Below are positions 1 through 34,770 of a DNA stretch of 34,770 nucleotides, one piece after another. Source of the stretch: Hydrogenophaga sp. (lineage in GTDB: Bacteria; Pseudomonadota; Gammaproteobacteria; Burkholderiales; Burkholderiaceae_C). Position numbers and translations under genes: made by a program. The notes below the pieces were generated by a model. That model was given only the letters and a program-made list of their open reading frames with translations. It was not told the origin of the DNA and made no database searches. Position 1 is the stretch's first letter, and the number at the start of each line of letters is the position of its first letter. The stretch covers positions 1 to 34,770 of the forward strand of contig JAGKSX010000075.1 in the NCBI GenBank assembly GCA_018993155.1. Reading direction: 5' to 3'.

Positions 1-120
1 CGGGTCCAGGGCCTGCGCGGCCGGGGGGCCGGACCCCTGGGAAAGGGGGCCCGGTTGGCTTTTGCCCGCCCCCCGGTTGGCGCCCGCCCCCCCCCGGGGG
101 CCCCCCCGCCGGTAGCCGGC
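1..120. other. Probable error-rich contig end
   Basis: This stretch is full of G and C runs. Read on the minus strand it remains in frame with the hydantoinase, and several invariant-looking residues are replaced by Gly, Arg or Ala through changes of A/T to G/C. For example, the position where the family has Ala-Cys-Tyr reads Ala-Gly-Tyr, and the usual Thr-x-Thr-Asp-Ala-Asn stretch reads Gly-Gly-Ala-Gly-Ala-Asn. The frame is not broken. This fits low-quality base calls biased to G at the end of an assembly better than biology. The family comparison is from memory. Confidence 0.6.
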
Positions 121-1179
121 CGGGCCTGGGTTGGCCCCCGCGCTCGGGGGCCCCCCGCGAAAGCGCGAACCGTCGAACGCCAGGATGGAGCCCCCCCCCG
201 CCGCCACCGTGTGGATGCTCATCATCGGCGCGCGCATGCGCACGCCCGCCACCTGGGTCTCGAACTCGCGCTCGAACTCGCCCGCGTAGTGCGACACGTC
301 GGTGGACGTGCCGCCCATGTCGAAGCCGATCACCTTGCCGTGGCCCGCCAGGCCCGCCGTGCGGGCCATGCCCACGATGCCACCGGCCGGGCCGGAAAGG
401 ATCGCGTCCTTGCCCTGGAAGGCGTGGGCATCGGTCAGGCCACCCGAGGACTGCATGAAGAACAGCTTCACGCCCGGCATCTCGGCGGCCACCTGCTCCA
501 CGTAGCGGCGCAGGATGGGCGAGAGGTAGGCATCGACCACCGTGGTGTCCCCCCGGCTCACGAACTTCATCATGGGGCTGGTGCCGTGTGAGCTGCTCAC
601 CTGCGTGAAGCCCGCCTCGCGCGCCAGCCGCTCTGCCGCCGCCTCGTGCGCGGTGAAGCGGTAGCCGTGCATGAACACGATGGCCACGCTGCGCAAGCCG
701 CGCGCAAACGCCGCCTGCAGGTCGGTGCGCAACGAAGCTTCGTCCAGCGGCTGCAGCACCTCGCCGTGCGCGGCCATGCGCTCCTGCGCCTCGATCACCT
801 CGGCGTAGAGCAGCTCGGGCAGCACGATGCGGCGGTCGAACAGGCGCGGCCGGTTCTGGTACGCGATGCGCAGCGCATCGCGGAAACCGCGCGTGGTCAC
901 CAGCAGCGTCGGCTCGCCCTTGCGCTCCAGCAGGGCGTTCGTGGCCACCGTGGTGCCCATCTTCACGCACTCGACCTGCTCGGGCGTCACCGGCTCGCCG
1001 GCCTTGAGCCCGAGCAGGTGGCGGATGCCGGCCACCGCCGCGTCGCGGTACTGCTCCGGGTTTTCAGAGAGCAGCTTGTGCGTGACCAGGGTGCCGTCGG
1101 GCCGCTTGGCCACGATGTCGGTGAAGGTGCCGCCCCGGTCGATCCAGAACTGCCAGCGAGGGTCAGAGGAAGAAGACAT
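1..1179 (-). CDS. hyuA: Hydantoinase/5-oxoprolinase subunit A (HyuA type), 3' end outside window
   Basis: The start is ATG at 1179-1177 with a GGAG ribosome site about 8 bases upstream. 393 codons are visible and the frame stays open to the window edge, so the C-terminal part is missing (family members are usually about 650-700 residues). The N-terminus has the ATPase-like motif [11 protein letters not shown], then [16 protein letters not shown], and further on [12 protein letters not shown] and [12 protein letters not shown], all typical of the HyuA/oxoprolinase A family. These enzymes carry out ATP-dependent opening of hydantoin-like or 5-oxoproline rings together with a B subunit, which would lie to the left outside the window. 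The exact substrate cannot be told. The gene lies downstream of a MarR-like gene on the same strand and diverges from a TRAP transporter, so it may act on the imported compound. The last ~40 visible codons hold apparent sequencing errors. Confidence 0.9.
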
Positions 1180-1221
1180 TCTTGAATCTCCAAAATCGGA
1201 AGAGCGCAGACACCGAGTCAA

Positions 1222-1301
1222 GGGGGCCGCGGAACTGGCTTCGCCAGGCCGCTGGCACCGCCCCCTGGAGGGGGTGACGCGCCGAAGGCGCGGCGCGGGG
1301 G
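1222..1301 (-). repeat. Three-hairpin intercistronic repeat, copy A
   Basis: About 75-80 bases lie directly after the stop of the MarR-like gene (5 bases away) and before the hydantoinase gene. It matches 20698-20772 almost base for base, with a few substitutions and small indels. In transcription order of the upstream gene it contains a GCGC-rich hairpin, a C5/G5 hairpin and a CTGGC/GCCAG hairpin. It is not followed by a T-run, so it is not a classic intrinsic terminator. It could modulate mRNA stability or partial termination between the two genes. No transposase or target duplication was seen. Confidence 0.8.
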
Positions 1302-1305
1302 TGAA

Positions 1306-1845
1306 TCACAATGACGCAGCGGAGCGCGCGGCCTGGTCGTAGATGCCGGAGAGCACGCGCAGCAGGCGCGCGAGCTGGCCGATGTCGTGGTTGAGCGCGT
1401 CGTCCGCCTTGAGCGCATCGATCAGGCAGGTCTCGCGGATCTCGCGGTAGCGCGTCACGTACCCCTTGCCCGCCTCGGTGGGCGCGTAGGTCACGTCCTT
1501 GCCGTTCTTGCTCGACTCCACCATGCCCAGGCTCTGCAGCTTCTTGAGCGAGTAGTTGACGAGGTGCGTGTCCTCCACGTTCATGATGAAGGCGATGTCG
1601 GCCAGGCGCTTGTCGCGCGCGCGGTGCGAGACGTGGTGCAGCACCAGCACGTCCAGCGCGGTGAGGTCCTTCAGCCCGGCGGCGCTCATGCAGTGCACCA
1701 CCCAGCGGTGGAAGGCATTGCCGGCCACGATCAGGCCGAACTCGAACTCGCTCATCTCCGCGCTGCGCGGCGACACCAGGTGCGCGGAAGACACGATGGG
1801 CGAAGCCGGCGGCGTTGGCTTGGCACTTGCTTTGGAACGGGCCAT
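1306..1845 (-). CDS. MarR-like winged-helix transcriptional regulator
   Basis: This 179-residue protein has a conserved core starting near residue 30 (MSEFEFGLIVAGNAFHRW), followed by a winged-helix region with LTALDVLVLHHVSHRARDKR, a recognition-helix stretch around NVEDTHLVNYSLKKL and a wing near SSKNGKDVTYAPTEAGK. This layout and length fit MarR/HTH_27 regulators, dimeric DNA-binding proteins often controlled by small ligands. It is transcribed with the hydantoinase gene (126 bases between) and diverges from the TRAP genes, so it probably controls both in response to the imported substrate or a metabolite. The start at 1845 lacks a clear ribosome site; the internal Met codon just before SEFEFG is an alternative. 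Confidence 0.85.
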   Translation of the reverse strand: MARSKASAKPTPPASPIVSSAHLVSPRSAEMSEFEFGLIVAGNAFHRWVVHCMSAAGLKDLTALDVLVLHHVSHRARDKRLADIAFIMNVEDTHLVNYSLKKLQSLGMVESSKNGKDVTYAPTEAGKGYVTRYREIRETCLIDALKADDALNHDIGQLARLLRVLSGIYDQAARSAASL

Positions 1846-1876
1846 GGCGGAAAGTCTGCGTCGTTTCGGTGCGCCG

Positions 1877-1920
1877 GAGTTTAGGCTTTATGTTGACGAT
1901 TTGCCAACGATTTATTGACA
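1877..1920. promoter_or_regulatory. Divergent control region with candidate MarR-type operator
   Basis: The imperfect inverted repeat GTTGACGATTTGCCAAC (1892-1908) overlaps a direct repeat of ACGATTT. On the minus strand TTGGCA (1907-1902) and TAAACT (1883-1878), 18 bases apart, could be the -35 and -10 of the MarR-like gene. On the plus strand TTGACA (1915-1920) is a good -35 for the TRAP genes, but its -10 is poor. The AT-rich character contrasts with the flanking genes. A regulator bound to the dyad would cover both start regions. The binding protein is inferred from position only. Confidence 0.4.
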
Positions 1921-2021
1921 TTCAGGGAAAGTACCGATCACACTTCATCCACTCGCCGATAGAGTCCACCGAGCCGCAACCGCTGCTCGATCCGTGTCCC
2001 ACCCCCACCTGGAGCCCCAAG

Positions 2022-2996
2022 ATGAAACGTCGCCTGTTCAGCCTTTCCGTGGCCGCGGCCACCGTGGCCATGAGCCTCCCCGCCCTGGCCCAGACCAAAT
2101 GGGATCTGCCGGCGGCCTACCCCGCCACCAACTTCCACACCGTCAACCTCACGGCCTTCGCCAACGACGTGGACAAGGCCACCGGCGGCAAACTCAAGAT
2201 CACGGTGCACGCAGGCGCCTCGCTGTTCAAGGCACCCGAGATCAAGCGCGCGGTGCAGGGCGGGCAGGCGCAGATCGGCGAGATCCTGATGGCCAACTTC
2301 CAGAACGAATGGCAACTGTTCGGCGCCGATGGCCTGCCTTTCCTGGCCGACAGCTACGACGCCTCCATGAAGCTCTACAAGGCGCAGAAGCCGCTGCTGG
2401 AGAAGAAATTCGCCGAGCAGGGCATGGTGCTGCTCTACGCCGTGGCCTGGCCGCCGCAGGGCCTGTACAGCAAGCAGCCGATCAACAGCGCGGCCGACCT
2501 CAAGGGCAGCAAGTGGCGCGCGTACAGCCCGGCCACCGCGCGCATCGCCGAACTGGTGGGTGCACAGCCCGTCACCGTGCAGGCCGCCGAACTCTCTCAG
2601 GCCCTGGCCACCGGCGTCGTCGAGACCAACATGACCTCCGGCGCCACCGGGGTGGACAGCAAGCTCTACGAGCACCTGAAGTTCTACTACGACGTGCAGG
2701 CCTGGCTGCCCAAGAACGCCGTGTTCGCCAACAAGAAAGCCTTCGACGCGCTCGACAAACCCTCGCAGGACGCGCTGCTCAAGGCCGCCGCCGACGCCGA
2801 AACGCGCGGCTGGGCCGAATCGCAGAAGGTCAACACCGACACCCTGGCCACCCTCAAGGCACGCGGCATGACCGTGGCGCCGCCGTCGGCACAGCTCAAA
2901 GCCGACCTGCAGAAGGTGGGCGAGACCATGCTCAAGGAATGGCAGGACAAGGCCGGCCCGGAAGGCAAGACCCTGATCGACACCTACAAGCGCTGA
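2022..2996 (+). CDS. dctP: TRAP transporter substrate-binding protein (DctP family)
   Basis: The 324-residue protein starts at ATG 2022, preceded by GGAG 7 bases away. Residues 1-23 form a Sec signal peptide (MKRR, hydrophobic core, cleavage after ALA), so the product is periplasmic. The mature protein has DctP family features: KITVHAGASLFKAPEIKRAV, the Arg-containing segment KWRAYSPATARIAELVGAQP that in this family usually holds the carboxylate-binding Arg, and QALATGVVETNMTSG. It captures an organic acid or similar solute and hands it to the membrane subunits encoded next. The ligand cannot be read from sequence. The gene stops 7 bases before dctQ and is clearly co-transcribed with it. Confidence 0.93.
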   Translation: MKRRLFSLSVAAATVAMSLPALAQTKWDLPAAYPATNFHTVNLTAFANDVDKATGGKLKITVHAGASLFKAPEIKRAVQGGQAQIGEILMANFQNEWQLFGADGLPFLADSYDASMKLYKAQKPLLEKKFAEQGMVLLYAVAWPPQGLYSKQPINSAADLKGSKWRAYSPATARIAELVGAQPVTVQAAELSQALATGVVETNMTSGATGVDSKLYEHLKFYYDVQAWLPKNAVFANKKAFDALDKPSQDALLKAAADAETRGWAESQKVNTDTLATLKARGMTVAPPSAQLKADLQKVGETMLKEWQDKAGPEGKTLIDTYKR

Positions 2997-3003
2997 CCCC
3001 ACC

Positions 3004-3573
3004 ATGACGCTGGATGCACCGGCCGCTGCGCGCGGCCCCGTGAGGCGCGCGCTGGACGGCCTGTACGCACTGGGGGGCGGCCTGGCCGCCCTGTGCGTGC
3101 TGGGCATCCTCGTGCTGATGGTCTGGGCGTCCCTGGGCCGCCTGCTCGAATGGCGCGTGTCCTGGGTCAACGACGTGGTGGCCTGGCTCTGCGCCGCCGC
3201 CGCGTTTCTGGGCATGGCCTACAGCTTTCGCAATGGCGATTTCGTGCGCGTCACGCTGCTGCTGGAAGTGGCCAGCCCGCGCGTGCGCCCCTGGCTGGAG
3301 GTGTTCGCCCTCGCGGTGGCCACCGCCATGGTGAGCTACCTCGGGTATTGGGCCGCGCTGTTCACCTACGAAAGCTATGTCTTCAACGACATCGCGAACA
3401 ACATGGTCGCGATCCCGATCTGGATCCCGCAGATGAGCGTGGTGGTAGGCACGGCCATCCTGATCATCGCGGCGCTGGACGAATGCGTCACCGTGCTGCG
3501 CGGCGGCCGGCCGAGTTATGTGGTGCGTGTCGAAGAGCGGCACGCGCGCGGTGATTTTTCCGAGGAGCTGTGA
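3004..3573 (+). CDS. dctQ: TRAP transporter small membrane subunit (DctQ family)
   Basis: This 189-residue membrane protein has four predicted hydrophobic segments, roughly residues 17-40, 52-72, 95-117 and 140-160. It carries the DctQ hallmark FLGMAYSFRNGDFVRVTLLLE and the late segment NMVAIPIWIPQMSVVVGTAIL. It pairs with DctM to form the sodium-driven TRAP permease. It follows dctP by 7 bases, and its TGA is immediately followed by the dctM ATG. GAGGAG at its own 3' end (3562-3567) serves as the dctM ribosome site. The three genes form one operon. Confidence 0.93.
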   Translation: MTLDAPAAARGPVRRALDGLYALGGGLAALCVLGILVLMVWASLGRLLEWRVSWVNDVVAWLCAAAAFLGMAYSFRNGDFVRVTLLLEVASPRVRPWLEVFALAVATAMVSYLGYWAALFTYESYVFNDIANNMVAIPIWIPQMSVVVGTAILIIAALDECVTVLRGGRPSYVVRVEERHARGDFSEEL

Positions 3574-4884
3574 ATGGGCCTGCTTGAAATCGGGGCCCTG
3601 CTGCTCTTCATTCTGTTGCTGATGCTCAGCGGCGGCGTCTGGATCGCCATGACGCTGGCCATCGTGGGTTGGGTCGGCCAGGCCTTCTTCACCACCACCC
3701 TGCCCGGCAAGAACCTCTTCACCGCGTTCTGGGAAACCACCGCCAGCTGGGAACTCGCGGCCCTGCCGCTGTTCATCTGGATGGGCGAGATCCTCTACCG
3801 CACCCGCCTGTCCGAACAGATGTTCGACGGCCTCTCGCCCTGGCTCTCGCGCGTGCCCGGCCGCTTGATGCACACCACCGTGCTGGGCTGCGGCATCTTC
3901 GGCTCGGTCTCCGGCTCCTCTGCCGCCACCTGCGCCACCATCGCCAAGGTCGCCCTGCCCGAGCTGGACAAGCGCGGCTACGACCGCAACCTCGCGCTCG
4001 GCTCGCTGGCCGCCGCCGGCGGCCTGGGCATCCTGATCCCGCCGTCCATCACCATGGTGGTCTACGCCGTGGCGGCCGACGCCAGCGTGATCCGCCTCTT
4101 CCTCGCCGGCTTCCTCCCGGGCTTCTTGCTGATGGGCCTGTTCTCCGGCTACATCATCTGGTGGAGCCTGCGCAACCCCGACAAGGTGCCGCCGGCCGAA
4201 GCCCCCACCACCTTCGCCGAGAAGCTGCGGCGCTCGGGCAGCCTCATTCCCTGCGGCCTGCTCATCGTCTTCATCGTCTGGGTGCTGGTCTCCGGCATTG
4301 CCACCGCCACCGAATGCGCGGCCTACGGCGTGGTGGGCTCGCTCGCCATCGCCGCCGCCAGCCGGGCGCTCACCTGGCGCAACTTCTGGCAGGGCCTCAC
4401 CGGCGCCACGCGGGTGAGCTGCATGATCATGTTCATCCTCGCGGGCGCGGCCTTCCTCACCAAGACCATGGCCTTCACCGGCATCCCGCGCGAGCTTGCC
4501 GAGCTGGTCGAGCGCCTGGACCTCTCGCCCTACGGCCTCATCTTCGTGCTGGTGATCGTCTACCTCGTGCTCGGCGCCGCGCTCGACGGCATCAGCATGA
4601 TCGTGCTCACCGCCGCCGTGGTGCTGCCCATGGTGCAACAGGCCGGCTTCGACCTCGTGTGGTTCGGCATCTTCATCATCATGCTGATCGAGATCGCGGA
4701 GATCACACCACCGGTGGGCTTCAACCTCTTCGTGCTGCAGAACATGACCGGCATTGACAGCAACCGCATCGCGCGGGTCACGCTGCCTTTCTTCGCCTGC
4801 ATGATCCTGGCCATCGCGCTCATCACGGTCTTCCCCTCCATCGTCACCGTGCTGCCCGACCTCTTCATGGGGAAAGAGTTGTAA
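3574..4884 (+). CDS. dctM: TRAP transporter large membrane subunit (DctM family)
   Basis: This 436-residue protein is mostly hydrophobic helices. The DctM signatures are visible: FGSVSGSSAATCATIAKVA, LGSLAAAGGLGILIPPS, TATECAAYGVVGS and EIAEITPPVGFNLFVLQN. This is the transport subunit that moves the solute across the inner membrane using the sodium gradient. Length and motif order are normal and the gene looks intact. It is the last gene of the dctPQM operon; a strong hairpin with a T-run follows 38 bases after the stop. The divergent MarR-like gene is the likely regulator. Confidence 0.94.
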   Translation: MGLLEIGALLLFILLLMLSGGVWIAMTLAIVGWVGQAFFTTTLPGKNLFTAFWETTASWELAALPLFIWMGEILYRTRLSEQMFDGLSPWLSRVPGRLMHTTVLGCGIFGSVSGSSAATCATIAKVALPELDKRGYDRNLALGSLAAAGGLGILIPPSITMVVYAVAADASVIRLFLAGFLPGFLLMGLFSGYIIWWSLRNPDKVPPAEAPTTFAEKLRRSGSLIPCGLLIVFIVWVLVSGIATATECAAYGVVGSLAIAAASRALTWRNFWQGLTGATRVSCMIMFILAGAAFLTKTMAFTGIPRELAELVERLDLSPYGLIFVLVIVYLVLGAALDGISMIVLTAAVVLPMVQQAGFDLVWFGIFIIMLIEIAEITPPVGFNLFVLQNMTGIDSNRIARVTLPFFACMILAIALITVFPSIVTVLPDLFMGKEL

Positions 4885-4922
4885 CAGAGGCCGAAACCCG
4901 CATCCTCTACACTGACGCATTC

Positions 4923-4953
4923 CCGCCGCCACCGTGCGGCGGTTTGCTTTTTT
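4923..4953 (+). terminator. Intrinsic terminator between dctM and rdgC
   Basis: CCGCCGC (4923-4929), a 6-base loop and GCGGCGG (4936-4942) form a 7-bp GC stem, followed by a T-rich tract TTTGCTTTTTT (4943-4953). It would end transcription of the TRAP operon. It lies only a few bases before the rdgC ribosome site, so an rdgC promoter upstream of it would produce a leader carrying this hairpin. Confidence 0.8.
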
Positions 4954-4968
4954 CCCGAGGAAATTCCC

Positions 4969-5961
4969 GTGTTCAAGAATGTGACGATCTACCGCATCGC
5001 GCCCGGCTGGGAAGCGACGCTGGAAGACATGGAAGCTGCGCTGGACGCGGCCCGTTTCGTGCCCTGCGGCGCCACGCAGGACAAGGCCGTCGGCTGGATC
5101 GAGCCACGCGGCGAGGCCCACGGCCCACTGGTGGAATCGGTGGCCGGCCAGCGCATCCTGAAACTGCAGATCGAGACCAAGGGCGTGCCCGGCTCGGTCG
5201 TCAAGAAAAAGGCCCAGGAAGAAGCCGACCACATCGAGGCCACCACCGGCCGCAAACCCGGCAAGAAGGAAACCAAGGCGCTGCGCGAAGACGCGCTGCT
5301 GGCCCTGCTGCCCCAGGCCTTCGCGCGCCAGATGACGGTGTGGGTCTGGATCGACCTGAAGAACGGCTGGCTCGTCACCGACGCCAGCAGCCAGGGCAAG
5401 CTCGACGAGGTCGTCACCGCCCTGGTGCGCGCCTTCGATGGCCTGGCCGTCACGTTGCTGCAGACCGCCGTGACGCCACAGACCGCCATGACGCAATGGC
5501 TCTCGGCCACCACGCCCGACGAATGGCCCGGTGGCTTCGCGGTGGAGCGCGAATGCGAACTCAAGTCCGGCGACGAGGAAAAATCGGCCGTGAAATTCAC
5601 GCGCCACAACCTCGCCACCGACGAGGTGCGCAAGCACATCACCGAAGGCAAGCTGCCCACCCGCCTGGCCATGAGCTGGGAAGGCCGCATCGGCTTCACG
5701 CTCACCGAATCGCTGCAGGTCAAGAAGATCAACTTCCTGGAAGGCGTGTTCGACGGCCGGCCCGATGAAGGCGAGAACGGCTTCGACGCCGACGTGGCCC
5801 TGTCCACCGGCGAGCTGCAGAAACTCATCCCCGAACTCATCGAAGCCCTGGGCGGCGAGATGGCCTTCGGCGCCGCTGCCGACAGCGAGCCTTCGGCGCC
5901 GGCACCTGCCGCGCGCGAAGCCGTCACCGCCGACGCGGACGACGACGGCCCGCCGTTCTGA
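4969..5961 (+). CDS. rdgC: Recombination-associated protein RdgC
   Basis: This 330-residue protein starts at GTG 4969 after GAGGAAA, beginning MFKNVTIYRI, a typical RdgC N-terminus. Family features include GWIEPRGEAHGPLVESVAGQ, the Lys-rich stretch with GRKPGKKETKALREDALLAL near residues 93-115, and the C-terminal KKINFLEGVFDG. RdgC is a cytoplasmic ring-forming DNA-binding protein that limits RecA loading and affects recombination and replication restart. The C-terminal ~30 residues are a low-complexity Ala/Pro/Asp tail. crcB follows 26 bases later and is probably co-transcribed, without obvious functional connection. Confidence 0.96.
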   Translation: MFKNVTIYRIAPGWEATLEDMEAALDAARFVPCGATQDKAVGWIEPRGEAHGPLVESVAGQRILKLQIETKGVPGSVVKKKAQEEADHIEATTGRKPGKKETKALREDALLALLPQAFARQMTVWVWIDLKNGWLVTDASSQGKLDEVVTALVRAFDGLAVTLLQTAVTPQTAMTQWLSATTPDEWPGGFAVERECELKSGDEEKSAVKFTRHNLATDEVRKHITEGKLPTRLAMSWEGRIGFTLTESLQVKKINFLEGVFDGRPDEGENGFDADVALSTGELQKLIPELIEALGGEMAFGAAADSEPSAPAPAAREAVTADADDDGPPF

Positions 5962-5987
5962 TCCTCTTTCGCTGAAGCGCGATCCCC

Positions 5988-6371
5988 ATGCACAGCGTCA
6001 TCGCCATCTCCCTCGGTGCCGTGCTGGGCGCGCTGGCCCGATGGCGCCTGAGCCTGTGGCTCAACCAGGGTGCGGCCATCCTGCCCTGGGGCACGCTGGC
6101 GGCCAACTGGATCGGCGCCTACATCGTGGGCGTGGCCGTGGTGTTCTTCCAGAGCCAGACGCAGATCGACCCGGTCTGGCGGCTCGCGGTCATCACCGGT
6201 TTCCTCGGTGCGCTGACCACCTTCTCCACCTTCTCGGCCGAAGTCATCGCCATGCTGCAGCACGGCCGCCTCGCGCTCGCCCTCGGCACGGCCGGCCTGC
6301 ACCTGATGGGCTCGCTGCTGCTCACCTGGGTGGGCATGCGCACGGCCGCGATCTGGTTCACCCCAGCCTAG
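5988..6371 (+). CDS. crcB: Fluoride efflux channel CrcB (Fluc)
   Basis: This 127-residue protein has four hydrophobic segments and the Fluc motifs GAVLGALARW (residues 10-19), GTLAANWIGAYIVG (35-48, with the channel Asn) and TGFLGALTTFSTFS (70-83, with the Phe and Thr/Ser pore residues). It is a dual-topology dimeric fluoride channel of the inner membrane that protects against fluoride. The leader after rdgC is only 26 bases, too short for a fluoride riboswitch, so control must lie further upstream. The last 14 bases overlap the end of the convergent AraC-type gene. Confidence 0.96.
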   Translation: MHSVIAISLGAVLGALARWRLSLWLNQGAAILPWGTLAANWIGAYIVGVAVVFFQSQTQIDPVWRLAVITGFLGALTTFSTFSAEVIAMLQHGRLALALGTAGLHLMGSLLLTWVGMRTAAIWFTPA

Positions 6372-7275
6372 GCGCGAACTCGCTGCGGTACAGCCCCGGC
6401 GTCATCGCCGTGTGCTGCTTGAACTGCCGGGTGAAGTGGGCCTGGTCCGCGAAGCCGCACACATAACCCACCTGGGCCGTGGGCATGCTGTCCGCCGCCA
6501 GCAGCCGGGCCGCCCCGGCGAGCCGGGCCTTCGATACCAACTGCGTGAAGCTCAGGCCCTGGTCCGCCAGGCGGCGCTGCAGCGTGCGCGGCGACGAGGC
6601 CGCTTCCCGCGCCAGCGCGCCCACCGTCCAGCCCCGCCCCGGGTCGGCGGCGAGCCGGGCCTGGAGGTGGGCGACCCAGCCCTCGGGTGTCGCGGGTCTG
6701 GGTTCGGTCAGCGGACTCTCGGGCCGGGCTTGCCAACGCAACTCCCAGCTCGACACATCGTCCGGCCAGACAGGCGAGCGCCACGCGCGCTGGCTGCGGC
6801 TCCACAGCGCTTGCCCGATGGGCCGGGCCTGCACACCCGGTGTGCGCAGGTATTCGCACAGCGCTACCAGAAAGCCGAACACCAGCAGGTCTTCGGCCGG
6901 CGTGGGCGGGCGGTGCGCGTCCAGCGACACGTGCCGCAGGCGCAGCAGGCCGGGCTCGGGCTGGCTCACGCGCACGCGGTGGCGCGAATGCACGAAGCGC
7001 TCCAGGCGCTGCCAGCGCTGCAGCAGGTCGGGCGGGTCGCGCGCGAGCGAGAGCGCCAGCAGCAACGGCTCGTCGTCCATGCCGTGCACCGCCTCGCCCA
7101 GCCGCACGATCACGTCCGGCCCATGGGCCTGCCACAGGCGGTCCAGCCAGGCGCGCTTGTCTGCCAGCGGCACGTGCGCGCTGCGCACGGCCGGCGGGCC
7201 ATCGGCCGCCAGGCCTTGCCGCTGCAGGCCGGCGCGCACCAGGCGCAGCATGGCTTCGGAAGCAAAGTCGTTCAT
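6358..7275 (-). CDS. AraC-family transcriptional regulator
   Basis: This 305-residue protein has a C-terminal AraC/XylS DNA-binding domain: the first helix-turn-helix around WTVGALAREAASSPRTLQRR, the second in VGYVCGFADQAHFTRQFK, ending TAMTPGLYRSEF. The N-terminal ~200 residues resemble the arabinose-binding-like (AraC_binding_2/OruR-type) sensor region, with a DxWQAHGPDV-like segment. The ATG (7275-7273) overlaps the TGA of the molybdopterin subunit gene as ATGA, so the two are translationally coupled. The regulator therefore probably controls its own operon in response to the enzyme's substrate or product. Its 3' end overlaps crcB by 14 bases. Confidence 0.9.
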   Translation of the reverse strand: MNDFASEAMLRLVRAGLQRQGLAADGPPAVRSAHVPLADKRAWLDRLWQAHGPDVIVRLGEAVHGMDDEPLLLALSLARDPPDLLQRWQRLERFVHSRHRVRVSQPEPGLLRLRHVSLDAHRPPTPAEDLLVFGFLVALCEYLRTPGVQARPIGQALWSRSQRAWRSPVWPDDVSSWELRWQARPESPLTEPRPATPEGWVAHLQARLAADPGRGWTVGALAREAASSPRTLQRRLADQGLSFTQLVSKARLAGAARLLAADSMPTAQVGYVCGFADQAHFTRQFKQHTAMTPGLYRSEFAPRLG

Positions 7276-9338
7276 GGTGTCGTCGTCTGGGCCAACAGGC
7301 CGGTGTCGATCGGAAACCGCTGGATGCGCACGCCGGTGGCCTCGCGCACCGCATTGGCGATCGCCGCCGCCGTGGCCACGATGGCGGTCTCGCCCGCCCC
7401 GCCGGGCGCGCCACCCGCCTCCACCAGCACCACCTCCAGCGGCGGAATCTGGTCCAGCGATGGTATCGGTGCTTCGGCAAAACTGCCGGGGCCGATGCGC
7501 GAATCGACCGCCGCCAGCCGGTCGCTCAGCGCCATGCCCAGGCCCCACACCAGGTTGCCCTCGCACTGCGCACGCACCTGGTCGGGGTTGATCACCGTGC
7601 CGCAGTCGTGCGCGCAGACCAGCCTCGCCACGCGCAGCTGGCCGCGCGCGTCCACCGCCACCTCGGCAACCACGCCCACGTAGCTCAGCTGCTTGTAGAT
7701 GCCGCAGGCCACGCCGCGCCCGCGGCGCAGGCCCGGCACGTCGGGCGGCAACGCACCAGCCCGCGCCTGCACCGCGCGCAGCACGCGCGCCAGCCGAGGA
7801 TCTTCCGCGTGACGCAGGCGAAACGCCAACGGGTCCACGCCCGCATGACGCGCGCATTCGTCGATGGCCGACTCCATCGCCAACCCATTGGGCCCCGCGC
7901 CCAGGCCGCGCCAGGGCCCGGTGAACACCGGCAGGCGGTTCAGCGCGAACTCGGCTCGCTTGCGCGCGCAGCGGTAGGGCAATTGCGCCCCGCGCGCCAC
8001 ACCCGCATCGGTCACGAAGTCGGTCAGGCGCTGCATCCAGGCCGGCAGGCCCGCGTTGGTGAACAGGATGTGGCTGCTGCCGAACGCATGCCACCACTGG
8101 TCCAGCTGGCCGTCGCGCAGGCGCACGCGGATGCGGTGGCTCGAGGGCGGGCGGTGAAAGCCCTGGCGGAACTCCTGCGCGCGCGTCCATTGCAGCTTCA
8201 CCGGCTGCCGCACCGCCTGCGCGAGCACCGCGGCCTCCAGCTCCACCGTGCAGATCGTCTTGCCCCCGAAGGCCCCGCCCACCCGGCTGCCATGCACGCG
8301 CACGCGGTCTTCGTCCAGCCCCAGGCTTTTGCAGACCACGTCGCGCTGGTAGTACACGTCCTGCGAGCCCACCCAGAGGTCCAGCCCGCCCTCGGCATCG
8401 AAGGCGGCCACCGCCGCGCGCGGCTGGATCGGCGCGTGCGCCGCCAGCGGAATGTCGATGCGCAGGTCCACATCCCACTCACCCTGCGCGTCGATGGCGT
8501 CCTCGTGCACCCGGTACTTGAATCCCCCGTCGGCGAGGTGGCGGTCCACGTCCACCAGGTGGTCAATCTCGGCCTGCCCGAAGCTGCCCTGCGAAAGCCA
8601 GCGCGCCTCCAGCGCCGCCTCGATGCGGTCCAGCGCCCCCGGCGTGCGCGCGACGATGCCGACGCCCTCGCTCGACGCCTGCCGCAGGCGCTCGTCGCGC
8701 ACCAGGGCCACGAAGCCCTTCACCGCGCGCGCGGCGGCCTCGTTCATCGCGCCCAGCGTGGAGGCGCGCTCGGGAGACACCGGCGCGCGCAGCACGCGGC
8801 CGAACAGCAGGCCCGGCAGGCGCACGTCCGCCACATAGACCGGCGCGCCCGTCACGATGGCATGGCCCTGTTCGATCGGCACGGCGCGGCCGACGTGGCG
8901 GCCCCCGGGCTGGAACGCGCGCAGCTGGTCCATGGGCCGTGGCTCGGCCATGCGCTCACCCTGGGTATGGCCCGCCGCCAGCGCCTCGCGCAGCGTGGCA
9001 CAGGCCTGGGCCAGCGGCAGGGCGAAGTCCTTCACCGATTCGCTGCCCACCGTGGCGCGCACGCGCGCCATCTCGCCGGTGTGCGGCAGGCGCAGCGTGA
9101 GCTGGTCCCAGCCGATGCCCAGCTCCTCGCACGCCACCTGCTTGAGCGCGGTGCCGATGTTCTGGCCCATCTCCACGCGCGGCAGCAGCAGCTCGTAGCG
9201 GCCCTCGCGGTGGCGCACCCAGCCCAGCGCGTCCTCGTAGCCCGCCACGGGCCGCTTCGGAATCACCGGCAAGGCGCAGCCGGCGAGAAAGGCCACGCTC
9301 AGCGCGCCGCCGGCCTGGAGGAAGGCGCGCCGCTTCAC
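7272..9338 (-). CDS. Molybdopterin-binding hydroxylase large subunit, IorB/aldehyde-oxidase type
   Basis: This 688-residue protein starts at GTG 9338, overlapping the stop of the [2Fe-2S] gene as GTGA. The N-terminus [11 protein letters not shown] has a twin-arginine-like motif, followed by a hydrophobic stretch and a lipobox LAGC (Cys21), suggesting Tat export and possible lipidation. Family motifs include [46 protein letters not shown] and the C-terminal GGAPGGAGE, whose Glu650 matches the catalytic Glu of xanthine oxidase-family enzymes. The architecture matches IorB of isoquinoline 1-oxidoreductase and related aldehyde dehydrogenases, which pair with a single iron-sulfur subunit and no FAD subunit. 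The true substrate is unknown. No cytochrome c partner gene is adjacent. Confidence 0.9.
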
Positions 9339-9805
9339 GGGCGGCCCCGCTGCAGCACCACCGCGCGCTGCACACCGGCGCGGATGCGCTGCTGCGTGCC
9401 ACAGCGGCACAGGTTGCCCGCCAGCGCTTCGTCCACGCGCGCCGGGCTCGGGGCCGGGTCCTGCCGCAGCAGGGCCACGGTGGCCATGATCTGGCCCGCC
9501 TGGCAATAACCGCACTGCGGCACGCGCTCGTCCAGCCAGGCCTGCTGCACCGGGTGCAGGCCACCGTCCCGGCCCGCCAGCCCCTCGATGGTCTCCACGG
9601 CTTGGTTCTGCACCGCGCTCACCGGCAGCAGACAGCTGCGCTGCGCCTGGCCATCGAGCAGCACCGTGCAGGCGCCGCACTGGCCCATGCCGCAGCCGAA
9701 CCTGGTGCCGACCAGGCCCAGGTGTTCGCGCAGCACGGCGAGCAGGGTCTCGTCCTGCCAGTCGGGGTGGATGTTGAACCGCTGGCGGTTCACGAGGATG
9801 TTCAT
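9335..9805 (-). CDS. [2Fe-2S] subunit of molybdenum hydroxylase (IorA type)
   Basis: This 156-residue protein starts at ATG 9805, with GGAG 8 bases upstream. The N-terminal plant-type ferredoxin fold has Cys38, Cys43, Cys46 and Cys58 (CGMGQCGAC), and the C-terminal helical domain has QCGYCQAGQ and NLCRCG, giving Cys98, 101, 133 and 135, so two [2Fe-2S] clusters. It passes electrons from the molybdenum site of the next gene product to an acceptor. It has no signal peptide, so if the large subunit is exported by Tat this subunit would be carried along with it. It is the first gene of a three-gene operon with stop/start overlaps. Confidence 0.93.
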
Positions 9806-9897
9806 GGCAAGGCTCCGTTGGGGTGGTGATGCCGCACTGTCCCAGCCGCCGCGCCGCGCGTCTTGAAGATTCGCGCCATGCGGTGCTGGGGCAGAAT

Positions 9898-9912
9898 GCG
9901 GCCATGGGCCGC
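9898..9912. promoter_or_regulatory. Perfect dyad in the divergent iorA-like/MFS control region
   Basis: GCGGCC-ATG-GGCCGC is a 6-bp perfect inverted repeat around 3 bases, roughly in the middle of the 249-base space between the divergent iron-sulfur subunit gene and the MFS gene. In such GC-rich DNA short GC dyads arise easily by chance. An operator for the AraC-type regulator or another factor is only a possibility. No convincing -35/-10 pair was found around it. Confidence 0.2.
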
Positions 9913-10054
9913 GCACAGCCGGCCCGATCCCCGCCGCGGGCCCCACCCAGCCCGTTGGCGCATGACTCCTGTTGAACCCGGCACGAGCAGATCACGGTCG
10001 CGCAACCGCACGGCCCCCGGCGATTTGTCCTTTCAGCCCAGGCGTTCAACCCCC

Positions 10055-11242
10055 ATGCAGACCACGGCCTCCCCGCGCCTCTCCGTCCTCATCGCCCTCT
10101 CGGCGCTGGCGATCCTGCCGCTCAACATGTTCGTGCCCTCGCTGCCGAACATCGCGCGCGACCTCGGTGCCGACTTCGCGCTCGTCAACCTCGCGGTGGC
10201 TGGCTATGCGATCGCCACCGCCGTCGCGCACCTGGTCGCGGGCGCCATGTCCGACCGCTTCGGCCGCAAGCCCGTGGCGCTGGCCGCGCTGGCGATCTAC
10301 ACCCTCGCTTCCATCGGCTGCAGCCTGGCCACCGACATCGCCACCTTCCTGGTGTGCCGCATGTTCCAGGCCACCGTCATCGCCGGCTACGCCGTGTCCC
10401 TCGCGGCCATTCGCGACACCTCGGACGAAGGCGGCGCCGCCAGCCGCATCGGTTATGTCTCCTCGGCCTGGGCCGTGGCGCCCATGATCGGGCCCACCGT
10501 GGGCGGCCTGCTCGACAGCGCCTTCGGCTGGCGCGCCAACTTCGTCGCCTTCGCCGTGCTCGGACTCGCGGGCCTGTGGCTGGTGGCCTTCCACCTGAAG
10601 GAGACCAACCACCACCGCACCGCCTCCTTCGCCCTGCAGCTCAAGGGTTATGGCGAGCTGGGCCGGTCGCCACCGTTCTGGGCCTATGCCCTGTGCATGG
10701 CCTTCGGCATCGGCACGCTGTACGCCTTCCTCGGCGGCGCGCCCCTGGTGGCGGCGCAGCTGGGCGGCTTGTCGAGCACGGCGCTGGGCGCCTACATGGG
10801 CATGGTGCCTGCGGGCTTCATGCTGGGCAGCTACATCGTGGGGCACACCAGCTCCAGGCACGCGCCGACCCGGTTGATCCTGATTGGCCGCCTGCTCACG
10901 GCCGTGGGTCTGCTGGTGGGCCTGGTGCTGCTGGCCTCGGGCCTCACGCACCCGCTCGCCTTCTTCGGCCCGTGTGTGTTCGTGGGCCTGGGCAACGGCC
11001 TGACCATGCCGGCGGCCAATGCGCGCATCCTGTCCCTGCGCCCGCACCTGGCGGGCACGGCCTCGGGCCTGGCTGCTGCGGTGACGGTGATCGGTGCCGG
11101 CATCGTCGCTTTTCTTGCCGGCCTGGTGGTCAACGCATCGAACGCTCACGTGGCTGTGCTGGCGGTGATGTGGGCCAGCTCGCTGCTGTCGCTGCTCGTG
11201 GCCCTGTTCATCGTGCACACCGAACGCGAGCGCAAGGTTTAG
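10055..11242 (+). CDS. MFS transporter, drug:H+ antiporter (Bcr/CflA-like) family
   Basis: This 395-residue protein has twelve hydrophobic segments. The start ATG 10055 gives a normal N-terminus MQTTASPRLSVLIALSALAIL; the longer frame upstream is not membrane-like. Signatures are the loop motif GAMSDRFGRKPVAL (motif A, near residues 63-76), the early LNMFVPSLPNIARDL typical of Bcr/CflA and DHA1 exporters, and the motif C-like AVAPMIGPTVGGLL. It probably exports small toxic or drug-like compounds using the proton gradient. It diverges from the IorAB-like operon, so it could export a compound related to that enzyme, but nothing shows this directly. Confidence 0.9.
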   Translation: MQTTASPRLSVLIALSALAILPLNMFVPSLPNIARDLGADFALVNLAVAGYAIATAVAHLVAGAMSDRFGRKPVALAALAIYTLASIGCSLATDIATFLVCRMFQATVIAGYAVSLAAIRDTSDEGGAASRIGYVSSAWAVAPMIGPTVGGLLDSAFGWRANFVAFAVLGLAGLWLVAFHLKETNHHRTASFALQLKGYGELGRSPPFWAYALCMAFGIGTLYAFLGGAPLVAAQLGGLSSTALGAYMGMVPAGFMLGSYIVGHTSSRHAPTRLILIGRLLTAVGLLVGLVLLASGLTHPLAFFGPCVFVGLGNGLTMPAANARILSLRPHLAGTASGLAAAVTVIGAGIVAFLAGLVVNASNAHVAVLAVMWASSLLSLLVALFIVHTERERKV

Positions 11243-11680
11243 GCCGTATGCCGCTCGATGAATGCCCTGGCCTGTGACGGCCGGGTGATCTCCGTCCACT
11301 TCAGGCCCGCGCAACTTGCGCTGGTTGGCCTCGGTGCCGCTGCGCCGCTCTTCAGGCCATCTGCCGAGGGCCCGACTGCCTGTGGGAAGCGCGCTGGTCG
11401 TGTGGCGTGTCGTCGGGCTGTTCCAGCGCCATGCGCGATGGGCCCGGTGGCCGCAGGGGTTGACCCTGGCGTGCTTGATGACCGGCGTGGTTGCCCTTGC
11501 GGGGCAGGTTGAAGTGGTATTGCGGTGATTGCATGCGGGTCTCCGGATCTCGAGTTCGAAGTATTCGCCTGCGCCTTCTGGCCGTCTGTTGGGTAGCCCA
11601 CAAACCAACCACCGGGAACCAAGGAAATTGCGGCCAGTCTGCCCCCTGGGCCGCCGCCATCGGGCGGCTGGCCGGTGGGT
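11243..11680. other. Gene-poor interval with one doubtful small ORF
   Basis: 438 bases lie between the MFS gene and the convergent lipoprotein gene. They hold the small minus-strand ORF listed separately and a GC hairpin at 11653-11668 (GCCGCC/GGCGGC, no T-run). The minus-strand frame that stops at 11239 ends in a natural-looking stretch (WTEITRPSQARAFIERHTA), which raises the possibility that a degraded gene spans 11239-11534 with frameshifts. Nothing else was recognised. Confidence 0.4.
11352..11534 (-). CDS. Small hypothetical ORF, possibly a frameshifted gene remnant
   Basis: 60 codons starting at ATG 11534, with a well-placed GGAG ribosome site 6 bases upstream. The product begins MQSPQYHFNLPRKGN and is then rich in Gln, Pro, Arg and His, which is typical of reading GC-rich DNA out of frame. 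The first ~15 residues look natural, and another frame further on (ending at 11239) also looks natural. A frameshift somewhere after ~11490 would explain both. I do not recognise the product. It could also be chance. Confidence 0.3.
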   Translation of the reverse strand: MQSPQYHFNLPRKGNHAGHQARQGQPLRPPGPSRMALEQPDDTPHDQRASHRQSGPRQMA

Positions 11681-12244
11681 TCAGGGCAGGGGCGGCAGCA
11701 GGCCGCCCAGGTCGTCCATGGTGACGCGCGTGCGCTCCTGCGGGGGCCGTGGTGCCGTTGGCGCCGCGATCTCGGCGCTGGCCACAGGCACCACGCCGGT
11801 GTCGGAGCCCGGCGTCGGCAGGTCTTCCTTCTGGTCGCGCCGATCGAACAGAAGCGCTTTGCCGTACACCAGCTGCACCCAGGTGGGGTAGGTGTAAGCC
11901 GTGCCCTGGTTGTGGTCGATGACCGCGCCAATGCCGCCACCGATGAGGATGTTGCCGAACATGCCGGCATTGGCCCGCGAAATGGCCTTGGCAGTGGCAG
12001 CCTTGTGCTCGGGGTGGTTGCACTCGATGTTCATGTCGTCGTTCGACCGGCGCACGAGCGTGCTCACGCCCGACTTGACCGAGGCACTGCCACGGTCGTT
12101 GGTCCACTTGCAATCGGCACCCGCCACGAGTTGGCCGCTGGCGGTCTTGGTTTCGATGGTCATCGGATGGGTGTTCTCGTTCATCACGGAGGCACAACCC
12201 GTACCGGCCAGGCAGGCGACAAGGATCGCGGTTCGCTGAAACAT
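11681..12244 (-). CDS. Hypothetical outer-membrane-type lipoprotein
   Basis: This 187-residue protein has a short N-terminal signal (MFQRTAILVACLAGTGCAS). Lipidation is likely at Cys17 (GTGCAS), although the residues before it are not the ideal lipobox and Cys11 (LVAC) is an alternative. After it come a compact domain with two further Cys (ADCKW and IECNH) that could pair, a Gly-rich hydrophobic segment GGGIGAVIDHNQGTAYTYP, and a Pro-rich, acidic C-terminal tail of about 45 residues. The core resembles a widespread uncharacterised proteobacterial lipoprotein family with a glycine-zipper-like segment. The ribosome site GGAG lies just upstream of the ATG. The function is unknown. Confidence 0.8.
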   Translation of the reverse strand: MFQRTAILVACLAGTGCASVMNENTHPMTIETKTASGQLVAGADCKWTNDRGSASVKSGVSTLVRRSNDDMNIECNHPEHKAATAKAISRANAGMFGNILIGGGIGAVIDHNQGTAYTYPTWVQLVYGKALLFDRRDQKEDLPTPGSDTGVVPVASAEIAAPTAPRPPQERTRVTMDDLGGLLPPLP

Positions 12245-12434
12245 CGAGCTCCTTCAAGTGGCGTTGAAGCCCAAAATGTAACCGCGCTGTTACGCCCTGC
12301 CGGCGGTGCGCGCATGCGTACTTACCCCAGGGCGCAGGCACCGGCTTTGCCGGGGCGCCCATCCCTCCCTTAACGCAGGCCCTGAGAAGCGGTAAGGTGT
12401 GCGCCCTCTTGTTCAACGCCCAAGGAGACCCGGA

Positions 12435-12914
12435 ATGATCCCCAAGAACACGATCTGCCTCTGGTTCGACCGCGACGCTCTGGACGCCGCGACCTTCTAC
12501 GCCAAGACCTTCCCCGACAGCGCGGTCGGCGCGGTGCACCGCGCGCCGGGCGACTACCCTGCCGGCAAGGAGGGCGACGTGCTCACGGTGGAGTTCACTG
12601 TGGCGGGCATTCCCTGCATCGGGCTCAACGGCGGCCCGGTGTTCCAGCACGATGAGGCCTTTTCCTTCCAGATCGCCACCGACGACCAGGAGGAAACCGA
12701 CCGTCTGTGGAACGCGATCGTGGGCAACGGCGGTCAGGAGAGCGAGTGCGGCTGGTGCAAGGACCGCTGGGGCCTCTCGTGGCAGATCACGCCGCGCACG
12801 CTCACCGAGGCCTTCACCGGCCCCGACCGCGCGGCGGCCAAGCGCGCCTTCGACGCCATGATGACCATGAAGAAGATCGACGTGGCCGCCATCGACAAGG
12901 CGCGGCGGGGCTGA
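12435..12914 (+). CDS. VOC-family protein (PhnB / 3-demethylubiquinone methyltransferase-like fold)
   Basis: This 159-residue protein starts at ATG 12435, with AAGGAGA 7 bases before it. The sequence fits PF06983-type vicinal oxygen chelate proteins: ICLWFDRDALDAATFYAKTFPDS at the start, GGPVFQHDEAFSFQIATDDQEETDRLWN in the middle, then GWCKDRWGLSWQITP and the closing AFDAMMTMKKIDVAAIDKA. Proteins of this group are small metal-binding or metal-less VOC dimers, often of unknown substrate despite methyltransferase-like names. The gene stands alone and ends 4 bases before the convergent GntR gene. Confidence 0.92.
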   Translation: MIPKNTICLWFDRDALDAATFYAKTFPDSAVGAVHRAPGDYPAGKEGDVLTVEFTVAGIPCIGLNGGPVFQHDEAFSFQIATDDQEETDRLWNAIVGNGGQESECGWCKDRWGLSWQITPRTLTEAFTGPDRAAAKRAFDAMMTMKKIDVAAIDKARRG

Positions 12915-12918
12915 GGCC

Positions 12919-13617
12919 TCACACGCTCAGGAGGCTCGCGGGGATGCCGCTGACGAATTCGGCGAAGTCCCGTCCACCGATCGCGATGTGCTCGGACATG
13001 GCCTGCCACGCGGCGGCCTCATCGCCATTTGCAATGGCGAGCGCGACCGCCTGGTGCTCTTCCACGGACCGTTGCATGCGCCCTGGCGAATCAAAGCGAT
13101 TGCGGGTGTAGCCCGCGGTTTTGGTGCGCATCTGGCGAACCTGCTCTTCCAGCAGTTCGTTGTGGGATGCGGCCCAGATGGCGCGATGGAACCCGTCGTT
13201 CGCGGCCTCGTACGTGCGCGCGGTGCCATCGGCCGCAATGCGGCGTCCCTGCTCCAGTGACGCCAGGATGGCTTGCCGCTCTGCGGCGGTCGCCCTTCTG
13301 GCGGCCAGCCTGGCGGCGGTCGCCTCCAGCTCGGCGATCAGCTCCAGGATGTCGCGCAAGCGCTGCAGCGACAGCTTCGGGATGGTGACGCTGCTTCGGG
13401 CTTCGTTGACCGCGAAACCCTGCGCCACCAACTGCAGGAACGCTTCGCGCACTGGTGTGCGGGACACACCGAACCGCTCGCACAGCAGCTTTTCGTCCAG
13501 AGGTTCCCCGGGGCGGAGTGCGCCCGACGCCAAGTCTTCAAGGATCGCCAGGCGCACTTGCTCGGCGAACGTGCGCGCGCCTTTCGTGGGCTCGGCCACT
13601 TGCATGGTTGTGCTCAT
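12919..13617 (-). CDS. GntR-family regulator with FCD domain
   Basis: This 232-residue protein has an N-terminal winged helix-turn-helix at about residues 16-75, with LRPGEPLDEKLLCERFGVSRTPVREAFLQL matching the GntR consensus in segments. The C-terminal FCD all-helical ligand-binding domain includes LIAELEATAARLAA, a central NDGFHRAIWAAS and the final HxAxA-like EHQAVALAIANGD and MSEHIAIG, whose Asp/His residues usually bind a metal and a carboxylate ligand. It diverges from the tctC-crotonase-caiB operon with only 44 bases between, so it almost certainly represses that operon and is released by a pathway acid. The start could also be the Met at residue 5. Confidence 0.93.
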   Translation of the reverse strand: MSTTMQVAEPTKGARTFAEQVRLAILEDLASGALRPGEPLDEKLLCERFGVSRTPVREAFLQLVAQGFAVNEARSSVTIPKLSLQRLRDILELIAELEATAARLAARRATAAERQAILASLEQGRRIAADGTARTYEAANDGFHRAIWAASHNELLEEQVRQMRTKTAGYTRNRFDSPGRMQRSVEEHQAVALAIANGDEAAAWQAMSEHIAIGGRDFAEFVSGIPASLLSV

Positions 13618-13655
13618 TTAAATATACTGAAGTCGATCGTAAATATATTAGGAGA
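13617..13655. promoter_or_regulatory. Compact AT-rich divergent promoter/operator between gntR and the Bug operon
   Basis: The 44 bases between the two starts hold the direct repeat TAAATATA at 13619-13626 and 13640-13647, spaced 21 bases (two helical turns), in otherwise GC-rich DNA. Each copy could serve as a -10 region, one per direction. A GGAGA ribosome site (13651-13655) follows for the plus-strand gene. A GntR dimer bound here would control both directions. The exact operator is not certain. Confidence 0.5.
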
Positions 13656-13661
13656 CTCTCA

Positions 13662-14648
13662 GTGAATATTCTAAAACAAGCGGTCGCTGCCGCCACCCTG
13701 GCGGCCGGCTTGGCCTTGCCTGGCCATGCCGTGTCCGCCACAGGCCCTCAGTGGGTGCCGACCAAACCCATCAAACTGATCCTGGGTTACACCCCGGGCG
13801 GCGCGGCGGACGCCACCGCGCGCGAAATCGCCGGGGTCATGGAAAAAATCCTGGGGCAACCCATGGTCGTGGACTACCGCCCCGGTGCGGCGGGCTCCAT
13901 CGGGGCCGAGGCCGTCGCGAACGCGGCACCCGATGGCTACACGGTGGGCCTCATCGACAGCGCCCCACTGACCATCATCCCGACCACGCGCAAGGTGCCT
14001 TACGACCCCGTGACCGGCTTTGCCTACGTGGGCGTGGTCGCGCAATCGCCCTTGGTCATCCTGGTGAACCCCATGCTGCCCGTGCGCACGCTGCCGGAGT
14101 TGATTCAGCTGGTCCGCAAGAAGCCCGGCTCGTTGAGCTTCTCCACCTCAGGACTGGGGAGCATCCACCAGATGTCCGCGGAACTGCTGAAGGCCGAAAC
14201 CGGCACCTTCATGACCCATGTGCCTTATCGGGGTGCGGCCCCCGCCCTCAACGACCTGATGGGCGGCCAGGTGGAGGTGTCGTTCGCGACCATCGCGCCC
14301 GCCATCCCGATCGTGCAGAGCGGCAGGGCGCGCGCCATCGCCGTGACCTCGGATCGCGAAGTGCCGTCGTTCCCAGGGGTCAGACCCGTGTCTCAACAGG
14401 GCGTCCCAGGCTATGACGCCCAGGGCTGGTTTGTGATGGCCTTGCCCAAGGGCACGCCGCAACCGGTGATCGAGCGCTTGAACGCGGCGCTGAATGAAAC
14501 CCTGAACACACCCACCGTAAAGGACAAGCTCGTCGGTTTCGGCAACGACATATCGGCAAGCACGCCCAACGCGGCCTCGCTGCTGGTGAAGAGAGACTTC
14601 GAAAAATGGGCTCGCGTGGTGCGTGTGCAGCAATTGAAGTTCGAGTGA
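13662..14648 (+). CDS. Bug/TctC-family tripartite tricarboxylate transporter substrate-binding protein
   Basis: This 328-residue protein starts at GTG 13662, 6 bases after GGAGA. It has a signal peptide (NILKQAVAAATLAAGLALPGHAVSA), so it is periplasmic. Bug-family features are KPIKLILGYTPGGAADATAR near residue 33, the Gly-rich YRPGAAGSIGAEAVANAAPDGYTV, PYDPVTGFAYVG, HVPYRGAAPALNDLMGGQVEV and GVPGYDAQGWFVMALPKGTPQPV. Bug receptors bind carboxylated solutes. The membrane partners TctA/TctB are not here, which is common because these receptors are far more numerous than the permeases in Burkholderiales. It is the first gene of the GntR-controlled operon and probably senses or delivers the acid degraded by the next two enzymes. 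Confidence 0.94.
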   Translation: MNILKQAVAAATLAAGLALPGHAVSATGPQWVPTKPIKLILGYTPGGAADATAREIAGVMEKILGQPMVVDYRPGAAGSIGAEAVANAAPDGYTVGLIDSAPLTIIPTTRKVPYDPVTGFAYVGVVAQSPLVILVNPMLPVRTLPELIQLVRKKPGSLSFSTSGLGSIHQMSAELLKAETGTFMTHVPYRGAAPALNDLMGGQVEVSFATIAPAIPIVQSGRARAIAVTSDREVPSFPGVRPVSQQGVPGYDAQGWFVMALPKGTPQPVIERLNAALNETLNTPTVKDKLVGFGNDISASTPNAASLLVKRDFEKWARVVRVQQLKFE

Positions 14649-14682
14649 ACCGCATTCCCCTCCCCCGTCTGAAAGCCCCCTC

Positions 14683-15495
14683 ATGTCCATCCACCTTGAA
14701 TCCGCCCCCACCGCCACCGCGCTCACCCCTCAACCGCCCGAGTTGAACGTGGATGGCGCGGTCGCCACCATCCGCCTGCGCCGGCCCGCCACGCACAACC
14801 GCATCGAACCCGATGACGTGGGCGTGATTTCCCGCTACCTGAGCGATCTCAACGGCATGCCCGCGGTGCGCGTCATCGTGTTCCAGAGCGAGGGCAAGAG
14901 CTTCAGCTCGGGCTTCGATCTGACGCGGCTGGGCACGGCCGCAAACGCCAATGGAAAGGCCGGCGAGAACCCGTTCGAACAACTCTGCGACGACATCGAA
15001 AATGCGCGGGCGGTCACCATCGCCCGGCTGCATGCGCCGGTCTATGGCGGGTCCACAGACCTCGCCCTGTCGTGCGATTTCCGCCTCGGCGCTCAAGGCA
15101 TCCGCATGTTCATGCCGGCGGCCCGCCTCGGGTTGCACTACTACGGCCGGGGCATCCGCCGCTGGGTCACCCGGCTGGGGCTGGGCGGCGCGAAGAAGCT
15201 GTTCCTCACCTCAAGAACGATCGACGCCGCCGAGATGCTGCGGATCGGCTACCTCGACGCCTTGGTGGCACCCGAAGAACTGGACGCTGAGCTGCAGCGC
15301 TGGATCGGCGATCTGCTGGCCATGGCCCCCATTCCGCTGGTGTCCATGAAGAAGGTGCTCAACGAGACCGGCCGGCAGGAGTACGACGAGGCGACCGCCA
15401 CCCAGGCCTTTCTGCACAGCCTGGGCACAAGCGATCTCCGGGAAGCCTTGGCGGCCTTCGCTGAAAACCGCCCCCCCGTGTTCAAGGGCGCCTGA
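14683..15495 (+). CDS. Crotonase-superfamily protein (enoyl-CoA hydratase/isomerase-like)
   Basis: This 270-residue protein has a crotonase fold: VIVFQSEGKSFSSGFDL (residues 65-80) and HAPVYGGSTDLALSCDFRLG (117-136), which build the oxyanion hole (Gly123 region) for the acyl-CoA thioester. The two glutamates that hydrate enoyl-CoA in the classical enzyme are not conserved: the Glu144 position is Asp126 and the Glu164 position is Ala146 (FMPAARLG). It may therefore be an isomerase, dehalogenase, hydrolase or ring-cleaving member rather than a hydratase. It lies 34 bases after the Bug receptor gene and 5 bases before the CoA-transferase gene, so its substrate is probably the CoA thioester made by that transferase. 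Confidence 0.88.
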   Translation: MSIHLESAPTATALTPQPPELNVDGAVATIRLRRPATHNRIEPDDVGVISRYLSDLNGMPAVRVIVFQSEGKSFSSGFDLTRLGTAANANGKAGENPFEQLCDDIENARAVTIARLHAPVYGGSTDLALSCDFRLGAQGIRMFMPAARLGLHYYGRGIRRWVTRLGLGGAKKLFLTSRTIDAAEMLRIGYLDALVAPEELDAELQRWIGDLLAMAPIPLVSMKKVLNETGRQEYDEATATQAFLHSLGTSDLREALAAFAENRPPVFKGA

Positions 15496-15500
15496 CCGAC

Positions 15501-16709
15501 ATGACCCCCAAAGCCCAAGGCCCCCTGAAGGGCATGCGCGTTCTCGAACTGTCCCAGATCATGGCCGGCCCGGTGTGCGGGCTCATGCTGGCGGACATGG
15601 GCGCCGACGTCATCAAGGTCGAGAAATTCCCCGCCGGGGACGATTCCCGAGGGTATGCACGGCCGGGCGACCCCGGCCTGGCGCCCAGCTTCCTGATGCT
15701 CAATCGGGGCAAGCGCTCCGTCGCCGTGGACATCCGCCTGCCACAGGGTCAGGAGGTGATCCGCCGCCTGGTCGCGCAGTGCGACGTCATGACCGAGAAC
15801 TTCCGCCGCGGCAAGCTCGACGCCCTGGGCCTGGGCTACGACGACCTGCGGCGCATCCATCCCGAGCTGATCTACTGCTCCATCAGCGGCTACGGCCCCA
15901 ATGGACCGCTGAGCGACCAAGGCGGCTTCGACCTGGTGCTGCAGGCCTTTTCAGGCCTGATCAGCGCCACTGGCACGCCGGACGGGCAGATGGTCAAGCC
16001 CGCCAACTCGGTGGCCGACATCAACGCCGGCATTCTGGCGGCCGTCGGCATTCTCGCGGCGTACATCGAGCGGCTGAAGACCGGCAAGGGGTGCAAGGTG
16101 GAAACCTCGCTGCTGCAGGCGTCCATGCAGCAGATGTACTGGTTCGCAGCGGCCTACTTCAACGACGCCACCATCGCCAAGCCCATGGGGACGGCCCATC
16201 CCTTGATCGCGCCCTACCAGACCTTTCGCTGCCGCACGGGGGCCATCGCCCTGGGTGGCGGAAACCAGGCCAACTGGGAGCGCATCGCGCAGATCCTCGG
16301 GCACCCCGAATGGCTGCAGGAACCCCGGTTCAAGAACGGCCGCAGCCGGGTGGCGCACCGCGCGGAACTGGAAGCGCTGATCACGCAAGCCCTGTCCAGC
16401 GACGACGCGCCGGCCTGGGTGCAGCGCTTTGACCTGGCCGGCGTGCCGGTGGGCCCGGTCAACAACGTGGGGCAGGCGCTGGAACATCCGCAGGTGCGCG
16501 CCACCTCCATGGTGGTGGACGTCGACCACGCCGATGGCGGAAAGACGCCTTCGCTGGGCTTGCCGATCCATTTCAACGGCGCGTCCCCGCACGCCACCTC
16601 CGCCGCCCCCTACGTGGGGCAGCACACGGTGTCGGTGTTGCGCGAGCTGGACTTCGAGCCTGGGGAAATCGATGCGCTGATGACCTCGGGCGCGGTCTTT
16701 CAGCACTGA
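15501..16709 (+). CDS. CaiB/BaiF (family III) CoA-transferase
   Basis: This 402-residue protein has the expected family III features: LKGMRVLELSQIMAGPVCG at the start, ADMGADVIKVEKFPAGDD, NRGKRSVAVDIR, YCSISGYGPNGP and the active-site stretch NSVADINAG with Asp173 as the presumed catalytic Asp that forms the CoA-thioester intermediate. These enzymes move CoA between carboxylic acids in degradation pathways. With the adjacent crotonase-like enzyme and Bug receptor it forms a compact acid uptake, activation and conversion operon. The substrate acid is unknown. Its 3' end overlaps the convergent WYL regulator by 10 bases. Confidence 0.94.
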   Translation: MTPKAQGPLKGMRVLELSQIMAGPVCGLMLADMGADVIKVEKFPAGDDSRGYARPGDPGLAPSFLMLNRGKRSVAVDIRLPQGQEVIRRLVAQCDVMTENFRRGKLDALGLGYDDLRRIHPELIYCSISGYGPNGPLSDQGGFDLVLQAFSGLISATGTPDGQMVKPANSVADINAGILAAVGILAAYIERLKTGKGCKVETSLLQASMQQMYWFAAAYFNDATIAKPMGTAHPLIAPYQTFRCRTGAIALGGGNQANWERIAQILGHPEWLQEPRFKNGRSRVAHRAELEALITQALSSDDAPAWVQRFDLAGVPVGPVNNVGQALEHPQVRATSMVVDVDHADGGKTPSLGLPIHFNGASPHATSAAPYVGQHTVSVLRELDFEPGEIDALMTSGAVFQH

Positions 16710-17668
16710 GCGCGACCCGGGGCCTGGTAGCTCGCCAGCACCGCCGCCGCCTGCTGCGCCAGGCGCTCGCGCAACGCAGGCGGTGAGAGCACCTCGATCT
16801 CGTCGCCGAAGGCGAGCAGTTGCCGCGCGCCCTGCTCCACCGATTCGACGCGGATCGTCACCTCGTCGCCCACCGGGTCGCTGAACGGCACGCGCGCGTT
16901 CGCCAGCCACTTCAGGCAGCGCGGCGTCGCGCGTGCCCGCACCTCGATCGAACGCAGCTCCGATTCGAAGCGCGCGGCCGACGCCTGCCAGGTGCGCGCA
17001 AGGTCGAAGGTCTTGGGCCGGCGAAAGGCCGTACCCGGTTTGAGCTCCAGCAGGCTCGCCAGCCGGTACGTGCGCGCGCCATCGCCTTTCGTGGGGGCCG
17101 CATCCACCGCGCGCGCCACCAGATACCACGCGCCCGCCTTGAGCACCAGGCCCAGCGGCTCCAGCGTCCGCCAGGCCTTGCCGCGCCAGCTTTCGTAACG
17201 CACCTCGATGCGGCGCGCGCGCCAGACGGCGTCGGCCACCTCGCGCAGGAAGTTCGGCGCGTCCTGCGCGCGGTACCAGTCCACCGGGTCGATGTGCAGG
17301 CGCTGGCCCACACGATCGGCCTGCTCGCGCCACTCGCCCGGCAGGCTGGCCACCATCTTCAGCCGCGCCGAGGCCGCGGCCGCGCCCAGGCCCAGTTCGG
17401 TGGCCGGCCCGGGCAGGCCGGCGAGCAGCAGCGCCCGGGCCTCGGGCTCGGTCATGCCGGTGAGCTGGGTGCTCCAGCCCTCGCGCAGCTGAAAGCCGCC
17501 CTGGCGTCCACGCTCGCCCCACAGCGGCACACCAGCAGCCGAGAGCTGGTCGATGTCGCGCAGCACGGTGCGCTCGGACACTTCCAGCGCCTGCGCCAGC
17601 GCACCGGCCGTGAGGCGGCCGCGCGCCTGCAGCAGCATGAGGATGGAGAGCAGTCGGCTGGCTTGCAT
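16700..17668 (-). CDS. WYL-domain transcriptional regulator (YafY type)
   Basis: This 322-residue protein has an N-terminal HTH_11/DeoR-like winged helix (SRLLSILMLLQARGRLTAGALAQALEVSERTVLRDIDQL in segments, residues 4-43, then GRQGGFQL). The WYL domain follows at about residues 140-225, with RRIEVRYESWRGKAWRTLEPLGLVLKAGAWYLVAR, and a C-terminal WCX-like extension holds VTIRVES. WYL proteins usually sense a small ligand or nucleic acid. It diverges from the NIPSNAP operon across 79 bases that contain a perfect dyad, so it probably controls those genes and itself. Upstream bases show no strong ribosome site. Confidence 0.92.
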   Translation of the reverse strand: MQASRLLSILMLLQARGRLTAGALAQALEVSERTVLRDIDQLSAAGVPLWGERGRQGGFQLREGWSTQLTGMTEPEARALLLAGLPGPATELGLGAAAASARLKMVASLPGEWREQADRVGQRLHIDPVDWYRAQDAPNFLREVADAVWRARRIEVRYESWRGKAWRTLEPLGLVLKAGAWYLVARAVDAAPTKGDGARTYRLASLLELKPGTAFRRPKTFDLARTWQASAARFESELRSIEVRARATPRCLKWLANARVPFSDPVGDEVTIRVESVEQGARQLLAFGDEIEVLSPPALRERLAQQAAAVLASYQAPGRAQC

Positions 17669-17684
17669 GCGACAGATTTAAACA

Positions 17685-17699
17685 TGACACACCGTGTCA
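17685..17699. promoter_or_regulatory. Perfect dyad TGACAC-ACC-GTGTCA, candidate WYL-regulator operator
   Basis: A 6-bp perfect inverted repeat around 3 bases lies 17 bases from the WYL gene start and 49 bases from the NIPSNAP start. Placement in the middle of a short divergent region is what an autoregulated operator would show. Related TGACA dyads are found before other YafY-type regulator genes as far as I recall, which makes binding by this regulator plausible. Confidence 0.6.
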
Positions 17700-17747
17700 G
17701 GTTATGGGGCGGATCATCGCCGCACCGTCTTTCAAGGAGCCATCTTC

Positions 17748-18467
17748 ATGACCGAATCCCCCATCGTCGAGCTGCGCCGCTACACCCTGCACCCGGGCCG
17801 GCGCGAGGCGCTCATCGAGCTGTTCGACCGCGAGTTCGTCGAAACCCAGGAAGCCCAAGGGCTGCGGGTGATCGGCCAGTTCCGCGACCTGGACGACGCC
17901 AACCGGTTCGTCTGGCTGCGCGGCTTCGCCGACATGGCGCGCCGCGCCCGGGGCCTGGCCGCGTTCTACGGCGGCCCGGTCTGGCAGGCGCACCGCGACG
18001 CGGCGAACGCCACCATGATCGATTCGGACGACGTGTTCCTGCTGCGCCCGGCCTGGCCCGGTGCGGGCATCGACGGCGAAGCCCCCCGGCGCGCCAAGCC
18101 CGGTACCACCGACACACCACCCGGCCTGCTGGACGCGGCCGTGTTCCCGCTGCGCGCGCCCGCCGGCAGCGACCTGCTCGCGCTGTGCCGCGAGGTGCTC
18201 TCGCCGGTGCTGCGCCAGGGCGGCGCGCGGCGCATCGGCTGGTACGTGACGGAGGCCAGCCCCAACAACTTCCCGCGCCTGCCGGTGCGCGAGGGCGAGC
18301 CGGTGCTGGTGGGCCTCGCGCTGTTTCAGAGCCCCGCCGCCTTCGACGCCTTCGCGCGCGGCGGCGCCTGGGCACGCGACGCACAGCCCATGCTCACCCC
18401 CTGGCTGGCCGGTCCCACCGAGAGCCACCGCCTCACCCCCACCGCCCGTTCCGCGTTGCACGCCTGA
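17748..18467 (+). CDS. NIPSNAP-family protein
   Basis: This 239-residue protein starts at ATG 17748 with AAGGAG 8 bases before it. The opening IVELRRYTLHPGRREALIELFDREFVETQEAQG followed by VIGQFRDLDDANRFVWLRGFADMARR is the NIPSNAP ferredoxin-like (dimeric alpha/beta barrel) motif. The second half, after a Pro-rich linker, looks like a second such domain (GGARRIGWYVTEASPNNFPRLPVREGEPVLVGLALFQ). The bacterial function is unknown; related folds act as monooxygenases or stress proteins. It is the first gene of a WYL-controlled operon, and the next gene starts 12 bases after its stop. Confidence 0.9.
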   Translation: MTESPIVELRRYTLHPGRREALIELFDREFVETQEAQGLRVIGQFRDLDDANRFVWLRGFADMARRARGLAAFYGGPVWQAHRDAANATMIDSDDVFLLRPAWPGAGIDGEAPRRAKPGTTDTPPGLLDAAVFPLRAPAGSDLLALCREVLSPVLRQGGARRIGWYVTEASPNNFPRLPVREGEPVLVGLALFQSPAAFDAFARGGAWARDAQPMLTPWLAGPTESHRLTPTARSALHA

Positions 18468-18479
18468 AGGAGCATCCCC

Positions 18480-18956
18480 ATGAACACCAGCGAACACGAC
18501 TTCGACTTCCTGCACGGCCACTGGCGCGTGGAACACCACCGCCTGCGCGAGCGCCTGAACGGCTGCACCGACTGGGAGCGCTTCGACGGCACCTGCACCG
18601 CCTGGCCCGTGCTCGGCGGCCAGGGCAATGTGGACGACAACCTGCTGCACCTGCCCGGCGGCAGCTACCGCGCGGCCACGCTGCGCAGCCACAACCCACA
18701 CACCGGCCGCTGGTCCATCTGGTGGCTGGACGGCCGCCAGCCCCACCAGCTGGACGTGCCGGTGGTGGGCCACTTCGACCGCGGCGTGGGCACCTTCTTC
18801 TCCGAAGACGTGCTGGACGGCCGCCCGATCCGCGTGCGCTTTCGCTGGACCGACACGCAGACCGCCTCGCCGCTGTGGGAGCAGGCGTTCTCGGCCGACG
18901 CCGGCCGCCACTGGGAAGCCAACTGGACGATGCGCTTCCACCGGGCCCCGGCCTGA
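18480..18956 (+). CDS. DUF1579-like small protein
   Basis: This 158-residue protein starts at ATG 18480 after AAGGAG. It has the opening DFDFLHGHWRVEHHRLRERL, a middle LRSHNPHTGRWSIWWLDGRQP and the ending FSADAGRHWEANWTMRFHR. This Trp/His-rich antiparallel-strand pattern resembles DUF1579 and related calycin-like proteins that may bind small hydrophobic ligands. No catalytic role can be assigned. It is tightly linked to the NIPSNAP gene and followed by the flavodoxin-fold gene 78 bases later. Confidence 0.8.
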   Translation: MNTSEHDFDFLHGHWRVEHHRLRERLNGCTDWERFDGTCTAWPVLGGQGNVDDNLLHLPGGSYRAATLRSHNPHTGRWSIWWLDGRQPHQLDVPVVGHFDRGVGTFFSEDVLDGRPIRVRFRWTDTQTASPLWEQAFSADAGRHWEANWTMRFHRAPA

Positions 18957-19034
18957 AGCCAGGGTGCGGTGGCGAACAGACGCGCGGCAGGGCCGCTTTC
19001 ATATTGGGCGGCCCCACCCCACCGGCAACCCACC

Positions 19035-20105
19035 ATGACCCCGATCCGAAAAGGACAGGCGCCCGCCCCGCTCCAGCGCGCGCAGTTCAGCGAGCGCTTT
19101 CGCCAGTTCTTCGTGGACCCCGCCTACCGCACCGAGGACGCCAGCATCGAACGCCTGGAAGCCATCGCCTGGGAGGCCTACCAGGAAGGCCGCAAGGCGC
19201 CCCTCACGCAAAAGGCCGGCCCGGGGTATGCCGATCCGGGCTACGACCTGTCGTCCGAATGGGCGGCCAACAAGCAGCGCATCGAAGCCGCCCAGACCCG
19301 ATGGGCGAAAAAGAGCACGCCCTCGCGCGTGCTGCTGGTCTGCGGCGCCGCGCGCAACGACGGCACCTGCCCGGGCGAAATGTCCAAGACCTTCCGCCTC
19401 ACGCAGATCGCGCAGCAGGCGCTGGAACAGGAACAGATGGAGGTCGACCTGCTCGACCTGAGCCTGCTCACCTCCAGCTACGCGCTGCACATCCACCCCT
19501 GCAAGGGCTGCGTGTCCACCGCCATGCCGCTGTGCCACTGGCCCTGCAGCTGCTACCCCAACCACGCGCTGAACCAGACGCACGACTGGATGGCCGAGAT
19601 CTACGAGCGCTGGGCCGCCGCGCACGCGGTGCTCATCGTCACCCCCGTCTACTGGTACCAGAGCCCCAGCCCGCTCAAGCTGATGATGGACCGCCTGGTC
19701 TGTGCCGACGGCGGCAACCCCGACCCGACCTCCACCGGCGGCAAGAAGCCCGAGAAAGCCAAGGCACTGGAAATGGCGGGCTGGGACTACCCGCAGCACC
19801 TGGCGGGCCGGGCCTACGGCGTGGTGGTGCACGGCGACGTGGCCGGCATCGAGGGCACGCGCCGCTCGCTGTGCGACTGGCTGGACTGGATGGGCCTGAT
19901 CGACGCCGGTGCGCCGGCCCGGCTGGACCGCTTCATCGGCTACTACGAACCCTACTTCAACAGCCACGACGCCCTGGACAAGGACACCGGCGTGCAGGAA
20001 GAAACCCGCCAGGCCGCGCTGGCCGTGGCCCAGGCGGTGGTGGCGCTGCGCGCCGGCCGGCTGCAGGCGGTGCAGCCGCGCACCACGCGCCCCCGGCCCA
20101 AATGA
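19035..20105 (+). CDS. Flavodoxin-fold NAD(P)H-dependent oxidoreductase with Cys-rich insertion
   Basis: This 356-residue protein (start ATG 19035) has an N-terminal charged extension of about 95 residues, then a flavodoxin/FMN-reductase fold beginning SRVLLVCGAARNDGTC (residues 97-112), with the FMN-loop-like VTPVYWYQSPSPLKLMMDRL at 202-221. Between strands there is an unusual segment with Cys156, 159, 167, 171 and 173 (PCKGCVSTAMPLCHWPCSC), which could hold a metal or an iron-sulfur centre. The C-terminal part contains GVVVHGDVAGIEGTRRSL. It probably reduces a quinone, metal or aromatic compound, but the acceptor is unknown. Its last codons overlap the dyad in front of the cox cluster. Confidence 0.85.
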   Translation: MTPIRKGQAPAPLQRAQFSERFRQFFVDPAYRTEDASIERLEAIAWEAYQEGRKAPLTQKAGPGYADPGYDLSSEWAANKQRIEAAQTRWAKKSTPSRVLLVCGAARNDGTCPGEMSKTFRLTQIAQQALEQEQMEVDLLDLSLLTSSYALHIHPCKGCVSTAMPLCHWPCSCYPNHALNQTHDWMAEIYERWAAAHAVLIVTPVYWYQSPSPLKLMMDRLVCADGGNPDPTSTGGKKPEKAKALEMAGWDYPQHLAGRAYGVVVHGDVAGIEGTRRSLCDWLDWMGLIDAGAPARLDRFIGYYEPYFNSHDALDKDTGVQEETRQAALAVAQAVVALRAGRLQAVQPRTTRPRPK

Positions 20106-20119
20106 GACACCGCGTCTCA
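20103..20119. promoter_or_regulatory. Dyad TGAGAC-N5-GTCTCA before the cox cluster
   Basis: A perfect 6-bp inverted repeat around 5 bases overlaps the stop codon of the flavodoxin-fold gene and lies about 112 bases before coxS. A further TGAGA half site follows at 20124-20128. It could be the operator of the AcoR-like (Fis-type HTH) regulator at the end of the cluster. An alternative is a weak terminator stem, but no T-run follows. Confidence 0.45.
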
Positions 20120-20154
20120 ATTTGAGAATGATTGCCGCCGGTCGGGAGATTTGA

Positions 20155-20164
20155 GGGTTAACCC
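20155..20164. promoter_or_regulatory. Palindrome GGGTTAACCC upstream of coxS
   Basis: A perfect 10-base palindrome in the coxS leader. The same 10 bases recur at 28865-28874, at the end of the cluster and directly before the AcoR-like regulator gene. I saw no other copy in the window. It is a candidate shared binding site, although chance cannot be excluded. Confidence 0.3.
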
Positions 20165-20230
20165 GCAAATCACCGCCCGGGCAGCGTGCTCAACTTGTTG
20201 GTGCCCCATCACCACAACAAGGAGACAAGC

Positions 20231-20695
20231 ATGCAGGTTCAACTCAGGGTCAACGGCAAGGCCGTGACCATCGACGCGCCGCCCCACACGCTCTTGGTCC
20301 AGGCGATCCGCGAACACCTCAAGCTCACCGGCACCCACGTGGGTTGCGACACCGCCCAGTGCGGCGCCTGCACGGTCTTGCTCGACGGGCGCGCGGTCAA
20401 GTCCTGCAACATGCTGCTGCCCCAGGCCGCCGGCTGCGAGGTGACCACCATCGAAGGCCTGGCGTCGGCCGACGGCACCATGCACCCGATGCAGGCGGCG
20501 TTCAAGGAATGCCACGGCCTGCAGTGCGGCTTCTGCACCCCGGGCATGGTGATGAGCTCGGTGAGCCTGTGCAAGTCGAACCCCGGCGCCACCGGTGCCG
20601 AGATCCGCGAACTGCTCGAGGGCAACCTGTGCCGCTGCACCGGTTACCAGAACATCGTCAAGGCCGTGCAGCAAGGCGCTGCCGCCATGAAGTGA
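20231..20695 (+). CDS. coxS: CO-dehydrogenase-like molybdenum hydroxylase, small [2Fe-2S] subunit
   Basis: This 154-residue protein starts at ATG 20231 after AAGGAGA. The first cluster ligands are Cys39, 44, 47 and 59 ([10 protein letters not shown]), and the second set is Cys99, 102, 134 and 136 ([20 protein letters not shown]). It carries electrons between the molybdenum and FAD subunits. It opens the S-L-M gene order typical of form II cox clusters. The three-hairpin repeat begins 3 bases after its stop, so it is separated from coxL by 108 bases, unusually far for such an operon. Confidence 0.95.
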
Positions 20696-20697
20696 CA

Positions 20698-20772
20698 CCC
20701 CCCCGCCGCGCTTCGCGCGACCCCCTCAAGGGGGCGGCGCCAGCGGCCTGGCAAAGCCAGTTCCGCGGCGCC
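20698..20772 (+). repeat. Three-hairpin intercistronic repeat, copy B
   Basis: About 75 bases lie immediately after the coxS stop. It matches 1222-1301 (opposite genomic strand) but has the same orientation relative to the gene just upstream. The hairpins are CGCG-CTT-CGCG (20707-20717), CCCCC-TCAA-GGGGG (20721-20734) and CTGGC-AAA-GCCAG (20748-20760). No T-run follows. It sits inside an operon and could stabilise the coxS message or reduce read-through into coxL. Probably a family-wide dispersed repeat, judging from two copies in 35 kb. Confidence 0.8.
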
Positions 20773-20803
20773 CCTCGATCGAAACCTCACTGGAGCCATT
20801 GAC

Positions 20804-23185
20804 ATGGGTGCTTCCGACTTCTCCAAACTCCCCCACATCGGTGAATCGCTCAAGCGCAAGGAGGACTACCGCTTCCTCACCGGCGCCGGCCAGTACACCG
20901 ACGACATCGTGCTGCCCAACATGCACCACGCGGTGTTCGTGCGCTCGCCGCACGCGCACGCCAACATCCGCAAGATCGACAAGGCCGCCGCGCTCAAGGC
21001 GCCGGGCGTGATCGGCATCCTCGACGGCAACGACGTCGCGGGCGACAAGATCGCGGGCCTGCCCTGCGGCTGGCTCATCACCGACACCGCCGGCCAGCCC
21101 ATGAAGGAGCCGCCCCACCCCATCCTGGCCTTCGACAAGGTGCGCTACGTGGGCGACCACGTCGCCATGGTGGTGGCCGACACGCTGGAGAACGCGAAGA
21201 ACGCCGCCGAACTGGTGGACGTGGACTACGAGCCGCTGGCCGCCGTGGTGGACGTGCGCGACGCCATGAAGCCCGGCGCGCCGGCGCTGCACGAGGCCGC
21301 CGCCGACAACCACTGCTACAAGTGGGCCATCGGCGACAAGGGCCAGGTGGACGCGGCGTTCAACGGCGCCGCGCACGTGACCAAGATCGATCTGGTCAAC
21401 AACCGCCTCGCGCCCAACCCGATGGAGCCGCGCGCGGCCATCGCCAGCTACAACCGCGCGGGCGACGACTACACGCTCTACGTGGCCAACCAGAACCCGC
21501 ACGTGGAGCGCCTGCTGATGACGGCCTTCGTGCTCGGCCTGCCCGAGCACAAGGTGCGCGTGATCGCGCCCGACGTGGGCGGCGGCTTCGGCGCCAAGAT
21601 CTTCCTGTACGCCGAAGACGTGTGCCTGACCTGGGCCTCGAAGAAGCTCAACTGCGCGATCAAGTGGACCTGCGACCGCTCCGAGGCCTTCCTGAGCGAC
21701 GCCCACGGCCGCGACCACGTGACGCACGCCGAAATGGCGCTGGACAAGGACGGCCACTTCCTCGCCTTCCGCGTGCACACCGACGCCAACCTCGGCGCCT
21801 ACCTCTCCACCTTCTCCACCGCCGTGCCCACCATCCTGTACGCCACGCTGCTCGCGGGCCAGTACAAGACGCCGCAGGTCTACGTGGAGGTGGACGCCTG
21901 GTTCACCAACACCTCGCCGGTGGACGCCTACCGCGGCGCCGGCCGGCCCGAGGCGACCTACCTGCTCGAGCGCATCGTGAGCCGCTGCGCGTGGGAGACC
22001 GGCCTGTCGCAGGACGAGATCCGCCGCCGCAACTTCATCACCGAGTTCCCCTACCAGACCCCGGTGGCGCTGCAGTACGACACCGGCGACTTCCCCGCCT
22101 GCATGGCCCAGGCCAACGAACTCGCCGAAATGGCCAGCTTCGAACAGCGCAAGGCCGCCTCCAAGGCCAAGGGCCTGCTGCGCGGCGTGGGCTACAGCAG
22201 CTACATCGAAGCCTGCGGCCTGGCGCCGTCGAACGTGGCGGGCGCGCTCGGTGCGCGCGCCGGCCTGTTCGAGTGCGGCGAAGTGCGCGTGCACCCCACC
22301 GGCAGCGTGACCGTGTTCACCGGCTCGCACAGCCACGGCCAGGGCCACGAAACCACCTTCGCGCAGGTCGTGGCCTCGCGCCTGGGGCTGGACCCGTCGC
22401 AAGTGGACATCGTGCACGGCGACACCGGCCGCGTGCCCTTCGGCATGGGCACGTACGGCTCGCGCTCCATCTCGGTGGGCGGCGCGGCCATCATGCGGGC
22501 GCTGGACAAGATCGAGGCCAAGGCCAAGAAGATCGCGGCCCACCTCATGGAAACCGGCGACGCCGACGTGGACTTCGCCAACGGCGAGTTCACCGTGAAA
22601 GGCACCGACAAGAAAGTCACCTTCGGCCAGGTCGCGCTCACCGCCTACGTGCCGCACAACTACCCGCTGGACAAGCTGGAGCCGGGCCTGAACGAGACCG
22701 CGTTCTACGACCCGACCAACTTCACCTTCCCGGCCGGCACGCACATCTGCGAGGTGGAGGTGGACCCCAACACCGGCGTGGTGCGCATCGACCGCTTCAC
22801 CGCGGTGGACGACTTCGGCACCATCATCAACCCGATGATCGTGGAAGGCCAGGTGCATGGCGGCCTGGTGCAAGGCATCGGCCAGGCGCTGCTGGAGCAC
22901 TGCGTGTACGACCGCGAGACCGGCCAGCTGGTCACCGGTTCGTTCATGGACTACGCCATGCCCCGCGCCGACGACGTGCCGGACTTCCGGCTCGGCCACG
23001 TGGTCACGCCCTGCACCACCAACCCGCTGGGCACCAAGGGCTGCGGCGAGGCCGGTGCCATCGGCTCGCCGCCGGCGGTGATCAACGCCGTGCTGGACGC
23101 GCTCGCGCCGCTGGGCGTGAAGGACCTGGACATGCCCGCGAGCCCCAGCCGCGTCTGGACCGCCATCCAATCGGCCAAGGCCTGA
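20804..23185 (+). CDS. coxL: CO-dehydrogenase-like molybdenum hydroxylase, large subunit (form II)
   Basis: This 793-residue protein starts at ATG 20804 after a GGAG site. It has the Mo-cofactor motifs DVGGGFGAK (257-265) and GSHSHGQGHET, and the catalytic Glu749 in GCGEAGAIG. The active-site loop reads AYRGAGR (375-381). True CO dehydrogenases (form I) have AYRCSFR there, with the Cys that binds copper, so this enzyme lacks that Cys and belongs to form II, whose substrates are mostly unknown aldehydes or heterocycles. It is cytoplasmic (no signal peptide). Partner genes S and M flank it. Confidence 0.94.
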   Translation: MGASDFSKLPHIGESLKRKEDYRFLTGAGQYTDDIVLPNMHHAVFVRSPHAHANIRKIDKAAALKAPGVIGILDGNDVAGDKIAGLPCGWLITDTAGQPMKEPPHPILAFDKVRYVGDHVAMVVADTLENAKNAAELVDVDYEPLAAVVDVRDAMKPGAPALHEAAADNHCYKWAIGDKGQVDAAFNGAAHVTKIDLVNNRLAPNPMEPRAAIASYNRAGDDYTLYVANQNPHVERLLMTAFVLGLPEHKVRVIAPDVGGGFGAKIFLYAEDVCLTWASKKLNCAIKWTCDRSEAFLSDAHGRDHVTHAEMALDKDGHFLAFRVHTDANLGAYLSTFSTAVPTILYATLLAGQYKTPQVYVEVDAWFTNTSPVDAYRGAGRPEATYLLERIVSRCAWETGLSQDEIRRRNFITEFPYQTPVALQYDTGDFPACMAQANELAEMASFEQRKAASKAKGLLRGVGYSSYIEACGLAPSNVAGALGARAGLFECGEVRVHPTGSVTVFTGSHSHGQGHETTFAQVVASRLGLDPSQVDIVHGDTGRVPFGMGTYGSRSISVGGAAIMRALDKIEAKAKKIAAHLMETGDADVDFANGEFTVKGTDKKVTFGQVALTAYVPHNYPLDKLEPGLNETAFYDPTNFTFPAGTHICEVEVDPNTGVVRIDRFTAVDDFGTIINPMIVEGQVHGGLVQGIGQALLEHCVYDRETGQLVTGSFMDYAMPRADDVPDFRLGHVVTPCTTNPLGTKGCGEAGAIGSPPAVINAVLDALAPLGVKDLDMPASPSRVWTAIQSAKA

Positions 23186-23202
23186 ACCGGAGGACCCACA
23201 CC

Positions 23203-23990
23203 ATGTACGCATTCACACTCGAACAACCCAAGACCCTGGCCGATGCCAAGCGCTTCAGCGGCGCCGGCGCGCAACCCCTGGCCGGCGGTCAGACCCTGAT
23301 CGCATCCATGAAACAGCGCCTGCTGCGCCCCGAGCAACTGGTGGACCTGGGCGGCGTGGCCGAGCTGCGCGGCGTCAAGGTCGAAGGCCAGACCCTGGTC
23401 ATCGGCGCCATGACCTGCCACCAGGACGTGGCCGACAACGCCGACGTGCGCAAGCACATCCCCGGGTTGGCCGCGCTGGCCGAAGGCATTGGCGACCGCC
23501 AGGTGCGCGCGCGCGGCACCATGGGTGGCTCGGTGGCCAACAACGACCCGGCCGCCTGCTACCCCAGCGCCGTGCTGGGCCTGGGCGCCACCGTGGTGAC
23601 CGACCGGCGCCAGATCGCGGCCGACGACTTCTTCCAGGGCCTGTACACCACGGCGCTGGAGCCGGGCGAGATCATCACCGCGATCCGTTTCCCCATCCCC
23701 ACCAAGGCGGCGTACGCCAAGTTCCGCCAGCCGGCCTCGCGCTTCGCGCTGGTGGGCGTGTTCGTGGCGCTCACGCCCTCGGGCCCGCGCGTGGCGGTCA
23801 CCGGCACCGGCAACGGCGTGTTCCGCCATGCCGGGCTGGAGGCGGCCTTGGCGAAGAGCTTCACGCCCGACGCGGTGAAGGACGTGAAGATCGACGCCAG
23901 CGACATCAGCGGCGACCTGCACGCCAGCGCGGCCTACCGGGCGCACCTGGTGACGGTGCAGACGCAGGTGGCGGTGCGTCACGCCAACGG

Positions 23991-23994
<4 letters not shown>
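23203..23994 (+). CDS. coxM: CO-dehydrogenase-like molybdenum hydroxylase, FAD subunit
   Basis: This 263-residue protein starts at ATG 23203 after GGAGG. The FAD-binding motifs of the family are present: AQPLAGGQTLIASMK (residues 26-40, the AGGTD-like motif) and RARGTMGGSVANNDPAACYP (near 105-124, the TIGGN-like motif). The CO_deh_flav_C domain forms the last third. It receives electrons from CoxS and passes them to the respiratory chain. The stop overlaps the next start as ATGA, indicating translational coupling with coxD. Confidence 0.94.
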
Positions 23995-24896
<902 letters not shown>

Positions 24897-24936
24897 TTTC
24901 TGTGGACACCTTGCTTGCTTGCATTGGCTCCGGGCC

Positions 24937-25285
24937 GCTGGGGCGGGGGCCCGTTCTCCGGCGCTGCTCGCGGGCGTCTGCCCGGGCACACGGGAAACCA
25001 CTGCGTCAACACCGTGGTCTGGACGCACGCTCTGTGGCAACCGCGAATGGGCGCCTGCGCCCGGACCCCCACCCCATCGACCCCAGCCGCACCCAGGCAC
25101 GCCACAAAAATGAAAACCCTTTGCGCGCCCGCATGTCACTCTCGACGGATGGTGGGGTTCGCGGGCGCAGGCGCCCATTCGCGGTTGCCACAGAGGTTGA
25201 GCGAGGGGGTGGTATTGACGAAGTGATGGTGGTGGACCCGGGCAGACACCCGCGAGCAGCGCCGGAGAACGCGGACCACGCCAGC
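24937..25285. repeat. Large near-palindromic element between coxD and coxE
   Basis: The gap between coxD and coxE (24897-25347) is filled by an inverted repeat with arms of about 145 bases. The inner arms 25030-25063 and 25162-25195 are perfect over 34 bp. The outer arms 24952-24986 and 25237-25271 match 34 of 35. Weaker pairing joins the two blocks and extends to 25080/25143, leaving a loop of about 60 bases. No long protein-like ORF is seen. It looks like two copies of a ~150-bp dispersed element in inverted orientation or a MITE-like insertion. The RNA would form a very stable hairpin within the operon. Confidence 0.9.
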
Positions 25286-25347
25286 CGTCAGCGCGAGGTG
25301 CAGGCAACCCACCACGACGTGCCAAGCAAAAAGCAGGCAGAAAAAGA

Positions 25348-26523
25348 ATGATCCTCGGCGACGCCAGAAGCGGGAAACTCCCCGACCACATCACCGCCTT
25401 CGGCAGGGCCCTGCGCCGCGCCGGGGTGCCGGTCGACAGCAGCCGCGTCATCCTCGCCGTCACCGCCGCACAAGCCGTCGGCCTGGAGCGAAGAGACGAC
25501 CTGCGCGCCGCCCTCGAAGCCGTGATGGTCAGCCGCCAGCAGGACATCGGCGTCTTCGGCGAAATGTTCGAAGCCTTCTTCCGCAACCCCGAACTCGCCC
25601 AGCAACTCCTCGCCCAAATGCTCCCCAAAGCCGCCAAAGCCCACCCGGTCCGGCGCAAAGCCCGCGTGCAGGAAGCCCTCAGCGTCGCCGGCCTCAAAGC
25701 CCGCACCCCCAACCAAGGCGAAACCGAACTCAAATTCGACGCCGCCATGACCGCCAGCGACCAACAGCGCCTGCGCCATGCCGACTTCGCCGGCCTCTCC
25801 GCCAGCGAATTCCGCCTCGTCGAACAACTCGTGCGCGACATCCCTCTCCCCTTGCCCCCCGTGCGCTCGCGCCGCGAACGCGCCGGCACCCGCGGCCACC
25901 GCCCCAACTGGCCACGCGCCCTGCAACAGGCGCGCCGGCACGAAGGCGAACTGCTCCAGCTGCCCCTGATGAACCGCCGGCCCCAGCCACTGCCGCTGCT
26001 CATCCTCGTCGACATCTCCGGCTCCATGGAACGCTACGCCCGCCTGCTGCTCGCCTTCCTGCACCAGGCCACACGCGGCACCCCGCGCGCCGCCTTCGCC
26101 TTCGGCACCGAACTCACCGACCTGCGCGCCGCCTTCCGCCACCGCGACACCGACCAGATGCTGGACATGGCCAACGCCGCCATCGACGACTTCGCCGGCG
26201 GCACCCGCCTGGGCGCCTCGCTCGCCACCCTGCGCACCCAATACCCGCGCTGCCTCGTGGGCCGGCGCACCGTCGTGCTGCTCATCACCGACGGCCTGGA
26301 CACCGGCGCGCCCGAGCTGCTCGACCAGGAACTCACCTGGCTCGGCCGCCACAGCCGCCGCCTGCTCTGGCTCAACCCCCTGCTGCGCTACGACGGCTAC
26401 GCCCCCCTGGCCAGCGGCGCCAGCGTGCTGCACCGCCACGCCCACGGCATGCTCGCCGTGCACAACCTCAGCCGCCTCGAAGACCTCGCGCGGTCCATGG
26501 CCGCGCTGATGCAGCGCGGCTGA
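25348..26523 (+). CDS. coxE: VWA-domain protein (CoxE-like maturation factor)
   Basis: This 391-residue protein has a helical N-terminal half with a basic Arg-rich linker (RSRRERAGTRGHRPNWPRA, 173-191). The VWA domain follows, with its MIDAS motif DISGS at 222-226, a downstream Thr near 286 (GGTRLG) and Asp315 in LITDGLD, so metal binding should be intact. CoxE partners the MoxR ATPase CoxD in maturation of the enzyme and is usually membrane-associated in the known system. Start ATG 25348 has only a weak ribosome site (AGGCAG), perhaps a result of the palindromic insertion upstream. coxG follows after 46 bases. Confidence 0.92.
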   Translation: MILGDARSGKLPDHITAFGRALRRAGVPVDSSRVILAVTAAQAVGLERRDDLRAALEAVMVSRQQDIGVFGEMFEAFFRNPELAQQLLAQMLPKAAKAHPVRRKARVQEALSVAGLKARTPNQGETELKFDAAMTASDQQRLRHADFAGLSASEFRLVEQLVRDIPLPLPPVRSRRERAGTRGHRPNWPRALQQARRHEGELLQLPLMNRRPQPLPLLILVDISGSMERYARLLLAFLHQATRGTPRAAFAFGTELTDLRAAFRHRDTDQMLDMANAAIDDFAGGTRLGASLATLRTQYPRCLVGRRTVVLLITDGLDTGAPELLDQELTWLGRHSRRLLWLNPLLRYDGYAPLASGASVLHRHAHGMLAVHNLSRLEDLARSMAALMQRG

Positions 26524-26569
26524 TGTCATCTGTTTCATTCATCATTCCGACCTGACAGGAGAAACCCAC

Positions 26570-27157
26570 GTGGACATGCAAGGAAACCGGTCACTCGCCG
26601 TGACGCAGCAGCAGGCCTGGGAAGCCCTCAACGACCCCGACATGCTCAAGGCCTGCATCCCGGGCTGCGAAAAATTCGAGCTCACCGAACCCAACACCTA
26701 CGCCGTGACCACCGCCATCAAGATCGGCCCGGTCGCCGCGCGCTTCAGCGGGCGCGTGACGCTCACCGACATCGTGCCGCCCACCTCCTACAAGATCGGC
26801 TTCGACGCGCAGGGCGGTGTGGCCGGCTTCGGCAAGGGCGAAGCCGCCGTGCAGCTCGCGCCCGCCGCCTCCGGCTGCGAACTCAGCTACACGGTGCATT
26901 CCACGGTGGGTGGCAAAATCGCGCAGCTCGGCCAACGCCTGATCGACGGCGCGGCCAAGTCGCTGGCGGAAGACTTCTTCCGCCGCTTCGACGAGGCCTT
27001 GCAGGCCCGCTACCCGAGCGCCGCTGCCGCCGCCCCCGCATCGGCCGGCACCGCGCTCCAACCCATGCCCAAGGCCGGCGGCGGCATGCCGACCTGGGCC
27101 TGGGCCGCCATCGCCGTCGTTGTGGCGGCGGTGATCTACCTGGCCACGAAGGGATAA
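26570..27157 (+). CDS. coxG: SRPBCC-fold membrane-anchoring protein CoxG
   Basis: This 195-residue protein starts at GTG 26570, 7 bases after AGGAGA; ATG 26576 is an alternative start two codons in. Residues 1-145 match the CoxG/START-like domain (LNDPDMLKACIPGCEKFE, VAARFSGRVTLTD, GKIAQLGQRLIDGAAKSLAEDFFRRF in segments). An Ala/Pro linker leads to a C-terminal membrane helix (WAWAAIAVVVAAVIYLA). In known systems CoxG binds a quinone-like ligand or anchors the enzyme to the inner membrane so that electrons can enter the respiratory chain. Its position inside the cluster supports the same role. Confidence 0.94.
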   Translation: MDMQGNRSLAVTQQQAWEALNDPDMLKACIPGCEKFELTEPNTYAVTTAIKIGPVAARFSGRVTLTDIVPPTSYKIGFDAQGGVAGFGKGEAAVQLAPAASGCELSYTVHSTVGGKIAQLGQRLIDGAAKSLAEDFFRRFDEALQARYPSAAAAAPASAGTALQPMPKAGGGMPTWAWAAIAVVVAAVIYLATKG

Positions 27158-27159
27158 CC

Positions 27160-28236
27160 TTGGAAAATCTGGATGTCACCGTCCTGCGCACCCTGCTCGG
27201 CTGGCGCAATGAAGGCCGGCGCGCGCTGCTGGCCACCGTCGTGCGCACCTGGGGCTCGTCGCCGCGCCCGGTCGGCTCGGTCATGGCGCTGTGCGAAACC
27301 GGCGCGGTGGTCGGCTCGGTCTCGGGCGGCTGCATCGAGGACGACCTGATCTACCGCTACAGCCGCGCCCACGGCGCGGTGCAAGGCAGCACGGCACCGC
27401 CCGGCATCACGCACGAGATCCCCACCGGCCCGCCCGAGCGCGTGAAGTACGGCGTGAGCGCCGACGAGGCCCACCGCTTCGGCCTGCCCTGCGGCGGCAC
27501 GCTGGAGCTGGTGCTCGAATTCAACCCCGACGCCACGTCGCTGGACGAACTGGTGCGCACGCTCACCGCCGGCCACCTGGTCGAGCGCCGCACCGAGCTG
27601 GCCACCGGCCGCGTGGAACTGCGCGCGGCCGACACACCTGCGGCACTGGCCGACGAGAACGGGTGGCTGAGCAACACCTTCGGCCCCGAGTACCGCATGC
27701 TGCTGATCGGCGCCGGCCAGCTCACCGAGTACCTCGCCACCATGGCGCTGTTCAACGGCTTCGCGGTCACCGTGTGCGACCCGCGCGAGGAATACCGCAG
27801 CGCCTGGGCCGTGCCCGGCGTGACCATCGTCACCGAGATGCCCGACGACGTGGTGCGCGAGTTCCGCGTGGACCGGCGCAGCTGCGTGATCGCGCTCACG
27901 CACGACCCCAAGTTGGACGACCTGGCCCTGCTCGAAGCGCTGGAGACCGACGCCTTCTATGTGGGCGCGATCGGCTCGCGCCGCAACAACGAGGCGCGCC
28001 ACGCCCGCATGATCGAGCACTTCGACCAGACCGAAGAAAGCCTCGCCCGCCTGCGCGGGCCGATCGGCATCTACATCGGCAGCAAGACGCCGGCCGAGAT
28101 CGCGGTCAGCGTGATGGCCGAGGTGCTCGCGGTGAAGAACGGCGTGCCGCTGCCGCGCGACATGGAAGTGGCGAACGCGAAGAACACCCTCTCCGCCGCC
28201 GAAGCCTCCGCGCCCACCTGCTTCGTCTCGCCGTGA
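27160..28236 (+). CDS. xdhC: XdhC/CoxI-family molybdenum cofactor maturation protein
   Basis: This 358-residue protein probably starts at TTG 27160, 2 bases after the coxG stop; no better start is visible and the sequence from the first codons (MENLDVTVLRTLLGW) fits the family. The XdhC_CoxI domain has GSVSGGCIEDDL (52-63) with the conserved Cys58, and GLPCGGTLEL. A Rossmann XdhC_C domain follows with LLIGAGQLTEYLA near 181. XdhC proteins bind molybdenum cofactor, promote its sulfuration and insert it into the target hydroxylase. The stop overlaps the following GTG as GTGA. Confidence 0.93.
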   Translation: MENLDVTVLRTLLGWRNEGRRALLATVVRTWGSSPRPVGSVMALCETGAVVGSVSGGCIEDDLIYRYSRAHGAVQGSTAPPGITHEIPTGPPERVKYGVSADEAHRFGLPCGGTLELVLEFNPDATSLDELVRTLTAGHLVERRTELATGRVELRAADTPAALADENGWLSNTFGPEYRMLLIGAGQLTEYLATMALFNGFAVTVCDPREEYRSAWAVPGVTIVTEMPDDVVREFRVDRRSCVIALTHDPKLDDLALLEALETDAFYVGAIGSRRNNEARHARMIEHFDQTEESLARLRGPIGIYIGSKTPAEIAVSVMAEVLAVKNGVPLPRDMEVANAKNTLSAAEASAPTCFVSP

Positions 28237-28871
28237 AGACGGGTTTCGTCATCCTCGCCGCCGGCGCCGGCCGGCGCATGGGGGGCGTGGCCAAGTGCCT
28301 GCTGGAGCTGGAAGGCAGCACCCTGCTGGAGCGGCTGCTCACCCAGCTGCAGCCCCTGCGCGGCCCGTCGCGCCATGACCTGGTGCTGGTGCTCGGCCAC
28401 CACGCCAAAGACGTGCAGGCCCATGTGGCCCGCCTGCCCGAAGGGCTGGCGCCACTGTGCGTCATCAACCCCCGCCCGGAAGAAGACACCGCCTCGTCGC
28501 TGCGCGCCGGCCTGCGCGCGCTGGCGCACGACGTGAAACAGGTGGTGGTGCTGCTGGCCGACCAGCCCCTGATCGACCGCGCCGACGTGCAACTGGCGCT
28601 GGACGCCTTCACCGCCCGCAGCCCCGGCATCCACGTGCAGGTGCCCATGGTGCACGGCCAGCCCGGCCACCCGGTGATCTTCGACGCGCGCGTGCGCAGC
28701 GCCCTGACCGAGCCCCTGCAACCCAGCCTGCGCCAGTGGCGCGCCGCCCACCCGGAGGCCGTTCGCCTGTGGGCGGTGGACAACCCGCACTACACCCGCG
28801 ACCTGGACACCCCGGCCGACCTGGAAGCCCTGGTGCGAGAAAACCGCTGGAGCTGGCGCTGGCCGGGTTAA
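28233..28871 (+). CDS. MobA-like nucleotidyltransferase (molybdenum cofactor cytidylyl-/guanylyltransferase type)
   Basis: This 212-residue protein starts at GTG 28233, overlapping the xdhC stop. It has the nucleotide-binding signature LAAGAGRRMGG near residues 8-18, the later VVVLLADQPLID with the metal-binding Asp, and GHPVIFDARVRSAL. This is the NTP_transf_3 fold of MocA/MobA proteins. For xanthine-oxidase-family enzymes the cofactor is normally the cytosine dinucleotide form, so it most likely makes that cofactor (MocA role). The C-terminal DTPADLEALV is also typical. Confidence 0.9.
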   Translation: MKTGFVILAAGAGRRMGGVAKCLLELEGSTLLERLLTQLQPLRGPSRHDLVLVLGHHAKDVQAHVARLPEGLAPLCVINPRPEEDTASSLRAGLRALAHDVKQVVVLLADQPLIDRADVQLALDAFTARSPGIHVQVPMVHGQPGHPVIFDARVRSALTEPLQPSLRQWRAAHPEAVRLWAVDNPHYTRDLDTPADLEALVRENRWSWRWPG

Positions 28872-28874
28872 CCC
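28865..28874. promoter_or_regulatory. Second GGGTTAACCC palindrome, before the AcoR-like gene
   Basis: Identical to 20155-20164. It spans the stop codon of the nucleotidyltransferase gene and lies 120 bases before the chosen start of the regulator. A TCTAAT (28912-28917) further on could be a -10 element for that gene. Role inferred from recurrence only. Confidence 0.3.
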
Positions 28875-28993
28875 CGTCAACGCCGGGGGTGCGCGGGCGG
28901 CCAAACGCTGCTCTAATGGCGAAGACCTGTCCGCAGCCCGGCCCCGGCCCAGCCAACCCCCTGCCGATCGTGACCCCACAGCCCCAGCCTTCG

Positions 28994-30082
28994 ATGCCCC
29001 AGCAGCAGCGCCTGGCCCTGATCGAACAGGCGCGCAAGGCCGTGCTCGAATCGCGCGCACCGCTCAGCCCGCCCCTGCTGGCGCCCTGGGTCGAACGCTC
29101 CTGGCGGCGCTGCCTGGACATCGGGCTCGAACCGCGCCAGCACATCACCTTCGACACCGTCACCAGCGGCGCGGCACAGCGCGCCATCGAAGCCAACCAG
29201 CCGCTGCTGCGCGCCGCCGCCCCGGTCATCCAGTCGCTCTCGCGCGCCATGGCGCACACGCGCTACTTCGCCATCCTCACCGACGCGCGCGGCCTGGTGA
29301 TCGACGTCAACGGCCCGGTGGACCGCCACAACCCGCAAGCCGCCAGCATCGCCCGCATCGGCGTGGACTTGTCCGAACGCGCCGTGGGCACCACCGCCAT
29401 CGGCACCACCCTGGCCGACCTGCAGCCCGTGTGGCTGCACCGGGGCGAACACTTCTTCGACGACACCAGCGTCTACAGCTGCGCCGGCGCGCCGATCTGG
29501 GGGCCCGACGGGCAGTGCGTCGGCATGCTCGACCTCACCGGCGTGAACGTGATCGAACAACCCGCGCTCAAGCACCTCGTCACGCAATCGGCGCGCAGCA
29601 TCGAGAACGCCCTCACCCTGAGCCAGCCGCACCGCCTGCTGCTGTGCCTGAGCTGGCCCGGCCGCATGCCGGGCGACGCCAGCGACGGGCTGGTGTGCCT
29701 GGACGCCGATGGCCAGATCACCGCGCTCAACCGCCCGGCCGCCGACATGCTGGGCATTGCCGCCGGCATGGCGCCCGGCCACTGCAGCGAGCTCTTCGCC
29801 GTGCCGGTGGAAACCCTGTTCGACGCCGCGCGGCACCAGCGCGGCCCGCTGGAAGTGCCGCTGTGGTCCGGCCTGCGCCTGAGCGTGCTGGCCCAGCTCA
29901 GCCAGGGGGGCGAACGCGGCGCCCTGCACGGCGCCGCCGGCCACAGCCTGCCACTCAAGGACGTGGAAACCGCCATGATCCGCAAGGCCGTGGACGACGC
30001 GCGCGGCAACGTGAAGGAAGCGGCGCGCGCGCTCGGCATCAGCCGCGCCACCGTCTACCGCAAGCTCGGCCGCAAGGGCTGA
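28994..30082 (+). CDS. AcoR-like GAF/Fis-HTH regulator without AAA+ domain
   Basis: 362 residues are counted from ATG 28994; an in-frame ATG at 28916 would add 26 Pro-rich residues that look unlike the family, and neither start has a clear ribosome site. The N-terminus has the AcoR-family stretch WVERSWRRCLDIGLEP, then a GAF domain (about 75-208, with GVDLSERAVGTTAIGTTL and CAGAPIWGPDGQCVGMLDLTG). A PAS-like region follows (about 230-275, GLVCLDADGQITALNRPAADMLG in segments), and the C-terminal Fis-type HTH (about 320-360) ends AARALGISRATVYRKL. The central sigma-54-interacting ATPase domain is absent, so it cannot act as a classic sigma-54 activator. It probably regulates the cox cluster in front of it. 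Confidence 0.9.
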   Translation: MPQQQRLALIEQARKAVLESRAPLSPPLLAPWVERSWRRCLDIGLEPRQHITFDTVTSGAAQRAIEANQPLLRAAAPVIQSLSRAMAHTRYFAILTDARGLVIDVNGPVDRHNPQAASIARIGVDLSERAVGTTAIGTTLADLQPVWLHRGEHFFDDTSVYSCAGAPIWGPDGQCVGMLDLTGVNVIEQPALKHLVTQSARSIENALTLSQPHRLLLCLSWPGRMPGDASDGLVCLDADGQITALNRPAADMLGIAAGMAPGHCSELFAVPVETLFDAARHQRGPLEVPLWSGLRLSVLAQLSQGGERGALHGAAGHSLPLKDVETAMIRKAVDDARGNVKEAARALGISRATVYRKLGRKG

Positions 30083-30093
30083 GGCAACTCGAC

Positions 30094-30113
30094 CGCCCTT
30101 CAGGCGAAGGGCG
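30094..30113. terminator. Possible bidirectional stem between the AcoR-like and GST genes
   Basis: CGCCCTTC (30094-30101), AGGC loop, GAAGGGCG (30106-30113) form a perfect 8-bp stem just where two convergent genes end, including the last codons of the GST gene. There is no T-run on either side, so termination would have to be imperfect or factor-dependent. Confidence 0.3.
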
Positions 30114-30708
30114 CCGCGCGGAAGGCATCCAGCCCTTCTGCCTCACGCGAATGGCGAGCCGTTGCCGGGTAGGCCTGGGCATCCACCTCACCGGGCACCA
30201 TCTCCTGCGCGAAGCGCCACGCCACAGCGGCCGTGACCCCGGCCTGGTCGATGGAAGCCACCCCCACCGGCAGGGGCTGCGCCACCAGCTCGGCTTCAAG
30301 CTGCGCAAAGGCGGCCACCAGTTGCCCCTTCACCCGAAGCATCCAGGGCTCGTGCAGCTTCTCGGCCGGGCGCAGATTTCGCTCGTAGACGATCTGCACC
30401 GCCTTTTCGCAAGCCGCCAGACCCAGCCCCACGACGCGCAGCGCGCGCTGCCGCTGCGGCCCGCTCGCCGGCATCAGGCTGCGGCCCGCCACGGACTCGA
30501 CGTGGTCAATGATCAGCGTGGAGTCCATCAGCGTCTGGCCGTCGGCGCACACCAGCGTGGGCGCCTTCACCACCGGGTTGATCGCGCGAAACTCGTCGAA
30601 GGTGCGAAACACCGAGATCGGCCGATGCACATAAGGCAGCCCGAGAAGTTGCAAGGTGACCGCCACACGCCGCACATAGGGCGAGTCGAGCATGCCGATG
30701 AGTTCCAT
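30100..30708 (-). CDS. Glutathione S-transferase-like protein
   Basis: This 202-residue protein starts at ATG 30708 after AAGGA. It begins with a thioredoxin-like domain, MELIGMLDSPYVRRVAVTLQLLG, where Ser9 of SPYVRR is at the usual catalytic position. It continues with INPVVKAPTLVCADGQTLMDSTLIIDHVE (cis-Pro and glutathione gamma-Glu-binding Ser region in segments) and an all-helical C-terminal domain with VGVASIDQAGVTAAVAWRF. It probably conjugates or reduces small compounds with glutathione in the cytoplasm. It diverges from the Lrp/AsnC regulator gene, which may control it. Its end is convergent with the AcoR-like gene, with an 8-bp hairpin at 30094-30113. Confidence 0.9.
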   Translation of the reverse strand: MELIGMLDSPYVRRVAVTLQLLGLPYVHRPISVFRTFDEFRAINPVVKAPTLVCADGQTLMDSTLIIDHVESVAGRSLMPASGPQRQRALRVVGLGLAACEKAVQIVYERNLRPAEKLHEPWMLRVKGQLVAAFAQLEAELVAQPLPVGVASIDQAGVTAAVAWRFAQEMVPGEVDAQAYPATARHSREAEGLDAFRAAPFA

Positions 30709-30832
30709 GTTTCCGTCCTTGGATAAAAGGCCCATGCTAGACAATGGCACCGCCCCCTCCAAGCGCGGGCCATCGGAATCCGGCCCTCGAAACCGATGGA
30801 TCATCGCTGCCCGCGCCACACGACACACCGCC

Positions 30833-31285
30833 ATGAAGCTGGACAAGAAAGACCTCCTCATCCTCGAAGCCCTGCAGCGCGACGCGCGGCAAAGCCTGGC
30901 CGCCATCGGCAAGCGCATCGGCCTGTCGCAGCCCGCCATGAGCGAGCGCGTGCGCAAGCTGGAGGATGCGGGCGTGATCGAGGGCTACAGCGCGCGCGTC
31001 AACCTGCGCGCCATCGGCATCGGGCTGCAGGCCCTCATTCGCATCCAGACCACGCACGCCGGCATTTCCCAATATGTGCAGCTGTTCGAGAACATGCCGG
31101 AGGTGCTGGAAGCGGACCGCGTGACCGGGGAAGACTGCTTCATCGTGCGCTGCGCCATCGCCGAGCCGAAGGATCTGGAGCGCGTGGTCGACGCGCTCGC
31201 GGTGCACGGCAGCGTCACCACCTCGCTGGTGCTCTCCAGCCCGGTGCGCAAAACCGCCACGGTGTTCGCAACGCGGCGGGCGTAA
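30833..31285 (+). CDS. Lrp/AsnC-family transcriptional regulator
   Basis: This 150-residue protein starts at ATG 30833. The N-terminal helix-turn-helix lies at about residues 4-48 (LDKKDLLILEALQRDARQSLAAIGKRIGLSQPAMSERVRKLE in segments, then GVIEGYSARVN). The C-terminal RAM/AsnC ligand-binding domain has VLEADRVTGEDCFIVRCAI and LAVHGSVTTSLVLSSPV. Such regulators bind amino acids and form octamers. It is divergent from the GST-like gene with 124 bases between, so it may regulate that gene and itself. Its end is 16 bases from the convergent NYN gene. Confidence 0.93.
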   Translation: MKLDKKDLLILEALQRDARQSLAAIGKRIGLSQPAMSERVRKLEDAGVIEGYSARVNLRAIGIGLQALIRIQTTHAGISQYVQLFENMPEVLEADRVTGEDCFIVRCAIAEPKDLERVVDALAVHGSVTTSLVLSSPVRKTATVFATRRA

Positions 31286-31301
31286 GCCGCATCGCAGGCG
31301 A

Positions 31302-31754
31302 TCAGTCCGTCAGGATCGACTCCGTGTAGATGAAGCTGGTGCACGCCGCCACAAATGCCCGTGGCGTCTGCCGCGCGCCGAAGCCATAGACGCGAACACC
31401 CTCGCGCCGCACACCGAACGCCAGCGGCGTGAAATCGCTGTCTGACGAGACGAGGCAGACCGCATCGAACTGCCCCGTGTTCACCAGCGACATGGCCTCC
31501 ACGCTGAGCATGATGTCGGCCGCGTTCTTGCCCTTGGCGTAGGGAAAAAGCTGCACCGCTTCGATGGCGTTGTGGAGCAGCACGTTCTTGAAACGGCTCA
31601 TGCCGGGCCGAGACCAGTCGGCATACGCGCGCTTGACGATGAGCACGCCGTAACAGGCGGCGCGCAACAGGATGGAACGGATCAGCGTGTGGGAGACGTT
31701 CTCCGCGTCGATCAACACGGCGAGTTTCTGTTGCTTGTGCTGCAGCTTCGGCAT
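31302..31754 (-). CDS. NYN-domain (PIN-like) putative RNase
   Basis: 150 residues from ATG 31754 (AAGG about 13 bases upstream). An in-frame ATG at 31892 exists, but the extra residues do not resemble the family. The NYN/LabA-type acidic residues are present: Asp16 in LAVLIDAENV, Asp80 in KGKNAADIMLSVEAM, and Asp105/Asp107 in CLVSSDSDFTPLAFGVRREG, then VYGFGARQTPRAFVAAC. These form a metal-dependent nuclease site in the PIN superfamily, so the product is probably a cytoplasmic RNase, although many members are uncharacterised. It lies at the edge of the AT-richer region holding the Abi-alpha pair, but its own composition matches the core genome. Confidence 0.88.
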   Translation of the reverse strand: MPKLQHKQQKLAVLIDAENVSHTLIRSILLRAACYGVLIVKRAYADWSRPGMSRFKNVLLHNAIEAVQLFPYAKGKNAADIMLSVEAMSLVNTGQFDAVCLVSSDSDFTPLAFGVRREGVRVYGFGARQTPRAFVAACTSFIYTESILTD

Positions 31755-32300
31755 AGGTGCCTGCCTTCCCTGTTCGTGGAGGAACAGCCGCCGCCACACA
31801 ACACAGAGTGGCGGCGGCCCGAACGGGTTGAGAACCAGGAAAATTCTCGCGAAAAACCGGCAGGCCTTGCGACCTCCCATTCGAGCCGCCATAAAACAAG
31901 CGTGAATGATGAAGGCCGCTGTTCTAGCGGTGTACAGCGGCCTTCAGGCCGCGACAGTTTTCTCGGGTTCTCAAGCCCGGCTCACCTTTTTCGTGAGCGG
32001 AAGGGACTGTACATCAATACGACGAAAGCATTCAATGGGCGTGAGAGAAAAATCTGCAGCGAACGGTCCCAGTCTCGCAGGTGCACCATCTCAGCGCCCG
32101 CAGCAGCGGCACCAAAGAGAGCGATCCGAAGGCAGCTGTGCAGCGGTTGCAGTCTTTCAGCTTCGAGGTCCGAGTGACTCGAGTAGACCAAAAGCGGACT
32201 CTCCCGAAAGGAAAAACAGTCGCTCAATTTCTGGTCGGAGGGAATGCAAACGGCAAGCGGCTCGCCGGTAGCATTCCACTCCACACAGGTTCAGCCACCC
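31755..32300. other. 546-base non-coding interval with strong hairpin
   Basis: This interval lies between the NYN gene and the end of the HEPN-like gene. It holds a perfect 12-bp stem (GAAGGCCGCTGT 31911-31922, 11-base loop, ACAGCGGCCTTC 31934-31945) and a second small stem GCTCAC/GTGAGC (31980-31998). Composition becomes more AT-rich here. ORFs of 100-120 codons exist on both strands but have no recognisable domain or ribosome site. No tRNA or integrase remnant was found. Confidence 0.6.
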
Positions 32301-33605
32301 CTACGCATGGAACGGGGTGCTCGCTGCGATGAGAACCTGCTGGGCGACAAACTGAACAAGCTCAATGTCATGGGCGAGCTGCTCAGCCTCCTTCGAAAAC
32401 GGCAGTAGCAATTCAAACTCAGAGTTCTTCGCGTCCGTCTTTGTGTGCACGATCTTGCATCGAATCTCATAGATTCGCTCTGCAACATCGGCCCTGAGAT
32501 CGGCTGTTGGGCTTGCTATGGGAATCTTGTGGTCGCAGAGTCCCCTCACTTTTGACGAGAGGAAATCCGAACGAACCGAGTCAGCTGTAATGAACTGTCG
32601 AACGGCCTCGGCATCGATGCACTCCAACAGCGTGGCTCGGAGCTGTGATCTCTCGTCTCCGAATGCGCCCGACCTACTAACGTGGATTGCCGATAGAAGA
32701 CGACCAAGGTCTGCATCTCTATCACCACGAAAACCCGGATCTTTGAGGACTGCCTTGAGCTTGCGCCGCGCATCAGCCTGAGAGTACGTCGGAAAATAGT
32801 ACTCAATCACTTGGTAGTACGCGAGGTACTGGAGTAGGGGCATGCCAATGGCGCTGCGTGCATACCAGTACAAAGAGATAGGAGCCGAGTCGTACTCATG
32901 CACCGGGAACGCGATATCTGGCGGCTGCTCAGCTCGAGTCGAACGTCTTCGCCGTGCCAGAGAGCGGCGCTCACGAACAAGCGTGAATGTCACGTCATGC
33001 AGCAGATCGATCTGAAAAAATAACGCATCGGAGACGCGACGAAGGTGTTCAAGCGCCTTGTCGTGTTGAGTGATCCCGTCGGCGGTCAGTGAGATTGACA
33101 ATCTTGGGCTTGGGCCACGAACTAGTTTGGAGAGTTCGGCTGATGGCTCCGAGATGGCAAGCGAAGTCTTCTGATCCGGTGATAAAAGTTCAAGTCCTGT
33201 AGCGGCGTTATGGTCCGCCGAAACACCCGGAGGAACCTTCAGCAGGCGAGAGAGGAGCGACCTTGAAGAGGACGCACCTAGAGCGCGAACTGCCGCTTCG
33301 ACTGTCCCTGTCTTGTAATTGCAGACGGCATCAAGTCCTTGCAAGAACACGTAGTCCTCAAATGGCACTGATAGCAATCGCTCAAAACTAGAAAAGTTAA
33401 AACAGCTGATCCAGCGTCGCTCTCTACCGCAGGGAATGCCGACTCGGAAAACTCGTTCACCAGGTTCAAGTCCTTCGACCTCCTCTATCGGAATCTTCGC
33501 AGCGACACATCTAGCCTCAAGTTTGTCACGCAGGGGCTTTATGTCACCCTGGGACTCGGTTTCGGGGGCAAGATCCTCTTCCGGAAATTGTTCAATGTTC
33601 GACAT
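32301..33605 (-). CDS. Unrecognised 434-residue protein with C-terminal HEPN-like Rx4H motif
   Basis: The first ~30 residues are acidic, followed by a mixed domain (VFRVGIPCGRERRWISCFNF). A basic, Arg-rich patch (LVRERRSLARRRRSTRAEQP) falls mid-protein, then a helical C-terminal half with LQYLAYYQVIEYYFPTYS and DVAERIYEIRCKIVHTK. The last contains Arg382-x4-His387, the arrangement of HEPN ribonuclease active sites, in the RNxxxH-like position before a polar stretch. HEPN domains are frequent toxic RNases in phage defence and toxin-antitoxin systems. I do not recognise the full-length family. It lies 84 bases after the Abi-alpha gene on the same strand, and GC is clearly lower than in the rest of the window. 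No good ribosome site is seen at ATG 33605. Confidence 0.75.
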   Translation of the reverse strand: MSNIEQFPEEDLAPETESQGDIKPLRDKLEARCVAAKIPIEEVEGLEPGERVFRVGIPCGRERRWISCFNFSSFERLLSVPFEDYVFLQGLDAVCNYKTGTVEAAVRALGASSSRSLLSRLLKVPPGVSADHNAATGLELLSPDQKTSLAISEPSAELSKLVRGPSPRLSISLTADGITQHDKALEHLRRVSDALFFQIDLLHDVTFTLVRERRSLARRRRSTRAEQPPDIAFPVHEYDSAPISLYWYARSAIGMPLLQYLAYYQVIEYYFPTYSQADARRKLKAVLKDPGFRGDRDADLGRLLSAIHVSRSGAFGDERSQLRATLLECIDAEAVRQFITADSVRSDFLSSKVRGLCDHKIPIASPTADLRADVAERIYEIRCKIVHTKTDAKNSEFELLLPFSKEAEQLAHDIELVQFVAQQVLIAASTPFHA

Positions 33606-33689
33606 GATTGATCGACTGAGTATTGTGGATGGCGGAGGTTTGAATCCAACGGCCGCCAGAGGCGGTCCGCTTGGAGAGAGGATCGGGCT

Positions 33690-34514
33690 TCACTGAAGAC
33701 CAATGGCCCGTGCAAAACGCTTCCCAAGTTCGGTGCGCTGCATGACCCCCTTTTGATACTCCACCTGTACCTCGTCTTGTTGTGGTTCCTGACGCAATCG
33801 TAAAAACTCAGGTCGTTGGTCTGCCCAAGCGTAGTGAGCGGCTTCGGTTAAGTGCTTGTCGTAGGCCACATCAACTAGTCCGAGGCGAATCCAGTTGTCA
33901 ATCATTGCTGGAAGCTGCGGGTCTTCAACGGGCACGCCCGTAGTTGAATTTTTCAGATTAAGCAGATGTTGAACGAGCACGCTGTAGCCAGAGCCGTCCT
34001 TGAACTTTCGATGAATTTGGATGATCGGAATCGCGCTCTGGGATTGAAGTGCCTCTCGGACTAGCCTTGCATCTTCGCTATCAAGTTGTTTGATGATCTC
34101 CACAAAAGCCGGGTGCGCAAATGAGGCAGAGCGACCATCCATTGAAGTAGTCAGCAAATTTAGATACATCTCTTTGAGATCCGGCTCGTCGTGCGTGAAC
34201 GCGAGCCCCTGCAACGTAGGGCCGGCAATGGATGCCTTTGGCTCAACAACGTACTCTGGTGGTATTGCTTGCGCCTTCTCAGCAATGTCTTGCTGGAACC
34301 TCCCAGAAAAGTAAGCTCGGGCCTTGTCGAAAGCGAAGTTGATTGCGGCCAAGGGAACAAGCACGTTGTTGATGGTCTTTGTCAGCGTAACGGCCGTCTG
34401 TCCGAGATTGCCTGCAGCTTCCTTGACCTGTGGGTTGTCACCCGCAGCCTTAATGACCTCCACGACGAGCGAAACGCTGTCCTTGGCTACGTTGAACGCA
34501 TCGTCATTCGACAT
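33690..34514 (-). CDS. Abi-alpha (DUF4393) family protein, putative abortive infection factor
   Basis: 274 residues are counted from ATG 34514, preceded by a purine-rich GAGAGGGAG; an upstream in-frame ATG (34583) adds 23 Cys-rich residues unlikely to be real. An N-terminal region with a moderately hydrophobic helix (VLVPLAAINFAFDKARAYF) is followed by the DUF4393 signature: AIPPEYVVEPKASIAGPTLQGLAF, then DEPDLKEMYLNLLTTSMDGR and AHPAFVEIIKQLDSEDARLV. The C-terminal third (about 175-274) is a winged-helix-like helical region with WIRLGLVDVAYDKHLTEAAHYA. Family members are named for a proposed role in abortive phage infection, with unknown mechanism. It is the first gene of a two-gene unit with the HEPN-like gene. 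Confidence 0.85.
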   Translation of the reverse strand: MSNDDAFNVAKDSVSLVVEVIKAAGDNPQVKEAAGNLGQTAVTLTKTINNVLVPLAAINFAFDKARAYFSGRFQQDIAEKAQAIPPEYVVEPKASIAGPTLQGLAFTHDEPDLKEMYLNLLTTSMDGRSASFAHPAFVEIIKQLDSEDARLVREALQSQSAIPIIQIHRKFKDGSGYSVLVQHLLNLKNSTTGVPVEDPQLPAMIDNWIRLGLVDVAYDKHLTEAAHYAWADQRPEFLRLRQEPQQDEVQVEYQKGVMQRTELGKRFARAIGLQ

Positions 34515-34770
34515 ATGCTCCCTCTCTGACTGTTTGTTGCACCCAAAGTTTGAATTAGAGCAGCATGCACTGCATTCTGGCAAGATTCGCGCAAATGAGT
34601 GGAAAAGTCAGGATTGCCGATCGCTCCACAGTCTACTGGCTAAGGTCGCCGTCGAGGCTACAACTCTGGTCCATCAGTTCAATTGGAATGACGGCTCTGA
34701 GACGCCGTGCAAGATGTCCGCTCCGTGTGTAGAAAGCAGTCGGCTGCGCGACAATGGTTGAAAGTCTCAC
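34515..34770. other. Right-edge region upstream of the Abi-alpha gene
   Basis: 256 bases to the window end. It should hold the promoter of the Abi-alpha/HEPN-like unit, but no convincing -35/-10 pair was identified. ORFs crossing it on the plus strand are antisense to the Abi-alpha gene and have no domain. Nothing else was recognised. Confidence 0.4.

Follow-up and report, generated by a model that had tools for sequence, protein, structure and literature searches.

An Abi-alpha gene and a HEPN-family gene side by side in a Hydrogenophaga contig: probably two separate anti-phage genes

Two neighbouring genes near the end of a Hydrogenophaga contig are probably two separate anti-phage genes and not one new two-part system. 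We consider it likely that the 434-residue product of one of them is a stand-alone abortive-infection HEPN RNase, lying beside an independent Abi of the known single-gene type. Stand-alone HEPN abortive infection is a known mode of defence, and the HEPN family itself is only partially named in the libraries. The original prediction had joined the two genes into one candidate defence unit. The analysis revises what was probably a mistaken joining of two genes into one system, and it singles out the HEPN family as the better target.

The locus and its base composition

The window, the whole stretch of DNA analysed (34,770 nucleotides), is the entire contig C150 of an assembly that is 94.2% complete. 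The list of open reading frames places both genes where they had been predicted, on the same (minus) strand and 84 bases apart. The HEPN-family gene (32301..33605, minus strand) starts with ATG and encodes 434 amino acids. It belongs to a family without a name, and it was assigned from its homologues and its HEPN-type structural matches. The Abi-alpha gene (DUF4393, PF14337; 33690..34514, minus strand) encodes 274 amino acids from the ATG at 34514. The purine-rich AGAGAGGGAG stands immediately 5' of this ATG, and an alternative longer reading with a TTG start reaches 34583. Only 256 bases of contig precede the Abi-alpha start, so the upstream neighbourhood of this gene is out of view.

Both genes are lower in GC than the rest of the window, as had been noted. 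The HEPN gene has a GC content of 0.539 and the Abi-alpha gene of 0.525, against 0.692 for bases 1-31900, and this low GC marks both as foreign in composition. On the minus strand of the 84-base gap (33606..33689), a simple scan gave no promoter that is sigma-70-like, which leaves co-transcription of the two genes possible. A tRNA-like stretch in the gap was considered as an integration site and rejected, as the window holds no tRNA according to ARAGORN. A 26-base pattern, with up to three mismatches allowed, occurs only once in the genome. Relatives gave no usable empty site for comparison: among 40 genomes, bases 30700-31900 had at best a same-genus match of 68% over 316 bases.

The statement that no methyltransferase, nuclease or TA marker lies next to the pair does not fully hold for the nuclease. 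A NYN-domain gene (PF01936, E 1e-34; 31302-31892, minus strand) sits downstream of the HEPN gene on the same strand, and NYN domains have a PIN-like nuclease fold. A match to the C4 antisense RNA (RF01695; 31807-31896, minus strand; 52.5 bits, gathering threshold 45) overlies the 5' end of the NYN gene and sits about where the GC drops. C4 is a phage antirepressor-control RNA. Directly upstream of it lies an isrK-like match (31909-31998, minus strand), which scores 34.3 bits, below the gathering threshold of 50, with an E of 5.7e-5 in a 3.5-kb search. Ten C4 matches over the cut-off occur in the window's genome, compared with none in 23 other searched genomes of the genus. Four more matches, one of them below the cut-off, are found in two of 16 genomes of other families. 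A NYN homologue directly follows the C4 match in seven of the ten cases in the window's genome. Diverged copies of the NYN and C4 block, 73-87% identical, lie elsewhere in the same genome (L076 1292-2036, L077 6154-6835 and L078 5322-6024), and each stops close to the C4/isrK region, past which the ORFs differ. This repeated NYN/C4 pairing may merit separate attention.

Conservation and predicted fold of the HEPN-family protein

As predicted, Rx4H falls precisely on R382 and H387. The motif, R382-C-K-I-V-H387 (32445..32462, minus strand), lies at the end of helix 371-386, the position at which Rx4H is found in HEPN domains (the helix numbering is our reading). A conserved acidic residue, as in the HEPN superfamily, is provided by Glu268 (codon 32802..32804, minus strand) in helix 256-269, which is helix 2 in our own numbering. 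When the window protein was aligned with 41 relatives that are 16-79% identical to it, only eight columns were invariant across these 42 diverse sequences, R382, C383 and H387 among them. E268 is invariant as well, and all four residues were also invariant in an earlier set of 35 sequences. The HEPN reading of the 434-residue protein is supported by this conservation and by the place of the motif at a helix end. A lone Rx4H in 434 residues could be due to chance, but R-C-x3-H is kept in 120 of the 120 homologues listed, the window's own included. R-x4-H is likewise present in all 33 HEPN loci (of 39) that hold an ORF of at least 400 amino acids, even the most distant.

The family is large. The search scored 7993 candidates and gave at least 753 relatives at E 0.01, and the record titles place the family in many bacterial groups. 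Deposited phages gave no match to the HEPN protein, and plasmids gave one distant match. No family scores above its curated cut-off in the protein, and there is no match in NCBIfam or PHROGs. The nearest library names for the 42 sequences scanned, DzbB (PADLOC 2.0.0) and MauJ (Pfam), are partial. Among the literature matches listed (titles and abstract starts), there is no description of this family.

The C-terminal domain (residues 235-434; 32301..32903, minus strand) appears HEPN-like in its predicted fold: eight of the ten structural matches listed for it are of HEPN type (AbiV, Csm6, MtlR, RnlA), with modest scores. It is preceded in the model by a middle alpha/beta domain (about residues 89-224; 32934..33341, minus strand) with weak Bet v 1/START-like and aIF2-alpha fold matches. 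The N-terminal alpha-beta-beta-beta-alpha domain (about residues 20-85; 33351..33548, minus strand) has weak fold matches of dsRBD type. In one bold reading, this domain would be a genuine dsRBD-like sensor, and structured or double-stranded phage RNA bound to it would unleash the HEPN RNase to which it is joined. We regard this as quite unlikely. The KKxAK motif of dsRBDs is absent from residues 20-85, and the pI of 4.7 for residues 10-90 argues against the basic RNA-binding face of a dsRBD; R61 and R64 are 97% conserved. If this reading is true, the protein would be the bacterial equivalent, in a single chain, of the antiviral RNases that dsRNA triggers.

Genomic neighbourhoods of the two families

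The Abi-alpha family call is upheld by a PF14337 match of 157.9 bits against a cut-off of 29 (E 4e-46), which spans profile positions 3-195 of 196. The protein also matches the PADLOC model PDC-S47 (E 2.7e-41), and 857 homologues were found. The same strand, the 84-base spacing, the similar low GC (0.525 and 0.539) and the lack of a predicted promoter between the genes would all suit an abortive-infection or toxin-antitoxin unit, in which Abi-alpha senses the phage or restrains the HEPN RNase. Both families also carry defence annotation. Such a unit is nevertheless very unlikely in view of how the families are distributed. The profile of each family was run on the loci of the other, with the window's own locus recovered both ways as a control. 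Abi-alpha was found in none of the 39 other HEPN loci (31 in genomes and eight in viral contigs), and the HEPN family in none of the 22 other Abi-alpha loci (13 viral and nine genomic, the latter comprising seven of the order and two from HEPN-bearing genomes). The original prediction had itself named a lack of co-occurrence elsewhere among the outcomes that would speak against it, and within the reach of these loci the families do not co-occur elsewhere.

Several features of the samples define these counts. Six of the 39 HEPN loci (L021, L028, L030, L037, L038 and L041) end at a contig edge on the 5' side, with fewer than 160 bases before the gene, so 33 loci speak to the 5' neighbour. The Abi-alpha sequences behind the A6 profile all share at least 66% identity with that of the window, so a very distant Abi-alpha could be missed in the eight viral HEPN loci. 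The 22 Abi-alpha loci include G372, which is below the Pfam cut-off, a copy in G286 that is split into two frames, and L108-L110, three nearly identical matches that probably do not count as independent. A sub-cut-off match in G056 was left out, and L003 and L082, from the same genome, were counted once.

Whole genomes give the same picture. The Pfam model PF14337 matches in two of the 31 HEPN-bearing genomes, and neither copy lies in the fetched HEPN locus. When 399 genomes of the order were searched with each query, the HEPN protein was found in two and Abi-alpha in nine (seven over the cut-off), and the window's genome was the only one in both lists. In favour of the pair, PF14337 is somewhat commoner in HEPN-bearing genomes (2/31) than in the order (9/399), on tiny numbers. 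Even HEPN relatives that are 69-72% identical (L004-L006) stand without Abi-alpha. Because the families are not mutual neighbours, the genome lists are nearly disjoint and these relatives lack the partner, the unit is not conserved, and the adjacency in the window is most simply explained by two separate acquisitions. The pair as a unit was rejected on this lack of co-occurrence in the loci and genomes searched.

The Abi-alpha stretch is GC-poorer than its surroundings in nine of nine genomic loci. No neighbouring family recurs in more than five of the nine genomic and 13 viral loci, and those that recur do so mostly within groups of similar viral contigs. The gene looks like lone mobile cargo.

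The HEPN gene, too, looks like lone mobile cargo. Of the 35 loci that reach 8 kb (four shorter ones were left out), 34 have a HEPN gene that is GC-poorer than the locus itself. No family besides the HEPN gene itself recurs in more than three loci, in a survey that did not seek RnlB by profile. Within 2.5 kb of the HEPN genes, 290 PADLOC models were matched at E 1e-5 (131 of 132 ORFs, one dropped for length), against 13 models for the 101 ORFs of these loci that lie beyond 5 kb; this ratio overstates the contrast, since models and not genes were counted. Defence genes among the near hits include IetA/IetS, Gabija GajB, bSEFIR, type IV restriction, AriA and reverse transcriptases, and Pfam families near the HEPN genes include integrases, VapE, S24 peptidases and P2 capsid. 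The HEPN family is carried by prophages and defence islands and stands in defence-rich neighbourhoods. A defence-like, mobile setting is supported for this family. By eye, a HEPN-family gene is directly followed by one or more defence-looking genes at L013 9353-10789 and directly preceded by such genes at L027 3759-5600; these flanking genes resemble a TIR/SEFIR-like protein and an OLD-like ATPase.

Proposed mode of action and nearest known systems

An autoinhibited RNase with its own sensor is suggested by comparison with the prophage HEPN protein Tha. The two N-terminal alpha/beta domains would keep the HEPN protein silent and would sense some product of phage infection. After triggering, the C-terminal HEPN domains (E268, R382 and H387) would act as a dimer that cuts RNA indiscriminately and stops the cell before phage maturation, much as reported for Tha. 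We infer for the HEPN protein the RNase activity, the dimer, the autoinhibition, the sensor, the trigger and the role in phage defence. The Abi-alpha gene would act independently as a known single-gene Abi, and both genes together would be mobile defence cargo that reached the same spot. If the HEPN protein protects against phage by itself, it would add to the known defences a widespread RNase that needs one gene and carries its sensor at the N-terminus.

RnlA/LsoA (RNase LS) likewise has alpha/beta domains at the N-terminus ahead of a HEPN domain, and it takes rank 1 in Foldseek. The protein could be the HEPN toxin of an RnlA/LsoA-like TA pair whose antitoxin lies elsewhere or is not conserved, but we judge this unlikely. 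The TM-scores are only 0.1-0.17 with E far from significant, and the HEPN loci have no recurrent partner gene. RnlA was not among the matches listed when the N-terminal half was compared structurally, an uninformative absence. Membership in RnlA by sequence was rejected, as no PDB chain matched the HEPN protein by sequence, and the HEPN loci, unlike those of RnlA/LsoA, have no conserved neighbour as a possible antitoxin.

A catalytically dead or housekeeping HEPN-like protein, akin to MauJ and without a defence role, is very improbable. PF17419 (MauJ) is the sole Pfam match of the window protein, at 24.2 bits against a cut-off of 28; it is matched by 37 of the 42 family sequences at E 0.01, and some relatives carry it as a precomputed label. 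However, the catalytic set is invariant, and the distribution is patchy, low in GC and associated with prophages and defence. Least probable of all is a DzbB-like component of a Dazbog-type system: the DzbB profile is similar across the HEPN region and matches 41 of the 42 sequences (best E 3e-13), but PADLOC (no cut-off shown) matches the window protein only in part (E 2.2e-6, profile positions 204-314 of 341), and DzbA (PDLC03835) is absent from 38 of the 39 genomes or records searched (L041 left out). The single DzbA match (L106; G086 contig C26, 19180-20280), with one internal stop, is in the same genome as HEPN locus L030, outside the stretch fetched around its HEPN gene. Dazbog was rejected, as no DzbA partner was found beside a HEPN-family gene in the genomes or records searched.

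A stand-alone abortive-infection HEPN RNase can be compared with AbiV and Tha. AbiV is typically without the His of the motif and may rely on a different one (PMC3710099), whereas the His is invariant in the present family. The AbiV structure 9bj7 comprises 165 residues, without an N-terminal half comparable to that of the HEPN protein. Tha, the tail-activated protein of S. aureus prophages, resembles the window protein in its C-terminal HEPN domain, its R-x4-H near the protein end and its carriage by prophages, and in both the N-terminal part is of unknown fold or role. The anti-phage effect of Tha is reported to need H270 of R265-x4-H270, and minor tail proteins of the phage trigger Tha, directly or indirectly (PMC11087260). 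Compared by motif and architecture, Tha-1 has 301 amino acids and RNSIMH, and the window protein 434 and RCKIVH. Unlike Tha, the model of the window protein has two folded N-terminal domains. On the side of the Abi-alpha gene, the known example is EF2833 of E. faecalis V583 prophage 6, described as a single gene that makes infected cells lyse prematurely (PMC6356687). The window Abi-alpha, whose activity is predicted, shares with it the Pfam family, the length (274 versus 272 residues) and the character of mobile cargo, and differs from it in having a HEPN-family gene as its neighbour.
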